Positions 1 to 64,000 of a stretch of DNA of 64,000 nucleotides are shown one piece after another. Under the pieces are notes generated by a model. It was not told the origin of the DNA. It did not search any database and saw nothing but the letters and a program-made list of their open reading frames with translations. The stretch's first letter is position 1. The number at the start of each line of letters is the position of its first letter. Made by a program: the position numbers and the translations under genes. The stretch is from Dielma fastidiosa (GTDB taxonomy: Bacteria; Bacillota_I; Bacilli_A; Erysipelotrichales; Erysipelotrichaceae), in NCBI RefSeq assembly GCF_000313565.1, contig NZ_HE578932.1:58516-122515 (forward strand). The letters are read 5' to 3'.

Positions 1-185
1 CTAACGCTTCCAAGGATGAAGACGTAAAGAAATATGAAGCGTTAAGTCAGGAAGAAAAGGATATGCTTGCCGATGTGACATCTTCTGCGACAATGAGTCT
101 GCAGGATGGTCATGGCGATATCTTAAAAGCGATCCGCAAGAGCTTGGAAAATAAACATGCGATTGATTTAAAGATTGGACAATAG
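1..185 (+). CDS. 3' end of an unrecognised protein (cut by window edge)
   Basis: An open frame runs from the window edge to TAG at 183-185, giving about 60 C-terminal residues that end in KHAIDLKIGQ. The tail is charged and looks helical, with no membrane segment and no motif I can assign. A strong hairpin terminator follows within a few bases, so this is the last gene of its unit. It is convergent with the MATE gene. I do not recognise the family. Confidence 0.6.
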   Translation, partial: NASKDEDVKKYEALSQEEKDMLADVTSSATMSLQDGHGDILKAIRKSLENKHAIDLKIGQ

Positions 186-191
186 TAAAAG

Positions 192-213
192 AAGGACCCT
201 TGATGGGTCCTTT
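192..213. terminator. Bidirectional intrinsic terminator
   Basis: Arms AAGGACCC (192-199) and GGGTCCTT (205-212) are perfect complements around a 5-base loop, with A-rich sequence on one side and T-rich on the other. It lies between two convergent genes and can serve both. Confidence 0.8.
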
Positions 214-215
214 GC

Positions 216-1580
216 TTATTCAATGATACCAGCTTTTAATTTACGGCGTTTCAGCCAGCCGCCCTGCAGATAATAGAGGATAAAGAAAATAGAAGTCACG
301 ATCCAGGTTATAGGATAACATTGCAGAATCTTATCCAGTAATACGTTTTGCGGCATATAATATGCTATCCAAGCAATTCTTAAGCCGCAGATACCCAAGG
401 CAGTCATCACCATCGGTACAAAGGATTCACCGCAGCCGCGCATGGCGCCTGAAAGCAGCTCAATGCATACATAACAGACATAGAAGGGGCCTAAAATCCA
501 TAGTATCTGCATACCGATTTCAATGACCTGAGCATCATTGGTAAAGAGGCGATAGATGAATTGACCGGTACTTAAGAAGAGGCATGAAATCGCGATGGCG
601 GTTATCGAGGCCATAAGTATCGATATTTTTACACTCTTATGCACACGATCAAGCTTGCGGGCGCCAAAGTTTTGACCGACAAAGGTAGTGATAGCTACGC
701 CAAAAGCACCCATTACCATCCAGAATAAGCCGTCAATTTTGCCATAAGCGGTCCAAGCGGCAATCGAATTTGTACCATAAGCATTAATGCTTGACTGTAT
801 AATAACATTGGAAATCGCGTACATGACCGACTGCAGACCTGCCGGCAGACCGATAATGATAATTTCTTTTAAAATGGTTGGGTTTAAGCGGATTTCGCGC
901 GGATGCAGCTGATAAAGCGTATCGGAACGGATCAGCGTATAGGAGACAAGGATTGCGCTCACCAGCTGAGAAAGAATGGTCGCGACGGCAACCCCCATGA
1001 CTTCCCAGCGAAAGATTACAACGAATAATAAATCCAGAACGATATTGACACCGCAGGCAGCAATCAGATAATACAACGGCCGTTTGGCATCACCGACAGC
1101 CCGTAAAAGCCCGGAACCCATATTATAGATCATCTGCGGAATGACACCGATAAAATATATCCGCAGATAGGTTAAGGAATAAGCCATGATTTCCTCAGGC
1201 GTCTGCATCATCCGCATGGCACTTTCCGCCCCGAAGATGCCGATAACCATCAATATAGCACCGCCCAATATTCCCAACGCGATAGAAGTATGAACAGAGC
1301 GATGAATGTTTTCACGATCCTGAGCGCCGAAGTATTGCGCTAAAACAACACCGGCACCCGAGGAGAGACCAACGAAAAAGCCAACCGTTAGGTTAATCAG
1401 TGTACCGGTCGTACCGCCCACAGACGCAAGGGCTTCCTTGCCGACAAAGTTACCGACGATAATCGCATCGACCGTATTGTAAAGCTGTTGGAAAAAGGTA
1501 CCTAAGACGATAGGAAAAAAGAAAATCAGCAGCTGTTTCCAAATGACCCCTTCCGTAATCCCATTAACGGTATTTTTCAT
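216..1580 (-). CDS. MATE-family multidrug/cation antiporter
   Basis: About 454 residues with some 12 hydrophobic segments, the normal size for a NorM/DinF-type MATE exporter. These use a Na+ or H+ gradient to expel cationic drugs or metabolites across the membrane. The N-terminal half carries family-typical sequence such as QQLYNTVDAIIVGNFVG and the internal G-rich loops of MATE proteins. I place the start at the ATG at 1580 because AGGAGGG sits 6 bases upstream; another ATG two codons earlier is too close to that site. The gene stands alone. A near-perfect 26-base palindrome lies just upstream, so a dedicated repressor is likely. The substrate cannot be predicted. Confidence 0.9.
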   Translation of the reverse strand: MKNTVNGITEGVIWKQLLIFFFPIVLGTFFQQLYNTVDAIIVGNFVGKEALASVGGTTGTLINLTVGFFVGLSSGAGVVLAQYFGAQDRENIHRSVHTSIALGILGGAILMVIGIFGAESAMRMMQTPEEIMAYSLTYLRIYFIGVIPQMIYNMGSGLLRAVGDAKRPLYYLIAACGVNIVLDLLFVVIFRWEVMGVAVATILSQLVSAILVSYTLIRSDTLYQLHPREIRLNPTILKEIIIIGLPAGLQSVMYAISNVIIQSSINAYGTNSIAAWTAYGKIDGLFWMVMGAFGVAITTFVGQNFGARKLDRVHKSVKISILMASITAIAISCLFLSTGQFIYRLFTNDAQVIEIGMQILWILGPFYVCYVCIELLSGAMRGCGESFVPMVMTALGICGLRIAWIAYYMPQNVLLDKILQCYPITWIVTSIFFILYYLQGGWLKRRKLKAGIIE

Positions 1581-1604
1581 AAACATCCCTCCTAAAAATA
1601 TAAA

Positions 1605-1630
1605 ATGTACCCATAAAACTATGAGTACAT
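1605..1630. promoter_or_regulatory. 26-base palindromic operator candidate upstream of the MATE gene
   Basis: Arms ATGTACCCATA (1605-1615) and TATGAGTACAT (1620-1630) are complementary over 10 of 11 positions around AAAC. The site lies 25 bases upstream of the MATE start codon, where it would overlap the promoter or start of transcription on the minus strand. Its size and symmetry fit a dimeric MarR or TetR-type repressor (inference). No such regulator is adjacent. Confidence 0.55.
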
Positions 1631-1665
1631 GTTCACCCTGAACAAGTAAGATTTATTCTAAAAAC

Positions 1666-1691
1666 CTTCATGCAGATAAGTTTACATGAAG
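1666..1691. repeat. Short hairpin in the MATE/DUF1538 intergenic region
   Basis: CTTCATG (1666-1672) and CATGAAG (1685-1691) form a perfect 7-bp stem with a 12-base loop. There is no T-run, so it is not an obvious terminator. It may be a second operator or part of a 5' leader of the minus-strand MATE transcript. Confidence 0.3.
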
Positions 1692-1755
1692 CAGATTTGC
1701 CTGTCAATATTTGTTGCTTACTTTATCATTAAGAATGACATTTTTAATCATTATT

Positions 1756-1785
1756 TACAGAAAGAAATGAAAAATATGTTATAAT
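1756..1785 (+). promoter_or_regulatory. Promoter for the DUF1538/PII pair
   Basis: TTACAG (1756-1761), an 18-base spacer and a consensus TATAAT (1780-1785), about 37 bases upstream of the start codon. The -35 element is weak. Confidence 0.5.
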
Positions 1786-1821
1786 TAACTTAAACTAACA
1801 TAGTATGGAAAGAGGTGACGA

Positions 1822-3330
1822 ATGAGAAAGTTAAAACAGAAAATTAATGAAGCATTGGCTTCGGTAATTCCGATTACCCTGATTGTTTTTATATTAAGTA
1901 TTACCATCGCACCGCTGCCGCTTGGCATGATGCTGATGTTTTTGGCAGGGGCTTTGCTGCTGGTTGCCGGCATGGGCTTCTTTGCGCTGGGCGCAGAGCT
2001 GTCAATGATGCCGATTGGTGAAGGGGCAGGCAGTGAACTGGTAAAAAGCCGGCGCTTGCCGATCATGATTCTAGTAACCTTTGCGATGGGTGTGATTATT
2101 ACGGCGGCGGAACCAGACTTAACGGTATTAGCGCATCAAGTGCCGGCCGTTCCGGATCGTATTTTGATTTGGACTGTGGCCGCAGGTGTAGGCATTTTTC
2201 TCATTTTGGCATTGCTGAGAACCATCTTTAAGCTCAAACTGAAATATATGCTGCTGATTTTATATGCGGCAGTCTTCATTTTGGCTTATTTTACGCCTGA
2301 CAGCTTTTTAGCTGTTGCTTTTGACAGCGGCGGTGTGACTACCGGCCCAATTACCGTACCCTTTATCATGGCGTTGGGTATCGGTCTGGCTCGCTTCAAT
2401 GATGAAGCCCATTCACAGGAAGAAAGCTTTGGTTTAGTCGCGCTGTGTTCCATCGGTCCTATTTTGGCGGTGCTGATATTAGGCATTCTTTATCATCCTG
2501 AGGGGGTCAGCTATACGCCCTTTGAGATGGTTCATGTTGAGACGACACAGGATGTCTTTAAAACCTTTATGGCAGAAATACCGCATACAATTTTTGAGGT
2601 AGGTAAAGCGCTGGGGCCGATTTTAATCTTCTTCTGCCTGTTTCAGTGCGTGACCCGCTGTTTCTTAAAACGTCAGTTAATAAAAATTATCATTGGTACA
2701 ATTTATACATTTATTGGTCTTGTTTTATTTCTATGCGGCGTAAATGTCGGTTTTATGCCGGCGGGCAGTTATCTGGGTGCCCAAATTGTCACGCTGCCTT
2801 ATGCATGGATTTTAATACCGATTGGTATGATCATCGGCTATTTTATCGTAAAGGCTGAACCGGCGGTTCATGTGCTCAAGGAACAGGTGGCTGAAATTTC
2901 AGCGGGAACGATCTCGGCACGGGCGATGGAGCTTTCTCTGTCAATTGGCGTAGCTTTATCCTTAGGCATTGCGATGCTGAGAATTTTAAGCGGGATCAAT
3001 ATCATGTTTTTTCTGCTCCCCGGCTATGCGCTGTCTTTGCTTTTGAGTTTTTATGTACCGGAAATTTTTACGGCTATTGCTTTTGACAGCGGCGGTGTTG
3101 CCAGCGGTCCAATGACGGCGACATTTTTGCTGCCTTTTGCGATGGGAGCCTGTGAAGCGATTGGCGGTAATGTTTTAACCGATGCGTTTGGTATCGTTGC
3201 CCTTGTAGCGATGACACCGCTGCTGACGATTCAGCTTTTGGGATTGATTATGAAGCTGAAACAGCGTGAGCTTAAGCTTGATTTAGAGGGTGATGATCAG
3301 ATTATTAATTTTGAGGAGGCTGAACTATGA
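1822..3330 (+). CDS. DUF1538 integral membrane protein (two domains)
   Basis: 502 residues, strongly hydrophobic, with about 12 membrane segments in two homologous halves. Each half holds the same signature: AFDSGGVTTGP near residue 167 and AFDSGGVASGP near residue 421. That duplicated DSGGV signature is the hallmark I associate with DUF1538 proteins. Their substrate is unknown as far as I know; an inverted or tandem two-domain layout suggests a transporter or channel. The start has AGAGGTGA upstream. The stop overlaps the next ATG by 4 bases, which implies translational coupling to the PII-like protein. The partnership suggests a small-molecule-gated membrane protein, as in AmtB-GlnK (inference). 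Confidence 0.8.
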   Translation: MRKLKQKINEALASVIPITLIVFILSITIAPLPLGMMLMFLAGALLLVAGMGFFALGAELSMMPIGEGAGSELVKSRRLPIMILVTFAMGVIITAAEPDLTVLAHQVPAVPDRILIWTVAAGVGIFLILALLRTIFKLKLKYMLLILYAAVFILAYFTPDSFLAVAFDSGGVTTGPITVPFIMALGIGLARFNDEAHSQEESFGLVALCSIGPILAVLILGILYHPEGVSYTPFEMVHVETTQDVFKTFMAEIPHTIFEVGKALGPILIFFCLFQCVTRCFLKRQLIKIIIGTIYTFIGLVLFLCGVNVGFMPAGSYLGAQIVTLPYAWILIPIGMIIGYFIVKAEPAVHVLKEQVAEISAGTISARAMELSLSIGVALSLGIAMLRILSGINIMFFLLPGYALSLLLSFYVPEIFTAIAFDSGGVASGPMTATFLLPFAMGACEAIGGNVLTDAFGIVALVAMTPLLTIQLLGLIMKLKQRELKLDLEGDDQIINFEEAEL

Positions 3331-3989
3331 GCAAAGCGACAGTAAAATGTATGGTACTGATCGTTAATCGTGATCAGGGCAATCGAATCGGCAGTATCTG
3401 CCATCAGCATCAGCTGTACTTCTCTTATGCGTGTATGGCATCAGGCACCGCCAGCAGTGAGTATTTGAATTATCTCGGTCTGGGAGAAACGGAAAAAGAG
3501 CTGGTATTTACTTTTGCGCCTGCTCATGTTCTTGCATCACTTCAAAAGGCAATCGCGGCGGCAATTCATATTGAAAAACCAAACAGCGGGATTATTTTTA
3601 CCATGCCGCTGAGCAGTATCAGCAGTTTATTTTTAAAAAATATCATGCTTAATCATGGCGAGGAGACAGTGTCTATGGAAGAAGGTAAATATGCTTTAAT
3701 TTGTGCAGTTGTAAACAAGGGCTGTCAGGAGTTAGTAATGGCAGAAGCTAGAAAGGCCGGGGCTAAGGGCGGCACCTTGCTGCATGCTCGCTCATTAGAC
3801 AGTGAAGCCAGTCAGTCATTCATGGGACTGACGGTTCAAGCGGAAAAGGATGTGATTTTGATTCTGAGTACGGCGGATAAGAAGCAGGCTATTATGGAAG
3901 CAGTCAATCAGACCTGCGGCTTGAAGAGTGAGGCCGGCGGCTGTTTGTTTGCGCTGCCGGTTGATAGTGTGCTGGGCTGTAACTGCTGA
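3327..3989 (+). CDS. Tandem PII-like signalling protein linked to DUF1538
   Basis: 220 residues, about twice the length of a normal PII subunit. The second half (from about residue 118) has the PII core pattern, with AGAKGGTLLHAR closely resembling the GGT-containing nucleotide-binding loop of GlnB/GlnK. The first half has the same strand-helix order but a degenerate loop. PII proteins bind ATP/ADP and effectors as trimers and dock on membrane transporters. A fused pair would give a pseudo-symmetric assembly. The start overlaps the DUF1538 stop, so the two are made together and probably act together. It ends in a Cys-rich tail (GCNC). No nitrogen-metabolism gene is nearby, so the signal sensed is unknown. 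Confidence 0.7.
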   Translation: MSKATVKCMVLIVNRDQGNRIGSICHQHQLYFSYACMASGTASSEYLNYLGLGETEKELVFTFAPAHVLASLQKAIAAAIHIEKPNSGIIFTMPLSSISSLFLKNIMLNHGEETVSMEEGKYALICAVVNKGCQELVMAEARKAGAKGGTLLHARSLDSEASQSFMGLTVQAEKDVILILSTADKKQAIMEAVNQTCGLKSEAGGCLFALPVDSVLGCNC

Positions 3990-3999
3990 TAAGGCTTGC

Positions 4000-4027
4000 T
4001 TGATTTAGCTGCTTATGCTATGATAAT
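4000..4027 (+). promoter_or_regulatory. Promoter of the fluoride-riboswitch transcript
   Basis: TTGATT (4000-4005), 16 bases, GATAAT (4022-4027). It lies just after the PII stop codon and directly before the fluoride aptamer, so the antiporter gene has its own transcript. Confidence 0.5.
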
Positions 4028-4028
4028 A

Positions 4029-4121
4029 ACAGGGAATGAAGTTCTCCCTCGGAATAAACCGAAACCGCGTAAAGCTGATGACTTCTGCAACTTTTTTGTT
4101 GTGGATCATCAGCTTTTTTTT
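4029..4121 (+). ncRNA. Fluoride riboswitch with terminator platform
   Basis: The region reads as a crcB-type fluoride aptamer: AGGGAATGAAGTTCTCCCT at its start, an AACCG segment, then GCTGATGACTTCT, the characteristic core elements. The expression platform is visible: AGCTGATGA (4073-4081) pairs perfectly with TCATCAGCT (4106-4114), followed by eight T. Fluoride binding should stop formation of this terminator and allow transcription of the antiporter. Identification is from remembered consensus plus the matching fold. Confidence 0.85.
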
Positions 4122-4136
4122 GAAAGGGGATTAATT

Positions 4137-5315
4137 ATGTTAACAAGCTTAGCCTTACTATTTATTGTGGGATTATTTGCAGGCTCAGCAGCTGAAAAGC
4201 TGCATCTGCCTCCGTTATTTGGCATGCTGCTGGCAGGAATTTTGTTGGGGCCCTTTGGCCTGCGTCTGCTCAGTGATTCACTGCTGTCCATCTCTGCTGA
4301 TTTAAGACAGCTCGCATTGGTAATCATTTTGCTGAGAGCGGGTCTGTCATTAGATATTAATGATTTAAAAAGGGTGGGCCGGCCGGCGTTTCTGATGTGT
4401 TTTCTGCCTGCCTGCTTTGAAATTGCCGCCATGGTGCTGATCGCGCCGCGTATCTTCAATATTACGGTCATTGAAGCAGCCTTGCTGGGCAGTGTTATCG
4501 GCGCTGTTTCACCCGCTGTCATTGTGCCTAAAATGCTGAAGCTTATGGAAAGCGGTTATGGCAGTGAGAAGAGTATTCCGCAGCTGATTTTGGCTGGTGC
4601 TTCGGTTGATGATGTGTTTGTGATCGTATTGTTTTCCATTTTCACATCCTTAGCGGCTGGCGGTACCGTGACGCTGCTCAGCTTTGCCGATATTCCCGTC
4701 TCTATTCTTTTAGGCGCGCTGATCGGCTGTCTGAGCGGCTGGCTGCTGCAGCGGCTTTTAAAATGGGTGAAGTCTGAGCCCTATCAAGTCTTGCTTGTCC
4801 TGAGCGCGGCATTGCTGCTGTGTGGATTGGAAAATAGCTTAAAAGGCCGGGTGGCGCTTTCGGGCTTATTAGCGGTGATGAGTATGGGAATCACTCTTCA
4901 AAAATGCTCGCCGATTCATGCCAAAACACTGCGGCCCATCTTCTCAACATTATGGAAAGGCGGAGAAATCATGCTGTTTGTCTTAGTCGGTGCTGCTGTA
5001 AATATCAATTATGCGGCAGCGGCTGGCTTACCTGCCGTCTTCCTGATATTCTGTGTGCTGGCAATTCGCATGCTGGGCGTGGCCTGCTGTCTGTTTAAGA
5101 GTGATCTAAGCGGCCGTGAGCGTCTTTTCTGTATGATTGCCTACACGCCAAAAGCTACTGTTCAGGCAGCGATTGGCTCAATTCCGCTGGCGATGGGTTT
5201 GCCATGCGGAGAGCTGATTCTGACTATCGCGGTATTATCGATTCTGATTACAGCTCCTTTAGGCGCCTTTATGATTGATTTAACTTATCCTAAATTGCTT
5301 CAGCATACTTCCTGA
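4137..5315 (+). CDS. Cation/proton antiporter (CPA family), fluoride-controlled
   Basis: 392 residues with about 12 membrane segments, of normal length for NhaP/KefB-type antiporters. Motifs include PPLFGMLLAGILLGP at the N-terminus and GASVDDVFVIVLFS mid-protein, where the acidic DD pair is where CPA proteins bind the ion. The true start is the ATG at 4137 after GAAAGGGGA; a longer upstream frame would run through the riboswitch. Fluoride riboswitches are known to precede CrcB, EriC-F and also sodium/proton antiporters. A role in fluoride tolerance or ion balance under fluoride stress follows by context. It is cut off from neighbours by its own promoter. Confidence 0.85.
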   Translation: MLTSLALLFIVGLFAGSAAEKLHLPPLFGMLLAGILLGPFGLRLLSDSLLSISADLRQLALVIILLRAGLSLDINDLKRVGRPAFLMCFLPACFEIAAMVLIAPRIFNITVIEAALLGSVIGAVSPAVIVPKMLKLMESGYGSEKSIPQLILAGASVDDVFVIVLFSIFTSLAAGGTVTLLSFADIPVSILLGALIGCLSGWLLQRLLKWVKSEPYQVLLVLSAALLLCGLENSLKGRVALSGLLAVMSMGITLQKCSPIHAKTLRPIFSTLWKGGEIMLFVLVGAAVNINYAAAAGLPAVFLIFCVLAIRMLGVACCLFKSDLSGRERLFCMIAYTPKATVQAAIGSIPLAMGLPCGELILTIAVLSILITAPLGAFMIDLTYPKLLQHTS

Positions 5316-5329
5316 TCTGGATAAATTAT

Positions 5330-5359
5330 TTGCATGTCCCTTTACTTTGCTGATACAAT
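5330..5359 (+). promoter_or_regulatory. Promoter of the HAD phosphatase gene
   Basis: TTGCAT (5330-5335), 18 bases, TACAAT (5354-5359), 22 bases upstream of the start codon. Confidence 0.5.
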
Positions 5360-5381
5360 AAGGACTGAAGGGCGTGATTAA

Positions 5382-6251
5382 ATGATTAAATGGATCGTAA
5401 CCGATATGGATGGAACCTTACTGAACAGTCAGGATCAAATCAGCAGCCGCAATAAAGCGGTATTAATGAAATGTCAGCAGCAGGGAATCAAGCTGATTCT
5501 GGCCAGCGGCCGCAGTCAGTACCGGCTTTATCCTTATGCGCAAGCTTTGGATATGAAAAAATATGATGGCTATTTTATTGAGGTCAACGGGATGGCATAC
5601 CGTCATCTGCAAAGCAATGAACGGGTTTTATTTAAGCGATTAAATCATGAACAGATCGTTGCTGTTTTTAATGAACTGAAAAAATATGGCGGTGAGATTC
5701 AGTGTTATCTTGATGATACGATCTATATGGCAATGACGCCTTGGGTCTTTGCGCAAAAGCAGAAGGAACGGAAAGAACTGCAGCTGCCGGATGATTATCC
5801 ATGGACGGGCGGCGCCTGGGGCTGGCTAGGCGATACCCGTAACGGTTATCCATATATTCATTGGGTTTATTCAGCAGCCCAGCTGCCAAGGGAATTAAAT
5901 AAAATAACTTTTATGCGTGAGCCAGAATATGTCACTTCTATCATGGCAGAGCTGAGTAAGCGCTTTGCGGATTGTGAATTAGTGCGCCCGGTTCCCAGAG
6001 CCATCGAATTTTCACCAAAGGGAATTACGAAAGGCAGCTGTCTTGAAAAACTGATGAAGGATGAAAACATCGGTGTTGATGAAGTGCTGGTAATAGGTGA
6101 TGGTGAAAATGATATCGATATGTTTTCTAAAGTAAAATATTCAGTAGCCATGGGTAACGCGGAAGCTTATGTTAAAGAGCGGGCGTATGATCTGACCTTA
6201 AGCAATGATGAGGATGGTGTAGCGGCAGCTATTGAAAAATACTGCTTTTAA
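5382..6251 (+). CDS. Cof-type HAD-superfamily phosphatase
   Basis: 289 residues, the usual length of the Cof/YidA family, which dephosphorylates sugar phosphates and related small molecules in the cytoplasm. Motif I is DMDGTLLNS near the N-terminus with the nucleophile Asp. Motif II is LASGRSQYR. Motif III/IV is VIGDGENDIDMF near the C-terminus, with a large cap domain between. It appears to be monocistronic. The start is preceded by GAAGGGCGTG. The substrate is not predictable from sequence. Confidence 0.9.
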   Translation: MIKWIVTDMDGTLLNSQDQISSRNKAVLMKCQQQGIKLILASGRSQYRLYPYAQALDMKKYDGYFIEVNGMAYRHLQSNERVLFKRLNHEQIVAVFNELKKYGGEIQCYLDDTIYMAMTPWVFAQKQKERKELQLPDDYPWTGGAWGWLGDTRNGYPYIHWVYSAAQLPRELNKITFMREPEYVTSIMAELSKRFADCELVRPVPRAIEFSPKGITKGSCLEKLMKDENIGVDEVLVIGDGENDIDMFSKVKYSVAMGNAEAYVKERAYDLTLSNDEDGVAAAIEKYCF

Positions 6252-6292
6252 ATAGCTGATTTTAACGAAATAAGGCTTTTGGCAGGCATTCG

Positions 6293-6305
6293 CAACCACT
6301 GGTTG
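6293..6305. promoter_or_regulatory. Inverted repeat overlapping a -35-like element before the XRE gene
   Basis: CAACC-ACT-GGTTG (6293-6305) overlaps TTGACA at 6303-6308, about 80 bases before the XRE start codon. I see no good -10 at the right distance. It may be an autoregulatory operator. The rest of 6252-6383 shows nothing further. Confidence 0.3.
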
Positions 6306-6383
6306 ACAACTTTCAAGACGCGGTTGGTGTTCATGACAGCAGCATTCTTGATAAGATGAGCTTGTCAGGAAAGGAGTTTTATT

Positions 6384-7001
6384 ATGAATCTATCAGATCG
6401 AATTCAGCAGTTAAGAAAGCAGCGGGGCATCTCACAGGAGGGCTTGGCGGATCAGCTCGGCGTTTCAAGGCAGGCAGTATCAAAATGGGAAAGTGAACAG
6501 AGCATTCCCGATTTAGATAAGATTATCCTGCTGAGTGAATATTTTGGAGTTACGACAGATTATCTACTCAAGGGTATCGAGGAAGCTGACAATGGTAAGC
6601 AGCTGCCCAATGCCAATATCTTTGTGATCACAGCCACAGTTTTTAATTTTATCGGCTTGATTATGTCGGCGGCGGTTTGGTATGAAGAACAGCTTGCGAC
6701 CTCAATTGTCATTGGTTTAGTTATTATGGCGGTTGGCTGTATGGTTTATGGAATTGGCATGTTTACCGCTTCAGAAGCTACGAAGGCTGGTGCCAGCTGC
6801 AATTTCTGGATGATCAATATCTGGCTGCTGACGCTGATTCCATTTTCATTTATCTATAATATACTCTTGGTTGGCTATGCCGCCCCGTATCCGCAACTTG
6901 TACAGCCATTGATCGCATATCCGCTTTTTTGGTTTGTCTACATCGCGGTAGGGTTATGTGTCACGATGGTTATGGTAAAAAGACGCCGTGCAAGTAAATG
7001 A
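6384..7001 (+). CDS. XRE-family regulator with C-terminal membrane domain
   Basis: 205 residues. Residues 1-65 form a classic Cro/CI helix-turn-helix, with [19 protein letters not shown] as recognition region. The remainder contains about four hydrophobic segments from residue 78 on and ends in KRRRASK. Such membrane-tethered XRE proteins are frequent in Bacillota, where they commonly regulate themselves or a nearby membrane function. AAAGGAG precedes the start. A terminator closes the unit at 7055. Target and signal are unknown. Confidence 0.85.
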
Positions 7002-7054
7002 AAGATCATTGAAAAGCTATGCATTAAATCTATAAATTGCAACGATCAATGATG

Positions 7055-7082
7055 ATCCGACATCTCACTGTCGGATTTTTTC
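7055..7082 (+). terminator. Intrinsic terminator
   Basis: ATCCGACA (7055-7062) pairs with TGTCGGAT (7069-7076), followed by a T-run to 7081. It ends the XRE gene. Confidence 0.85.
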
Positions 7083-7098
7083 TTTCATCAGATTATTT

Positions 7099-7151
7099 CT
7101 GCAATTTTAAACAATTCAAAATTGCAGTTACTTTACATGTTTTTGCAATTT
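7099..7151. promoter_or_regulatory. Repeated AAATTGCA operator array before the PRD activator
   Basis: A perfect inverted repeat, CTGCAATTTT (7099-7108) and AAAATTGCAG (7118-7127), is followed by another TGCAATTT at 7144-7151. These arms bracket the -35 element. A further AAATTGCA lies at 7034-7041. The repeated half-site looks like a binding array for the DNA-binding PRD regulator encoded just downstream (inference). Confidence 0.55.
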
Positions 7152-7159
7152 GTTAGAAT
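7132..7159 (+). promoter_or_regulatory. Promoter of the PRD/amidohydrolase/DUF4310 operon
   Basis: TTTACA (7132-7137), 16 bases, TAGAAT (7154-7159). The following 7-gene unit has no other clear promoter before 14.5 kb. Confidence 0.5.
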
Positions 7160-7217
7160 TAAAACAAAATAAATCCCTGTTAAAATGAAAATGTAACAGG
7201 AGCAATTGAAAGAAGGG

Positions 7218-9125
7218 ATGACTGACGTGAAGCTTCAATTAAATAACCGCCAGATCGAAATATTAAAAAATCTGATTGCTGCTGGCACACCGATGGATAT
7301 AACGGTATTGATGAATCGCTTTGGCAAAAGTGAGCGAACGATTCGCTATGATTTGAATGAGATTCGTGAAGCACTTGAAAAGCAGGGGATTGATGTACGG
7401 ACGAAGGCTAAAAAGGGGTTTTATATCCCCGCTGAACAAAAGCCCAAGGCCAGCCGTGTCATTGCTGAGAATGGTCAGCAGGAGGAGCCGTCATTGCTGG
7501 ATGATTCCGATGAAACAAGGAATAATTCAATGCTGCTTTATCTGATGCTGCAAAGCAAGCCGATCAGCGCTGATGAGATTGCCGATACCTTCTATATCTC
7601 ACGTTCAACTGCAATCCGTATTCTGAATAACTTAGAAGCGGCTTTCAGCGGTATCCGCGTCAATTCACAAAAGGCCTATGGCTATCAGTTAGAGGCCGAG
7701 GAATTCATGCTGCGCAAGATTGTGACACAGCTATTGGTAAGCGCATTTAAAGGCAGCTATACACCGGAAGATTGGTATTTGCTGCTGCCGCGTATCCTTA
7801 AGGAAGAGATTTCAATGCTGACCATCAGCGATGTCTCACAGGCAATCAAAAAGGTGAACACACATTATAATGTCTGGCTCTCCAATACGGCTTTTATCAA
7901 TCTGCTGAGCTATTGTCTGATCCGCGATCTGCGGCTGCGCAAGGGTTTTACACAAAATAACCAAAAGGCAGCGGGCAGTGATTATACAATGGCGCTGCTT
8001 CAGGAGCTTGGCAACCGCGGTATCAATACGCTGGAAGTTCAATGGATGAATACGATTTTAAATTCTAACGGTATCTTTGTAAATCAAAGCTGTTTGGATC
8101 TGAATGAATTGGATCACGCGCTTGATGAGATGCTTGAGCTGCTGAAAGCAGATAAGCATCATCTGCCTTATGTCTTTGATACGATTACCTTATATGATGA
8201 TCTGTATGAGCATCTTCAGCATACGATCAATAAAGAATATCTGCATCTTGAAAATGATGAGAATCCTTTAATTGATGAATTGAAAGAAAATTACGCAGAT
8301 TTTTATTTATTAGCTAATGATTTTGCAGACATCTTTGAAAAGCATTTTCTGATGAAGCTCTCTGAGAATGAAATCAGCTATCTGGCAATTTATCTTTATA
8401 AGAATCTGATCAATCAGACAGCAAGCAACAAAAAGGTTTTGGTTGTCTGTGCGACCGGCAAGGGTTTAAGCAATCTGCTGACAACGCGTATCCGCAATGT
8501 GTTCCAGAATCTGACAATTGTCGGTTCGGTATCGCCTTATCAGCTTGACAACATCAATTTGTGGAAGGATATCGATTTTGTGATATCAACGATTCCAATC
8601 GCGCATTCAGCTTATCCGGTCATTAAGATTTCCCGAATCTTATCGATGGAAGATATTCAGCGGATACAGGAATTTCTGCATTATGGGAAATTCATTGATT
8701 CTATTCCGATGGATCACAGTAATTCAGCTTCCTTTAATGCTAAGAATGATCCCTTTGATTTATACAAGGATGAGCTAGATCCCAGCAAGACTGATTTGGC
8801 AGCGGCTTCAACCTTATACAGTAAGCTGCAGCTGACCTTGCTTGAATATATCAGCAAGCTGCCGCCTGAGGTTTCAATGGGTCAGGACGCGGTACTCGGT
8901 ATGCTGATTCATATGAGTATGGCAGTGCCTCGCTGGTTTTCTCAGCAGAATGAAGAAGATGAGGAAGAAATTATTGAGGCTTATTATAAATACCGCGATG
9001 AACAGAGTAATGTGTTTGATTTAATGGAAAAATTCTTCGCTCTTGTTGAGGAAAGCTTATTGATTACAATTCCGATTCATGAGCGGTACGCGTTTTTCCT
9101 CTATATATTCAACAAGGAGGTTTGA
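7218..9125 (+). CDS. PRD-domain transcriptional activator (BglG/MtlR/LicR type)
   Basis: About 635 residues. Two N-terminal helix-turn-helix segments are visible, KSERTIRYDLNEIREAL and ISRSTAIRILNNLEAAF. Two PRD-like helical domains follow in the middle, one with KHFLMKLSENEISYLAIY. Next comes an EIIB-like domain opening with VLVVCATGKGLSNLLTTR, which keeps the phosphorylatable Cys. A C-terminal acidic domain resembles a degenerate EIIA. This is the layout of DNA-binding PRD activators controlled by PTS phosphorylation, not of RNA-binding antiterminators, which lack two HTHs. The start is uncertain: ATG 7218 or GTG 7227, the latter being better spaced from AGAAGGG. It heads the operon, 3 bases before the amidohydrolase. 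Confidence 0.85.
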   Translation: MTDVKLQLNNRQIEILKNLIAAGTPMDITVLMNRFGKSERTIRYDLNEIREALEKQGIDVRTKAKKGFYIPAEQKPKASRVIAENGQQEEPSLLDDSDETRNNSMLLYLMLQSKPISADEIADTFYISRSTAIRILNNLEAAFSGIRVNSQKAYGYQLEAEEFMLRKIVTQLLVSAFKGSYTPEDWYLLLPRILKEEISMLTISDVSQAIKKVNTHYNVWLSNTAFINLLSYCLIRDLRLRKGFTQNNQKAAGSDYTMALLQELGNRGINTLEVQWMNTILNSNGIFVNQSCLDLNELDHALDEMLELLKADKHHLPYVFDTITLYDDLYEHLQHTINKEYLHLENDENPLIDELKENYADFYLLANDFADIFEKHFLMKLSENEISYLAIYLYKNLINQTASNKKVLVVCATGKGLSNLLTTRIRNVFQNLTIVGSVSPYQLDNINLWKDIDFVISTIPIAHSAYPVIKISRILSMEDIQRIQEFLHYGKFIDSIPMDHSNSASFNAKNDPFDLYKDELDPSKTDLAAASTLYSKLQLTLLEYISKLPPEVSMGQDAVLGMLIHMSMAVPRWFSQQNEEDEEEIIEAYYKYRDEQSNVFDLMEKFFALVEESLLITIPIHERYAFFLYIFNKEV

Positions 9126-9128
9126 CAC

Positions 9129-10265
9129 ATGTTGGAACTACTTATTAAGAATGGCAGTCTGCTGAGTCCGGTCAATGGTTATCATCAGGAAGTGATGGAT
9201 ATCCTGCTGAAAAATGGCCGGATTGAAAAAATCGCACCGCACATTGAAGCGGCAAACGCAGAGGTGATTGATGCTTCCGGCTGTTTAGTAACACCGGGTC
9301 TGATTGATATTCATGTGCATTGTTTCCCGCAATGTTCACTGGGGATTGAACCGGATGTATTGGGTATCAAACGCGGGGCAACGACGATCTTTGATGCCGG
9401 CAGCAGCGGCGCTTTGAATTATGAGACTTTCCGCAGTGAGTATATTGACCAAAGCAAAACAAAGGTCTTCACCTTACTGAATGTCTCTAAGCTGGGGCTG
9501 GCAGAACCGCATGAGCTTGATGATCTGAATAAAATTGATCGGCAAGCGCTGAAGGCGGCGGTTGCTAAGTATCCGGATAACATTGTGGGTTTGAAGGCCA
9601 GAGCCAGTGCCAGTGTGGTTGGCGCCATGGGGTTTGAACCGATTCGTCTGGCAGCTGAAATCGCTCATGAGGTTAAGCTGCCGCTGATGGTTCATGTCGG
9701 CAATTACCCGCCGGCTTTAAAAGATGTGCTGAATGTACTTGAAGCCGGTGATATCGTGACTCATGCTTATCATGGCAAAAAGGGCGGTATCTTAAATGCT
9801 GACGGTACTATTATTGAGGAAGCGCTGAACGCGCGCAAACGCGGGGTTCTCTTCGATATTGGACATGGGGTGGCAAGCTTCAGCTTTAAAACCTTTAAAC
9901 AGGCGATGACGCAGGACTTTGACTGTGATTTGATTTCAACCGATCTGCATGTGGAGAATTATCAAGGCCCGGTATACAATCTGGCGGCGGTACTTTCAAA
10001 ACTGCTGAATTGCGGTGAATCGCTTGAAGATGTTATCAGTAAGGCAACCAGTGTTCCGGCTAGACATTATCAGCTGAAGGGACTGGGAGAATTGAAAGAA
10101 GGCTTTATCGGTGATCTATCCGTGATGAAGCTGAGTGACTGTGATGAAGCGGTTGTGGATTCGATTGGTGATTCATTAACGCTGAAGCAGCGGCTGACTT
10201 TAGTCAATACGATTTATAGCAGGGGGGATGAAATTGAAGTATTTAGACACGATACTGAACAATAG
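9129..10265 (+). CDS. COG3964 amidohydrolase/deacylase-type metallohydrolase
   Basis: 378 residues, amidohydrolase superfamily. Metal ligands are in place: H62 and H64 (HVH), probable carboxylated K156 (GLKAR), H189, H212 and D272 (STDLH). The family is related to Enterococcus EF0837 and to proteins shown to cleave acetyl-(R)-mandelate. Annotation as adenine deaminase or dihydroorotase would be misleading. A role removing an acyl group from an imported amino-acid-sugar or hydroxy acid before the lyase step fits the neighbours (inference). The RBS is AAGGAGG. Its 3' end overlaps the small PRD gene by 38 bases. Confidence 0.85.
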   Translation: MLELLIKNGSLLSPVNGYHQEVMDILLKNGRIEKIAPHIEAANAEVIDASGCLVTPGLIDIHVHCFPQCSLGIEPDVLGIKRGATTIFDAGSSGALNYETFRSEYIDQSKTKVFTLLNVSKLGLAEPHELDDLNKIDRQALKAAVAKYPDNIVGLKARASASVVGAMGFEPIRLAAEIAHEVKLPLMVHVGNYPPALKDVLNVLEAGDIVTHAYHGKKGGILNADGTIIEEALNARKRGVLFDIGHGVASFSFKTFKQAMTQDFDCDLISTDLHVENYQGPVYNLAAVLSKLLNCGESLEDVISKATSVPARHYQLKGLGELKEGFIGDLSVMKLSDCDEAVVDSIGDSLTLKQRLTLVNTIYSRGDEIEVFRHDTEQ

Positions 10266-10611
10266 TGATGTCAGTGCGGAAGTAAGCGAAGAAATCGTAC
10301 GCTGCATGAAGCAGGTCGATGAGAAGCTTAAGCAGTTAAAGATTGAATTCAGTGATGAGAATGCGGAAATGGTGTTTACGAATCATTTAGTAGCACTTAC
10401 GAAACGTATTTTGAGTAAGGAATTTATTCCGGATCTTGATGATTCACTGATGGAAGGAGTTTCTTTACAGGCGATGCAGCTTTCAGAAGAATTGGTAAAG
10501 GATTTGTTTGAAAGCCATGGCTGTGAAGTAAATAAATCAGAGTTATTTTTAGTAGCTACTCATATTCAATTATATCTCGAAAACAGAAAGGATGGGAAAA
10601 ACAATGAGTAA
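10228..10611 (+). CDS. Stand-alone PRD domain protein
   Basis: 127 residues forming just one PRD-like helical domain, with no DNA- or RNA-binding part. A His at FTNHLVALTKR and another at VATHIQLYLENR occupy the places of the regulatory histidines of PRDs. It overlaps the amidohydrolase upstream and the SFCGS gene downstream, so it is tightly coupled to both. ATG 10228 abuts the G-rich ribosome site; TTG at 10234 is better spaced and may be the real start. In this conserved cluster it probably senses phosphorylation state, either as a soluble partner of the membrane system or as a modulator of the activator (inference). Confidence 0.8.
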   Translation: MKLKYLDTILNNSDVSAEVSEEIVRCMKQVDEKLKQLKIEFSDENAEMVFTNHLVALTKRILSKEFIPDLDDSLMEGVSLQAMQLSEELVKDLFESHGCEVNKSELFLVATHIQLYLENRKDGKNNE

Positions 10612-10969
10612 GGAAATTTTAGTAGTAATCGGTCATCGTATGGGTAAAGGTCAGGCGGTAGCCAGAGGTGTTGAAAAGGCAGGCGGTAAGGCAATCGTTA
10701 TTCCAGGCATGGCAGCGGATATGAAATTAGGCGATGTGATGCATGAAAATAATGCCGATTTAGGGATCAGCTTCTGCGGCAGCGGCGGTGCCGGCGCATT
10801 GACAGCTCAAAATAAATATGGCTATAAGGCTAAATCTGAGCTGCGTTCAATTGAAGCAGCCTGTACAGCTGTTGAAGATGGCTGTAAGGTAGTTGGACTG
10901 GGCTTCATGGATGTGGAAGACTTAGGTCAAAGACTTGTGGAAACATACCGTAAAGTACACGGAGAGTAG
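10604..10969 (+). CDS. Glycine-rich SFCGS-family protein
   Basis: 121 residues, soluble, with an N-terminal strand (EILVVIGHRMGKGQAV) and the family motif ISFCGSGGAGALTAQNKYGYK around residues 60-80. The fold looks like a small Rossmann or EIIB-like unit, and the Cys in SFCGS might be functional. It resembles the DUF2620/YhfU group, which also accompanies a membrane protein. I chose the ATG at 10604 because GAAAGGATGGG lies upstream. It is invariably found with DUF4310-4312 genes as far as I recall. I infer it is the cytoplasmic, ligand- or phosphate-handling subunit of that system. Confidence 0.8.
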   Translation: MSKEILVVIGHRMGKGQAVARGVEKAGGKAIVIPGMAADMKLGDVMHENNADLGISFCGSGGAGALTAQNKYGYKAKSELRSIEAACTAVEDGCKVVGLGFMDVEDLGQRLVETYRKVHGE

Positions 10970-10971
10970 TC

Positions 10972-11271
10972 ATGAGCGAGCAGCTGCTGAAGGAGATGGA
11001 TCATACTGTTACGGTGACAATGAGCGGTGACGGTATGGTTGATACGGTGGGGAAGATTTTTAATATGATGCGCAAGCAAGTATTCCAGGATATCAACAAG
11101 CCGATCATCCAGATGGATACTCAGGAAGTCTATTTTGACAAGGTGGATGTCACAGAAAAGAAGGAAGCTTTCCTGTTTATCTTCATGCCAAGAGTACGCC
11201 GTTATTACACGGTAACTGCCCGCATTGTATTAAAGGTTAAATATTTAGATGTCCAAGAGGAGGATAAGTAA
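10972..11271 (+). CDS. DUF4312-family protein
   Basis: 99 residues, soluble, mostly strand-like, with VTVTMSGDGMVDTVGKIFNMMRKQ near the N-terminus. It starts 2 bases after the SFCGS stop and ends 1 base before the DUF4311 start, so all three are translated in step. The function is unknown. Its size and position suggest a cytoplasmic accessory subunit of the membrane proteins that follow. Confidence 0.75.
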   Translation: MSEQLLKEMDHTVTVTMSGDGMVDTVGKIFNMMRKQVFQDINKPIIQMDTQEVYFDKVDVTEKKEAFLFIFMPRVRRYYTVTARIVLKVKYLDVQEEDK

Positions 11272-11991
11272 ATGAATGTCGAGGTTATACTTTATTCAGT
11301 AATTATTGGTGTTATCGGCGGCGGCTGTATCGCGGCCGGTGCTGCCAGAATGTTCCATGCACCTGAGATTCAGGCGATGGGCGCATTCAGAACATTGGGA
11401 GAATTTAACGCATGTAACGGTGACCCGGTTGCCCATTTCTCATTCGGGTTAGGGTTCTTCTTCTCAGCAGCGGCTTCTGCGTTAGGTGCCGGTGCTTTAT
11501 CAGGGGATGTATTCCATCGTATTGTACCAAACTGGGCGGCTGCATCATTGTTGGTTAAAAACCGTAATGTTGAAGAAACAATCCAGAATCCGCGCAAAAT
11601 GATGATGGCTGGTTCAGTAATCGGCGCCTTAATCGTTACCTTCCTTAATACGATGGCGACAATTATTCCAGAAAAGCTTTCTTTGATTGCGAATAACGTA
11701 TTGACACCAGCTACCGGTTGGATGCTGAATCCGGTCATGCCTGCTATTTTCTGGCTGGCAGCGATTGACGCCGGCCGTTACACAGGTATGTGGGGTACGA
11801 TTTTAGGCGGTATTTCCGCATTAGTATCAGGCAATGCGGTGCCAGGTATCGTATTAGGTATCCTGATTGGTAAATCAGCTGAAGAAAATGGTTATAAGAG
11901 CGGCATCGTTAAGGTTCTGATTGCAATTGTTGTGGTAATGTTCATTGCCATCGCATACTTCAGAGGCTTCTTTGCTAAGCTTGGTCTGTAG
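11272..11991 (+). CDS. DUF4311-family membrane protein
   Basis: 239 residues with about 6-7 membrane segments. Notable polar patches between them are GEFNACNGDPVAHFSFG (around residues 43-59) and VMPAIFWLAAIDAGRYTG. Glycine-rich helices fit a transport channel. GGAGG at 11260-11266 lies just inside the end of the preceding gene. With DUF4310 it forms a two-protein membrane core. It has no similarity that I can see to canonical PTS EIIC or to ABC permeases. The substrate is probably the compound handled by the amidohydrolase, DgaE and DgaF proteins. Confidence 0.8.
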   Translation: MNVEVILYSVIIGVIGGGCIAAGAARMFHAPEIQAMGAFRTLGEFNACNGDPVAHFSFGLGFFFSAAASALGAGALSGDVFHRIVPNWAAASLLVKNRNVEETIQNPRKMMMAGSVIGALIVTFLNTMATIIPEKLSLIANNVLTPATGWMLNPVMPAIFWLAAIDAGRYTGMWGTILGGISALVSGNAVPGIVLGILIGKSAEENGYKSGIVKVLIAIVVVMFIAIAYFRGFFAKLGL

Positions 11992-12003
11992 GAGGAACAA
12001 TCA

Positions 12004-12651
12004 ATGGAAAAGAAAACATTTGCACAAAAGGTTGATGCCTTTTTAATGAAAGATGAAACGTTTATTTTATTGATTATGGGAGCTGCGGCGGCAATCTTCG
12101 CAGGTACCTTTATGTATATTAAATTCGGCACGGGTGCATTTAATGATATCGCGATTGTACAAATGCTCAGAGATGGTCTTGACGGCGGTGATTTCGCGGC
12201 AGCGGCAGGCTTTGCGGCAGGCTTCTTGATTGCCCGTGTACTGGAAGGACCATTAGTAGGTATTCTTGATATCGGCGGTTCTTTGATGACAGGTGTTGGT
12301 ATCGGTATTCCGGCATTATTATTATCGATGGGTGTTACAATGCCATTTGACAATATTCTGTTCGCATTAGTAACCGGCGCCGTGATCGGCCTTGTCTTAG
12401 GTGCGGTAATCATCGGTATTCGTAAGCTGGTTCCGGATGGTGTTGCGGTTGGCGGTACTAGTATCATGATGGGTGCTGGTAATGCGACCGGCCGTTATTT
12501 GGGCCCAATGATTATTGTAGCTGCTTGTCAGTATAATGTTTGGGCTGGTATCGGTTCAATTATCGGCGGTGCGATTTTCTACAAATTAGGTAAAGAAATG
12601 ACCGGCGGCGCGATCCTTGGCGCTATGATTCTCGGCGCATTCTTCCTATAG
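12004..12651 (+). CDS. DUF4310-family membrane protein
   Basis: 215 residues with about 5-6 membrane segments, many Gly and Ala, and a conserved-looking core GGTSIMMGAGNATGRYLGP around residues 148-166. It follows DUF4311 by 12 bases with TAGGAGGAA as ribosome site. In my memory of these clusters DUF4310, 4311 and 4312 always travel together, so they likely form one complex. The membrane topology suggests transport. The mechanism of energising (PTS-like phosphorylation, ion coupling or other) is not evident. Confidence 0.8.
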   Translation: MEKKTFAQKVDAFLMKDETFILLIMGAAAAIFAGTFMYIKFGTGAFNDIAIVQMLRDGLDGGDFAAAAGFAAGFLIARVLEGPLVGILDIGGSLMTGVGIGIPALLLSMGVTMPFDNILFALVTGAVIGLVLGAVIIGIRKLVPDGVAVGGTSIMMGAGNATGRYLGPMIIVAACQYNVWAGIGSIIGGAIFYKLGKEMTGGAILGAMILGAFFL

Positions 12652-12662
12652 GATCAATTGCT

Positions 12663-13769
12663 ATGAGCATTTATTCAACGATCGGACTGCCAAGAGTGAT
12701 TAATGCGGCCGGCCGAATGACAGCACTTGGTGTTTCTACTCTCAGTGATGAGGTTGCCAGGGCGGTTGTCGAAGGCGGTCAGTCTTATGTGGTTATCGAT
12801 GAATTAATGGATAAAGCCGGCGAAATTATCGCTGCCTATACAAAAGCAGAAGCCAGTCTGGTAACATCCAGTGCTTCAGCGGGAATCTGCATGAGTGTGG
12901 CCGGTGTTATTTCTAAAGGCAAGAAATCAATTATTGAACGGCTTCCGGATGCGGGCGGCTTGGCGAATGAGATTTTGCTGATGAAGGGGCATGTCGTTCA
13001 GTTCGGCGCGCCGATTACCTCACTGATCCGCCTGGGCGGCGGTCAGCCTGTTGAGGTTGGCATGGCTAATGATGTCAGTGAAACCGATATGATTGAGGCA
13101 ATCAGCGATAAAACAGCGGCATTGCTTTATGTCAAAAGTCATCACTGTATTCAGAAGGGAATGCTCAGTCTTGAGAAAATGATTGAAATTGCGCATGCTC
13201 ATAATCTGCCGCTGATTGTTGACGCGGCAGCCGAAGAGGATATGTGCAAATATGTTGCAATGGGTGCTGATCTTGTTATTTACAGCGGTGCTAAAGCACT
13301 TGAAGCGCCGACTTCCGGTTTTGTAACCGGCAAAAAGCAGTATATAAATTATGCCAGAAAGCAGTATAATGGTATTGCCAGACCGATGAAAATCGGTAAG
13401 GAAGGCATCATGGGACTGTTAAAGGCAATGGAGCTTTATTTTAATAAAGATCATGCTGCCGAGGTTAAGCTGAATCTTGAAAGTGTTGCTTATCTGAATG
13501 AGCAGATCAATCAGATCAAAGGCTTAACGGCTATACAGGTTCAGGATGAGGCCGGCCGTGAGATTTATCGTTCTCAGGTCAGTGTTGATGAATCACTGAC
13601 TCATAAGTCAGCTTTAACCATCGATGCTGAGCTGCGTTCAGGGAATCCGGCGATTCACTGCCGCAAGCATTTGCTGAGTATGGGAATCTTATCCTTTGAT
13701 ACCCGGCCTTTGGGTAAGGGTGATAAGGAAATCATCGCTGCGCGTCTAAAAGAAATTGTGGAGGGTTAA
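12663..13769 (+). CDS. dgaE: DgaE-like PLP-dependent ammonia-lyase
   Basis: 368 residues of the SelA-like PLP fold. The Schiff-base lysine is probably K211 in YSGAKALEAPTSG. VDAAAEEDM supplies the Asp that contacts the PLP ring nitrogen. In Salmonella, DgaE turns D-glucosaminate-6-phosphate into 2-keto-3-deoxygluconate-6-phosphate plus ammonia. The next gene encodes the matching aldolase, which supports a similar dehydratase/deaminase step here. A paralogue lies at 14560. The exact substrate may differ, since no canonical glucosaminate PTS is present. Confidence 0.8.
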   Translation: MSIYSTIGLPRVINAAGRMTALGVSTLSDEVARAVVEGGQSYVVIDELMDKAGEIIAAYTKAEASLVTSSASAGICMSVAGVISKGKKSIIERLPDAGGLANEILLMKGHVVQFGAPITSLIRLGGGQPVEVGMANDVSETDMIEAISDKTAALLYVKSHHCIQKGMLSLEKMIEIAHAHNLPLIVDAAAEEDMCKYVAMGADLVIYSGAKALEAPTSGFVTGKKQYINYARKQYNGIARPMKIGKEGIMGLLKAMELYFNKDHAAEVKLNLESVAYLNEQINQIKGLTAIQVQDEAGREIYRSQVSVDESLTHKSALTIDAELRSGNPAIHCRKHLLSMGILSFDTRPLGKGDKEIIAARLKEIVEG

Positions 13770-13770
13770 T

Positions 13771-14505
13771 ATGTCAAATATCAATTATTATAACGATCGT
13801 GTATGTCTGAATGTACTGGCAGGTAATTTGGAAAACGCGAAGGAAATCTATGCGGCTGCCGAAAAGCATGTAGTTGTCGGTGTGCTGTCAGCGAATTATC
13901 CTGATGTGCCAAGTGCTGTCGAGGATATGAAGAAATACAATGAAGCTCTGGAAGGCAATCTTTCTGTAGGGCTTGGCGGTGGCAACCCGAATCAGTGGCG
14001 GGCCGTTGCTGAAATTGCTAAGGAAATCAAGGCTAATCATTTTAATCAGGTTTTCTCAGCCGTAGGCTGGACACGGGCGAACGTCGGTGACGACGGCTCA
14101 CATATCAATGCGCTGGTATCACCTACCGGCACACCGGGTTTAGTCAAAATTTCTACCGGGCCGTTAAGCAAAGACGCTGAGCCGGCATTGGTACCGGTTG
14201 CTACAGCTATTGCGATGATTAAGGAAATGGGCGGCAATTCCGTGAAATTCTTCCCAATGGGCGGTTTAAAGTGTAAAGATGAGCTGATTGCGGTAGCAAA
14301 GGCTTGTGCACAGGCTGACTTCATTCTTGAGCCAACCGGCGGTATCGATTTGGATAACTTTAAGGAAATCCTTCAAATCATTTTAGATGCTGGTGTAAAA
14401 CAGACCATTCCGCATGTTTATACATCAATTATTGATAAGGAAAGCGGCTGCACCCGGATCGAAGATGTAAAAACTTTAATGAGCATTGTGAAAGAACTTG
14501 CTTAA
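13771..14505 (+). CDS. dgaF: DgaF-like KDGP aldolase
   Basis: 244 residues of the KDGP_aldolase family (DUF1341/PF07071 by memory), a TIM-barrel class I aldolase group distinct from Eda. KFFPMGGLKCKDEL holds the candidate Schiff-base Lys, and EPTGGIDLDNF binds phosphate near the C-terminus. It would split 2-keto-3-deoxy-6-phosphogluconate into pyruvate and glyceraldehyde-3-phosphate. I use the ATG at 13771 after GGAGGG, one base beyond the lyase stop. It closes the operon before a strong terminator. Confidence 0.85.
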   Translation: MSNINYYNDRVCLNVLAGNLENAKEIYAAAEKHVVVGVLSANYPDVPSAVEDMKKYNEALEGNLSVGLGGGNPNQWRAVAEIAKEIKANHFNQVFSAVGWTRANVGDDGSHINALVSPTGTPGLVKISTGPLSKDAEPALVPVATAIAMIKEMGGNSVKFFPMGGLKCKDELIAVAKACAQADFILEPTGGIDLDNFKEILQIILDAGVKQTIPHVYTSIIDKESGCTRIEDVKTLMSIVKELA

Positions 14506-14513
14506 ATAAATCA

Positions 14514-14535
14514 AAGAGGCAATTCTGCCTCTTTC
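14514..14535 (+). terminator. Intrinsic terminator after the aldolase gene
   Basis: AAGAGGCA (14514-14521) pairs with TGCCTCTT (14526-14533) around a 4-base loop, then T-rich. Because the next gene has no obvious promoter, partial readthrough is likely and would lower expression of the second lyase. Confidence 0.75.
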
Positions 14536-14559
14536 TTACTTTAGAAATGAGGGAAACGA

Positions 14560-15672
14560 ATGAATATCTATACAGAGAATGGTTTACATGGCGTTATCAA
14601 TGCTTCTGGCAGAATGACTAAGCTAGGTGTTTCAACTGTCAGTGAAGAGGTCGGCAAAACATTGGTTGAGGCGGCTGGCAATTATGTAGTCATTGATGAA
14701 TTGCTTGAATGGGCTGGCAAACGCATCGGCGAGCTGATCGGCTGTGAAGATGCCTGTGTTACTTCCAGTGCCTCCAGCGGCATTGCTTTGAGTGTGGCCT
14801 CGCTGATCTGCGGTGATGATCTGCAGAAGGTGCATCGTTTCAGTGAAACGGTGTTGAATACAAAAAAGCGTGAGGTTATCTTATTAAAGGGACATAATGT
14901 TGATTTTGGCGCGCCAATTGATTCTATGATTGAAATCGGCGGCGGCAAGGTTGTGGAAGTCGGTTATGCCAATGGTTCGAAAATTGAAGATATTACGCAT
15001 GCCGTTAATGAGAATACGTGTGCGATCTTCTTTGTGAAGAGTCATCACTGTGTTCAAAAGGATATGGTTGATGTGCAGACGGTTATTAAAGCTGCCAATC
15101 GGCTTAATATTCCATGTATTGTCGACGCGGCGGCAGAAGAGGATCTGTCTAAGTATGTACAGATGGGCGCTGATTTTGTCTGCTATTCAGGTGCTAAAGC
15201 ATTATCCGGACCGACCAGCGGCTTTGTCGCCTGCGCGCACAGTAAAGATGCGGCGAATATGCGGCTTCAATACAAGGGCATTGGCCGGGTTATGAAAATC
15301 GGCAAGGAAAATACGATGGGCTTGGTGAAGGCGATTGAAATCTATCAGCGCAATCACGGTTATGTGCCAACGGTTACTTATGAAGATTTAAAAGCATTCA
15401 CGGAAAGCTGCAATACCATTAAGGGAATCACAGCTTCGATTATTCAAGATGAAGCAGGACGCGCTATTTATCGCAGTAAGATCAATGTCAGCGAGGCTGA
15501 ATACGGCATGAATGCCAAAGCGCTGGTGAAACAGCTGCAGGCTCATGATCCGGCAATCTATACCCGCGATTATCAGGCTAATATCGGTTCAATCGCGATT
15601 GATCCGCGGCCTTTGAAAAATAAAGGCGAGTTGGATACGATTTTTGAAGTATTAAAGAAATTAGGTAAATAA
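14560..15672 (+). CDS. Second DgaE-like PLP-dependent lyase
   Basis: 370 residues, paralogous to the product of 12663 along its whole length. It shares INASGRMTKLGVSTVSEEV, the VDAAAEEDL segment and YSGAKALSGPTSG with probable PLP Lys at K213. A short insertion near residues 88-105 distinguishes it. The sequences have clearly diverged, so this is an old duplication or a second acquisition rather than a recent copy. It sits behind the terminator, set apart from the main operon. A second amino-acid-sugar epimer or a product of the amidohydrolase are possible substrates. Confidence 0.75.
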   Translation: MNIYTENGLHGVINASGRMTKLGVSTVSEEVGKTLVEAAGNYVVIDELLEWAGKRIGELIGCEDACVTSSASSGIALSVASLICGDDLQKVHRFSETVLNTKKREVILLKGHNVDFGAPIDSMIEIGGGKVVEVGYANGSKIEDITHAVNENTCAIFFVKSHHCVQKDMVDVQTVIKAANRLNIPCIVDAAAEEDLSKYVQMGADFVCYSGAKALSGPTSGFVACAHSKDAANMRLQYKGIGRVMKIGKENTMGLVKAIEIYQRNHGYVPTVTYEDLKAFTESCNTIKGITASIIQDEAGRAIYRSKINVSEAEYGMNAKALVKQLQAHDPAIYTRDYQANIGSIAIDPRPLKNKGELDTIFEVLKKLGK

Positions 15673-15677
15673 GTTTG

Positions 15678-15697
15678 CCCCGGGATATTTCTCGGGG
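15678..15697 (+). terminator. Weak terminator-like hairpin
   Basis: CCCCG (15678-15682) and CGGGG (15693-15697) flank an A/T-rich loop. No long T-run follows, so termination is doubtful. Confidence 0.35.
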
Positions 15698-15729
15698 TAT
15701 ACTGTTTCTGTAAGCAAAGGAGGCAATTT

Positions 15730-16908
15730 ATGGATAATTTTGTATTCTATAACCCAGCTAAAATCATTTTTGGCAAGGATCAGGAAAAAACAGCAGGCGA
15801 ATGGATCAGAAAATATGATGGACATAAGGTATTGCTGCATTACGGCGGCGGTTCAATTAAGAAAAACGGTGTCTATGATACGATTATCGCTTCTTTAAAA
15901 GCGAATGATCTGCCTTTTGTTGAGCTTAGCGGTGTGGTGCCGAATCCGCGTTATTCTCTGATTCAGGAAGGCATCGCATTATGCAAACGTGAAGGTGTCG
16001 ATTTTATTTTAGCTGTCGGCGGCGGCAGTGTCATCGATTCGGCGAAAGGCATTGCGGCAGGTGTATTGCTAAATGAAGATGAAGATTTATGGGAAGATTA
16101 TTATATGTTTAAACGCGGCCCTGAAAAAGCGCTGCCGCTAGGTACGGTATTAACAATTCCGGCTACCGGTTCAGAAAGCTCGCGCAGCTCGGTAGTAACT
16201 AATGAAGCCACTCATTTTAAGCGTTCCATGGCTGCTGACTGCATGATTCCCAAGTTTTCAATCATCAATCCAAAGACGCATTATTCACTGCCGCCTTATC
16301 AGATTGCCTGCGGCTGTGCTGATATTCTGGCTCATCTGATGGAACGTTATTTCACACCCACTGAAAATGTTGATTTCACTGATCGGATGCTGGAGGCAAG
16401 CATGAAAACCGTGATCAACTACGCGCCGCTGGCTATCAAGTATCCAACTGATTATAATATCCGGGCTGAAATAGCGTGGGTGGGAACCATCGCCCATAAT
16501 GGCTTATTAAATACCGGCCGCCTTGGTGATTGGGCAAGTCATGATCTGGAACATGAATTAGGTGCCATTTATGACATCTATCATGGTGAGGGATTAGCGA
16601 TTACTTTCCCGGCATGGATGAAATATGTTTATAAACAGAATCCAAAACGCTTTGTGCAATTTGCGCAGCGGGTATGGGATGTAGAATTTTCAGCGGAACA
16701 GGAGGAAAGAATCATTCTTGAAGGCATTCATCGTCTTGAGCGCTTCTTTACTGAATTAGGCTTGCCGATCCGCTGTTCACAGCTGCATATCGATCATTCA
16801 AGATTTAGAGAAATGGCTCAGAAAATCATGGTTAACCGCGATCATGAGGGTGAATTCATGAAGCTCTATGAAGAGGACTGCTATCAGATTTACTGTTTGT
16901 CTGAATAA
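15730..16908 (+). CDS. Iron-containing alcohol dehydrogenase (YqhD/butanol dehydrogenase type)
   Basis: 392 residues of the group III alcohol dehydrogenases. These use NAD(P)H and Fe2+ or Zn2+ to interconvert aldehydes and alcohols. AVGGGSVIDSAKGIAAG binds the dinucleotide. Metal ligands are probably the Asp in CGCADILAHLMERY, the His in the same segment, and two His in HDLEHELGAIYDIYHGEG. Overall pattern resembles butanol dehydrogenases. It follows the second lyase by 57 bases with AAAGGAGG upstream. It may reduce an aldehyde from the pathway, for example glyceraldehyde, or act independently. Confidence 0.9.
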   Translation: MDNFVFYNPAKIIFGKDQEKTAGEWIRKYDGHKVLLHYGGGSIKKNGVYDTIIASLKANDLPFVELSGVVPNPRYSLIQEGIALCKREGVDFILAVGGGSVIDSAKGIAAGVLLNEDEDLWEDYYMFKRGPEKALPLGTVLTIPATGSESSRSSVVTNEATHFKRSMAADCMIPKFSIINPKTHYSLPPYQIACGCADILAHLMERYFTPTENVDFTDRMLEASMKTVINYAPLAIKYPTDYNIRAEIAWVGTIAHNGLLNTGRLGDWASHDLEHELGAIYDIYHGEGLAITFPAWMKYVYKQNPKRFVQFAQRVWDVEFSAEQEERIILEGIHRLERFFTELGLPIRCSQLHIDHSRFREMAQKIMVNRDHEGEFMKLYEEDCYQIYCLSE

Positions 16909-16963
16909 TTGTTTAGTTTTGATATAAAATCTCATCAACATCATAAATTTAATTAAAAATATG

Positions 16964-16995
16964 GATAATCTATTCAAAATATAGATTATCTTTAT
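16964..16995 (+). terminator. Terminator after the alcohol dehydrogenase gene
   Basis: GATAATCTAT (16964-16973) and ATAGATTATC (16981-16990) are perfect complements with a 7-base loop, followed by a T-rich stretch. The stem is A/T-rich but long. Confidence 0.6.
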
Positions 16996-17069
16996 TTATT
17001 ATATGGAAATTCTATGGTTATCAAAGATTTTTGATAATTGGCTCTCTTTAAAAGCAGGGGCTGTAATGG

Positions 17070-17099
17070 TATACTTGTACTATATGAAAACGCTTTAAT
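17070..17099 (+). promoter_or_regulatory. galMK promoter -10 with cre-like site
   Basis: TATACT at 17070-17075 is a likely -10; the -35 is poor. ATGAAAACGCTTTAAT at 17084-17099 matches the catabolite-responsive element pattern TGAAANCGNTT, placed just downstream of the -10 where bound CcpA would block transcription. This fits glucose repression of galactose use. Confidence 0.55.
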
Positions 17100-17121
17100 A
17101 GTGTTTTAGACGGAGGTGTTT

Positions 17122-18144
17122 ATGAGCGAAATAAAGATTGAAGATTTTAGTTCGCCCCAGCATGAAGCGAAGCTGTTTATTCTGAAAAATGATGAGTTGT
17201 GTGTCAAAATCACCAACTACGGCGCTGCTATTACGGCGATCTTAATGAAGGATCGCCAGGGGAAGGTTGATGATATCGTTTTAGGTTTTGATGATCTGGA
17301 TGGTTATCTGAAGGACAAGGGCAATATTTATTACGGTGCAACCGTTGGCCGCTGTGCAAACCGCATAGCAAAAGGTAAGTTTACAATCAACGGCGTCGAT
17401 TATCAGACAGCCATTAATAACGGGCCTAATCATCTGCATGGCGGTATTGATAATTTTTCATCGAAGTTTTTTGATGCCGCGATTGAAAATGACAGTCTGT
17501 GTTTGACCTATGTTTCCAAAGATATGGAAGAGGGATATCCAGGCAATCTGACGCTGAAGGTAATCTATACATTAAGCGGCAGTCAGCTGAAAATCGTATA
17601 CCGCGCAATCAGTGATAAGGATACGGTTTGCAACATCACTAATCACACTTATTATAATCTGTGCGGTGAGGGCAGCGGCGATATCGGCGCCCATCTGCTG
17701 CAGATTAAGGCAGACCGCTTTGTAGGCTGTGACAGTGATGGCTTGGGCGGTGAAATCCTTGATGTCAGCGGGACCCCCTTTGATTTCAGAATGCCGCATC
17801 CAATCGGGGAGCGGATCTATGATGAGGATATTCAGCTGAAAAATGGCTGCGGCTATGACCATCACTTCATATTTAATGATGATCACGATCAGGTCTTGCT
17901 TCGGGAAGAGCATTCCGGCCGGCAAATCACTTTTTCTTCAACCCAGAACGGTGCGCAGATTTATACAGCTAACTGGTTTAATGAAGAACACGGCAAGGGC
18001 GATTCAATTTATAATTACCGCGGCGGTGTGGCTATTGAATGCCAGCAGATGCCGGATGCAATCAATCGTGAGGGTCAGCCTTCATTGTTAAGAGCGAATG
18101 AAGAATATTATCAGGAAACAACATGTACATTTGAGGTGAAATAA
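17122..18144 (+). CDS. galM: Aldose 1-epimerase (galactose mutarotase)
   Basis: 340 residues, the standard length. It interconverts beta- and alpha-galactose to feed galactokinase. Family signatures include YGATVGRCANRIAKG, the catalytic His region NGPNHLHGG, NHTYYNLCG with the second His, and GCGYDHHFIF. The start at ATG 17122 follows CGGAGG; a GTG two codons upstream is too close. Its stop is directly followed by the galK ATG, so the two are coupled. galT and galE are not in this window. Confidence 0.92.
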   Translation: MSEIKIEDFSSPQHEAKLFILKNDELCVKITNYGAAITAILMKDRQGKVDDIVLGFDDLDGYLKDKGNIYYGATVGRCANRIAKGKFTINGVDYQTAINNGPNHLHGGIDNFSSKFFDAAIENDSLCLTYVSKDMEEGYPGNLTLKVIYTLSGSQLKIVYRAISDKDTVCNITNHTYYNLCGEGSGDIGAHLLQIKADRFVGCDSDGLGGEILDVSGTPFDFRMPHPIGERIYDEDIQLKNGCGYDHHFIFNDDHDQVLLREEHSGRQITFSSTQNGAQIYTANWFNEEHGKGDSIYNYRGGVAIECQQMPDAINREGQPSLLRANEEYYQETTCTFEVK

Positions 18145-19431
18145 ATGAAAAAAATCAGCGTATTAAAAAATGAAATTTTAAATGGAATGCATGATGAACG
18201 TTTAAGAGAAATTTATCTTTGTGATGAAGCGGGACTCGCTGATCAAAAGCAGCGTTATGTGCAGCTGCTTGATCGTTATGAGACTTTATATGGCGATGAA
18301 GAAGCGGCTATCTATTCAGCACCGGGCAGAAGTGAGGTCAGCGGCAATCATACGGATCATCAGTTTGGCAAAGTGCTGGCGGCTTCTATTAATCTGGATG
18401 CGATCGCGGTTGTGTCAAAGCGCGATGATGATGTGATTCAAGTTCATTCATCAGGCTTTGAGATTGCTCCGGTGGATCTTAAGGTACTGGCGGTACAGCC
18501 AAATGAGGCTGGCCGATCAGAAAGCTTGATCCGCGGCGTGGCAGCTCGTTTAAAAGCGTTGAACTATCAAATCGGCGGTTTTAATGCAGTCATGACTTCC
18601 AATGTTTTAAGCGGTTCAGGTTTATCCTCTTCAGCGGCATTTGAGGTATTGATGGGAACCATTCTCTCCTATTTATATAATGAGGGAGCTATTGATCCAG
18701 TATTGATTGCTCAGACTGCGCAGTATGCGGAGAATAATTATTTTATGAAACCATGTGGTTTGATGGATCAGTGTGCATGTTCAGTCGGTGGTTTTATCGC
18801 CATTGATTTCTTTGATAATCAGCATCCGATCGTAGAAAAACTGGATTTTGATTTTTCTAAGACGGGTTATAATTTGTGTATTACCGATACGCGCGGTGAT
18901 CATGCGAATCTGACCGATGAATATGCGGCTGTGCCGGCGGAAATGAAGGCTGTGGCAAAAGCGATGGGTCAGGAAGTGTTAAGTCAGTGTTCTGAAGATG
19001 AATTTTATGCGGCCCTGCCTGAATTGCGGAAGCAGCTTGGCGACCGGCCAATTCTGAGAGCGATTCACCTGTTTGCGGAAAATAAACGGGTTGATGAACT
19101 GAAAAAGGCACTGCATGCGGGTGATATTAATGCCTTTATTGATTTGATTAAGGCAAGCGGCCGCAGCTCAGCGATGTATCTGCAGAATATTTATGCGAAT
19201 TTTGAGGCTAATAATCAGCCGGTATCCGTGGCGCTTGCGGTTTCTGATCATCTGCTTGAGGGTAAGGGCGCATGGCGTGTTCACGGCGGCGGTTTTGCCG
19301 GTACGATTCAGGCCTTTGTTAAGAATGAAGATGTAGAGACCTATTATAATGCGATGGAGCATCTGTTTGGTGAAGGCAGCTGCTATATCTTAAAGGTAAG
19401 AAATATCGGCGGCTGTCAGGTACTTGATTAA
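18145..19431 (+). CDS. galK: Galactokinase
   Basis: 428 residues, longer than the usual 380-390 because of an N-terminal extension of about 35-40 residues. GHMP-kinase motifs are clear: APGRSEVSGNHTDHQFG, a variant of the galactokinase signature (usual form GEHTDYN), the phosphate loop SGSGLSSSAAFEV, and the C-terminal VHGGGFAGTIQAF. It phosphorylates galactose at C1 with ATP in the Leloir pathway. It starts at the base after the galM stop codon. The divergent signature suggests a clade-specific galactokinase; other GHMP sugar kinases are less likely given galM. Confidence 0.9.
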   Translation: MKKISVLKNEILNGMHDERLREIYLCDEAGLADQKQRYVQLLDRYETLYGDEEAAIYSAPGRSEVSGNHTDHQFGKVLAASINLDAIAVVSKRDDDVIQVHSSGFEIAPVDLKVLAVQPNEAGRSESLIRGVAARLKALNYQIGGFNAVMTSNVLSGSGLSSSAAFEVLMGTILSYLYNEGAIDPVLIAQTAQYAENNYFMKPCGLMDQCACSVGGFIAIDFFDNQHPIVEKLDFDFSKTGYNLCITDTRGDHANLTDEYAAVPAEMKAVAKAMGQEVLSQCSEDEFYAALPELRKQLGDRPILRAIHLFAENKRVDELKKALHAGDINAFIDLIKASGRSSAMYLQNIYANFEANNQPVSVALAVSDHLLEGKGAWRVHGGGFAGTIQAFVKNEDVETYYNAMEHLFGEGSCYILKVRNIGGCQVLD

Positions 19432-19453
19432 AGCTAATTGATCCTCATGTCCC

Positions 19454-19499
19454 AATGACTCAAGAAAATGGTATAATAGTCATGCTGATGCGAGTCATT
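19454..19499. promoter_or_regulatory. Promoter bracketed by AATGACTC inverted repeat
   Basis: AATGACTC (19454-19461) and GAGTCATT (19492-19499) are perfect complements placed either side of a consensus TATAAT (19472-19477), with a further AGTCAT at 19479. The layout suggests an operator controlling the lipoprotein gene at 19514. Confidence 0.5.
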
Positions 19500-19513
19500 A
19501 AGAGGAGGACATC

Positions 19514-20488
19514 ATGAAAAAGTTAGAAAAAGCACTGTTGGCCTTGCTGCTGCTGGCCGGCATGGGCGGCTGTACCAAGAAGGAAGCGCCAAGTCAAGAA
19601 ACAGTGAAGAATAAAACTAAGGTATGCGCTTCAATCAATCGTGAGGATGCTAAGGCAGAAACCTTGGTTGAGATTGAACTGAAAGCTGCGTTTGCTGAAT
19701 TGGCTGACACTTTGCCAACGGAATTGAGCTTCTATAATGTCAGCAAGGATCAGGCGGCTCAGAATACGGCGGTTGATACGATGCTGAAAGAGAGCTGTGC
19801 TGCGGTTATCATTGAGCTTGTTGATCTTGCTGCCGCGCAGCCGATTATGGAAAAGATTCAGGCGGCTGGCTTGCCGTTAATTTATATTGAAAACGATCCG
19901 GGTGATGAAATACTCAACGCCTATGCGGATAAATCAACGTATATCGGCCCGGATATTCAGAAAAACTATGTGCTGCAGGGTGAGATCGTCGCATCGCTGC
20001 CTAATACCGGCAACATCAACGGTGATGATCAGGTTTCAGCGGCCATTCTTTCAGTCAGTGAATTAAGCATTGAGAATCAAAATGCCCTGCTGAGTGCGGT
20101 GGCTGCTAAAGGGGTGCGGGCCGAAATCCTTGAAGCTGCGGTGAGTGAAAACGATCGTGAAAAAGGCAAGGAAGCCGCTGCCCGTTTATTGAAGCGTTAT
20201 GGTGATGGCTTAGATGTGGTTTTTGCTGAAAGTGAAGCATTGGCTTTAGGTGCTGCTGACGCGATTTCAGCGGCCGGCCGTGAAAATGGTGTAAATATTT
20301 ATTTGATCAGCGGGGAAGACAGTCAGGCTGTCCGCAATTTCATCAATGATACATTGATTGAAGGATCGTTATGGGATGATGTTGAAGCCCGCGCAAAGGC
20401 AGCTGCCGAGAGTGTTAAAAAAGCGCTTAAAGGTGAAAGTCTTGGACTTAAAACATTAATAACCAATAAGCTGGCAATGAAAGGGTAA
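19514..20488 (+). CDS. Sugar-binding lipoprotein (periplasmic-binding-protein fold)
   Basis: 324 residues. A lipoprotein signal peptide ends in LLLLAGMGGC, so it should be anchored to the outer face of the membrane at Cys20. The rest resembles the type I binding proteins for galactose, glucose or ribose (MglB/RbsB), with a two-lobe repeat. Examples are AAVIIELVDLAAAQPIMEKIQ and a DVVFAESEALALGAADAI segment where MglB-like proteins contact the sugar. No ABC permease or ATPase is next to it, so it is a solitary receptor, perhaps shared with a remote galactose transporter or a sensor kinase. Position after galMK suggests galactose. Confidence 0.7.
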   Translation: MKKLEKALLALLLLAGMGGCTKKEAPSQETVKNKTKVCASINREDAKAETLVEIELKAAFAELADTLPTELSFYNVSKDQAAQNTAVDTMLKESCAAVIIELVDLAAAQPIMEKIQAAGLPLIYIENDPGDEILNAYADKSTYIGPDIQKNYVLQGEIVASLPNTGNINGDDQVSAAILSVSELSIENQNALLSAVAAKGVRAEILEAAVSENDREKGKEAAARLLKRYGDGLDVVFAESEALALGAADAISAAGRENGVNIYLISGEDSQAVRNFINDTLIEGSLWDDVEARAKAAAESVKKALKGESLGLKTLITNKLAMKG

Positions 20489-20511
20489 AAGCGCGTTATC
20501 GCGCTTTTCTT
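20487..20511 (+). terminator. Intrinsic terminator
   Basis: AAAAGCGCG and CGCGCTTTT (20487-20508) form a perfect stem with a TTAT loop and trailing T. Confidence 0.85.
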
Positions 20512-20586
20512 TTGGGCGCTTTAGTGGCTTGACATATGGTTCTGTGATAAAATGAGAGCATCATGATAGAAGCCGGAGGAATGAAA

Positions 20587-20889
20587 ATGAAATATTTCTT
20601 GGTAGAAGGAATCGTAACGCATCCAGAAAAAATGACGGATTCGCTGATGCAGGCACATCAAGCTTATACGGAAACATTAATGAAAGCAGGGCAAGTTCTT
20701 TTTTCTTCTTTAAAGAGTGATATGAGCGCTTCAGTAACCGTAGTGAAAGCTGAAACATTACAAGCGGTTCAGACATTTTACCATCAGGAACCCTTTTATA
20801 TAAATGATGTGCTTACTTATTCAATTACTGAATTAGCTGTTCATTATCATGCATCAGATACAAAGCATTGGTTTCAAGCAGCGGACTAA
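20587..20889 (+). CDS. YCII-domain protein
   Basis: 101 residues starting at MKYFLVEG, where GGAGGA is spaced 7 bases upstream; two earlier ATGs are less well placed. The sequence fits the small ferredoxin-like YCII/YciI fold, with a His in the motif LMQAHQAYTETLMKAGQVLFS. These proteins often form dimers, and some have weak hydrolase or dehalogenase-like activity. Most are uncharacterised. It has its own terminator and no evident functional partner. Confidence 0.7.
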   Translation: MKYFLVEGIVTHPEKMTDSLMQAHQAYTETLMKAGQVLFSSLKSDMSASVTVVKAETLQAVQTFYHQEPFYINDVLTYSITELAVHYHASDTKHWFQAAD

Positions 20890-20899
20890 ATCAAAAACA

Positions 20900-20928
20900 A
20901 GGTGTGCGTTTCGCATGCTTTTATTTTG
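20900..20928 (+). terminator. Intrinsic terminator (wobble-rich)
   Basis: AGGTGTGCG pairs with CGCATGCTT around TTT with several G-T pairs, then a T-rich tail. It separates the YCII gene from the efflux leader. Confidence 0.55.
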
Positions 20929-20957
20929 TTTACTTACTAACATACTGCCTGTATAAT
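20929..20957 (+). promoter_or_regulatory. Promoter of the efflux gene leader
   Basis: TTTACT (20929-20934), exactly 17 bases, TATAAT (20952-20957). Transcription would begin about 30 bases before a short leader peptide. Confidence 0.7.
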
Positions 20958-20992
20958 AAAGCTATCATATAATTTGAGGAAAGGATCATTTT

Positions 20993-21031
20993 ATGAAACT
21001 AACTATTGCAGCTGCTCCGTGCATCGCCTAA
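20993..21031 (+). CDS. 12-residue leader peptide MKLTIAAAPCIA
   Basis: ATG at 20993 to TAA at 21029-21031, preceded by AGGAAAGGA at normal spacing. It sits between a good promoter and paired hairpins that mask the ribosome site of the downstream Mef-type efflux gene. This is the organisation of translational or transcriptional attenuators of antibiotic-resistance genes, where a drug-stalled ribosome on the peptide frees the downstream start. The peptide is not one I recognise. Confidence 0.6.
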   Translation: MKLTIAAAPCIA

Positions 21032-21033
21032 AT

Positions 21034-21114
21034 GCGGATATCAATGCATGGAGAGTATAAATTAAGTATCCGCTAGGGGCTTTGCACTTTAATCATTATT
21101 AAAAAGGAGCAAAG
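21034..21114 (+). promoter_or_regulatory. Attenuator hairpins masking the efflux-gene ribosome site
   Basis: GCGGATA (21034-21040) pairs with TATCCGC (21067-21073). Then CTTTGC (21080-21085) pairs with GCAAAG (21109-21114), burying part of the AAGGAGC ribosome site at 21104-21110. Alternative pairings after ribosome stalling on the leader peptide would expose it. No T-run follows, so control at translation is more likely than termination. Confidence 0.5.
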
Positions 21115-21118
21115 TCAA

Positions 21119-22403
21119 ATGAAAAACTTTAAACAAATTATAAAACAATTACACACATTTCTTTTATTGTGGAGTACGCAGTCATTTTCATCATTAGGCA
21201 GTTCAATGACTGGATTTGCGCTTATTTTATGGTCATATGAACAGCATGGCAGTGCCTTGCTGACTTCTTTCTTATCAATCTGTACTTACGCGCCCTATGT
21301 GCTGCTTAGTATTTTTGCCGGTACATTAAGCGATAAATGGAATAAAAAGGTTACCATGCTTTTATGTGATGGAATGGCAGCATTAACAACAATTGTTGTC
21401 TTATACTTATTAAATACCCATCAGTTACAGCTGTGGCATCTGTATGTTGTCAATTCCGTCAATGGCATCATGAATGCGCTGCAGCAGCCAGCCAGTGATG
21501 TGACAATTACCTTGCTGACACCGCGTGAATTGTATCAGCAAGTAAGCAGTCTGCGCAGCTTTTCTGATTCGTTGATTACGGTTCTGGTGCCGGTAATCGC
21601 CTCAAGTCTTTATGCGTTTTTAGGATTGCGGGCAGTGATTGCTTTCGATCTGATTACCTTTATGACGGCTCTTTTTGATCCAAATACCAGCCTTAGAATC
21701 AACGAAGAATGAAGCGGCTGAAACTTTCTGGCAGAGTACGAAGCAGGGTCTGCTTTTTCTGAAAACGCATCGGGGTATCTTAGATTTGATTTTATTTCTG
21801 GCAATGATCAATCTGGCTGCATCGATGTATCAAGCGGCGCTGCCTGCTTTGCTGCTGTCAAGAAAGGGCGGCGGTGAAACTGTTTTGGGTTTGGTGAATG
21901 CTTGCTGCGGCTTGGCGAATCTGGCAGGCAGTGTATATCTGTTATTTAGTAAACCGCCGAAAAGCCGGATTGCTGTCATCTGCAATACATTGCTGTTTTC
22001 AATGATGAGTGAAAATCTGATTTTGGCGCTGGGAACTGAACCGTGGATGTGGTGTTTGGGAGCAATCTTAGGCTGGATCTGCATTCCAATCATGAACACC
22101 AATCTCGATGTTGTTCTGCGCTCATCCATTCCCGCCGCGATACAAGGCCGAGTTTATTCAGCCCGCAATACGCTTCAGTTCTTTACGATACCGTTAGGTT
22201 ATTTTCTGGGCGGTTATCTGGTAGATTGGGTATTTGAACCATTTATGGCGGCTCAGTCAGAGGGGCTTTTGGTTCAGCTGTTTGGCAGCGGCAAGGGCAG
22301 CGGCGCGGCACTTTTGTTTTTGATGATAGCTATTTTAGGCATTGTTACCTGTTTGATTTTCCGTCATGACCGGTATATCTGGCAGCTGGAAAAAACGGAA
22401 TAA
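21119..22403 (+). pseudogene. Frameshifted Mef-type (DHA3) MFS efflux transporter
   Basis: Two frames together encode one MFS transporter of about 428 residues, like macrolide efflux proteins of the DHA3 family. Frame one (21119-21712) covers about residues 1-185. Frame two continues from the segment LIQIPALESTKNEAAETFW to 22403. They meet at a run of five T (21672-21676). Removing one T restores a seamless sequence, FMTALLIQIPALES. Both parts are otherwise intact with conserved hydrophobic segments. It may be a recent inactivating insertion, a sequencing error, or a phase-variable or frameshift-translated gene. An elaborate leader upstream suggests it was, or still is, an inducible antibiotic exporter. 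Confidence 0.75.
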
Positions 22404-22427
22404 AGCAATCCGATGGGAGGTATAATT

Positions 22428-23477
22428 TTGATTACAATCAGAATGATGGCAGACGATGAAGTAAAGCCAGCTTTAAAGTTAGCAAGAAAAGCGTTTGCCG
22501 GTATTGAGTGTTTATTTATCAGCAAGCCCAAAACGGGAATCGTGGCATTGATTGATAATCAGATCGTCGGCGGTGTTTTTGTGAAACAGATTTCGATTCA
22601 AAACGGCAGTCTTGGCTATCTTGATACTGTTTTTGTTGATCCGGCCTGCCAGGGACAGGGCATTGGCCGGCAGCTTGTAGCCGCCGCCAGCGATTATCTC
22701 TTACAGCAGGGCTGTCAAGTGCTCAGCGGGATTGTAAAGGATGATAATGTCGGCTCATGGCAGTCTTTTCTGGACAGCGGTTATAAAAGGGTAAGCTTAA
22801 AGGAGGCTGCACATCATTTAGGCATGGATGGAATGCTTAAGCAATATTTTGTCACTCCCTTATTTGCCTGCAACGGCATGGAATTATATCTGAATGTGAA
22901 AACAGCCCCGCTTGATGCAAAGAAGGTACATTCTCTGCCGCAGATTATCGCTTATTTAAGTCTTAATGCGGTTTTGATGCTGGCTGCTTATTTCAATCAT
23001 CAGCCCTTTAATCTGTTCTTATGCGTCTATCTGCTTTTACTGGCCGGCGGTGTGCTGTTTGGCTGGCTGGGCAGCTGTCTGACAAAAAGAGAATGGTATT
23101 TCCGTCTCAACAGCGGCGGCGCAGTGCTTGTTGCTTTCATTAATTTTGTCGGCGGTTTATATCCGATGATAGGCAGCTGGTACCCAAAACAATATGAAAA
23201 TACACCGGCTTTCAGAAAAGCTATGGGCATCACAGCGCTGTGTGAATGGTGTTTCTATCTGGCTATTACCCTGCTGGCTTTTCTGATGGCAAACCAAGCT
23301 TCAATTTTTAAGCTGACAGCATCTTTAGGAAGTGTTTTCCTGCTATATCGGATAATAGCGGTATATCCCTTTGAATCCTATGGCGGCAAGCGGGTCTATC
23401 AGTGGCATAAAGCTGTTTTTCTGCTGATGGCAGGCTTATCGCTTGGTTTAATTCTGATGGTCAACGGGCTGCTTTAA
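22428..23477 (+). CDS. GNAT acetyltransferase fused to a six-helix membrane domain
   Basis: About 349 residues. Residues 1-135 form a GNAT domain with the acetyl-CoA loop PACQGQGIGRQLVAAA. From about residue 165 the protein has six hydrophobic segments, ending LGLILMVNGLL. A TTG start at 22428 is preferred, because GGGAGG is 7 bases upstream of it; the in-frame ATG at 22413 lacks a site. The substrate is unknown. It follows the broken efflux gene by 24 bases and could share its transcript, which would link it loosely to drug or envelope stress. Confidence 0.75.
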   Translation: MITIRMMADDEVKPALKLARKAFAGIECLFISKPKTGIVALIDNQIVGGVFVKQISIQNGSLGYLDTVFVDPACQGQGIGRQLVAAASDYLLQQGCQVLSGIVKDDNVGSWQSFLDSGYKRVSLKEAAHHLGMDGMLKQYFVTPLFACNGMELYLNVKTAPLDAKKVHSLPQIIAYLSLNAVLMLAAYFNHQPFNLFLCVYLLLLAGGVLFGWLGSCLTKREWYFRLNSGGAVLVAFINFVGGLYPMIGSWYPKQYENTPAFRKAMGITALCEWCFYLAITLLAFLMANQASIFKLTASLGSVFLLYRIIAVYPFESYGGKRVYQWHKAVFLLMAGLSLGLILMVNGLL

Positions 23478-23525
23478 GCATGATTATCAAACATGGATGA
23501 TTATCCTTAAATTGTCCTTAATCCG

Positions 23526-23554
23526 TTGACTTAAAGGCTTAAAACTGCTATTAT
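23526..23554 (+). promoter_or_regulatory. Promoter of the leuS T-box transcript
   Basis: TTGACT (23526-23531), 17 bases, TATTAT (23549-23554). Confidence 0.65.
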
Positions 23555-23559
23555 AGTTA

Positions 23560-23760
23560 AGGAATGGCGATGAATTAGAGTAGTAATGGAAGACAGCATT
23601 AAAGAGAGCTGATGGCAGGTGTGAATCAGTATGCGAAATCTGTGAACTCGCTAAGGAGCCTTGGCTGATCCGGCGTTATCGGATAAATGAGGGCATGCCT
23701 TTAGGCATGAACTAAGGTGGTACCGCGTAATTTAACGTCCTTAGAACAGGACGTTTTTTT
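23560..23760 (+). ncRNA. T-box leader (leucine-responsive)
   Basis: The T-box core AAGGTGGTACCGCG is at 23714-23727. It is followed by a terminator with arms AACGTCC and GGACGTT and seven T, ending at 23760. Upstream is the long stem I region. GAACTC at 23644-23649 places CTC (Leu) as the likely specifier codon, agreeing with leuS downstream. Uncharged tRNA-Leu should bind and favour the antiterminator. Confidence 0.92.
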
Positions 23761-23782
23761 ATTGGAAAGGAAGGAAAATAAA

Positions 23783-26176
23783 ATGGGATTTAACCACAAG
23801 GAAATTGAAAAGAAGTGGCAGAAGTATTGGCTTGAAAATAAGACTTTTGCCTGTGATACATATGATTTCAGCAAGCCGAAATACTATGTGCTGGATATGT
23901 TTCCATATCCAAGCGGCAATGGTCTGCATGTCGGACATCCGGAGGGCTATACAGCTACCGATATCATTGCCCGTATGAAACGAATGCAGGGTTACAATGT
24001 TCTGCACCCAATGGGATGGGATGCTTTTGGTCTGCCGGCTGAACAGTTTGCCATCAATACCGGTCATCATCCGGCAGCTTTCACGAAGAAGAATATTGAT
24101 CATTTCCGTGAACAGATTCAAAGCCTCGGTTTTTCTTATGACTGGGATCGTGAAATTTCAACGACGGATCCTGATTACTACAAATGGACACAGTGGATTT
24201 TTACTAAGCTATATGAAAAAGGCTTAGCTTATGTTGATGAAATTCCTGTAAACTGGTGCCCAGAATTAGGAACGGTGCTGGCTAATGAAGAGGTAATCGA
24301 TGGCAAGAGTGAACGCGGCGGCTTCCCGGTATATCGCCGGCCGATGCGTCAATGGGTATTAAAGATTACGGAATATGCAGAACGTCTGCTTGAGGATCTG
24401 GATCTTTGTGATTGGCCGCAGTCAACCAAGGAGATGCAGATCAATTGGATCGGTAAATCAACCGGTGCGAATGTAATCTTTAAAATCAAAGATACCGATA
24501 AAGAATTTACCGTCTTTACAACTCGCTGTGATACTTTATTTGGAGCTACTTACTGTGTGCTTTCACCTGAGCATCCTTATGTCGATGAAATTACCAGTGC
24601 CAAGCAAAAAGCGGAAATTGACGCTTATAAAAAAGCCTGCGCCACGAAATCAGATTTAGAGCGTACAGAGTTAAATAAAGAAAAAACCGGTGTATTTACC
24701 GGTGCTTATGCGATCAATCCGGTTAATGGCAAGGAAGTGCCAATCTGGATTTCGGATTATGTATTGGCAAGCTATGGAACAGGAGCTATCATGGCAGTTC
24801 CGGCTCATGATACGCGTGACTATGAATTTGCCAAGAAATTTGGCTTGGATATCATTCCGGTGCTAGAGGGCGGCAATATTGAGGAAGCGGCATGGACAGA
24901 AGACGGCCTGCATATCAATTCTGAATTCTTAAATGGCATGAATAAGGAAGATGCGATTAATACAATGCTGAAATGGCTTGAGGAGCATCATTGCGGCAAT
25001 GCCAAGACGACCTATAAATTACGTGACTGGCTGTTTTCACGTCAGCGTTATTGGGGTGAACCAATTCCAATCATCTTAATGGAAGACGGTACAAAGCGCA
25101 CGGTTGATATCAGTGAGCTGCCGCTGGAACTGCCGGAAACGACAAACTTTAAACCAAATGAAAGCGGTGAGTCACCATTAAGTCACTGCGAAGATTGGCT
25201 GAATGTTGAAATTGACGGTGTAAAAGGCAAACGTGAAACAAATACGATGCCGCAGTGGGCTGGCAGCTGCTGGTACTATCTGCGTTATATCGATCCGAAG
25301 AATAATGACGCTTTGGCTGATCCGAAGCTGCTGGAGCATTGGCTGCCGGTAGATTTGTATGTCGGCGGTGCTGAGCATGCGGTTCTGCATCTGCTTTATG
25401 CCCGTTTCTGGCACAAGGTGCTTTATGACTGCGGTGTAGTGCCTACTAAGGAACCATTCCAGAAACTGTTCCATCAGGGCATGATTCTTGGTGAAAACAA
25501 TGAGAAAATGTCTAAATCAAGAGGCAATGTTATCAATCCTGATGAAATTGTCGAAGCATTGGGAGCCGATTCACTGCGTGTTTATGAAATGTTTATGGGA
25601 CCTTTGGAAGCGGCGCTGCCTTGGAGTACAAAGGGACTTGACGGTGCGCGTAAATGGCTGGATCGTGTTTATCGTCTTTATACTGAATCAAATAAGATTG
25701 TGGATACGAATGACGGCAGTCTTGACAAGGTTTATCATGCGACCGTTAAGAAGGTAACGAATGATATTGAAACATTGAATCTGAATACAGCTATCTCTCA
25801 GATGATGATCTTTATCAATGAATGTTATAAAGCAGAAACGATTTACCGTGAATATGCTGAAGGCTTTGTGAAAATGCTTGCCTGCTTTGCACCGCATCTT
25901 GGTGAAGAATTATGGCAGTATTTAGGACATGAAGGAACCATTGCTTATGTGGCTTGGCCAGTCTATGATGAAAGCAAGCTGATTGAAGATGTGATTGAAA
26001 TCGTCGTTCAGGTTAATGGTAAAATGCGTGGTAAATTCAGCTGCCCGGCTGATGCTGATGAAGCGTATATCAAAGAGGAAGCATTGAAATTAAAACCGGT
26101 GCTTGCTCAGATTGAGGGTAAGGAAGTCAGAAAAATTATTGTAATCAAGGGCAAAGTTGTTAATATTGTAGCTTAA
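23783..26176 (+). CDS. leuS: Leucyl-tRNA synthetase
   Basis: 797 residues, the bacterial norm. Class I motifs are present: HVGHP as the HIGH equivalent in [20 protein letters not shown], and KMSKS in [11 protein letters not shown] near residue 570. The editing domain is inserted in the middle, with [12 protein letters not shown]. It charges tRNA-Leu in the cytoplasm. The start is ATG 23783 after GGAAAGGAAGG; upstream in-frame codons lie inside the T-box terminator. Confidence 0.97.
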
Positions 26177-26179
26177 AAT

Positions 26180-26225
26180 AAAAGCGAGAATGCTTTATCA
26201 TCATGTGATGAAGGTTCTCGCTTTT
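26180..26225. terminator. Bidirectional terminator between leuS and the metallophosphoesterase gene
   Basis: AAAAGCGAGAA (26180-26190) and TTCTCGCTTTT (26215-26225) are perfect 11-bp complements. The internal sequence also pairs (ATCAT and ATGAT). It serves both convergent genes. Confidence 0.85.
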
Positions 26226-26228
26226 GCT

Positions 26229-27098
26229 TTATTTATTTGTCAGTCTGATCATGATACACTGCGGCGGGGCAAATAAACGAATATCAAAATCAGTTGTCCC
26301 CAAACCATTGCCGACAATGATGACTGTATTATTCACGGTTGTAGTACCATGCGTATATTTTCTGGCGCCATCCTTGCGGAACAGCGGCCCAAACATCGGC
26401 AAAGCTATCTGACCGCCGTGAGAGTGTCCGGCAACCACCAGATCAATGTTGTTTAACGGCAGACTGCCCGCAAGGTCGGGCGCGTGGGTCAGTACAATCG
26501 TAAAGTTATTTGTATCAATGTTTTCCATTGCCTTATTGATGTCGGGTTTGCCGCCGATCTGTGAATCAATGCCAATCAGGTTGATTGAATGTGTGGAATC
26601 TTTATGTAACAGCACACTGGTATTATTTAATAATTCAAAATCAGCATAATAGAAGATATTCTGCATACCTTCCTCTAATTGCCTTGAAGCATGATCGCTT
26701 TCACCTAGCACCGCAAATTTACCATAAGGCGCTTCCAGCGTTTTAAGCAGCTGAATCAATTCTTCACGAACGGCATCATTTACGGGTATCTGATCGGGTT
26801 TATCGAATAGATCACCGGCAAATAAAATGATGTCAGGACTGGCTTGATTGATTTTTTCAATCATGGCACTCAGCCGTTCTTTATCCATGAAGGAATTATA
26901 ATGAATGTCTGAAATCAGCGCGATTTTAAGATTGTTGCATTCATCAGGTATTTTATTGGAAATTACTGTCTGATTGACGATATTCACACGCTTCACGGAA
27001 ACAAATGTACCGTAGAAGATCATTCCGGCAAAGATACAAGCCGCAATCAGCATAACAGATAAAATTTTTATAATTTTTTTCAAGTTGATCATCCTCAT
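26229..27098 (-). CDS. Membrane-anchored metallophosphoesterase (YkuE/YaeI type)
   Basis: About 289 residues. An N-terminal hydrophobic anchor (ILSVMLIAACIFAGMIFYG) is followed by a calcineurin-like phosphoesterase domain with the metal motifs ISDIHYNS, FAGDLFDKPD, GESDHASRQ, LTHAPDL and GHSHGGQIALP. Relatives act on lipid-linked phosphates such as UDP-diacylglucosamine or on other envelope substrates. The active site would face outward. The start is ambiguous: ATG 27098, ATG 27092 or TTG 27083 all have G-rich sequence upstream. It is transcribed alone. Confidence 0.85.
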   Translation of the reverse strand: MRMINLKKIIKILSVMLIAACIFAGMIFYGTFVSVKRVNIVNQTVISNKIPDECNNLKIALISDIHYNSFMDKERLSAMIEKINQASPDIILFAGDLFDKPDQIPVNDAVREELIQLLKTLEAPYGKFAVLGESDHASRQLEEGMQNIFYYADFELLNNTSVLLHKDSTHSINLIGIDSQIGGKPDINKAMENIDTNNFTIVLTHAPDLAGSLPLNNIDLVVAGHSHGGQIALPMFGPLFRKDGARKYTHGTTTVNNTVIIVGNGLGTTDFDIRLFAPPQCIMIRLTNK

Positions 27099-27191
27099 TC
27101 CTGTCTATTTTAACATAACCGCATGGATATTAAAAGTTGTAAATCAAGGTGTGAGTATGCTACACTAGTAGATGCGAAAAGAGGGATTTTT

Positions 27192-27710
27192 ATGAATGCG
27201 AATGAACGCCGTCAGAAAATAATTGAATGCCTGAAACAAAGCCGTCAGGCTGTCAGCGCGTCTTCTCTTGCCAGTCAGCTTGATGTCAGCCGTCAGATCA
27301 TTGTCGGAGATATTGCACTGCTTCGAGCTGAGGGAATCAAGATTGAAGCAACACCTAGAGGTTATCGAATGGAAGCTATCGCTGAAAGGCCCCGCCGCTG
27401 TTTTGCCTGTGTGCATGAGATTGATGATATGGCAGAGGAGCTGTACTGCATCGTTGATAATGGCGGTTATGTGGTAGATGTGATTGTGGAACATCCGATT
27501 TATGGGCAGATAATAGGTTCGCTGAGACTTGCTTCACGTTATGATGTTGATCAATTCATGCAGAAGGTAAGGGAAGCGAATGCAAGTATTCTGTCACAGC
27601 TGACAGGCGGAATTCATCTTCATACTGTTGAAGCTGAGGATGCGGCATGCTTTGAAAGAATTGAAGCGGCACTTGCTGAACAGGGATATTTAGTAAGAAA
27701 AGAACATTGA
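27192..27710 (+). CDS. niaR: NiaR-type nicotinate-responsive repressor (HTH + 3H domain)
   Basis: 172 residues. The N-terminal winged helix (SSLASQLDVSRQIIVGDIALLRAEG) is followed by a 3H domain with the conserved histidines in FACVHEIDDM, VEHPIYGQ and GGIHLHTVE, which bind metal and nicotinate. NiaR/YrxA represses NAD precursor uptake and synthesis genes when niacin is plentiful. The start is ATG 27192 after GAGGGA. It is followed at once by a promoter with an inverted repeat and an EIIC-like permease, the probable target. Confidence 0.88.
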   Translation: MNANERRQKIIECLKQSRQAVSASSLASQLDVSRQIIVGDIALLRAEGIKIEATPRGYRMEAIAERPRRCFACVHEIDDMAEELYCIVDNGGYVVDVIVEHPIYGQIIGSLRLASRYDVDQFMQKVREANASILSQLTGGIHLHTVEAEDAACFERIEAALAEQGYLVRKEH

Positions 27711-27779
27711 CTTTCATTTTTGGAAGTGTATAATATTAGTCATGTCATGTGTCAAGACACATTGATGTGACTTTTTTTT
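27707..27779 (+). promoter_or_regulatory. Promoter plus inverted repeat: operator or attenuator before the permease
   Basis: TTGACT (27707-27712), 16 bases, TATAAT (27729-27734), overlapping the niaR stop. From about 8 bases after the expected start lies the perfect palindrome ATGTGTC-AA-GACACAT (27748-27763). It is embedded in a longer imperfect hairpin (27739-27771) that runs into eight T. It could be a NiaR operator, an intrinsic terminator of niaR, or both. Confidence 0.6.
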
Positions 27780-27794
27780 GAAAAGGGGATCTAT

Positions 27795-28799
27795 ATGAAA
27801 CAAATGAGGAAATATATTGATCGATATCTGATTCAGGCAATGTCTTCAATGGCGCTTGGTTTATTTAGTTCATTGATTATTGGCTTGATCTTGTCACAGC
27901 TTGCGAAAATTAACTTCTTAAGCTTTCTGCAGCCGTTCGCGGATGTTGCGAATGCTTCTTCACCAGTCATCGGTTCAGCGATTGGTGTCGCGATTGCCTA
28001 TGGGCTGAAAGTAAAGCCGCTGGTTTTATTTTCAATGTGTATAGCCGGTGCTTTTGGTTATACGGCAGGCGGGCCGGTAGGGGCATATGTAGCGGCGGTC
28101 ATCGGCAGTGAGATCGGTATGCTTGCGGCGGGCAAAACCAGCGTCGATATTATTGTTACACCGATTGTCAGCATTGTATCTGGCTGTCTGGCTGGTCAGC
28201 TGATTGGCCCAGCGGTATCGGCATTAATGGCTTCATTAGGAACGATTATTAATAATGCAACGCTGATGTCACCGATTCCAATGGGAATATTGATTGCGGT
28301 CGTGGTTGGGATGGTTTTGACAGCACCGATATCCTCCGCTGCTTTATGTATTATGTTAGGCCTTGATGGCTTGGCAGCCGGTGCGGCAGTGGTTGGCTGC
28401 AGCGCGCAAATGATTGGCTTCGCGGTGATGAGCTATAAGGAAAACGGCTTCGGCGGATTTATTTCCGTAGGCATCGGAACCAGTATGCTTCAATTTGCCA
28501 ATATAATTCGTCATCCGCAAATTTGGATTGCGCCAACCTTGGCATCAGCTATTCTTGGCCCGATATCTACAGCGGTTTTGAAAATGAGTAATACAGCGGT
28601 GGGCGCAGGAATGGGTACCAGTGGGTTAGTCGGCCAATTTTCAGCCTTTGCGGCAGTGCCTGATGGCGGTGCAACTTTGTTGATTCAAGTCGTGCTGATG
28701 CATTTCATCCTGCCGGCGATTCTGACGCTGATCATTCATGAAATTACGATTAAGCTCGGTTGGGTAAAATCAGAATATTTAAAACTTGAAGCCTTATAG
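27795..28799 (+). CDS. EIIC_2-family membrane permease, possible NiaR target
   Basis: 334 residues with about 9-10 membrane segments. Features such as GYTAGGPVGAYVAAVIGSEIG, SPIPMGILIAVVVGM and GMGTSGLVGQFSAF match the PTS_EIIC_2 family, a group of EIIC-like proteins usually lacking partner EIIA and EIIB. There is none here either. The substrate is unassigned. The gene sits directly behind niaR with a palindrome at its promoter. That suggests uptake of a niacin-type vitamin or related compound (inference). Its ribosome site is AAAAGGGG. Confidence 0.75.
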   Translation: MKQMRKYIDRYLIQAMSSMALGLFSSLIIGLILSQLAKINFLSFLQPFADVANASSPVIGSAIGVAIAYGLKVKPLVLFSMCIAGAFGYTAGGPVGAYVAAVIGSEIGMLAAGKTSVDIIVTPIVSIVSGCLAGQLIGPAVSALMASLGTIINNATLMSPIPMGILIAVVVGMVLTAPISSAALCIMLGLDGLAAGAAVVGCSAQMIGFAVMSYKENGFGGFISVGIGTSMLQFANIIRHPQIWIAPTLASAILGPISTAVLKMSNTAVGAGMGTSGLVGQFSAFAAVPDGGATLLIQVVLMHFILPAILTLIIHEITIKLGWVKSEYLKLEAL

Positions 28800-28835
28800 C
28801 AGCGTCTGTTTAAGCTGTGATTAAAGGTTCAATGA

Positions 28836-28868
28836 AACTTCGTTTTAGAATTAAGACGAGGTTTTTTT
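28836..28868 (+). terminator. Intrinsic terminator after the permease gene
   Basis: AACTTCGT (28836-28843) pairs with ACGAGGTT (28856-28863, one wobble), followed by T to 28868. Confidence 0.65.
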
Positions 28869-28872
28869 AGTT

Positions 28873-29703
28873 TTATTTTTTTGCTAATACACAAATTGTA
28901 TCACAATTATCATTATAACTATCTCCAGCCACACTGCTGAAAAAATTAATATTTCTAAACCCAATACTTTTTAGATTATCATTCAATTCATTCAGTGTAA
29001 AAGTATGTTCCCAGATATTATAATAGGAAAATTCATTTTTTGTAGCAACTATATATTGATTTAAAAATGTATTATCTTCTTCATAACGATAAAAAGCATG
29101 TAATAATAAATATAAATCTTGATGCCAGAATCCATTCTTACATATTTCCCAATCTTTTCTTTCTTTTTCTTTGGCATATTTTAATGGAGTAAAAACATCA
29201 AATAAAAAGATTCCGCCAGGAAGAAGTGAATTATACACATCAACGGTAAGCTTCTTTCTTGCTTCATTGGATAAAACTCCAAAATCGCAAAATATCATAG
29301 TGATTAGGTGATATTTATTATTAATGTTAAGCTTAGTGTAATCGCCTTGAATATAATTGATTTTAAGGTGTTTCATATGAGCAGAGTTTCTAGCATATGT
29401 GATTGAAAGCTCAGATAAATCAATACCGGTTACGTTATATCCTTTTTCACAAAACAGTTCTGCATAGATACCCGGCCCGCAGCCTAAGTCTAACAGGGCA
29501 GGATATTTATTAGGTGGAGTAATTTCACAAATCCAATTAACTGATTTTTCTACAAAACTTAATTTTCGTGTTGCTGAATCAAGGTTTTCATCTAAATGAG
29601 CATTAAGCATATTTTTAGATATATAGGGGGTGTTCCAAATATTTTGTGGACTTGCTTCAAATAATCTAGGTTTATTTTCTAATACTTCAAATATTTTTTT
29701 CAT
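28873..29703 (-). CDS. Class I SAM-dependent methyltransferase
   Basis: 276 residues. The SAM-binding motif I is LLDLGCGPGIYAELF near residue 70, with the acidic motif II GIDLSELSI and motif III IQGDYTKL. It resembles small-molecule (UbiE/YcgJ-like) methyltransferases. The acceptor is unknown. Base use is visibly richer in A/T than in neighbouring genes, shared with the surface protein across the intergenic gap, suggesting transfer. GAAAGGAC precedes the start. A long structured leader with a terminator hairpin lies upstream. Confidence 0.85.
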   Translation of the reverse strand: MKKIFEVLENKPRLFEASPQNIWNTPYISKNMLNAHLDENLDSATRKLSFVEKSVNWICEITPPNKYPALLDLGCGPGIYAELFCEKGYNVTGIDLSELSITYARNSAHMKHLKINYIQGDYTKLNINNKYHLITMIFCDFGVLSNEARKKLTVDVYNSLLPGGIFLFDVFTPLKYAKEKERKDWEICKNGFWHQDLYLLLHAFYRYEEDNTFLNQYIVATKNEFSYYNIWEHTFTLNELNDNLKSIGFRNINFFSSVAGDSYNDNCDTICVLAKK

Positions 29704-29744
29704 GTGTTTTGTCCTTTCATTATAAATGACTGTAACTGCTTAAA

Positions 29745-29773
29745 TTAAAAAAAACTGTGGGATTTCCACAGTT
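29745..29773 (-). terminator. Terminator/attenuator in the methyltransferase leader
   Basis: Arms AACTGTGG (29753-29760) and CCACAGTT (29766-29773) form a perfect stem. On the minus strand they are followed by a run of about eight T. The hairpin is only some 45 bases before the methyltransferase start and no minus-strand gene lies upstream. It therefore looks like an attenuator. Confidence 0.6.
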
Positions 29774-29855
29774 AAAATAAAATATATTAACATGGAAATT
29801 TAAAATAATCAGTTAAGCATAACAATAACATCTGTATAAGTGACAGATATTTTAG

Positions 29856-29981
29856 TTCTATGCAATTTTGATTAAATTATTTTTTCCACGTTTCACTTAT
29901 GTTACTGATTATGCAACATCAAATGCGCCGGACAAAACCAACTCCTTTAAAGTTACCGTAAATAAATTATATAATAAGTAA
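29856..29981 (+). pseudogene. Possible C-terminal remnant of a surface-protein gene
   Basis: A plus-strand frame without a start codon ends at TAA 29979-29981 and encodes a tail with APDKTNSFKVTVNKLYNK, which reads like the last strand of an Ig-like or cell-surface domain. It follows an in-frame TAG at 29853. It may be debris of a deleted adhesin gene next to the intact one. Chance cannot be excluded for about 40 codons. The remaining intergenic DNA to 30181 is A/T-rich with no gene I can support. Confidence 0.3.
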
Positions 29982-29994
29982 AAATATAATGCAA
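29966..29994 (-). promoter_or_regulatory. Minus-strand promoter of the methyltransferase transcript
   Basis: On the minus strand TTGCAT (29989-29994), exactly 17 bases, TATAAT (29966-29971). The predicted transcript has a leader of about 255 bases before the methyltransferase. It contains an ATCTGT/ACAGAT hairpin and the attenuator. Confidence 0.6.
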
Positions 29995-30181
29995 TGGATG
30001 CTTTATCTTTCCTTCGCTTCATAAAGTAAACGAATCATGATTCCATAAATGAAACAATATCTTCATATATTTAAAAGAAATCAAATTTAAAACCTATATA
30101 GTAATGAATAATTTTCTATGTTACAATAGGTACAGACTTGGGAGCATTTAATTCTAAAACATAATAAGGAGAGTTCAAAAA

Positions 30182-33100
30182 ATGAAAAGAATTAGGAGAA
30201 TTATATGTTCTTCATTTTTATGCGCGGCACTTGTAGGTTCAACATGCATTGTCAGCGCAGAAAAAGGATTTGAAGAGTCTATGGCAGTAAAAGAAACAAT
30301 TAGTTTTGTAGGTTATGAAGCAGATGCAGGTCAGCCTTATCAGATTATTAGATTAAAAGAAAAAATCGCAGAAGCTGAAATTGCATTTCCACAGACACTC
30401 ACAGTAAACCTAGCAGGAAAAACAGAACCTGAAACATTTGCTGTGAGCTGGCAGACTGCCGAAGACTATGCAAACTCAACGTATGATACATACATTTTTA
30501 CACCTGTATGGGATACGAGTGAATATGAGTTGGCATTTGAGAATGATATGTCCCCATTTATTGAAGTGCAGATAACACAGGGGATCGAAGAGAATTTGAC
30601 AAACACAATTAATAATACATATAGTAATGTGATCACTTTAGGGACAGGAGGAACTTATGCTAATTTTAGTGCGCTGTTTGATGAACCCTCTATCCAAGGA
30701 GATGTGGTTGTTTCACTGACGAGTGATATTAATGAGACTAAAACTGCTACACCGTTAATCATTCCTAAAAGGTTTACCAGTTTGACAATACAATCTGATA
30801 GCAGCGGCACACAAAGAGCGTTTAATATTAATGAAAAAAATGAATTTAGTATTGAGGAAATGAATTCATTATATGCGAATGGCTGCTCATTAATTATTGG
30901 TAAGGATATAGTTTTTGGTTCACCAGTTAATGAATGGAAATATAATAATGCGTCGATTTATGGCGGCGGTTACAAGGAAGATGTAACAGGTAATACTAAT
31001 ATTGAATTTAATGGTGTTCTTAAACAAGGTAATATTTTTGGCGGTGGATTTAACAGTAATGTAGATGGTAATACGAAGGTAACTATAAGTGGTGAAGTTT
31101 ATGGTATTGTTGCTGGTGGTGGATATGCACATGCTGATAATAATATAACTTCCAATATAACAATAAATGCCGATGTGTCTGGCTCGACAGTGGTTAATAC
31201 CAATGAAGATTCATATGCGGCGTATGTTCGTGGCGGTGGTTTTGCTGATTTAAATCTAACAAGCAATTATAAAGTAATAATGAATGCTAAAGTTGGTGGT
31301 AATGTAACTGTCACAATAGATGGACAAGTTTGTGACGATTTATTTTCTGTAATTGCTGGCGGCTATGTTAAATGCAATCCTCAGTTTAATTATGAAGCAG
31401 AGCTAAATGCTGATATTAGTGGGAATGTTAATCTTACTTTTAAAAGTAATGCACGAAGTGAATGGGACCCATTTGGGGTATATGGCGGCGGATACGCAGA
31501 GAGTGCAGCGGGTAATAATAATTTAAATAACCGTAATGTGAGCGCAAGTGCCAAAGTTTATCAGAATGTGACAATAATTGCAGCAGAGGATAGTATGGCA
31601 GGCGATTATGAGGAATACGATGAGCAAGATTATGCACGAGCTTTCCGCTGCCTATATGGGGGTGGATATGCTTCAGGGTTAGGTTCTGATGTGACTGTTA
31701 ATGGTAATACAATAATTACTACTGCAAGACCTGTTTTCGAAGGAGTTAGTGGTGTTTACGGCGGTGGCTATGCAGTAAAAAGTGGTACTGCTGATGTAAA
31801 GGGTACGACGCATATTACGATACAAAAAATTAATGGGCAGTATTATTATGAAAATGCAAATGGTGTCTTTGGCGGCGGACATGCTGAAAGTAGTTATGAT
31901 CCAGAAAATTTTGGAAATACTTTCAAAATTAGTCAAGCCAATGTAGGCGGTACAGAAATAACAATAAAAACTGGTGCCGTAATGGAAAGCGGAAATTCAA
32001 ATCCAGGTATCAGTGTATTAGGTGGTGGCTTTGCTGACGGAAGTGTTGGTAAGGCTGATAACTATGATCCCGATTATTTTGAATTTGTTGATTCAGCATA
32101 TGATAAGTGTCCGGTAATAGCTAAGGTACTGGGGAATGTTAAAATTACTATTGAAGATAACGTAAAACTAGTTAGCGGACTAATTGGCGGCGGTGCAGTA
32201 AATTTGCGCGGCGATGCTACTGTGACAGGTTCAGTTGATGTTGTATTGGGTGATAATTGTAAAGTTGTAGCTCCTAATTACGAGGAAGAAATTGGTATGG
32301 GAAATTTCATTGGCGGCGGATATGTTTACTATAATGTAGATAAAAACTTGCTACCTCAAGATGAACCAGAAGCAATTGCTGATGTGTTAGGCAATGTCAC
32401 GGCTGTATTTGGCAATAATAGCAAGTTTGGCAGGTGGTTTGTTGGCGGCGGTTATACAGGGAGTGGCACGATTAACGCGCAGGCTAATATAAAGGGAAAT
32501 TTTACAAATACATTTAATGGGAATGTCACAGTAACTAATTATTTTATCGGAAAAGGCTATGCAACAGGAGAGTCTGCTTCGGCAGAAGTCGGAACAAAGG
32601 GTAACTCTAATGTAATCAGTACGTATTTTAACGGCAATGGCGCAAGCAGTATTTCGACAGGATCAAGTTTAATGTACTGTAGCGGTTATTCTTCAATCTC
32701 AAATTCTGCCAATATAAATGGTACTGTGAATTTGGTATTCAATGGCTCAATACCCACGAAAACAGTAGTTGGCGGAGGGTATAGTATAACTGGTGAGTCG
32801 AACATCGATGGTAATTTAAATGTAGTTTTTAAAGATTTCACAGCTCCTTTAACAACGAGTATATATAGCGGCGGCGTTGCGAAAACTAGAGGACAAAGCA
32901 AGATAAGTGGATCATTACAGGTCGAATATAATAATCTAACTATTAATAACTTTAACTATGGAGCTGTTTTATATAGTGCTGATGCAAATGTCGATATTGA
33001 TGGAGATGAAATTAAAATATTTAAGGATGTAGTAACAGAAGGAAAATATATTGGTGGCAGTTGGGGAATGGATGCTTCTCATCAGGTAAATGTAAAAGGC

Positions 33101-34690
33101 AGTTCAATCATAAATTTGCAAGGTGGTAATCAAATAACAGGTGCAATCAATAGTGGTGGATATGCGTTCAGCACAGTTAATAAAGCATTATTCAATATTA
33201 CTGGCAATCAAAATTCACCCATTCAAATTTTAGGTATAAAAAACAATTGTACTATTACGAATGGGATTGAGGTTAATATAGGTGATGGCACAAATAGTAT
33301 GCAGTTAGAAAGCTACTATATTTCTGGAGCTGATAAGGTTAATATTGCGAAGAATGCAACTTTGAGCTTGGCTGATGAACCATTATCTTCTGAAGCTGTA
33401 AACACCAATCATTTATTCTGGGATGTAAAAAACCTGACAATTCAAGAGGGCGGTAAACTTTCTCTTGTAAACAGCAGCAGTACAATAATGCAGGAAGCTA
33501 TCTCTAATGAATATATCGGTAACGGTACGCTGGTATTAGAAGCCGGTAAATCATTAAGCATCGGTGGTACTGCTGCTGGTACAACTCAATTGGAAATTCA
33601 AGGTAGTCCTGCCAAAGATCAAGTATATGTTACCGTTGCCAACGGCGGCAGTGAAATATTTAATTACACAAGTGACAGTTTGAATTTAAATAAAGAAGAA
33701 AGTGGGAATACACATACATGGAAGCTTGTTGAAGCAGAAATTCCAGTAAATTCAATCAGCGGTATAACTGAGGGAAAAGAATATTTCAAAGGAGATACTT
33801 TAGCTTTTACAGCCTTGGGCAATGGTATGGAAAATAACACACCGTCTTTGAATAATAAACGCTGGCTGCCTTCAAAATGTCTTATCGATACAACAGAAAT
33901 AAATTTAGATTCTGCTTATTCAGGTACGATTAACACTACCAATTTATCAACCGGCGCACATAAGCTTTCAATTACCTTTACTGAACAGCGCTATGATGGA
34001 AGTAATTGGAGCAATACAGGCCGTGATGATATCAAAGAAGTAACCTTTACATTGAAAGAAAAGAGCAGTACCCCTTCATCAGGCGGCGGCAGTTATGCAC
34101 CATCAACAAAAAAAGAAGGCTTTGTAGAGAACAGCGGTAAAACTTACTATTATATTAATGGCAAACCTGCTGATAATGGCTTTATTCTCTTGGATAAGGA
34201 TCAGCAGCTGGTGCAGGCGTTAAGTCCTGATCAATTCATCCAAAAGCCAACTACAGCTGATGCCGTTTATTACATTAAAGAGGATCGCACGATAGCTAAA
34301 AATGAATGGGTGGTATTAGATCAAAATGGTAATTTTGTCGATACGATGCCGCTTAATGAATTTAAAGATGCATATGGTGAGGAATACAAGCTTTATGCGG
34401 CCCGTGAAGATGGTCAGTTAGTACAGTCATGGCTGGAAGTTAACGGTGTATGGTTTTATTTCTTAGAAGATTATTCTGCCCGATATCAATATTGGCAGGC
34501 ACATTGGAATGATTGGTATTTGTTTGAACATTATACTTATGTAACAAATCGCTGGCAGCCAACCTCGGAAGGCCGTTGGTATTATTTAGACAGCGAGGGA
34601 AGAATGGTCAGAAATCAATGGATTGATGGCTGCTGGATTGATGAATATGGTATTTATTGGAGTCCGATATATACACCAGAAAATGATTAA
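30182..34690 (+). CDS. Large GGGY-repeat surface protein with cell-wall-binding C-terminus
   Basis: 1502 residues. A signal peptide ends near VGSTCIVSAEKG. Residues about 40-160 look like an Ig-like region. From about 259 to 992 there are some 19 irregular repeats, each closing on a Gly-rich turn (YGGGY, FGGGF, VAGGGYA, LGGGFAD, IGGGYV and variants). These alternate with strand-like stretches such as GNVTVTIDG, as in a beta-solenoid. A Ser/Gly linker (STPSSGGGSYAPS, near 1300) precedes aromatic repeats (KTYYYINGK, GRWYYLDSEGRMVRNQW) resembling choline/cell-wall-binding repeats. There is no LPXTG anchor, so attachment is probably non-covalent. It is likely an adhesin or matrix protein. GGAG precedes the start. 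DNA is A/T-rich in the repeats but less so in the C-terminal part, suggesting a mosaic. Confidence 0.8.
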   Translation: MKRIRRIICSSFLCAALVGSTCIVSAEKGFEESMAVKETISFVGYEADAGQPYQIIRLKEKIAEAEIAFPQTLTVNLAGKTEPETFAVSWQTAEDYANSTYDTYIFTPVWDTSEYELAFENDMSPFIEVQITQGIEENLTNTINNTYSNVITLGTGGTYANFSALFDEPSIQGDVVVSLTSDINETKTATPLIIPKRFTSLTIQSDSSGTQRAFNINEKNEFSIEEMNSLYANGCSLIIGKDIVFGSPVNEWKYNNASIYGGGYKEDVTGNTNIEFNGVLKQGNIFGGGFNSNVDGNTKVTISGEVYGIVAGGGYAHADNNITSNITINADVSGSTVVNTNEDSYAAYVRGGGFADLNLTSNYKVIMNAKVGGNVTVTIDGQVCDDLFSVIAGGYVKCNPQFNYEAELNADISGNVNLTFKSNARSEWDPFGVYGGGYAESAAGNNNLNNRNVSASAKVYQNVTIIAAEDSMAGDYEEYDEQDYARAFRCLYGGGYASGLGSDVTVNGNTIITTARPVFEGVSGVYGGGYAVKSGTADVKGTTHITIQKINGQYYYENANGVFGGGHAESSYDPENFGNTFKISQANVGGTEITIKTGAVMESGNSNPGISVLGGGFADGSVGKADNYDPDYFEFVDSAYDKCPVIAKVLGNVKITIEDNVKLVSGLIGGGAVNLRGDATVTGSVDVVLGDNCKVVAPNYEEEIGMGNFIGGGYVYYNVDKNLLPQDEPEAIADVLGNVTAVFGNNSKFGRWFVGGGYTGSGTINAQANIKGNFTNTFNGNVTVTNYFIGKGYATGESASAEVGTKGNSNVISTYFNGNGASSISTGSSLMYCSGYSSISNSANINGTVNLVFNGSIPTKTVVGGGYSITGESNIDGNLNVVFKDFTAPLTTSIYSGGVAKTRGQSKISGSLQVEYNNLTINNFNYGAVLYSADANVDIDGDEIKIFKDVVTEGKYIGGSWGMDASHQVNVKGSSIINLQGGNQITGAINSGGYAFSTVNKALFNITGNQNSPIQILGIKNNCTITNGIEVNIGDGTNSMQLESYYISGADKVNIAKNATLSLADEPLSSEAVNTNHLFWDVKNLTIQEGGKLSLVNSSSTIMQEAISNEYIGNGTLVLEAGKSLSIGGTAAGTTQLEIQGSPAKDQVYVTVANGGSEIFNYTSDSLNLNKEESGNTHTWKLVEAEIPVNSISGITEGKEYFKGDTLAFTALGNGMENNTPSLNNKRWLPSKCLIDTTEINLDSAYSGTINTTNLSTGAHKLSITFTEQRYDGSNWSNTGRDDIKEVTFTLKEKSSTPSSGGGSYAPSTKKEGFVENSGKTYYYINGKPADNGFILLDKDQQLVQALSPDQFIQKPTTADAVYYIKEDRTIAKNEWVVLDQNGNFVDTMPLNEFKDAYGEEYKLYAAREDGQLVQSWLEVNGVWFYFLEDYSARYQYWQAHWNDWYLFEHYTYVTNRWQPTSEGRWYYLDSEGRMVRNQWIDGCWIDEYGIYWSPIYTPEND

Positions 34691-34709
34691 TTAAATGTTT
34701 AATTAAAAT

Positions 34710-34742
34710 AAAACGATGGTTAATGAAAGCCATCGTTTTTCT
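34710..34742 (+). terminator. Intrinsic terminator after the surface-protein gene
   Basis: AAAACGATGG (34710-34719) pairs with CCATCGTTTT (34730-34739), with further T. Confidence 0.85.
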
Positions 34743-34744
34743 TT

Positions 34745-34771
34745 AAAAAAGCCAGCCTATTTCTGCGGCTG
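34745..34771 (-). terminator. Terminator overlapping the RNase J stop region
   Basis: On the minus strand CAGCC (34767-34771) pairs with GGCTG (34753-34757), followed by GC and six T. It overlaps the last codon of the gene. Confidence 0.6.
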
Positions 34772-36589
34772 ACTTTCTGTATGTTTAACTTTTTTAATTG
34801 GCTGATGCTGAGCCTTAGCGGTACGCATCTGGGCCATTTGCGCCATCGCTTCCTTTGAATTCAGGATAACCGGAATAACAATTGGATTGCGGTGCGTCTT
34901 GTTATAGAGGAATGGCTCTAACGATGAGCGAATCGTATTTTTAATTTCACCAAAGGTTGTTTTAGTTGCCATGCGTTCACGCAGTGCCGTATATACAACA
35001 TTCTCCGCTTCTTTTAATAAAGTCTGCGAATCCTTAATGAAGACAAAACCTCTTGATACAATGACAGGACGGCACATAATCTTATTCACTCTTGAATCAA
35101 TGCAGACAATGACTGAAACCAATCCATTATCCGCTAAGATTTTACGATCCTTCAATACCGCTGTTGATACGCCTGAAATATCATTGCCGTCAACATAGAT
35201 GTCATCAGCCTGAATACGAATGCTTGATTGATATACCTGCTCATTTCTAAGCAGTAAAACATCACCGTTGGCACAAGTAAAGATATTTTCTTTTGGAATT
35301 CCAGTTTCAATCGCTGTATCCATGTGCTGTTTCAGCATTTTATATTCACCATGCACCGGCATGAAGAATTTTGGCTTAATCAGCTGAAGCATCAGCTTCT
35401 GCTCCTCCTGTGAGGCATGCCCAGTCGTATGTAGGTTATTTAAAATCGAATTTGTCAGTACATTTGCACCGGCTCTGAAGAGCTTATTAACAACCTGATT
35501 TACACTGGCACCATTGCCGGGAATCGGACTTGATGAGAAAACAACCGTATCACCGGGAATCAACTTAATATAACGATGAGTTCCTTGCGCAATGCGGCTC
35601 AAGGCAGCCAATGGCTCACCCTGACTGCCGGTACATACGATACATACCTTATCTGCCGGCATCCGATTTAATTGCTCCGGATTTAAAAAGCTGCTCTCTG
35701 AAATATTGATCGTACCAAGCTTGCGTCCGATGGTTACAATATTCTCCATAGAACGGCCAAAGATACAGACCTTACGTCCGCAGGCTACAGCGGATTCAAG
35801 AATCTGCTGAACACGATGAACGTTGCTCGCAAATGTAGCAACAATCAAACGTCCCTGAGTTTTACGGGTAATTTCTAAAATAGCCTTTGAAACGACCTTT
35901 TCTGAAATAGAGAAATCCTCAACGCCAGAGTTGGTTGAATCACTCATCAGCAGGGTAACATTACTTGCTCCCAGATAAGCCATTTTCTGATAATCGGCGT
36001 TAGTACCTACCGGTGTTAAGTCAAACTTAAAGTCACCGGTGGTTACGATACGTCCATTTGGCGTATTAATTACAACTCCCAATGAATCAGGAATTGAGTG
36101 AGTCGTATTAAAGAAACCGCAACGGAAATGCTTCGTCACCACTGAGCTGTCCTCATTGATTTCACGAATCTTTACCTGCTTCAGCATTTTTCTTTCTTCA
36201 AGCTTACGGTTGATCAATGATACGGCAAAACGGCTTGCATAAATACAATCGATATCTACTGATTTCAGCAAGAACGGAATACCGCCGATATGATCCTCAT
36301 GTCCGTGTGTAATAATTAACGTTTTTTTCTTTTGCTTATTTCTGACTAAATAATTATAATCAGGGATTACATAATCTACACCCAGAAGATTTTCCTCAGG
36401 AAAACGAACACCCGCATCGATAATCACGATGTCATCCTCGTGTTCAATACAATACATATTTTTGCCGACTTCGCCCAAGCCACCTAGCGCATACACTAAG
36501 GTGTCATTTTTTTTCGGGGCCAGTTTATTATATGGTGTTGATTGTTTTTCTGGTACTCTTCGAGGTGTCTTTGTTTGCTTCTTATCCAT
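34757..36589 (-). CDS. rnj: Ribonuclease J
   Basis: 610 residues including a basic N-terminal tail of about 30, slightly longer than the usual 555. The metallo-beta-lactamase core has THGHEDHIGG (metal site), TGDFKFDLTPVG, the beta-CASP segment ATFASNVHRVQQ, and VPVHGE-type FMPVHGEYKMLKQH. RNase J is a 5'-3' exonuclease and endonuclease in mRNA decay and rRNA maturation. The start is ATG 36589 behind AAAGGAG; an earlier in-frame ATG lacks a site. It follows def on the same strand with a terminator between, so the two are separate transcripts. Confidence 0.95.
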   Translation of the reverse strand: MDKKQTKTPRRVPEKQSTPYNKLAPKKNDTLVYALGGLGEVGKNMYCIEHEDDIVIIDAGVRFPEENLLGVDYVIPDYNYLVRNKQKKKTLIITHGHEDHIGGIPFLLKSVDIDCIYASRFAVSLINRKLEERKMLKQVKIREINEDSSVVTKHFRCGFFNTTHSIPDSLGVVINTPNGRIVTTGDFKFDLTPVGTNADYQKMAYLGASNVTLLMSDSTNSGVEDFSISEKVVSKAILEITRKTQGRLIVATFASNVHRVQQILESAVACGRKVCIFGRSMENIVTIGRKLGTINISESSFLNPEQLNRMPADKVCIVCTGSQGEPLAALSRIAQGTHRYIKLIPGDTVVFSSSPIPGNGASVNQVVNKLFRAGANVLTNSILNNLHTTGHASQEEQKLMLQLIKPKFFMPVHGEYKMLKQHMDTAIETGIPKENIFTCANGDVLLLRNEQVYQSSIRIQADDIYVDGNDISGVSTAVLKDRKILADNGLVSVIVCIDSRVNKIMCRPVIVSRGFVFIKDSQTLLKEAENVVYTALRERMATKTTFGEIKNTIRSSLEPFLYNKTHRNPIVIPVILNSKEAMAQMAQMRTAKAQHQPIKKVKHTESQPQK

Positions 36590-36674
36590 TATAGTTAAAC
36601 TCCTTTCAAAACAAAAAGACACTCTTTGCTTTTATTATTATAACATAGATTCATGAAAATAAAACTCAATTAAC

Positions 36675-36705
36675 CAAAAAAGACTGCTTAACTTCATAAG
36701 CAGTC
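36675..36705 (-). terminator. Terminator after def
   Basis: On the minus strand GACTGCTT (36698-36705) pairs with AAGCAGTC (36682-36689), followed by six T. Confidence 0.85.
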
Positions 36706-36714
36706 CTAAATATT

Positions 36715-37272
36715 CTATTCAATTACTTCTGCGTCTTCAATTTCCTGCCAAGGATTTTCCTGATTGATTCGATCATAGAAGAGAACACCTTCAAAATGAT
36801 CCATTTCATGCTGAAGCACGATTGCCGCGTAGCCGCTGGCTCTTAATTCAATCTCCTGATCCTGTAAAACATCATAGGCACGAACCTTGATGCGGGCATG
36901 ACGCGGTACATAGCCTTCATGAACTTCTTCTACTGAAAGACAGCCTTCACCGCCTTTTAAATAAGAATCCTGTACGGAATGAGAAACAATTCTCGGATTG
37001 ACAAGGCAGAAAACCTCATCCTCATCTTCTTCATAGGGAATGACGATACCTAGTATTCGTTTATGCACACCTACTTGAACAGCGGCAATACCAACAGCCG
37101 GCCGCAGTCCTTCTTTTTCACTGATTTCAGGGTCCTGGGACCGTTTTACATATTCAACAAGCGCCAGTGCCAGTTCACGATCTTCATCGCTCAGCGGCAG
37201 CTGTACTTTTTCACTTTTTTGTCTGACTGAAGGATCTGTATCCTTCACAATGTCTTTTGCTTCTAATCTCAT
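36715..37272 (-). CDS. def: Peptide deformylase
   Basis: 185 residues, type 2 size. Motifs are GIAAVQVG (motif I, where the usual Pro of AAPQ is Val), EGCLS (motif II, with the metal-binding Cys) and QHEMDHFEG (motif III, HExxH). It removes the formyl group from nascent N-terminal methionine. I start at ATG 37272 (MRLEAKD) after AGCAGGGA; an ATG seven codons upstream is possible. Acidic insertions (YEEDEDEV) lie between motifs I and II. Confidence 0.93.
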   Translation of the reverse strand: MRLEAKDIVKDTDPSVRQKSEKVQLPLSDEDRELALALVEYVKRSQDPEISEKEGLRPAVGIAAVQVGVHKRILGIVIPYEEDEDEVFCLVNPRIVSHSVQDSYLKGGEGCLSVEEVHEGYVPRHARIKVRAYDVLQDQEIELRASGYAAIVLQHEMDHFEGVLFYDRINQENPWQEIEDAEVIE

Positions 37273-37459
37273 TTTATCCCTGCTTTCTTCCATAATATTT
37301 TACGTTATAATTAAAAATGACGCAAGTATTACCGCTTGTATAATCGGATTTATTCAGCCTGATCATGGTTTTTATGCTTCTTATCCTATAATTTATGATG
37401 CTTTTTGCTTGGTTGCTTTATAGGCTTAAATTGTGTAAAATGGATACGGAGGCGATTGC

Positions 37460-38653
37460 GTGAATTTTATGAGAATGCGTCTTACCTTTAAGATGCCTAA
37501 AAAATATGATCTTTTCATTCATATCAGTGTTATCGCCTTAATCGTAATAGGCACGCTGATGATTACATCAACCAGTGTCGGTGAAACATATAATAATGAT
37601 ACAGTCGTTATCAAAACCTTTATCAAACAGTTGGGATTTGTGATTTTAAGCTATCTTGCCATGGTTTTTATGGCAAATAATTTTACGATGTCAAGAGCAA
37701 AGTGGTGGTCACAGACAATTGGAGTTTTATTGCTTGGGATGCTGCTTGCTTGTTTGATGTTTGATCCCAGCGGCGGTTCAAGAGCGTGGCTGCGTCTGTC
37801 ATTGCCGATGATCGGTGAGGTTACGCTGCAGCCTTCAGAATTCTTTAAAGTATTCATGATTGTTTTAATGGCAGTGACCGTGGAAACAACACGGCGTAAG
37901 GAAAATTATTCTTGCTGGACAATTATTAAAGTACCGGTAATTTTTATGCTCTTAGGTGTATTTTTTATCGGCTTGCAGAATGATGCCGGTTCAATCATGG
38001 TACTGGCGGTAATCTGCGGCGTCTGTTTCTTGATACCGACGCACAAAAGTCTGCGTAAGCTTCAGCATATCCTGATGGTGCTGATTTTAATCGGCGGTAT
38101 CGCATCCTTGTTTTTGCTGACCCCAGCAGGCTTAAAGGTTGTATCTAAATTGCCTTTTCTGCAGGAACATCAGCTGAGCCGTTTTATCATCGCGGACAAT
38201 CCATTCAGTGATCCATTTGTGGATGGTTATCAGCTGATCAATTCACTCTATGCTTTCGCGACAGGTAAATGGACAGGTCTTGGTTTGGGTCAGTCAATTC
38301 AGAAGATGCTGTATCTGCCGGAAGCAAAAACAGATTATATTCTGGCTATCACCGTTGAAGAATTAGGCATCGGCGGTTTCCTGTATATTTTATTCTTTTA
38401 TGTAATTATCATGTATCGTTTATTTTATTATGCATTTAAAGCTAAAAGCGAAGGCTATAAAATTTTGCTTGTCGGTACGGCAATTTATATGTTTGTGCAT
38501 TTCCTGTTTAATGTCGGCGGCGTTACCGGTCTGCTGCCATTAACGGGTGTTCCGCTGCTCTTTATTTCGTCAGGTTCAAGCAGTCTGCTTTCAATCTGCT
38601 GTGCGGTGGGTATTTCACAGGCCGTCATAGCAAAAATGCGCAATGGCAATTAA
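37460..38653 (+). CDS. FtsW/RodA/SpoVE-family peptidoglycan polymerase
   Basis: 397 residues with about 10 membrane segments, the SEDS family. Features are LQPSEFFKVFMIV, DAGSIMVLAVICGVCF (Asp-containing, where the glycosyltransferase residue lies), AITVEELGIGG and TGVPLLFISSGSSS near the C-terminus. SEDS proteins polymerise lipid II with a partner class B PBP for division or elongation. Sequence alone does not tell FtsW from RodA. The start is GTG 37460, 7 bases after GGAGG. It is divergent from def. Confidence 0.9.
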   Translation: MNFMRMRLTFKMPKKYDLFIHISVIALIVIGTLMITSTSVGETYNNDTVVIKTFIKQLGFVILSYLAMVFMANNFTMSRAKWWSQTIGVLLLGMLLACLMFDPSGGSRAWLRLSLPMIGEVTLQPSEFFKVFMIVLMAVTVETTRRKENYSCWTIIKVPVIFMLLGVFFIGLQNDAGSIMVLAVICGVCFLIPTHKSLRKLQHILMVLILIGGIASLFLLTPAGLKVVSKLPFLQEHQLSRFIIADNPFSDPFVDGYQLINSLYAFATGKWTGLGLGQSIQKMLYLPEAKTDYILAITVEELGIGGFLYILFFYVIIMYRLFYYAFKAKSEGYKILLVGTAIYMFVHFLFNVGGVTGLLPLTGVPLLFISSGSSSLLSICCAVGISQAVIAKMRNGN

Positions 38654-38726
38654 GTTGCTGCGCATTCATGCTGACGGATAAGAAGGAAAGTGAGATAGTA
38701 TAATTTATGCTGGGAGGGGAGTATTT

Positions 38727-39287
38727 ATGCGTGTAGTTGCAGGAACACTGCGTTCAAGAAAAATAGAGGCGGTGGAGGGAATGGATACCCGGCCAACGGC
38801 TGATAAAGTGAAAGAAGCTGTATTTTCACGGATTGGGCCATATTTCCAGGGCGGTGAAATGCTTGATGTTTACAGCGGCAGCGGTAATATCGGAATTGAA
38901 GCTATCTCCCGCGGGATGGATCATGCTTGGCTGAATGATATGAGTCCGGCGGCAGCTAAAACGATTAAGCGCAATGTTGTGAATTTAAAAATTGAAGAAC
39001 AGACGAAGATCACTCAGCTGTCGGCAGAGGCGCTGCTGAAGGCATGCGCGCAGGCTAATAAACAGTTTGATCTGATCTATCTTGATCCGCCTTATGCTAA
39101 ACAGCAGAATGAAGCGCTGATCAGTCAGATATGTGCTTTATCATTAATTAAACCTGATGGTTTAATCATTATTGAAAGCCGTAAGGAAGATGAATTTGCA
39201 GAGCAGATCAGTGACATGCAGCTTGAAAAAATGGCATATTATGGCATAACTAAAATAAGCTATTATCGAAGGGAAACAATAAAATGA
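38727..39287 (+). CDS. rsmD: 16S rRNA (guanine-N2)-methyltransferase RsmD
   Basis: 186 residues. It methylates G966 of 16S rRNA on the 30S precursor. Motifs are GTLRSRKIEA and TRPTADKVKEAVFS at the N-terminus, LDVYSGSGNIGIEAISRG for SAM, and YLDPPYAK (the DPPY catalytic motif for amino-group methylation). It overlaps coaD by 4 bases, the conserved Bacillota gene order. GGGAGGGG precedes the start; TATAAT is about 30 bases upstream. Confidence 0.95.
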   Translation: MRVVAGTLRSRKIEAVEGMDTRPTADKVKEAVFSRIGPYFQGGEMLDVYSGSGNIGIEAISRGMDHAWLNDMSPAAAKTIKRNVVNLKIEEQTKITQLSAEALLKACAQANKQFDLIYLDPPYAKQQNEALISQICALSLIKPDGLIIIESRKEDEFAEQISDMQLEKMAYYGITKISYYRRETIK

Positions 39288-39763
39288 ATCGAAAAGCAGT
39301 TTATCCGGGAACATTTGATCCCATGACGCGCGGCCATTTGAATATTATTGAAAGAGCCAGCGCAATGTATGATGAAGTCATTGTACTGATTATGTATAAT
39401 GGAGTTAAGAAATGTACATTTACCGAGCTTGAACGCAAGGAAATGATCGAAAGAGAAACTACGCATTTAAACAATGTAAAGGTTCATATCGGTCAGGGAC
39501 TGACGGTTCATACAGCTTCGGCTTTAGGGGCTGAAGTGATGATCCGCGGCATCCGCGCAACCAGCGATTATGAATATGAATTACAGATTGCGACTGCGAA
39601 TATGATGCTTGATCCTAAGGTAGAAACAGTCTTTTTAATGAGCCGGCCGGAGTATTCTTTTGTATCCTCTACCACGGTTAAGGAGATTGCGATGTTTCAT
39701 GGTGAACTCAGCAATTTTGTTACCCCTTATGTCAGACAATGTCTGATGCAGAAATATCAATAG
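39284..39763 (+). CDS. coaD: Phosphopantetheine adenylyltransferase
   Basis: 159 residues, the standard length. Nucleotidyltransferase motifs YPGTFDPMTRGHLNII (T/HxGH) and FVSSTTVKEI (ISSTxVR type) are present, with RGIRATSDYEYELQIA in between. It catalyses the fourth step of coenzyme A synthesis from pantetheine phosphate and ATP. It is translationally coupled to rsmD. Confidence 0.96.
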   Translation: MNRKAVYPGTFDPMTRGHLNIIERASAMYDEVIVLIMYNGVKKCTFTELERKEMIERETTHLNNVKVHIGQGLTVHTASALGAEVMIRGIRATSDYEYELQIATANMMLDPKVETVFLMSRPEYSFVSSTTVKEIAMFHGELSNFVTPYVRQCLMQKYQ

Positions 39764-39771
39764 GAGAATCT

Positions 39772-40455
39772 ATGAATTACGATAAATTATTATTTGACGC
39801 TGATGCGACGCTTTATGATTTTAAGGCGGCTGAAAAGCAGGCTTTTATGCTGACTATGGAAAATCATGGCTTTGATTGTTCTTTGGGCAGCTATGAGCTT
39901 TATTCTAAAATTAATGATGATATGTGGAAACGGCTGGAACGTAAAGAAATCGGGAAGGCTGAATTAAGGGTTGAACGCTTTGCGTCATATGCCGCCGCAA
40001 CTCATCAGCTGATGGATGCTGAACAGATCAGTATGGAATATACAAATAATCTGGCTGAAATGGGCATCTTATTTGATGACGCGATGGCGGTGATTCAAAC
40101 GGTTTCCCAAAAGATTGAATGCTCAATTGCCAGCAACGGTATTGGTTATGTACAGCGCCGCCGGTTTGCGAAATCGGGAATTGAACCTTATTTTAAACAT
40201 TTATTTATCTCAGAGGAGCTGCAGGCCGAAAAGCCGGACCCTAAATTCTTTAAGCGTGTTGAAGAGGTTTTAGAAATTCATGATCCTAAACGAATTTTAT
40301 TTGTTGGTGATTCCTTGAGCGCGGATATTAAGGGCGGTGTGATGGCCGGCTGGACAACGGTCTGGTACAATCCTGATCACCTAAAGAATCTGAGTGAATA
40401 TCAGCCGGACTATGAGATTGACAGCCTTTCTCAAGTCATTGATTTATTAAATTAA
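39772..40455 (+). CDS. YjjG-type HAD hydrolase (noncanonical nucleotidase)
   Basis: 227 residues. HAD motif I is LLFDADATLYDF, motif II is IASNGIG, and LFVGDSLSADIKGG is the C-terminal motif. The helical cap lies between residues 15 and 90. The DADATL form is typical of YjjG/YfnB 5'-nucleotidases, which hydrolyse noncanonical pyrimidine nucleotides. I use ATG 39772 after TAGGAG, 8 bases past the coaD stop. Confidence 0.88.
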   Translation: MNYDKLLFDADATLYDFKAAEKQAFMLTMENHGFDCSLGSYELYSKINDDMWKRLERKEIGKAELRVERFASYAAATHQLMDAEQISMEYTNNLAEMGILFDDAMAVIQTVSQKIECSIASNGIGYVQRRRFAKSGIEPYFKHLFISEELQAEKPDPKFFKRVEEVLEIHDPKRILFVGDSLSADIKGGVMAGWTTVWYNPDHLKNLSEYQPDYEIDSLSQVIDLLN

Positions 40456-40462
40456 ACCATGG

Positions 40463-40492
40463 GTTAACAGTTTCAGCACTGTTAGCCTTTTT
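40463..40492 (+). terminator. Intrinsic terminator of the rsmD-coaD unit
   Basis: GGTTAACAGT and ACTGTTAGCC pair with one wobble, followed by TTTTT. Confidence 0.8.
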
Positions 40493-40498
40493 AAATAA

Positions 40499-40522
40499 AA
40501 TCCCTGCAATTGAGTGCAGGGA
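40499..40522 (-). terminator. Terminator of the HD-domain gene
   Basis: ATCCCTGCA and TGCAGGGAT pair perfectly, and the minus strand continues into T-rich sequence (40492-40498 region). It lies just past the HD gene stop codon. Confidence 0.7.
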
Positions 40523-40526
40523 TCGA

Positions 40527-41027
40527 TTAATAATTTCTTAAAAACAGATTATCCAAATATTTTAATCCGGTCTTGGTCTTGAAATAACGTTCACGATGAT
40601 CGACGATTGTCTCATAGGAATAGCTCTTTTCAAACATGTTGACAAGCAGATCCGCTTCGACAAGAATTTGCAGGTCGATGTCATTGATGCGGTCATATGT
40701 ATGATGATGAGCGATCAGGTAGCAGACACGGTCGATAAAATCAGCCTCATAGCCACGGTTCTTTAAGATTTTCCGGGCGATTGCCGGACCTTCGATTTCC
40801 TGAAAGGTACCCGCTGTACTATTATATTTGTTGATACTTTCCTTAACACCGATATCGTGAAGAACGGCTGCTGCTTCAATGATTTGAAGCGTTTCTGCAT
40901 TGATGTTTTCATTTTCTGCAATCGCCAGTGCAAAGCTGTATACTTTCATTGCGTGGTTGATCCGCCGCTGACTTTCTCTTTCATAGAGTATCATATCTTC
41001 TATCAATAGTCCGATTTTATGTTTCAT
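40527..41027 (-). CDS. HD-domain phosphohydrolase
   Basis: 166 residues. Metal-binding HD signature is AAAVLHDIGVKES, with a first His in RRINHAMKVYSFA and later IAHHHTYDRIND, the normal set for small HD hydrolases that act on nucleotides or phosphorylated signals. The start is ATG 41027 behind AAGGAGGA at good spacing. It is convergent with the coaD unit. Specific substrate is unknown. Confidence 0.85.
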   Translation of the reverse strand: MKHKIGLLIEDMILYERESQRRINHAMKVYSFALAIAENENINAETLQIIEAAAVLHDIGVKESINKYNSTAGTFQEIEGPAIARKILKNRGYEADFIDRVCYLIAHHHTYDRINDIDLQILVEADLLVNMFEKSYSYETIVDHRERYFKTKTGLKYLDNLFLRNY

Positions 41028-41157
41028 GAAAATATCCTCCTTTTTCATTACCTTAATTATACCATCTTAAGGATGAAAAGACATCTTTTTGAATGGTCTT
41101 TTCAATGACAGTGAAGCGGCTGTCTGATATAATGGTAAAGAAAATGGAGGATTCATT

Positions 41158-41703
41158 ATGAGATTATTAATTGCATCAGATATTCATGGCAGCGCTAAGA
41201 CGTGTCAGCATCTGCTGGAGCGCTTTGAAGAACTGCAGGCAGATCAGCTGCTTTTGCTGGGTGATATGCTTTATCATGGCCCGCGCAATGAACTGCCTGA
41301 TGGTTATGATCCCAAATTAACTGCTCAGCTGCTGAATGCATATAAAGATAAAATCATCGCAGTCAGAGGAAATTGTGACGGTGAAGTTGATCAGATGGTG
41401 CTGGCTTTTCCTATAACCGCTGATTATAACGTGCTTTTAATGGATGGGTATCGCATTTTTGCCAGTCACGGGCATGTTTATTCACCAGATCATCTGCCGG
41501 CATTAAAAGCGGGTGACTGCTTTCTGTTCGGTCATATTCATATTCCAACCATTAAAAGGGATAATGGCATCATGCTTTTAAATCCTGGCTCCATTACGCT
41601 GCCTAAAGGCGGCAATCCCGCCACCTATGCGGTTTTGGAAAATGATGTCTTTACGATCTATACGATGAGTGATGAAATTTTTGATCAAGTTACCCTTAAA
41701 TAA
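41158..41703 (+). CDS. YfcE-type phosphodiesterase
   Basis: 181 residues, calcineurin-like fold. Metal motifs are ASDIHGSAK, LLGDMLYHGP, VRGNCDGEVD, FASHGHVY and FGHIHIPT. E. coli YfcE cleaves phosphodiester bonds with Mn2+; its biological substrate is unknown. ATGGAGG precedes the ATG. The gene is monocistronic or leads the S1/pgi pair with a possible promoter in between. Confidence 0.9.
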   Translation: MRLLIASDIHGSAKTCQHLLERFEELQADQLLLLGDMLYHGPRNELPDGYDPKLTAQLLNAYKDKIIAVRGNCDGEVDQMVLAFPITADYNVLLMDGYRIFASHGHVYSPDHLPALKAGDCFLFGHIHIPTIKRDNGIMLLNPGSITLPKGGNPATYAVLENDVFTIYTMSDEIFDQVTLK

Positions 41704-41756
41704 AGGTACAGAAAGTTTGTTTTGTGATATAATTGTTTGGGAAATGAGGTGGATAG

Positions 41757-42122
41757 ATGCATTATTTAGTTGGACAGGTTGTAGAAGGTGTTATCACCGG
41801 CATCCAGCCCTATGGTGCTTTTGTTTATCTGGACTCAGATCATAAAGGCCTGATTCATATCTCAGAAATATCGAGGGGATATGTTAAGGATGTGACGAAA
41901 TTTCTGACGGTGGGCGAAAAAGTCCGGGTTAAAGTCATTGATATTGATACGTCAACAAATCAGTGTAAACTGTCGCTGAAGGCAGTGAACCGCAATATGG
42001 CTCGTCAGAAGCAGAAAGTACACCGTGTACAAAAGGTGCCGAAAATGGTGATCGGCTTTCAGGTATTGGCTGATCATTTGGATGAATGGATTGAAAATCA
42101 GATCAAGCGGGAGGAAAAATGA
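41757..42122 (+). CDS. S1-domain RNA-binding protein (YugI/CvfD type)
   Basis: 121 residues. An S1 domain fills residues 1-75 (GQVVEGVITGIQPYGAFVYL, then GLIHISEIS), followed by a basic tail with KQKVHRVQKVP and a C-terminal helix. Proteins of this type (general stress protein 13/CvfD) bind RNA or the ribosome and regulate translation. A TATAAT-like element lies about 30 bases upstream. It overlaps the pgi start by 4 bases. Confidence 0.85.
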   Translation: MHYLVGQVVEGVITGIQPYGAFVYLDSDHKGLIHISEISRGYVKDVTKFLTVGEKVRVKVIDIDTSTNQCKLSLKAVNRNMARQKQKVHRVQKVPKMVIGFQVLADHLDEWIENQIKREEK

Positions 42123-43396
42123 TGATCAAGTTAGAAACTAAAAACGCATTTTTAAATGAGAATTTCGCAGATTATCAAGACAGCGTAACGCATTGTCATG
42201 AGCTGCTGATGACCAAAAAAGGCAAAGGGAACGACTATACCGGTTGGGTAGAATGGCCTTTTGACTATGATAAAGAGGAGTTTGCCCGTATTTTAGATGC
42301 GGCTGAGCGAATCCGCAATAACTGTGATGTATTCTTGGTATGCGGTATCGGCGGTTCATATTTAGGGGCACGCGCGGTCATTGAAATGGTGAATGGACTG
42401 TATGCTCAGAAAAAACCTGAAATTATCTTTATCGGCAATACCTTCTCATCAACGTATATCGCTCAGGTTTTAGATTATATCAAGAATAAGGAAGTATGCC
42501 TGAATGTTATTTCTAAGTCTGGCACAACTACGGAGACAGCGTTGGCTTTCCGTCTGTTTAAACAGGCGTTAGAAGCTAAGTATGGTGTTGAAGAAGCTGC
42601 TAAACGTATCTTTGCGACAACTGACCGCAACCGCGGCACACTGAAATCATTAGCTGATAAGGCTGGTTATGAAGAATTTGCGATTCCTGATGATATCGGC
42701 GGCCGTTTCTCTGTTATTACGGCTGTAGGTCTATTGCCGATTGCGGTTGCCGGCATTGATATCAACGCGCTGCTTGAAGGCTGCCGCAAGGCTTATAAGG
42801 ATCTGGATACTGCTGATCTGGATAAGAATCCAGCTTATCGTTATGCTGTTGCACGCCGTATGCTGCAAAATCAAGGCAAGAATGCGGAAATGCTTGTTTC
42901 ATATGAAACTCAGATGAGTATGGTTGCTGAATGGTGGAAACAGCTGTTTGGTGAATCAGAAGGTAAAAACGGCAAGGGAATTCTGCCTTGCTCAGTTAAT
43001 TTCTCTACGGATCTGCATTCTATGGGTCAATTCATTCAAGATGGCAATAAAGTATTGTTTGAAACATTGATTAAGGTTGAAAAACCAACTCTGGATCTTA
43101 CTTTCCCAGCCGATGAAGAAAATTTAGACGGTATGAATTATCTTGCCGGTAAATCTGTGGATTGGGTAAATAAGATGGCTTGTCAGGGTACTTTGGAGGC
43201 ACATGTTGAAACAGGTCATGTTCCTAATATCGAAATCACAATTCCTGATATGAGTGTTGAAAGCTTTGGTTATATGGCTTATTTCTTCTTCAGAGCGATT
43301 GCGATGACAACTTATCTGATTGATGAAAATCCATTTGATCAGCCAGGTGTAGAAGTATATAAAAAGAATATGTTCCGCCTGTTAGGCAAGAATTAA
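42119..43396 (+). CDS. pgi: Glucose-6-phosphate isomerase
   Basis: 425 residues, the short bacterial form common in Bacillota (about 450). Motifs include VCGIGGSYLGARAVIE, VISKSGTTTETALAF (phosphate binding), IGGRFSVITAVGLLPI and GESEGKNGKGILP with the catalytic Glu. It interconverts glucose-6-P and fructose-6-P. Two adjacent ATGs (42119 and 42122) share GAGGAAAA. Confidence 0.96.
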   Translation: MMIKLETKNAFLNENFADYQDSVTHCHELLMTKKGKGNDYTGWVEWPFDYDKEEFARILDAAERIRNNCDVFLVCGIGGSYLGARAVIEMVNGLYAQKKPEIIFIGNTFSSTYIAQVLDYIKNKEVCLNVISKSGTTTETALAFRLFKQALEAKYGVEEAAKRIFATTDRNRGTLKSLADKAGYEEFAIPDDIGGRFSVITAVGLLPIAVAGIDINALLEGCRKAYKDLDTADLDKNPAYRYAVARRMLQNQGKNAEMLVSYETQMSMVAEWWKQLFGESEGKNGKGILPCSVNFSTDLHSMGQFIQDGNKVLFETLIKVEKPTLDLTFPADEENLDGMNYLAGKSVDWVNKMACQGTLEAHVETGHVPNIEITIPDMSVESFGYMAYFFFRAIAMTTYLIDENPFDQPGVEVYKKNMFRLLGKN

Positions 43397-43402
43397 GTTC
43401 CG

Positions 43403-43427
43403 AAAGCTGACGTTTGTCAGCTTTTTA
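43403..43427 (+). terminator. Intrinsic terminator after pgi
   Basis: AAAGCTGAC and GTCAGCTTT pair perfectly around GTTT, followed by T. Confidence 0.85.
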
Positions 43428-43503
43428 TTGTAATTTATGACACGTTTCAATTTTTTTGTGATAAAATAGATTTGTCAATATATACAAGGAGAGATAGGGT
43501 AAT

Positions 43504-44235
43504 ATGAAATTTAAAGCATTAGGTGTATTAAGCATGGCAGCATTGCTCTGCGCTTGTTCCTCTGGCAGTAAGTTTGAAAGTGTAGATATCGTTTATCTAA
43601 ATCCAAATCATGATAAAGTAATGTCAGAAGTATTACAGTCAAAGCCAATTGCCAAGACTGAAGCACAGAAGGTATTCAGTGATCCGAATACGACCATCGA
43701 GGTTTATTATGATGATCCGGTTAATGATGAGTATAGAATTCAGGTAGTGAATCTGTCCGATTATTATTTCACTGGTCATGTGGATTTCCCTGAATGTGAA
43801 AAGAGTATCAATGTTAAGGCATTGCCTCCAATGAGCGGTGATTTCGCAACCATCGTTTGTCCGGCTTTTGACGCGGATGCTGATTTTGAATATGATGGTG
43901 ATCTGTATGAACGTACAGAAGAAGCTGCATTCAATGTTCCGATGGAAATCTATTATTTTGAGGAAGACGATACAGTTTATGATTATGTACTTGACAGTGA
44001 CAGCATTGATGCGGAAATGATTCGTTCTTTAGCTGATTATCTGTATACTGAATCAGTATTGGCAAATCTTGAAGGAACATATAATATGTATGTATTTGCT
44101 AAATCTGACTATGATGCCAACAATTTTGGCGATGATGCAATCAAAGCGGTTATCTGGCTGGATCAGGTCAATGATATGGCTGAAATCTATGCTAATGACG
44201 GTTCATTAGTTGAAAGAATCAACTATCGCGGTTAA
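43504..44235 (+). CDS. Acidic lipoprotein of unknown function
   Basis: 243 residues. A lipoprotein signal ends in LLCACSSGS, so Cys18 or Cys20 would be lipidated and the protein displayed outside. The rest is rich in Asp, Glu and Tyr, with an apparently all-beta centre (YRIQVVNLSDYYFTGHVDF) and a second domain starting near residue 170. I do not recognise a family. It has its own terminator. The position between pgi and an XRE gene gives no functional clue. Confidence 0.65.
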   Translation: MKFKALGVLSMAALLCACSSGSKFESVDIVYLNPNHDKVMSEVLQSKPIAKTEAQKVFSDPNTTIEVYYDDPVNDEYRIQVVNLSDYYFTGHVDFPECEKSINVKALPPMSGDFATIVCPAFDADADFEYDGDLYERTEEAAFNVPMEIYYFEEDDTVYDYVLDSDSIDAEMIRSLADYLYTESVLANLEGTYNMYVFAKSDYDANNFGDDAIKAVIWLDQVNDMAEIYANDGSLVERINYRG

Positions 44236-44246
44236 TCACATATTAG

Positions 44247-44267
44247 GCCTGCAGCTGCAGGCTTTTT
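44247..44267 (+). terminator. Intrinsic terminator
   Basis: GCCTGCAG (44247-44254) and CTGCAGGC (44255-44262) form a perfect palindrome followed by five T. Confidence 0.75.
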
Positions 44268-44344
44268 ATTTAGATATTTTTGGGTGTAAATCTAATAAAA
44301 TAGAATCATGACATTTCCGGCTCATCGTTTCAGATTGACGTATA

Positions 44345-44358
44345 TACTATGCATAGTA
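44345..44358. promoter_or_regulatory. 14-base palindrome near a TTGACG element
   Basis: TACTATGCATAGTA is perfectly symmetrical and begins 5 bases after TTGACG (44335-44340), as expected for an operator inside a promoter. The XRE gene start lies about 130 bases downstream, so the region could be its autoregulatory site with a long leader. No -10 of good quality is seen at the expected place. Nothing else is evident in 44268-44491. Confidence 0.4.
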
Positions 44359-44491
44359 AGACCCATACTTTTTCCTAGGCTGATAAAGTTTGGCGTATTG
44401 ATAGCTGAAAGTCTGATTCTACCTATTGTCTACCATAAGTGGATGGCTATTTTCACACTTCTAAGGTAAAATAATTCCATGGAGGTGCTTT

Positions 44492-44962
44492 ATGGAACTG
44501 CAGCAAATTGGTAAATATATAGCCGCTAAACGAAAAGCGGAGGGCTTAACGCAGGAAGCGCTGGCACAGCTTTTAGGCGTGACAAATAAAGCGGTATCTA
44601 AATGGGAAAACGGCAAATGTCTGCCTGATCTATCTCATTATGAGGCACTTTGTGAAATTTTGCATATCTCTGTTAATGAGCTGATGGCAGGAAAAGATAT
44701 TGAAGAGACAGACTTGAAAAAAGTCAGCGAGCAGAGCTTAAAAGAGGTATTGAGAAGCAATGCTGATCTGTCAGCGATGAAACATATCTGCATTGGTCTG
44801 CTGCTGCTTTTGGTGGGGCGCTGCCTGCCGCTTGTCCAGCTGCAGGATGCTGCCTCAGAAGCTACCCAATTCATCTTTGGTGTTTCAGAAGGAATGTCCA
44901 TAGGAATTACGTGTATTGGTATCGGCTGGCTGATTATGGGGCTTGTGAAATTCAGTAAATAA
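44492..44962 (+). CDS. XRE-family regulator with two membrane segments
   Basis: 156 residues. The N-terminal helix-turn-helix is EALAQLLGVTNKAVSKWENGK. After a linker, residues about 92-155 form two hydrophobic segments (HICIGLLLLLVGRCLPLV and MSIGITCIGIGWLIMGLV). It is a smaller cousin of the product of 6384. ATGGAGG precedes the start. Target unknown. Confidence 0.85.
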   Translation: MELQQIGKYIAAKRKAEGLTQEALAQLLGVTNKAVSKWENGKCLPDLSHYEALCEILHISVNELMAGKDIEETDLKKVSEQSLKEVLRSNADLSAMKHICIGLLLLLVGRCLPLVQLQDAASEATQFIFGVSEGMSIGITCIGIGWLIMGLVKFSK

Positions 44963-44969
44963 ATGCTTA

Positions 44970-44991
44970 AGCGGCGGATGCCGCTTTTTTC
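44970..44991 (+). terminator. Terminator after the XRE gene
   Basis: AGCGGC (44970-44975) pairs with GCCGCT (44980-44985) around GGAT, then six T. Confidence 0.8.
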
Positions 44992-45027
44992 TATCATAAA
45001 TAGTCGTATAAACCGGTTAAAAATGCA

Positions 45028-45057
45028 TAAAAAAAGCACCGCTTTTCATCGGCACTT
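45028..45057 (-). terminator. Terminator of tatAC
   Basis: On the minus strand AAGTGCCG pairs with CGGTGCTT, including two wobbles, followed by seven T. Confidence 0.65.
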
Positions 45058-45059
45058 GA

Positions 45060-45800
45060 TTATAACGCTTTGACAGCATTCATTTTTTTAGTATTAAATT
45101 TATCAACCGTCCGACAGATCCACATGCTTATTTCAAGCAGCAGGCACATCGGTATGCCTAAAAGCATCTGCGACATAATATCCGGCGGTGTGATGATTGC
45201 GGCAACAATGAAGATCAAAACATAAAGGAAACCACGCTTTTCATTAAAGAACGCTGGTTTTAAGATACCAAGCTTACTTAACAAAAAAGAAAGAATCGGC
45301 ATTTCGAATACGATTCCAAAGCACAGCAGCATCTGATTGCAGAAAGACATAAATTGTTCAATGGAAATCATTGCGGCAATATCACTGATGGATATTCTGA
45401 CAAAATAGCTTAAGGTAATTGGTAAGACAACAAAATAACAGAAAATAACACCGATGATAAAAAAAGCGAGTCCCAGTGTCAGCGAAATCAGCATATATAC
45501 TTTTTCATTGCTGTAAAGCCCTTTAGAAACAAAGGCCCATATCTGATAAAGGGTAATCGGTGAACATAAGACGATGGCACACAGCAGCGATACTTTGATG
45601 TACACCATGAACAGTTCTGACGGTCCGACATAGATCAGTTCCATGCCCGGATTCAGATTCAGCAGATATTGAATCAGAATATCGATGTACTGATAACAGA
45701 TAAACATGGCAATCAAATTGATAACGATTACCAGAGTCAGACGTTTACGGAGTTCATCAAGATGCTCGACAAATGTACCCTGCTTCGAGTTAGAACTCAC
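45060..45800 (-). CDS. tatC: Twin-arginine translocase subunit TatC
   Basis: 246 residues with six membrane segments. The N-terminal FVEHLDELRKRL is the signal-recognition region of TatC. FEMPILSFLLSKLGI and AAIITPPDIMSQMLLGIPMCLL are family-typical. TatC binds the twin-arginine signal of folded proteins and recruits TatA. It follows tatA in the same unit. No separate TatB is present, a minimal TatAC system as in other Gram-positives. It diverges from the operon encoding a Tat-signal ferredoxin. Confidence 0.95.
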   Translation of the reverse strand: MSSNSKQGTFVEHLDELRKRLTLVIVINLIAMFICYQYIDILIQYLLNLNPGMELIYVGPSELFMVYIKVSLLCAIVLCSPITLYQIWAFVSKGLYSNEKVYMLISLTLGLAFFIIGVIFCYFVVLPITLSYFVRISISDIAAMISIEQFMSFCNQMLLCFGIVFEMPILSFLLSKLGILKPAFFNEKRGFLYVLIFIVAAIITPPDIMSQMLLGIPMCLLLEISMWICRTVDKFNTKKMNAVKAL

Positions 45801-45825
45801 GGCTGTACATCCTTTCTACTTGTAA

Positions 45826-46014
45826 CTATTTTTCGTCACTTGCTGGATCAGTCAGATCCTTGATTTCTTTTTCTACGGATTGGGTTCCTTTTCTGAATTC
45901 TTTAATAGCTTCACCCATTGATTTTCCAATCTGCGGCAATTTGCTGGGACCAAAAATAACCAGAACGATGATCAAAATGATTATTAATTCTCCGGCACCA
46001 ATTCTTCCAAACAT
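45826..46014 (-). CDS. tatA: Twin-arginine translocase subunit TatA
   Basis: 62 residues. It has the single N-terminal helix, the hinge [20 protein letters not shown] (with FGPxKLP and Gly) and an acidic amphipathic tail. TatA oligomers form the passage for folded substrates. AAAGGGG precedes the start; a TATAAT lies about 50 bases upstream on this strand. The gene is immediately divergent from the YdhY-like gene. Confidence 0.95.
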
Positions 46015-46113
46015 AATTTCACCCCTTTAAAGGATAGTTTTTCATATCCACACACATGAATTATAGTTTATCCTATTAGAAATTGCAAGGTGCAGGGAAG
46101 TGAATTGAACAAT

Positions 46114-46255
46114 CTGTGAAAACTTTCTCAATAGATTATTCAGCGAGAAGTATGTGAAAAAATTATTGAAGTGAATTGCATTAAGGGTTATAATACAATT
46201 AGTTTTAAGGGGAGCTTTTTAGGGCATGTGGGGTTATACGGGAAAACTTTCACAA
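46114..46255. promoter_or_regulatory. Rex-like sites around the ydhYV promoter
   Basis: 46114-46131 (CTGTGAAAACTTTCTCAA) differs at two positions from the Rex pattern TTGTGAAANNTTTCACAA. 46238-46255 (ending TTTCACAA) has one perfect half. ATGTGAAAAAATTATTGA at 46152-46169 touches the -35. Rex senses NADH/NAD+ in Gram-positives and represses fermentation and redox genes. A/T-rich DNA can yield such matches by chance. Confidence 0.3.
46166..46194 (+). promoter_or_regulatory. Promoter of the ydhYV-like operon
   Basis: TTGAAG (46166-46171), exactly 17 bases, TATAAT (46189-46194). The transcript has a leader of about 150 bases before the first gene. Confidence 0.75.
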
Positions 46256-46258
46256 ACT

Positions 46259-46299
46259 TGTTAAGCCTTCTTACAAACAGCGGTTACTGCTGCTTTTTT
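46259..46299 (+). terminator. Leader attenuator of the ydhYV-like operon
   Basis: A hairpin TTGTTAAG/CTTACAA (46259-46277) is followed by CAGCGG/CTGCTG (46278-46292) and then six T (46294-46299). It lies between the promoter and the first gene, so it can only act on this operon. I see no known aptamer in 46200-46258. Confidence 0.6.
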
Positions 46300-46350
46300 A
46301 TTGTGAAAATATCGCACAGTGACTTTTGACAAATGAACGGGGTTGAAAAA

Positions 46351-47010
46351 ATGTCAGAAAAAATGTCAGAACAGATTGAGGAGAAAATCTCCAAAGCACT
46401 CGACACCGAAATGACAAGAAGACAGTTCATGAAGATTTCAGGAAAAGGGTTAATGGGTTTAACTGTTTCCGCTTCATTGCTTTCTTTGTTCGGGTGCACT
46501 CAGCAACAGATCGATAACGGTGAAGTTGCTACATGGGCTATGCCGCAGGGACTGCTGGTTGTCAATGCTGCCAAGTGTGTAGGCTGTCAGCGTTGTGAAA
46601 TCAACTGTACGCTGGTAAATGATGGTGTGGCTTCTACGTATATTTCTCGTGTTAAGGTTCAGCGCAATATTACATTGAACGGTGAACATGGTCTTTACGG
46701 CAATAAAGACTGGGTTTATTTCCCTGATACTTGCCGTCAGTGTAAGGACCCAGCTTGCGGAAATGCTTGTCCGCAGGGGGCTATTTATGCCAATGACAAC
46801 GGTATCCGTGTTGTAGATCAGGAAAAATGTATTGGCTGCGGTGCATGTGTTCAGGCATGTCCATGGCATATGCCGACTGTGAATCCTGAAACGCACAAGT
46901 CAAGCAAGTGTATTGCCTGCGGTGCATGTGTACAAGGCTGTCCTGCCGGTGCGCTGTCAATCATTCCTTGGGATGAGGTAACAGCTGCTGCTCAGGAAGT
47001 ACACAAATAG
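46351..47010 (+). CDS. ydhY: YdhY-like Tat-signal polyferredoxin subunit
   Basis: 219 residues. The N-terminus has a twin-arginine signal, MTRRQFMKISGKG, a hydrophobic stretch and then SLFGC, which could be a lipobox. E. coli YdhY has the same segment but not a clean RR pair. Sixteen cysteines in four groups (CVGCQRC, CRQCKDPAC, CIGCGAC, CIACGAC) would hold four [4Fe-4S] clusters. It should pass electrons to or from the YdhV-like catalytic subunit encoded next. An ATG at 46333 is an alternative start but lacks a ribosome site. Divergent tatAC strongly supports export. Confidence 0.88.
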   Translation: MSEKMSEQIEEKISKALDTEMTRRQFMKISGKGLMGLTVSASLLSLFGCTQQQIDNGEVATWAMPQGLLVVNAAKCVGCQRCEINCTLVNDGVASTYISRVKVQRNITLNGEHGLYGNKDWVYFPDTCRQCKDPACGNACPQGAIYANDNGIRVVDQEKCIGCGACVQACPWHMPTVNPETHKSSKCIACGACVQGCPAGALSIIPWDEVTAAAQEVHK

Positions 47011-47027
47011 AAAGGGAGGATTAATTC

Positions 47028-49151
47028 ATGTCTGCAAACTATGGATGGGCTGGAAAAATCCTGCGTGTCAACCTGACAACGGGTTCGATCACTACGGAGG
47101 ATACAGCAAAATATCAAGATTATATCGGTGGTATGGGACTTGCATACAAGATCATGTATGATGAAGTACCATTAACTACAAAGGCTTATGATGAAGCCAA
47201 TAAAATTATTTTTGGCGTCGGACCGTTAACGGCTTCCGGTGTGCCATGCTCAGGACGTATGAATGTTACGACGCTATCTGCATGGACTAAGGGCTATTCA
47301 ATTCTTGATGGTCATATGGGCGGTCATATCGCGCATAACTTCAAGTATGCCGGTTATGATGCATTGGTCATTGAAGGTAAGGCTGCCGGCCATGTCTATA
47401 TCAAGATCGATGATGATAAAGTAACCATTGAATCAGCTGAACATACATGGGGTATGGGAACCTTTGATACTAACAGAATCATGATTGAAGAAAATGGTTC
47501 TGATTTCGATGTTGTATCGATTGGTCAGGCTGGTGAAAATCTAGTCAATTACTCTTGTATGCTGACTTCTTCCTGTGATTCTGCGGGTGCTGGTACAGCC
47601 GCTGTATTAGGCAGTAAGAATGTTAAGTCAGTGGTAGTCAGAGGTACTGGCAATGTGAAGATTGCTAATCCTGCTGAATTTAAAGAATTATGTGATTACA
47701 TGCTGCGCGAGCTGATCGGCGGCAACAATAACCACAATGTACCGGCAGTTCCGCAAAGCTGGGCAGAATATTCTGCACCAAGCGGCAATAACCGCTGGGC
47801 TGGTGCGCCTGGCCGTGTTTGGGGATTAGCTGAAGGCGGCCCGATCGATATGGGTGAGCAGCCTTATGATGATATCAATAAGATTGCATACCGCTGTATG
47901 AAGGGTCAGTTTGACTTTGGTGATATCGCCCAGAAATACATGGTTAAGGTTGGCGGCTGTTCTTCATGTCCGGTACGCTGCTATGCTGAATATGAAATGG
48001 CGCCGTTGGCTGAATATGAACTGCCGACACGTGTATCCAATACATGTATGCCAATCATCTACAACACTACATGGTATCCTGAGGGTGTCAAAGATTTCGT
48101 CGATGAAGGCGATGCTTCCATCATCATCAACGGTGCCGGTGAGCGCGCGTTAGATAACTTTGGTGTTTGGGAAAACTATGGCAACCTGCTTCGTGAATTC
48201 AACTGGTGCTATAAGCACGGCGTATTTGAAAGAGTATTGCCGAAGGAAGAATATGATGCTGTACCTTGGGATTTAATGAAGGAAGGCAATCCGAAGTGGA
48301 TGTGGTGGATCATTGAACAGATCGCTACTAAGAAAGGTGAAATCTCTCACTTAGGTGATGGAACTTACCTGCTTGCGGAAAGATGGAATCTCGGTCAGGA
48401 ATTCTGGGATGACAACTATATGCAGACGATTTCTTACAATGGTTATCCTCGTCACCATGGTTCTGAAGATGTATACCAGGTTGGTGTGCTTTACAGCATC
48501 ATGTATAACCGTGACTGCATGATCCATCATATGATCAATATCGTTGGTTCCGGCTGTCCTTATGAAGTTTATAAAAAGACATTAGAAGATGAATTCGGTG
48601 AAGGCTGTGTCGATATGCCTAAGAAATATACGCCGATGAACCGTTCAAAAGCAAGACTTGCGAAATGGGCGTTTATCGGTAAGCAATGGCATGATTCAGC
48701 AACTGTCTGCAACTGGATGTGGCCGATGACACAATCACCTGCCAAGTCTCGTAATTATAAGGGTGACCATGATTTGGATGCGAAATTCATGAGTGCGGTT
48801 ACCGGTGAAAAGTGGACACGTGCAGACGTTGATTTAGCAAGTGAGCGTATTTCTAATATGCTGCGTGTTATGACTGCCATTTCATTTAATATTAATGAAG
48901 GCAGTACGAATCTGCGTGAAGATCATGATACGATCTGTAACTGGGTATTTGATAAAGAGCCTGAATTTAAGGCATTTGAAGAAGGTACGGTCAAACTGGA
49001 CCGCGCTGATATGGAACTTGCGAAGGATATGTTCTATGAGGAAATGGGATGGGATGTCAAGACTGGTATTCCAACCAGAGCAACCCTTGAACGTGTAGGT
49101 CTTGGCTATATGGCTGATGATCTGGCGGCTCGCGGTCTGCTTCCTGCATAG
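47028..49151 (+). CDS. ydhV: YdhV-like aldehyde ferredoxin oxidoreductase family enzyme
   Basis: 707 residues. The start WAGKILRVNLTTGSITTED and FGVGPLTASGVPCSGRMNVTT are typical of the AOR family, which binds a tungsten or molybdenum bis-pterin and one [4Fe-4S] cluster. Cluster ligands are C311, C314 and C318 (CSSCPVRC) and C510 (GSGCP). Its closest relative in my memory is E. coli YdhV, whose substrate is unknown; classical AORs oxidise aldehydes and other branches reduce aromatic CoA esters. It has no signal peptide, so it is either cytoplasmic or exported folded with its Tat-signal partner. AAAGGGAGG precedes the start. Confidence 0.9.
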   Translation: MSANYGWAGKILRVNLTTGSITTEDTAKYQDYIGGMGLAYKIMYDEVPLTTKAYDEANKIIFGVGPLTASGVPCSGRMNVTTLSAWTKGYSILDGHMGGHIAHNFKYAGYDALVIEGKAAGHVYIKIDDDKVTIESAEHTWGMGTFDTNRIMIEENGSDFDVVSIGQAGENLVNYSCMLTSSCDSAGAGTAAVLGSKNVKSVVVRGTGNVKIANPAEFKELCDYMLRELIGGNNNHNVPAVPQSWAEYSAPSGNNRWAGAPGRVWGLAEGGPIDMGEQPYDDINKIAYRCMKGQFDFGDIAQKYMVKVGGCSSCPVRCYAEYEMAPLAEYELPTRVSNTCMPIIYNTTWYPEGVKDFVDEGDASIIINGAGERALDNFGVWENYGNLLREFNWCYKHGVFERVLPKEEYDAVPWDLMKEGNPKWMWWIIEQIATKKGEISHLGDGTYLLAERWNLGQEFWDDNYMQTISYNGYPRHHGSEDVYQVGVLYSIMYNRDCMIHHMINIVGSGCPYEVYKKTLEDEFGEGCVDMPKKYTPMNRSKARLAKWAFIGKQWHDSATVCNWMWPMTQSPAKSRNYKGDHDLDAKFMSAVTGEKWTRADVDLASERISNMLRVMTAISFNINEGSTNLREDHDTICNWVFDKEPEFKAFEEGTVKLDRADMELAKDMFYEEMGWDVKTGIPTRATLERVGLGYMADDLAARGLLPA

Positions 49152-49175
49152 GCTGAATAGAAAGGTTGGGTAGTT

Positions 49176-49916
49176 ATGTTATTTGGTCGTCGTAAACCTG
49201 GATTTGTTAAAGAAGAGGAAAATCCAGAGTTAGTTTCTGAATACAATGAAGATCGCATGATCGCAAAACAGCAGGCAGAGGCTGAAGAGAAACCAGATCT
49301 GATGGAATATCTTGAATCATTGCCGGAGGTGGAAGATCCATACGCGGAAGCGATGGCGGCCGCCGCTGCTATGCCGCAGCCTGAGATGAAGGAAAAAACG
49401 AAGGCTGAATTACTTGCTGATTTTATCCGTGAACGTTCTGCCGGCGCGATGCTGACCGCATATGCGGCTTTGGCTGCCGAGGAAGAGGCGCTTGAGACGC
49501 TGCTTCAGGAAATGCGTGAAACAGAATCATGTGCGGATATTGTATCCATTAAAGGTGATAAAGATGTGTATTATTATTCCAATGCCAATATGAGTGATAA
49601 CTATGCCCGTATAGCGATGCTCGTAGAGGAAAAGAATCTGCCGAAAACGATTGCCGAGATGGTGCGTTTCAGCTGTAAGACATATCCGTCACCGACACCG
49701 CTGGATTACTTTACGCTGCATCCGTATTTCTATACGATGCCGCAGATCAAACGTGCGGTTGAGCAGTTTGAAAAGCATGAGGAATATGCGGATATGGCAA
49801 CGGTTGTTACCGGAAATAACATTACTTACCTGTATTCCAAAGACATTATGTCTGAAAAATATGCCAAGGCACTTGCGGAAGGTGCTGAATATGGTGAATA
49901 TGGCTATCGCCGCTAG
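49176..49916 (+). CDS. Acidic third gene of the ydhYV-like operon (YdhW position)
   Basis: 246 residues. The first 70 are charged and probably disordered (RRKPGFVKEEENPEL). An Ala/Glu-rich helical region follows. Then two similar units appear: VSIKGDKDVYYYSNANMSDNYARIA (residues about 125-149) and TVVTGNNITYLYSKDIMSEKYAKAL, an internal duplication sharing G-x-x-x-x-Y-YS-x-x-MS-x-YA. It occupies the place of ydhW in the E. coli ydhYVWXUT operon; I cannot confirm homology from memory. No cysteines for metal clusters beyond two. It may be a dedicated chaperone or assembly factor (inference). Confidence 0.6.
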   Translation: MLFGRRKPGFVKEEENPELVSEYNEDRMIAKQQAEAEEKPDLMEYLESLPEVEDPYAEAMAAAAAMPQPEMKEKTKAELLADFIRERSAGAMLTAYAALAAEEEALETLLQEMRETESCADIVSIKGDKDVYYYSNANMSDNYARIAMLVEEKNLPKTIAEMVRFSCKTYPSPTPLDYFTLHPYFYTMPQIKRAVEQFEKHEEYADMATVVTGNNITYLYSKDIMSEKYAKALAEGAEYGEYGYRR

Positions 49917-49935
49917 TTTTAAAATTTAATAATTG

Positions 49936-50119
49936 ATCTCCGAGCCATTCAATCCTAAAGACCCCCACGGATGTCTGGCCTAAGCATCAGCTTAAGGGCT
50001 TTGCTGGAAACAGCAAAACCTTCCATCTTTGAAAAGGAGCAGTCATTTTAAAGACGTCTGGTAATCAGATGATGCTTAAGGCTGCTTTGCGCTCAAAATG
50101 CGTAAAACAGCCTTTTTTT
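49936..50119 (+). ncRNA. Moco/Tuco-type riboswitch with terminator
   Basis: Conserved-looking elements are CTCCGAGCC (49938-49946), GACCCCCACGGATGTC, and a GAAA-tetraloop hairpin TTGCTG-GAAA-CAGCAA (50001-50016). The expression platform shows AAGGCTG (50088-50094) pairing with CAGCCTT (50108-50114), then seven T. GCCTAAGCATC (49978-49988) can pair with its local partner or with GATGCTTAAGGC (50081-50092), giving mutually exclusive folds. It lies directly before molybdopterin-cofactor genes, the known setting of this RNA class. Excess cofactor would be expected to stop transcription of the synthesis genes. Confidence 0.75.
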
Positions 50120-50177
50120 AAATATAATTGATGAAATCACAGTGCTGACAGCTGTGAACTTTATAGGAGAAGAAAAT

Positions 50178-51194
50178 ATGAAATTAATCAAAACGAGTGA
50201 GGCGGCTGGTCATGTTTTATGCCATGATATTACCCGAATCGTTAAGGATGTAGAAAAGGGTGCGGCTTTTAGAAAAGGGCACATCGTTACGGAAGAAGAT
50301 ATCCCCGTACTTCTTTCAATTGGTAAGGAACATCTTTATGTCTGGGAAAAGGAAGCTGGTATGCTTCATGAAAATGAGGCGGCAGAGATTCTTTGTAAGC
50401 TCTGCATCAATGAGCATATGGAACGCAGTGAAGTAAGAGAAGGCAAAATTGAAATCATTGCTGCCTGTGACGGTTTGTTTCAGGTTGATTCTAAGCGTTT
50501 AATGGCAGTGAATAGCGTGGATGAGGTAATGATTGCTGCACGGCATGGCAATACAGCGGTGAAAAAGGGTGATAAACTGGCGGGTACGCGGGTGATTCCT
50601 TTAGTCATTGCCCAAAGTCAGATGGCGGACGCGGAAAATGCCGCCGGTGCTGAGCCGCTTTTATCTTTAGTACCTTTTAAGCCGCTCAAGGCTGGTATTA
50701 TTACTACCGGCAGTGAGGTGTTTAAGGGCAGAATTAAGGATACTTTTACGCCGGTAATTATTGAAAAGCTAAAAGCGTATGGTATTGAAGTCAGTGAGCA
50801 TTGTATCGTCGATGATGATAAGGAAGCAATTGTAAAGGCGATTGCGGGCATGCGCCCTAAGGTGGATCTGATCTGCTGTACGGGCGGTATGAGTGTGGAC
50901 CCGGATGATCAGACACCCGGTGCTATCAAGGCAAGCGGTGCGGCGATGGTTACCTATGGTGCGCCGGTGTTGCCGGGTGCGATGTTTGCTTTAGGTTATT
51001 TTGATGATGATAAACCAATCATGGGTCTGCCGGGCTGTGTCATGTATGCCAAGGCAACGATTTTTGATTTAGTTCTGCCAAGAATTGCTGCTGGTGTGAA
51101 GCTGAATAAAATGGATTTTGTAGCTTATGGCGAGGGCGGCCTGTGTCTGAATTGTCCGGTATGTACATACCCTAACTGCGGCTTTGGTAAATAA
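50178..51194 (+). CDS. MoeA-like molybdopterin-binding protein with Cys-rich tail
   Basis: 338 residues. The C-terminal half has the MoCF/MoeA fold, with IITTGSEVFKGRIKDTF and CCTGGMSVDPDDQTPGAI. The N-terminal half is not like MoeA, and the usual MoeA domains I and II are absent. The extreme C-terminus carries four Cys in LCLNCPVCTYPNCGFGK, a metal or cluster site. Proteins like this accompany tungsto/molybdoenzymes in clostridia. It may hold or insert the metal-pterin for the YdhV-like enzyme. ATG 50178 follows TAGGAGAAG and starts the riboswitch-controlled operon. Confidence 0.8.
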   Translation: MKLIKTSEAAGHVLCHDITRIVKDVEKGAAFRKGHIVTEEDIPVLLSIGKEHLYVWEKEAGMLHENEAAEILCKLCINEHMERSEVREGKIEIIAACDGLFQVDSKRLMAVNSVDEVMIAARHGNTAVKKGDKLAGTRVIPLVIAQSQMADAENAAGAEPLLSLVPFKPLKAGIITTGSEVFKGRIKDTFTPVIIEKLKAYGIEVSEHCIVDDDKEAIVKAIAGMRPKVDLICCTGGMSVDPDDQTPGAIKASGAAMVTYGAPVLPGAMFALGYFDDDKPIMGLPGCVMYAKATIFDLVLPRIAAGVKLNKMDFVAYGEGGLCLNCPVCTYPNCGFGK

Positions 51195-51195
51195 G

Positions 51196-52404
51196 ATGGA
51201 AAAGAATATTGAATTAGAACACGCTGTTGAATTGATTCGCAAACATGCAAAGCCAGTGTCAAGAATCAAACGCTTGCCGATCACAGAAGCACTTAATTAT
51301 CGGCTTGCGGAAGATCTTATTGCGCCCATTGACAATCCGCCCTTTAACCGTTCACCGCTTGATGGCTTTACCTTTAACCACGCTGGCAGTGAAGCGGGCA
51401 AAAAATTGAAAATCATCGGCTGTGTCTATGCCGGTGAAGCGTTTGAGGGATATGTTAAGGAAGGGGAAGCGGTTCGCATCATGACCGGTGCGCCGATTCC
51501 TGAGGGCTGTGACTGTGTAATCCGGCTTGAGGATTGTACATGGGATGACCAGGAGATAATGCTTCCTAAAGCGATGAAAGCTTATGAAAATTTTTGTTTT
51601 AAGGGTGAAGATTATACGGCCCAAACGGTAATGATTCATAAGGGTGAGCGGTTGGGACCGGTACATTTAGGCATCATCGCCTCGATGGGTATTGATCAAA
51701 TCATGGTATATGATGCTGTTCGGGTAGGACTTTTGGTGAGCGGCAGTGAAATTGTTCAGCCGGGCAGTGCGCTTGGACCGGGTAAAATTTATGATACGAA
51801 TCTGACATTGCTGACAAGTGTGCTTGCCTCACTGGGGATGAAACCGGTGCTTGCGGATTTTGTCTGTGATGAGGCTGAAGCGGTCAGCGCGAAAATCAAA
51901 GCGATGATGAAGGAGTGTGACTGTATCATTACAACCGGCGGTGTTTCCGTAGGTGATAAGGATATCTTTCACAAAGTGGTACAGCTGCTTGATGCTGAAC
52001 AGCTATTTTGGCGGGTTAAGCTAAAACCTGGCACCCCGGCGATGTTTTCGATGGTTGAGGGCTGCCCTTTGTTATCACTGTCCGGCAATCCGTTTGCGGC
52101 TTTAGTTACCTTTGATCTGATGGGCCGTGAATTGCTGGCAGTCATGAGCGGCAATGAAGCGCTTGTACCTAAACGTCAAACGGCAATTTTAAAACAGCCG
52201 TTTCAAAAGCGCAGCGGCAATCGGCGGTTTATCCGCGCTCAAGCGGTTAAGGGTGAGGTCATGATAAACAGTGATAAACATTCGTCAGGCATGCTGGCGA
52301 GTATGCTTGGCTGTAACTGTTTGATTGATATTGCGGCAGGCAGCGAAGGCTTAAAAGCGGGGGAAACCGTGAAGATCGTCATGCTGGAGGAAAATTATGA
52401 ATGA
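51196..52404 (+). CDS. moeA: Molybdopterin molybdenumtransferase MoeA
   Basis: 402 residues, standard length. N-terminal [51 protein letters not shown] and the core [11 protein letters not shown] are all MoeA hallmarks. It inserts molybdate (or tungstate) into adenylylated molybdopterin. The gene begins one base after the previous stop. With the MoeA-like gene just upstream, the operon holds two metal-insertion-type proteins, possibly specialised for different metals. Confidence 0.93.
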
Positions 52405-52900
52405 AAAATTAACGCACTTTGACGGTGCCGGCAATGCCGTCATGGTCGATGTGACAGAAAAGAATATCACACAGCGCTGCGCGGTTGCGCAAGGGTTGAT
52501 TTATGTCAATGAAGCGGTGATGCAGGCCGTTGTTGAGGGCAGCGCCGCTAAGGGTGATGTGCTGGGGGTTGCCAGAGTGGCAGGAATCATGGCTGTCAAA
52601 AAGACTTCTGAGCTGATTCCAATGTGTCATCCGTTAGCGATTACTAAATGCGGGATTGATTTTGAAATCAATCAGGAAGCCGGCTATATCAAGGCTGTCT
52701 GCACCGCCCAGCTGGCCGGCAAGACAGGGGTTGAGATGGAGGCGCTGACCGGTGTGAGCGTAGCCCTTTTAACAATCTATGATATGACTAAAGCCATTGA
52801 TAAAACGATGAAGCTGTCTGAAATCTGTCTGGTTGAAAAAACCGGCGGCAAGAGCGGTCATTTCATCAATACGGCACTGTTGGGTGATGAAGATGCTTGA
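52397..52900 (+). CDS. moaC: Cyclic pyranopterin monophosphate synthase MoaC
   Basis: 167 residues. Motifs: [31 protein letters not shown] and [23 protein letters not shown], with the active-site Lys near KTGVEMEAL. It converts the MoaA product to cPMP. GGAGGAAAATT precedes the ATG, which overlaps the moeA end by 8 bases. Confidence 0.96.
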
Positions 52901-53870
52901 TGAATATTCAAGAACCATTGATTATCTGCGGATTTCAATTACTGACCGCTGTAATCTGCGCTGCATCTACTGCATGCCGGAAGAGGGAGTCTGCCAGCTG
53001 TCACATGATGAGATTTTAAGCTATGAACAGATTCTGCATCTTTGTAAATTATTTGCCCAATTGGGTGTACATAAAATCAAGATAACCGGCGGTGAACCGT
53101 TAGTGCGCCGTGACTGCACGGCATTGATTAAAGCCATTAATCAGATTGAAGGTATCGATAACATCACGCTGACCACCAATGGCTTATTGCTGAGTGAGAA
53201 GCTGGATGAGCTGATTGATGCCGGTATCAGTTCTGTCAATGTGTCATTAGATACGACCAATGAAGAAGCTTATAAAAAAATCACGCGTTTTCAAGGTGCG
53301 GATCAAGTGATAGAGGCGCTGCGCAAAGCGGCGGATACTTCATTAAATGTGAAAATCAATGCGGTGCCGCTGGCCGGCAGCAGTGATGAAGACTTTTATT
53401 CATTGATTGAGCTGGCCAAGGATAAAAATATTCATGTGCGCTTTATTGAGCTGATGCCAATCGGGTTGGGACAATCGTTAAAGGGTCTCTCTCAGGCGGC
53501 GCTGACAGCGCGTATAGAAGCTAAGTATGGTTCTTTGACACCTTATGATAAGCAATTGGGCAATGGGCCGTGTGTGTATTATACATTGGCTGGCTTTAAG
53601 GGCAAAATCGGCTTTATTGCCGCTTTGTCACATAAATTCTGTTCACAGTGCAACCGTGTGCGGCTGACAGCTGACGGCATGCTTAAGACATGTCTGCAAT
53701 ATGATGCCGGCTGCAATCTGAAAGCGATGCTTGATGCCGGCTGCAGCGATGAGGAAATGCTTGCGGCGATTCGCCAGACCATTCTTCAAAAACCGCTGAG
53801 TCATCATTTTGAAAGCAGTGCGAAGGACAGTAAAAAAGAAACGCGTATGATGTCGCAGATTGGCGGCTAG
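52893..53870 (+). CDS. moaA: GTP 3',8-cyclase MoaA
   Basis: 325 residues, radical SAM. The cluster motif is CNLRCIYC, the C-terminal cluster is [12 protein letters not shown] followed by LKTCLQ, and the chain ends in GG as MoaA requires for activity. It rearranges GTP in the first step of molybdopterin synthesis. ATG 52893 overlaps the moaC stop; ATG 52887 is an alternative. Confidence 0.96.
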
Positions 53871-53881
53871 AAAGGGATAAA

Positions 53882-54319
53882 ATGGGAAAAGTAATTGCAG
53901 TTTGTACAAGTGATGTACGAGGTATACAAAAACACAACATTCATGAGGCTAAGCTGGTGGAGGGCTTTGGTATTGAAGCCGATGCCCACGGCGGCAATTG
54001 GCACCGCCAGGTAAGCTTGTTATCTTATGACCGAATCAAGGAATTTAACGCCAAGGGAGCCGATGTTAAGGATGGTGCTTTTGGTGAAAATATCGTTGTT
54101 GAGGGTTATGATTTTAAATCATTGCCGATCGGTACGCTGTTTCGCTGCAACGATGTGATTCTTGAATTGACTCAGATCGGTAAGGAGTGCCATTCACATT
54201 GTGAGATTTTTAAGAAGATGGGTGACTGTATCATGCCAAGAGAGGGTGTCTTTACCCGTGTTCTGCATGGCGGGGTAATCAAAGAGGGGGATGAAATGAC
54301 ATGCTATCTGCCGCAATAA
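53882..54319 (+). CDS. MOSC-domain protein
   Basis: 145 residues. It has the MOSC core GIEADAHGGNWHRQVSLL, GAFGENIVVEG and LTQIGKECHSHCEIF, with the conserved Cys that could carry sulfur. MOSC proteins (as in MoCo sulfurase and YiiM) bind the cofactor or transfer sulfur. Stand-alone copies in Bacillota moco operons are usual. It overlaps mog by 19 bases. Confidence 0.9.
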   Translation: MGKVIAVCTSDVRGIQKHNIHEAKLVEGFGIEADAHGGNWHRQVSLLSYDRIKEFNAKGADVKDGAFGENIVVEGYDFKSLPIGTLFRCNDVILELTQIGKECHSHCEIFKKMGDCIMPREGVFTRVLHGGVIKEGDEMTCYLPQ

Positions 54320-54795
54320 TCACTTCCTCCGATTCCGGCTATCGCGGCGAGCGTGAGGATTTAAGCGGACCGGTAATCAGCGAGATGCTGAAAGCGGCGG
54401 GGTATGAGGTTAAAACAATGCTGCTGCTTCCAGATGAGCGTCAGATGCTGGCCGATACAATGAAAAAAATCTGTGATGAGCATCAGGCTGATTTGATTTT
54501 AACTACCGGCGGTACTGGTTTTTCGATGCGTGACTGCATGCCGGAGGCAACCCGTGATGTAATTGAACGGGAAGTGCCGGGAATTCCGGAAGCGATGCGC
54601 GCGTTTAGTATGCAAATCACCAAAAGAGCTATGCTGAGCCGTTCGGCGGCAGGTATTCGTCAGTCGACGCTGATCGTTAATCTGCCCGGCAGTCCTAAAG
54701 CGGTGCGGGAGTGTCTTGAGGTCATTCTGCCGGAATTAAAGCATGGTCTTGAAATTCTTAAAGGCGACGCGGTTAACTGCGCGAGAAAGGACTAA
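54301..54795 (+). CDS. mog: Molybdopterin adenylyltransferase (MoaB/Mog)
   Basis: 164 residues. Motifs: ITSSDSGYRGEREDLSGP, LTTGGTGFSMRDCMPEATRDV and NLPGSPKAVRECLEVILP. It adenylylates molybdopterin to prepare it for metal insertion by MoeA. The start lies inside the MOSC gene. moaD, moaE and moeB for the dithiolene step are not in this window. Confidence 0.92.
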   Translation: MLSAAIITSSDSGYRGEREDLSGPVISEMLKAAGYEVKTMLLLPDERQMLADTMKKICDEHQADLILTTGGTGFSMRDCMPEATRDVIEREVPGIPEAMRAFSMQITKRAMLSRSAAGIRQSTLIVNLPGSPKAVRECLEVILPELKHGLEILKGDAVNCARKD

Positions 54796-54798
54796 CTG

Positions 54799-55593
54799 AT
54801 GAAGAAGCTATGGATGGGTTTATTAGCTGGTATGTTATGCTTGAGTGCCTGCACGGCCAACCCGGCACCTAATGAGGATGAAAACAATGCTGCAAAACCC
54901 ACAGAGCTGTTGATTTCAGCGGCTGCCAGCATGACGGATTGTTTAACTGAATTGGCGGAATTATATAAGGCTGCGGCACCCAATGTAACCTTGACGTTTA
55001 CCTTTGGTTCAAGCGGCTCTCTGCAGAGTCAAATTGAAGAGGGAGCGCCTGCCGATGTGTTTATCAGCGCCGCGCAGAAACAGATGAATGCCCTCGATGA
55101 AAAGGATTTGATCGATAAGGATACAAGAAAAGATTTATTAGTGAATGAAGTTGTATTAATTACGCCTAAAGGTAATCCGCTTGGCTTAAGTTCGTTTACT
55201 GATGTTACTAAGGATGAGGTTGCCAAGATTGCTTTAGGTGAATTGGGTTCAGTACCGGTAGGCCAGTATTCAGAAGAAATCTTCAAGCATTATGAAATCA
55301 TGGACGCGGTAAGTGCTAAAGCGGTGTATGGCAGTGATGTGCGCACCGTATTGACATGGATTGAAAATGGTGAAGCCGACTGCGGTGTGGTTTATGCGAC
55401 CGATGCGGCTATTTCTGATGCGGTTGATGTTGCAGCTGTGGCGCCGGCTGAATCTCACAAGGAAGTTGTTTATCCGATAGCGATGATCAAGGACAGCAAG
55501 CAGCCAGAGGCCGCTAAAGCCTTTATCGATTATTGTTTCAGTGAAGAAGCGGCAGCAATATTTACTAAATATGGCTTTGCCCTGGCAAAATAA
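54799..55593 (+). CDS. modA: Molybdate-binding lipoprotein ModA
   Basis: 264 residues. A lipoprotein signal ends in LCLSAC. SAAASMTDCLTELAELY, FGSSGSLQSQIEEGAPADVFISA and GVVYATDA are ModA-typical, with oxyanion-contacting Ser and Tyr. It captures molybdate, perhaps tungstate, for ModBC. It starts 3 bases after mog and shares a base with modB. Confidence 0.93.
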   Translation: MKKLWMGLLAGMLCLSACTANPAPNEDENNAAKPTELLISAAASMTDCLTELAELYKAAAPNVTLTFTFGSSGSLQSQIEEGAPADVFISAAQKQMNALDEKDLIDKDTRKDLLVNEVVLITPKGNPLGLSSFTDVTKDEVAKIALGELGSVPVGQYSEEIFKHYEIMDAVSAKAVYGSDVRTVLTWIENGEADCGVVYATDAAISDAVDVAAVAPAESHKEVVYPIAMIKDSKQPEAAKAFIDYCFSEEAAAIFTKYGFALAK

Positions 55594-56267
55594 TGGATTT
55601 ATCACCGTTATTTATATCGATTAAAACAGCGCTGTTCGCAACGGCCTTCGCTTTTGTAATGGGCATTTTGGCGGCTTATTTCGTCTTAAAACGTCAGCGC
55701 TTTAAAAGCTTAGCCGACGCTGTTTTTACGCTGCCGATGGTCTTGCCGCCCACTGTAGTAGGCTTCTTTCTGCTGCTGGCTTTTGGTAAGAATTCATGGA
55801 TTGGTCAGCTGCTTGAAACGATGAATCTCTCCGTGATTTTTTCATGGGGAGGAACTGTCATTGCGTCAACGGTTGTGGCTTTCCCCTTGATGTATCGTAC
55901 CGCATTAGGTGCTTTTGAACAGGTGGATGAGAATCTATTTGCGGCGGCGCGGACGCTAGGCATCAGTGAAACCGCCATATTTATGAAAATTCTTTTACCT
56001 AATAGTCTGCCGGGTATCGTTGCTGGAACGATTTTGTCATTTGCCAGAGCAATGGGCGAATTCGGTGCAACGATCATGGTTGCCGGCAATATTCCGGGCC
56101 GTACTCAAACGATGGCGCTGGCGGTTTATTCAGCAACTCAAAGCGGCAATCGGGAACTGGCTTTTAAATGGGTTCTTGTCATTGTTGCCCTCTCATTTAC
56201 CGCCATTTTATCTGTCAATGCATGGAACAGCTGGCTGAGCCGGAAGAAAGCGGGGAATCTGCAATGA
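55593..56267 (+). CDS. modB: Molybdate ABC transporter permease ModB
   Basis: 224 residues with about five membrane segments. The EAA-like cytoplasmic loop is AARTLGISETAIFMKILLPNSLPGI, and RAMGEFGATIMVAGNIPGRT is ModB-typical. It forms the homodimeric channel. The stop overlaps the modC start (ATGA). Confidence 0.94.
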   Translation: MDLSPLFISIKTALFATAFAFVMGILAAYFVLKRQRFKSLADAVFTLPMVLPPTVVGFFLLLAFGKNSWIGQLLETMNLSVIFSWGGTVIASTVVAFPLMYRTALGAFEQVDENLFAAARTLGISETAIFMKILLPNSLPGIVAGTILSFARAMGEFGATIMVAGNIPGRTQTMALAVYSATQSGNRELAFKWVLVIVALSFTAILSVNAWNSWLSRKKAGNLQ

Positions 56268-57286
56268 GTTTGTGGGTTGATATTGAAAAACAAGTCGGGA
56301 ATTTTACTTTAAAGGTTAAATTTCATGATCAGGATCATATTTTGGGTCTGCTGGGAGCCAGCGGCTGCGGGAAAACGATGACTTTGAAATGTATTGCGGG
56401 CATTATTAAGCCTGACCGCGGTAAAATTATTCTTAATGACCGTGTACTGTTTGATTCAGAACGTAGAATCAATTTAAAACCGCAGGCGCGCCGTGTCGGT
56501 TATCTTTTCCAAAATTATGCGCTGTTTCCGAATATGACAATATATGAAAATCTGAAAATGGCATATCATGGCCCAAAGGAAGCCGCTCAGTCTCGGATTG
56601 AGGCCTTGCTTGACAGCTTCTATATCCGTGCATTAGCTGATCACTATCCCCATCAGTGTTCAGGCGGTCAGCAGCAGCGCGCAGCCTTGGCCCGCATGCT
56701 GATCAGCGATCCGGAAATTATCTTACTGGATGAGCCCTTTTCCGCATTAGATGAATATTTGAAATGGCAGTGTGAACAGGAACTGATGAGGCTTTTTAAG
56801 GTTTTTAAAAGAGATGTGCTTTTAGTTTCACATAATCGTTCAGAGATTTATCGGCTCTGTAATTCAATTGTTGTCATGAATCAGGGCGATGTAGAATCAA
56901 TGAATACTAAGGATGAATTATTTAAAGATCCCAAAACGCTTTCGGCATGTCTGCTGACAGGCTGTAAGAATATATCAAGAGTGGAGGCGGGAGTTGCTGT
57001 GGACTGGCAGCTGCCTTTTACCATGAAACAGCCATGTGCTTATATCGGGGTCAGAGCGCATACGATCCGCATCAGGGAGGCTGAGCATTCAATTCCATGC
57101 CGTATTGAAGCAGTCATCGATGATGTTTTTTCAAGGATTTATCTGGTTCATCCGATTCATGTGCATCATGAAAATGAATATACGACGCTGCGTCTTGAAT
57201 TCAATAAGGGAAAATACAGCCATCAGGTCGGCGATGTGATACCGATTTTGATTGATGAGCAGGAATTAATTTACTTAAAGCAATGA
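56264..57286 (+). CDS. modC: Molybdate ABC transporter ATPase ModC
   Basis: 340 residues. Walker A is GASGCGKT, the signature is CSGGQQQRAALARML, Walker B is IILLDEPFSALDE and the switch His is in LLVSHNR. A C-terminal regulatory domain of about 110 residues follows, where molybdate can bind in ModC homologues. The start is ATG 56264, overlapping modB; longer frames upstream are inside modB. Confidence 0.93.
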   Translation: MSLWVDIEKQVGNFTLKVKFHDQDHILGLLGASGCGKTMTLKCIAGIIKPDRGKIILNDRVLFDSERRINLKPQARRVGYLFQNYALFPNMTIYENLKMAYHGPKEAAQSRIEALLDSFYIRALADHYPHQCSGGQQQRAALARMLISDPEIILLDEPFSALDEYLKWQCEQELMRLFKVFKRDVLLVSHNRSEIYRLCNSIVVMNQGDVESMNTKDELFKDPKTLSACLLTGCKNISRVEAGVAVDWQLPFTMKQPCAYIGVRAHTIRIREAEHSIPCRIEAVIDDVFSRIYLVHPIHVHHENEYTTLRLEFNKGKYSHQVGDVIPILIDEQELIYLKQ

Positions 57287-57290
57287 TCAG

Positions 57291-57321
57291 GAGCTTACCA
57301 TGTGTAGGTTCCTTTTCTATA
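57291..57321 (+). terminator. Terminator of the moco/mod operon
   Basis: AGGAGCTTAC pairs with GTAGGTTCCT with two wobbles, followed by TTTTCT. Confidence 0.65.
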
Positions 57322-57327
57322 TAAAAA

Positions 57328-57350
57328 AGCCGGTCAAATTTGACCGGACA
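57328..57350 (-). terminator. Terminator of apbE
   Basis: CCGGTCAAATTTGACCGG (57333-57350) is a perfect palindrome. On the minus strand it is followed by GC and six T. Confidence 0.8.
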
Positions 57351-57351
57351 T

Positions 57352-58473
57352 TTATTTGGAAACCGTGAAGATGTCTTCAATATCATCACTTGTTACTATG
57401 ATGTAATCAAGATACTTAAATTCTTTTTTGCCTTCAGGGATTTCATCATCGCTGTTATAAACCCAAACTACACTTAATGAATAACCTAAATCACGGATTT
57501 TCTCTATCATTTCATTGGCTTCTTGATAATCCATCGTATAAAGCAATGTCGAACAAATATCGGCAACTCCTGAATTATCCGTGACTACACTTAAAGCGCG
57601 TGAATGACGGGCAGGGAAAAGTGTATCAGGATCAATGATGTGATGCATCAATTCACCATTTGATAAATAATAGCGCTGATAGTCACCGGAAGTAACTAAT
57701 GATTGTTTGCCGGAAAGCGGCAGTACGCCTAAGGTACCGTTGATGCCATTGAGATCCGGAACTTGAATGCCAGCATTCCATGCGCTGCCGTCAGGTTTGC
57801 TGCCAATCACCCGCACATTGCCGCCGGCGTTAAGGATGCCGCTGGTTAAACCTCTCGCTTCAAGCTCTTGGGCAACCTTTTCAGCCGTGAAGCCCTTGGC
57901 TACTGAACCGACATCAAGGCTTGCGCATGCTTGATTCAGATAAACGGTGCTTTCCGCTTCGTTAATTTCAACGTTATTCCAGCCGACACAAGCTTTGGCC
58001 TGCTGTAATTCTTCCATTGACGGAACCGGCGCATCCTGTCCCTCAGTATTAAGGCTGATGCCTGCCTCACGGTATTCATGCCAAATTTCAAGCACAGGGC
58101 CCATCGTAATATCAAACTTGTTATTGGATAATTCAGAGAACTGTTTTGATAATTCAAGCATTTCTAGAATATCATCATCAACCTTTACCGGCTGAATACC
58201 CGCGTTGTCATTGATTGTTTTGATGTTATTTACACCTTCATAATCATTGTACTTATCAAACAGGGCATTGTAGCGTTTAAACTCAGAACGCACCAGATCA
58301 AAATATTCATTAAACTGTGTTTCATCATCCGCATAAGCAATTAATGAAATTACAGTATCAAATCCGGCATCCAATGTCTGATTGTTATAACGGCTCTGTT
58401 CCTTAACCGGTTCTTGTTCAGCACTACAGCCGATAAGCAGCAGGCTCATCAGCAGGATTAAACTTTTTTTCAT
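57352..58473 (-). CDS. apbE: FAD:protein FMN transferase ApbE (lipoprotein)
   Basis: 373 residues. A lipoprotein signal (LLLIGCSAEQ) places it outside the membrane. ASLDVGSVAKGFTAEKVAQEL and ILNAGGNVRVIGSKPDG are ApbE motifs; HHIIDPDT binds FAD. ApbE attaches FMN through phosphoester bonds to Thr/Ser in the SGAT motif of RnfG, RnfD and FMN-binding domains. Five candidate acceptor sites are encoded in the divergent rnf operon next door. The start follows CGGTGATAAAAA, a modest site. Confidence 0.94.
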   Translation of the reverse strand: MKKSLILLMSLLLIGCSAEQEPVKEQSRYNNQTLDAGFDTVISLIAYADDETQFNEYFDLVRSEFKRYNALFDKYNDYEGVNNIKTINDNAGIQPVKVDDDILEMLELSKQFSELSNNKFDITMGPVLEIWHEYREAGISLNTEGQDAPVPSMEELQQAKACVGWNNVEINEAESTVYLNQACASLDVGSVAKGFTAEKVAQELEARGLTSGILNAGGNVRVIGSKPDGSAWNAGIQVPDLNGINGTLGVLPLSGKQSLVTSGDYQRYYLSNGELMHHIIDPDTLFPARHSRALSVVTDNSGVADICSTLLYTMDYQEANEMIEKIRDLGYSLSVVWVYNSDDEIPEGKKEFKYLDYIIVTSDDIEDIFTVSK

Positions 58474-58806
58474 TTTTTATCACCGTTGTTTATTATATCA
58501 TAATTGCGGCTGACAACACAAAATAGTTGCATCAAAACAAGGGTGTCTTTGTACCGATTCATTTGTGAAAAAATTACTAAATTGTTTTTCTGATTTTGAT
58601 TCATCAAGTCATTCATGATTGTAAGCGCTGAACTCGATGAAAATTGTAAAATATCCCATTATTGAAATGTTTTTTTAATGAGTTTTTTTAGAAACAGTTG
58701 AGAATTTATTAATTTTCCATTTTCATGAATTTAATTTGTGTTATAATATTAAGGGTGCGAATTTTTAAAAAATTCACATAGTAAAAATGAGAGGAAAGGT
58801 GAAAAT
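58474..58806. promoter_or_regulatory. apbE-rnfC divergent intergenic region
   Basis: A TATAAT at 58742-58747 with TTTTCA (58720-58725) is the likely rnf promoter. Directly after it lies an inverted repeat GAATTTTT-A-AAAAATTC (58759-58775) at the expected start of transcription, possibly an operator. TTGTGAAAAAATTACTAA at 58563-58580 is a one-sided Rex-like site. The remainder is A/T-rich and shows no gene or RNA that I can support. Confidence 0.45.
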
Positions 58807-60105
58807 ATGTCTTTGTTTAAGGGGCCAATGCGCGAGCATATCAATGGTCACAAAGATTTAACAGAAGCATCAGAACTGTTTGTTGTCGATCCAGGTAAAA
58901 CAGTGAGTATTCCTTTGTTTGCCGGGGCCGCACAAAACCCGAAAGTGCTGGTTGCCGAGGGGGATAAAGTAGCTGTCGGAACAAAGATCGCTGTCTTTGA
59001 TGAACGCAATGTCGTTCCTATTTTTTCAAGTGTCAGCGGCACAGTAAAGGGCATCGAGAAAAAGATGCACCAGAGTTTAAAGCAAATTGATCACATCGTA
59101 ATCGAGAATGATGGTTTGTATACGGAATGTCAGCCGTTTGGTACGATTGACTGGCAGAGCGCATCAAGAGAAGAGCTTATCGACTTTATGATGAATGCTG
59201 GTATTATTGGCTGCGGCGGCGCTGGTTTCCCAGCTTATATCAAATATAAATTTGCCAAGGATGTTCAGATTTTGATTATTAATGCGGTTGAATGTGAACC
59301 GTTCATCACTTCTGACTATTACTTGACAGAGCATGAATTTGATTTAATGCTGACAGGTATTTTAGCGATGAAAAAGATGGCTGAAGCGAAGGATGTTGCA
59401 ATTGCTATCAAGAAATCACATCCAGAGCTGATTTCTTTTGTTCAGTCTAAATTAAAGGGTGTTGAAGGCGTTGCGGTACGTGAAGTTCCTGATGTTTATC
59501 CAATGGGATGGGAACGTACTTTAGTGCGCGAGATTACCGGTAAAGATTATGATCGTCTGCCAGGTGAGGTAGGCGCGGTTGTCAATAATGCGACAACGGC
59601 TTATATGTTTGGTAAAGCCATGGTTAAGGGTGAACCAATCGTATCCCGGGTGATGACGATTTCCGGTGACGGCGTTAAGAAACCGACGAATGCGTTAGTT
59701 CGTATGGGTACATCCATGCACGAAGTTGTTGAACAGGCAGCCGGCGGTTATGCTGGTGAAGATATTCTGCTGTCGGTGGGCGGCCCAATGATGGGTGCTA
59801 CCATGACTACGGATGCGGTTTCGGTTGAACGTCAGAACAACGCATTAACTGTACAGCTTAATAAGCCTGCTCAGGAAATTGCCTGTCTGCGCTGCGGACG
59901 CTGTTCGGATCATTGTCCGTCAGGCTTGCAGCCAGTGCGGATTTCTCAGGCGATGAAATCTAAAGACATGGAAAGAATCGGCTTGCTGCAGATCACATCA
60001 TGCATTGAATGCGGTATGTGTACGTATGTATGCCCTTCTAAGATTGCTGTTACAGAAACAATGCGCAGAGCTAAGCGTGCCTATATGGCATTTAGCAAGA
60101 AGTAG
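58807..60105 (+). CDS. rnfC: Rnf electron transport complex subunit RnfC
   Basis: 432 residues. The N-terminal barrel (VLVAEGDKVAVGTKIAVFDE) precedes an NADH/FMN-binding domain (GIIGCGGAGFPAYIKYKF). Two [4Fe-4S] motifs follow, CLRCGRCSDHCPSG and CIECGMCTYVCPSK. Rnf couples ferredoxin oxidation to NAD+ reduction and pumps Na+ or H+. RnfC is the NADH-facing subunit. GAGGAAAGG precedes the start, and rnfD follows by 12 bases. Confidence 0.95.
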   Translation: MSLFKGPMREHINGHKDLTEASELFVVDPGKTVSIPLFAGAAQNPKVLVAEGDKVAVGTKIAVFDERNVVPIFSSVSGTVKGIEKKMHQSLKQIDHIVIENDGLYTECQPFGTIDWQSASREELIDFMMNAGIIGCGGAGFPAYIKYKFAKDVQILIINAVECEPFITSDYYLTEHEFDLMLTGILAMKKMAEAKDVAIAIKKSHPELISFVQSKLKGVEGVAVREVPDVYPMGWERTLVREITGKDYDRLPGEVGAVVNNATTAYMFGKAMVKGEPIVSRVMTISGDGVKKPTNALVRMGTSMHEVVEQAAGGYAGEDILLSVGGPMMGATMTTDAVSVERQNNALTVQLNKPAQEIACLRCGRCSDHCPSGLQPVRISQAMKSKDMERIGLLQITSCIECGMCTYVCPSKIAVTETMRRAKRAYMAFSKK

Positions 60106-60117
60106 GAGGAGTCAATT

Positions 60118-61977
60118 ATGAAATTTACTTTTAATCCGGCACCTAACTATAAATGCAAGCTTTCAACTCAGCAAATCATGCGTGAACTGGCCATCGGTCT
60201 GCTGGTTGTCTATGCGTTCTCACTGTTCTATTATGGAACTCAGTATGGCGGCGCATATGTGACGCAGGCACTGCTGATCATGCTTGTATCTTTAGTTTCG
60301 GCATGTGCCGTTGAAGTGCTTTGGGCTTTAGCTACAAAGCAGAATGTATTGAATTTTATTAAAACATCTTTCCCATTCATCACAGCAATGATTTTTGCTT
60401 TGATGCTGCCAATCAGTACATCATTATATGCAGTTGCTATTTCAAGTGCGATGGCAATTTTATTTGGTAAACTGGTATTCGGCGGTTTTGGTCAGAATAT
60501 CTTTAATCCGGCAGCCGTTGGACGCGCAATTATCTTTGCTGCTTTCACTGCTTCTACAACGGACATCGTTACTTCTGTGACACCGACTACGCTGATGGCA
60601 GGTCAGTATCACTGGTTAGTGACCGATGCTTCATTAGCAAATCAGCTGCTTGATTCAGTAGGCGGTTTGGGCAATCTGTTTATCGGTATGTACCCAGGGG
60701 CTCTTGGTGAAACAAGCGCGTTGCTGATTGGTCTTGTCGGTATCGTATTAGCATACCGCAAGGTTATCGATTGGCGTGTACCAACAGTTTATATCTCAAC
60801 GGTGTTTGTACTGACAGCCTGCATCGCATTATTTACTGGTGCTGGTATCTGGTATCCGTTCTATCATATTTTAAGCGGCGGTTTATTCTTCGGTGCTGTA
60901 TTTATGGCAACTGATCCGGTAACATCACCGACTTCAGCGGCTGGACGCTGTATCTTCGCGTTAGGCTGCGGTATCCTGACGGTGCTGATCCGTGTAAAAG
61001 CGAATCTTCCTGAAGGCGTTTTATATTCAATTCTGATTATGAACTCATTGTCACCGATGATTGAACGTGCATTAGACGGCGAACAGCGCAAGACAATGAA
61101 AAAAGCGATTAAAATGTTTGCCTCTACGGCAGTCGTTGGTCTGGCAGCTTGTCTGCTGGCAATCAGCGTTGTTGAACCGGCCAGTGCATCAGCGGATACA
61201 AATGTTCCAAGTGCACCTGAAGCGGCAGTTAAGATCAATGGTATTTCTGATCCATATGTCGCAACCTTAATGGCTGAAGTAACTGATACTCAGACTAATG
61301 GCAGCGAAACTACTTATACTGTTCAGGCTGATGGCTTTGCCATTATGAATGGCGGCGAAAAGGCCAATATCTTCAAGGTTACCTTGAATGACAGCAATGA
61401 GGTTGTAAAGGTTGAGGCTGTTGAAGTAAATGATACACCGACAATCGGTGATAAGATTAATGATGATGCGTTCTTCGCACAATTTGCAGGCGTTAATGCG
61501 GCAGATTTTACAGTGGATGCAGTGTCAGGTGCGACTTATTCATCAAAGTCAGCGGTGCGCGCGGTTTTAGCGGCTATGGAAGCTCATGGCATGGATGCCG
61601 GTTTCAGCGCTAAACAGGAAGTGAGTATCGCCGATGACGAATTAGTGAAAAAGATTGAAGCAAGTGTGAAAGATAGCAAGGATAATGGCGACGGTACAAC
61701 GACTTATACCGTAGATGCTCAGGGCTTCGCGGCAATCAACGGCGGCAGTGATCTCAATGAGTTCACGGTTGTGGTTGATGCAAATAAAGCGGTTGTCAGT
61801 GTTGAATGCAGTAAGTTTGTTGATACGGCATCCATCGGCGATCAGGCAACTACGGCTGATTATTTAGGTAAGTTTGCAGGAGCAACCGCTGACACAATGG
61901 TTAGTGATGTCGTATCCGGAGCTACTTATACTTCAAAATCAGTAATCAAGGCTGTACTTACAGCGCTTGCTGAATAG
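60118..61977 (+). CDS. rnfD: RnfD with two C-terminal FMN-binding domains
   Basis: 619 residues, nearly double a standard RnfD (about 320). Residues 1-350 are the membrane RnfD part, with IFNPAAVGRA (128-137) and a probable covalent-FMN threonine at T155 (VTSVTPTT). After the last membrane helix come two extracytoplasmic FMN_bind domains with acceptor motifs VSGATYSS near residue 470 and VSGATYTS near 599. They would be flavinylated by ApbE outside the membrane. The fusion suggests extra flavin relays to an outside electron partner. GAGGAG precedes the start. Confidence 0.92.
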   Translation: MKFTFNPAPNYKCKLSTQQIMRELAIGLLVVYAFSLFYYGTQYGGAYVTQALLIMLVSLVSACAVEVLWALATKQNVLNFIKTSFPFITAMIFALMLPISTSLYAVAISSAMAILFGKLVFGGFGQNIFNPAAVGRAIIFAAFTASTTDIVTSVTPTTLMAGQYHWLVTDASLANQLLDSVGGLGNLFIGMYPGALGETSALLIGLVGIVLAYRKVIDWRVPTVYISTVFVLTACIALFTGAGIWYPFYHILSGGLFFGAVFMATDPVTSPTSAAGRCIFALGCGILTVLIRVKANLPEGVLYSILIMNSLSPMIERALDGEQRKTMKKAIKMFASTAVVGLAACLLAISVVEPASASADTNVPSAPEAAVKINGISDPYVATLMAEVTDTQTNGSETTYTVQADGFAIMNGGEKANIFKVTLNDSNEVVKVEAVEVNDTPTIGDKINDDAFFAQFAGVNAADFTVDAVSGATYSSKSAVRAVLAAMEAHGMDAGFSAKQEVSIADDELVKKIEASVKDSKDNGDGTTTYTVDAQGFAAINGGSDLNEFTVVVDANKAVVSVECSKFVDTASIGDQATTADYLGKFAGATADTMVSDVVSGATYTSKSVIKAVLTALAE

Positions 61978-61988
61978 GAGGGAATCAT

Positions 61989-62489
61989 ATGAAAAAAATT
62001 CTTCATTTAACCGTATTCCTAGCATTGATTTCAGCAATCGCCGGCGGTGCTTTGGCAGCTGTTAACGCGGTTACAGCACCGATTATTGAGGAAAGTGCGA
62101 TTGCCAGTGAAAAGGCAAATCTTGAATTGATTTATCCGGGTGCTGATTTCAAAGCAGTTGAATTAAGCGGTGATACTGGCAGCATTATCGGTGCTTATGA
62201 AGCAGCTGGCAAAGGCATGATTTATAAAGTATCTGTTACCGGCTTCAAGGATAGCTTGATCTATCTTGTCGCTATCGGTGAAAATGGTAACTTTGATGGT
62301 TACAAAGTATTGCAAAATAACGATACTAGCGGTTTTGGCAGCCGTGTTTCTGATGCTGAATTCTATGATCAGTTTGTCGGCAAGCCAATTGATACTAAGA
62401 TCGATACATTGTCTGGTGCTACGGTTTCTTCTACGGCAACAGTTAATGGTCTTAAAGAAGTTGTAGAATACTACAACGCTACGAAATAG
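61989..62489 (+). CDS. rnfG: RnfG
   Basis: 166 residues. A single N-terminal membrane helix is followed by an FMN_bind domain, with the acceptor motif LSGATVSSTATV near residue 143. RnfG carries covalent FMN on the outer side and relays electrons within the complex. It is shorter than E. coli RnfG but normal for this group. TAGGAGGG precedes the start. Confidence 0.93.
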   Translation: MKKILHLTVFLALISAIAGGALAAVNAVTAPIIEESAIASEKANLELIYPGADFKAVELSGDTGSIIGAYEAAGKGMIYKVSVTGFKDSLIYLVAIGENGNFDGYKVLQNNDTSGFGSRVSDAEFYDQFVGKPIDTKIDTLSGATVSSTATVNGLKEVVEYYNATK

Positions 62490-62500
62490 GGGGCAAAACA

Positions 62501-63601
62501 ATGGAACGTTTAGAGAATTTTAAAGCGGGTTTCATTCGTGAAAACCCAATCTTCGGTTTATATCTCGGCTGTTGTTCGGCACTGGCTATTTCTACTACCC
62601 TGAACAATGCCATTGGTATGGGGGTTGCCGTTATTCTGGTAACCATTATGTCAAATGTAATCATTTCCGCGATCCGCAAGATCACTCCGGATGAAATCCG
62701 TATTCCGGTTTATATTGTCGTTATCGCAACCTTAGTTAAAATTATTCAAATGCTGGTACAGGCTTATGCGACAGATCTGTATACAGCATTAGGCATCTTC
62801 CTGCCGCTGATCGTTGTTAACTGCATCATCTTAGGCCGTGCTGAAGCGTTTGCCAGCAAGAATGGTTTGCTTGATTCAGCTTTAGATGGTCTGGGCATGG
62901 GACTTGGCTATACTTTTGGTTTATTGGCAATGTCTACGATCCGTCAGCTGCTGGCTACAGGTATGCTGTCATTCGCAAATCCATTTAATCCGACACAAAT
63001 TTTCTTCCAGGCAGAATTCTTCCCGGCAGAATATACAATCTCTTTATTCAAAGATCCAATCGGCGCATTTATTACCTTTGCGTGTCTGGCAGCTGCTTTA
63101 AATGCTTACAAAGCCAGCAAGAATAAAAAGAATTGGGGTATTGGTTTAGGTGTTGTTGTTTTAGCGTTAGTTGCAGTAATCGCAGTACGCGGTGAATTCA
63201 ATGTCAATACGGCTGTGGAAGCTGAAACACCGGTTGAACCAGATAATTCTGAACCGGTTAACGGCGGTGAAACAGCTACAGGCATCCTGTCAGAAAGCAG
63301 TGAAAACGGCGAAACGACCTATATCGTATCTGCACCTGGCTTTACTGCTACAACCGGCGGTGCTGAAAATACTTTCAAGATCGTTGTTGATGAAGCTTCA
63401 GGCTCAGTTAAGAGCGTTGAAATTGATACCTTCGCAGATACTCCGGGTATCGGCGATGCAATCAACAATGTAGAATTCTTTAATCAGTTTGAAGGTTTAG
63501 CTTCTTCTGATTTTGAAGTTGATGTACAAAGCGGCGCAACATTCTCCAGTGATTCAGTAACTAAAGCAGTTAAAACTGTGCTTGAATCACTAGGAAAGTA
63601 G
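62501..63601 (+). CDS. rnfE: RnfE with C-terminal FMN-binding domain
   Basis: 366 residues against the usual 200-230. Residues 1-230 are the six-helix RnfE membrane domain (FIRENPIFGLYLGCCSALAI, with the paired cysteines of RnfA/E, and ILGRAEAFASKNG). A Pro/Glu linker (ETPVEPDNSEPVNGG) leads to an FMN_bind domain with VQSGATFSSDSV near residue 345. This is a second unusual Rnf fusion in the same operon. Ribosome site AGGGGGC. Confidence 0.92.
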   Translation: MERLENFKAGFIRENPIFGLYLGCCSALAISTTLNNAIGMGVAVILVTIMSNVIISAIRKITPDEIRIPVYIVVIATLVKIIQMLVQAYATDLYTALGIFLPLIVVNCIILGRAEAFASKNGLLDSALDGLGMGLGYTFGLLAMSTIRQLLATGMLSFANPFNPTQIFFQAEFFPAEYTISLFKDPIGAFITFACLAAALNAYKASKNKKNWGIGLGVVVLALVAVIAVRGEFNVNTAVEAETPVEPDNSEPVNGGETATGILSESSENGETTYIVSAPGFTATTGGAENTFKIVVDEASGSVKSVEIDTFADTPGIGDAINNVEFFNQFEGLASSDFEVDVQSGATFSSDSVTKAVKTVLESLGK

Positions 63602-63614
63602 AAAGGAGATCAAT

Positions 63615-64000
63615 ATGGGAGAATTATTTACATTATTTATTGGTTCAGTATTGATCAATAACATTATTTTAAACAAATTCCTGGGTATCTGTCCTTTCAT
63701 GGGTGTTTCCAAGAAAACCAGCAGTGCGCTTGGAATGGGTGCAGCTGTAACCTTCGTTATCTTTGCATCTTCGATCTTTACTTATGCGATTTATCATTTA
63801 GTTCTGGTGAAATTCAGTATTGAATATATGGATTTGATCACTTTCATTCTGGTAATTGCCGCTTTCGTGCAGTTAGTTGAAATGGTGATCAAGAAATATT
63901 CACCGACACTGTATAAATCATTAGGTATTTATCTGCCGTTGATTACTACTAACTGTGCAGTATTAGGTGTAGCTTTAGAGAATATTTCAAATGGTTTTAC
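63615..64000 (+). CDS. rnfA: RnfA (5' part, cut by window edge)
   Basis: About 128 residues before the edge. Starts MGELFTLFIGSVLINNIIL and contains FLGICPFMGVSKKTSSALGMG and LGIYLPLITTNCAVLG, both RnfA signatures with the cysteines thought to share an Fe-S cluster with RnfE. AAAGGAG precedes the start. rnfB should follow beyond the window. Confidence 0.95.
   Translation, partial: MGELFTLFIGSVLINNIILNKFLGICPFMGVSKKTSSALGMGAAVTFVIFASSIFTYAIYHLVLVKFSIEYMDLITFILVIAAFVQLVEMVIKKYSPTLYKSLGIYLPLITTNCAVLGVALENISNGF

Follow-up and report, generated by a model that had tools for sequence, protein, structure and literature searches.

We describe a conserved nine-gene cassette of Dielma fastidiosa in which four proteins, SFCGS, DUF4312, DUF4311 and DUF4310, probably import an amino-sugar acid, a transport role that we infer. 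Since this set accompanies parts of the PTS machinery without known PTS transport proteins, it may constitute a PTS-type uptake system built of unrelated parts. The protein families of the module are widespread but functionally uncharacterised. If the proposal is true, PTS phosphate can power or control a permease unrelated in all its parts to the known Enzymes II, PRD domains act outside transcription regulators, several domain-of-unknown-function families gain a substrate class, and the E. coli YhfT-YhfU-YhfY set gains a first testable role.

A nine-gene cassette carries the four-protein module

The cassette occupies positions 7206-14505 of the window, the 64,000-nucleotide stretch of D. fastidiosa DNA analysed here, and encodes a regulator, a deacetylase, a free PRD, SFCGS, DUF4312, DUF4311, DUF4310, DgaE and DgaF. 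The features of the region are as follows.

7054-7077, + strand: terminator-like hairpin 5' of the cassette (9 pairs, then a T-rich tail; consensus match only)
7132-7159, + strand: promoter-like site 5' of the regulator, with TG before the second hexamer (10/12 consensus matches; the number of such sites in this region is not above that in shuffles)
7206-9125, + strand: transcription regulator with HTH (HTH_11), PRD (PF00874, 51.5 bits), EIIB-like domain (PF02302, 30.5 bits) and a C-terminal domain with a conserved His
9129-10265, + strand: amidohydrolase/deacetylase of the EF_0837 type (NF006689, 403.4 bits against a cut-off of 371)
10228-10611, + strand: free PRD domain protein (PF00874, 27.5 bits against 23)
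10604-10969, + strand: SFCGS protein, predicted RpiB/LacAB fold, with invariant Cys62 counted from a start at 10592 (PF14272, 188.3 bits)
10972-11271, + strand: DUF4312, small soluble beta-alpha-beta-beta protein, weakly dodecin-like in prediction (PF14189, 59.2 bits)
11272-11991, + strand: DUF4311, polytopic membrane protein (PF14188, 342.3 bits)
12004-12651, + strand: DUF4310, polytopic membrane protein with a GAGNATGR motif (PF14187, 272.8 bits)
12663-13769, + strand: DgaE-family PLP ammonia-lyase (TIGR01437, 469.2 bits against 385.3)
13756-14505, + strand: DgaF, 2-keto-3-deoxy-6-phosphogluconate aldolase (equivalog NF047796, 389 bits against 300)
14513-14534, + strand: terminator-like hairpin 3' of the nine-gene cassette (9 pairs; consensus match only)
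14560-15672, + strand: second DgaE paralogue, not one of the nine conserved genes (TIGR01437, 446 bits against 385.3)

The five genes from the free PRD to DUF4310 had been singled out in a preliminary description, with the SFCGS ORF at 10592-10969, and all five were recovered there on the + strand, each Pfam match exceeding its curated cut-off. The start of SFCGS is more likely at 10604, where ATGAGTAAG follows a Shine-Dalgarno-like AAGGATGGG, in agreement with the starts of its homologues. Pfam scans also bore out the claim that the cassette holds no ABC or TRAP transporter and no EIIC gene. The DgaE assignment is to the broader TIGR01437 subfamily, a narrower model scoring 463.3 bits against 600. 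The same gene set underlies families TIGR03577-TIGR03583 (EF_0829-EF_0839 / AHA_3910-3917), which are named as hypothetical only; their descriptions assign no function and do not state the PTS link, the folds, the fusions or the relation to yhf. Among these models, EF_0830, EF_0832, EF_0833 and EF_0839 scored above cut-off in the cassette and EF_0829, EF_0831 and EF_0837 below.

The module is conserved as a unit and always accompanied by a PRD

Gene order in the cassette is nearly unchanged across 60 genome loci, and the arrangement is therefore not due to chance. SFCGS, DUF4312 and a PRD were found in all 64 loci that hold DUF4311 together with DUF4310, so that no homologous module lacking a PRD protein came to light, in keeping with the association first proposed. 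An apparent absence of the PRD from six loci was rejected because the domain is there fused to the deacetylase (at five loci to the deacetylase, at one to the deacetylase and SFCGS). The proposed association with catabolic enzymes is looser: a few modules stand alone without any enzyme gene, yet these retain the PRD regulator. The Paenibacillus modules are of the stand-alone kind. A tie between stand-alone modules and DgaF by genome co-occurrence was considered and rejected, since 29 of 40 genomes of this genus have DgaF and its presence elsewhere in Paenibacillus genomes is uninformative. Module-bearing taxa include many Bacillota, Salmonella, Klebsiella, Aeromonas and Bartonella, and the D. 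fastidiosa genome itself has three copies.

Most related operons carry a PTS permease or a kinase

In Salmonella, the dga operon, which like the cassette has DgaE and DgaF homologues, encodes the PTS DgaABCD that imports D-glucosaminate as the 6-phosphate (PMC9529869). DgaABCD are known EII proteins, whereas the cassette has four unrelated proteins in the transporter position and adds a deacetylase and a free PRD. Operons of the type PTS EIIC-MupG-amidohydrolase-DgaE-DgaF-PfkB have three enzymes in common with the cassette but carry a classical EIIC permease and a kinase where the cassette has the module. Most DgaE/DgaF operons without the module hold a PTS EIIC (6 of 11) or a PfkB kinase. PfkB is encoded in 7/11 of these operons versus 0/55 module-only cassettes (Fisher P 4e-7, with kinship ignored). 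The occurrence of EIIC or a kinase in module-free operons, together with the lack of a kinase in module-only cassettes, lends indirect support to the transport role put forward earlier. Replacement is not strict, since module and EIIC-MupG lie side by side in four Enterococcus loci.

Cassettes without PfkB may be served by a kinase encoded elsewhere in the genome. The Arg triad at the DgaE phosphate site (position taken from PMC9529869) is retained in all module and PfkB operons alike; it is therefore not discriminating and was rejected as a means of telling the two apart.

PTS proteins and phospho-acceptor sites accompany the module

At 11 of 60 loci an HPr gene adjoins the module; the arrangement varies among them, and stand-alone modules are included. 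About 1.1 such loci would be expected by chance (79 HPr matches in 77.5 Mb), an approximately ten-fold enrichment in a count that ignores kinship. In Bartonella plasmid copies, HPr and EI are fused into one protein of 671 aa encoded directly after the regulator. Both EI and HPr are present in 19/19 module genomes; for comparison, a set of 196 genomes from one class, two of the 19 among them, has EI in 83. Homologues of the regulator keep the phospho-acceptor residues H336 (53/54), C415 (54/54) and H569 (54/54), and in the free PRDs the first His and an Arg are invariant (68/68) and the second His is found in 61/68. Adjacent HPr genes, HPr-EI genes and conserved phospho-acceptor sites give good, though indirect, support to a connection of the cassette to the PTS, as had been proposed. 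The only EIIB-like domain in the cassette lies within the regulator, and Pfam and NCBIfam searches found no free EIIA in the cassette; an EIIA_2 domain was seen only inside some regulators.

The role of HPr and EI may be confined to the regulator and a PRD switch. DUF4311/DUF4310 would then be an ordinary ion-coupled permease, HPr would phosphorylate the regulator and the free PRD, phosphorylation of the latter would turn transport or enzyme activity on or off, and the substrate would receive its phosphate from a kinase encoded elsewhere. We regard this as a real possibility, though one that probably does not hold. PRD domains are regulatory targets of HPr and EII, and their fusion with the deacetylase hints at an enzyme as the controlled target; EIIA, EIIB and EIIC subunits are all missing from the cassette, as a purely regulatory PTS input would have it. 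Such an input is harder to reconcile with the lack of PfkB from every module-only cassette, and with yhf operons that hold a free PRD although their regulator, YhfZ, has no PRD match.

SFCGS is predicted to adopt an isomerase fold

SFCGS had been suggested to be an EIIB-like part. Its predicted model (pLDDT 92) instead matched RpiB-family structures, with Z of 8-12.3 for 23 entries, all above the first unrelated fold at Z 7.7. Because the predicted fold is that of RpiB/LacAB isomerases, we rejected SFCGS as an EIIB subunit with a phospho-Cys. Alignment with RpiB keeps the active-site Cys and the Cys-Gly-rich loop, but the sequence scores 14.8 bits against PF02502, below the curated 24.7, and there are no aligned equivalents of the RpiB DH motif, His99 region and C-terminal Arg tail. 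SFCGS appears distantly related to E. coli YhfU (DUF2620), with which it aligns over its full length, Cys included (pairwise hhalign, E 1.9e-4, probability 47.7, 113 columns).

The predicted fold and conserved loop would also suit a pathway enzyme, an RpiB-type sugar-phosphate isomerase or epimerase, in place of a transport subunit. This seems improbable to us: the protein is without the His99 region and Arg tail, it is retained in stand-alone modules that have no enzyme gene, and its apparent relative YhfU is found among quite different enzymes, where a PRD and a membrane protein are nonetheless present too.

The membrane pair matched no known transporter in sequence and fold searches

DUF4311 carries the invariant polar residues R26, Q34, R40, E44, N46, D51, H55, H82, R83, N126 and N188, and invariant residues of DUF4310 are N47, R78, E81, D89, T96 and N160. 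Neither protein matched EIIC or EIID families in Pfam, nor did NCBIfam place the window proteins or 29 DUF4310 members in these families. A fused DUF4312-DUF4311-DUF4310 model had no match among PDB folds at E < 0.001, its top membrane matches being MATE, MurJ and CLC at a TM of about 0.1. No EIIC appears among the matches listed, but this carries no weight, as the second list is taken up by DUF4312. The search, weak for the membrane part, gave no sign that the complex folds as a known transporter family, the outcome that would have told against the earlier proposal. That the pair is instead a sensor, an efflux system or an enzyme of the membrane is very unlikely. The failure of known transporters to match by sequence or fold would suit such a role; against it stand the operon position, which PTS permeases occupy in related operons, and the invariant polar residues of both proteins. 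A depositor's KEGG note makes DUF4310 a relative of MtrC; this was rejected, as neither Pfam scans of 29 members nor a PDB profile search gave an MtrC match.

For the model of DUF4312 (residues 6-92), 18 dodecins head the list of structural matches with Z 6.5-7.6 over 60-70 residues (the highest, 7.6, over 65), below the guide value of Z 8.

Proposed uptake pathway and comparison with E. coli yhf

With moderate confidence, we propose a PTS-linked uptake system whose membrane permease consists of DUF4311 and DUF4310 and in which dodecin-like DUF4312 and SFCGS, with its predicted RpiB fold and retained active-site Cys, would be the cytoplasmic subunits. The substrate would be a 2-amino-sugar acid similar to D-glucosaminate, either N-acetylated or free. 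Phosphate from HPr would enter at the free PRD, acting as phosphocarrier or switch, and the imported compound would already be phosphorylated on reaching the enzymes. The amidohydrolase would then deacetylate it, DgaE would deaminate the product and DgaF would split it to pyruvate and glyceraldehyde-3-phosphate, while the PRD/EIIB-type regulator would sense phosphate flow and turn the cassette on.

A bolder and rather doubtful version would have group translocation proceed without any EIIA, EIIB or EIIC homologue, phosphate passing from HPr to the PRD His, to the SFCGS Cys and on to the sugar acid entering through DUF4311/DUF4310. Under this reading, such a system would have been assembled a second time, independently, in the E. 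coli yhf operon (YhfY, YhfU, YhfT). Like the cassette, the yhf operon combines a free PRD, an RpiB-like small protein and a polytopic membrane protein; unlike the cassette, it lacks DUF4312 and has other enzymes and a regulator without a PRD match. Profile comparison showed no sequence relation of YhfT to DUF4310 or DUF4311, and YhfT as a DUF4311-DUF4310 fusion was rejected for this lack of similarity.

Our literature search found no paper describing DUF4310-4312 or the SFCGS protein. Single genes of STM4440-4448 are mentioned in one paper's expression table.

Organization of the cassette

The five genes and families of the preliminary description were borne out: PRD, SFCGS (PF14272), DUF4312, DUF4311 and DUF4310 each score above the Pfam cut-off, although SFCGS probably starts at 10604 instead of 10592. 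They lie within a nine-gene cassette. The observation is real and of interest.

7054, terminator-like hairpin flanking the cassette
7206-14505, cassette in the order regulator, EF_0837-type amidohydrolase, PRD, SFCGS, DUF4312, DUF4311, DUF4310, DgaE, DgaF
14513, terminator-like hairpin flanking the cassette

After the cassette (14560-16908) come a second DgaE paralogue, with a terminator-like hairpin on either side, and an alcohol dehydrogenase-like gene. The genome carries three copies of the SFCGS-DUF4312-DUF4311-DUF4310 module, one without DgaE/DgaF close by. Rfam matches in the window, all above gathering score, are a fluoride riboswitch (4023-4094), a T-box leader (23561-23745) and a molybdenum/tungsten (Moco) riboswitch (49926-50055).

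Distribution of the module

Scanning 84,980 species genomes yielded 60 loci (L-numbers denote fetched loci), in which gene order is almost constant; DUF4312, SFCGS and PRD are present in 64/64 loci having both membrane genes. PRD is fused to the amidohydrolase in L037, L039, L041, L044 and L045, and a single 636-aa frame (L040:6909-8816) joins amidohydrolase, PRD and SFCGS, possibly through sequencing error, since its source is a metagenome-assembled genome. Stand-alone modules (regulator, PRD, SFCGS, DUF4312, DUF4311, DUF4310) occur in Paenibacillus (L056, L064, L066) and Vagococcus (L071) with none of the cassette enzyme genes adjoining; regulator and PRD therefore belong with the membrane module, not with the enzymes. 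Co-occurrence of stand-alone modules and DgaF across genomes was considered and proved uninformative.

In the alphaproteobacterium Bartonella (sp. HY406, L143; sp. HY761, L146) the cassette is on 56-kb plasmids, adjoined by the type VI secretion genes tssA and tssM in the opposite transcription direction. In three small genomes (L099, L100, L137), translated with TGA as tryptophan, the DUF4310 frame reaches ~550 aa, over double its normal length. The Salmonella cassette (L153, STM4440 onward per record) lies beside myo-inositol genes; Salmonella also has the dga operon, which has been described separately. In Klebsiella, a lactonase gene (PF10282; L144:13504-14658) between DgaF and the regulator fits an aldonic acid as substrate.

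SFCGS is an RpiB-fold protein

The SFCGS AlphaFold model, of high confidence (pLDDT 92.4), has RpiB/LacAB isomerases as its top Foldseek matches in the PDB (E 4e-5). With VIA-align, 23 RpiB-family entries reach Z 8.0-12.3, the first unrelated entry 7.7. Sequence matches to RpiB are weak (PF02502, E 0.028; NCBIfam, 0.0023), and both families have a Cys-Gly-rich loop. Because fold and sequence agree, we assign SFCGS to the RpiB fold, with a kept Cys, and abandon its proposed role as an EIIB-like part. Cys62 (counted from 10592) is invariant, as are R16, D43, K75 and R85. Alignment to RpiB gave no counterpart of its active-site residues beyond the Cys loop, nor of its C-terminal tail; SFCGS is probably not a plain isomerase. 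It also aligns with E. coli YhfU (DUF2620; 113 columns, pairwise E 1.9e-4).

DUF4312, DUF4311 and DUF4310 were modelled as one chain, for which the two stops separating these in-frame genes were ignored. The DUF4312 part matches dodecins (65/66 residues, Z up to 7.6, slightly below the guide value of 8). The membrane part gave no convincing structural match, and DUF4310 and DUF4311 profiles found no solved or named relative, which is not proof of a new fold.

Association with the PTS

Free PRDs share an invariant first His and an invariant Arg (68/68); in the regulator, the PRD His, the EIIB Cys and the C-terminal His are conserved. The yhf operons, too, have a free PRD alongside YhfU and the membrane protein YhfT, despite a regulator lacking a PRD match, which suggests that it is the transporter that the free PRD serves.

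HPr is encoded within or close to the cassette at L024, L029, L031, L041, L043, L046, L051, L056, L064, L066 and L077, compared to a chance expectation of ~1 locus in 60 (79 HPr matches, 77.5 Mb, 19 module genomes). Enzyme I (EI) accompanies HPr at L041 and L051; at L051 these are the sole HPr and the main EI of the genome. An HPr-EI fusion accompanies the cassette on both Bartonella plasmids. EI and HPr were found in 19/19 module genomes tested, but EI in only 83/196 genomes of one class, two module genomes included, with absences inflated by incomplete genomes. The proposed PTS link gains new indirect support from gene association and kept phospho-residues, while SFCGS drops out as its EIIB-like part.

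Proposed substrate phosphorylation and transport

Among 11 DgaF loci without the module, PF02378 EIIC is present in 6 and a PfkB kinase in 7, and MupG (6-phospho-N-acetylmuramidase family) accompanies EIIC. PfkB was found in 0/55 module cassettes having DgaF and no EIIC (Fisher P 4e-7, uncorrected for relatedness). DgaE retains the Arg triad of its phosphate site (site as given in PMC9529869) in operons of either kind. On the simplest reading, the substrate would reach module cassettes already phosphorylated. Most of the data would be explained almost equally well if HPr and PRD were purely regulatory and a separate kinase phosphorylated the substrate. The EIIC/PfkB pattern lends new indirect support to the putative transporter role first proposed. 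Four Enterococcus loci have module and EIIC-MupG together.

A conserved operon of PTS EIIC, MupG, amidohydrolase, DgaE, DgaF and usually PfkB recurs at L128, L123, L127, L047, L052, L053, L065 and L145, often including a small hydrophobic protein of ~88-100 aa; perhaps it handles a 6-phospho-disaccharide with an amino-sugar acid.
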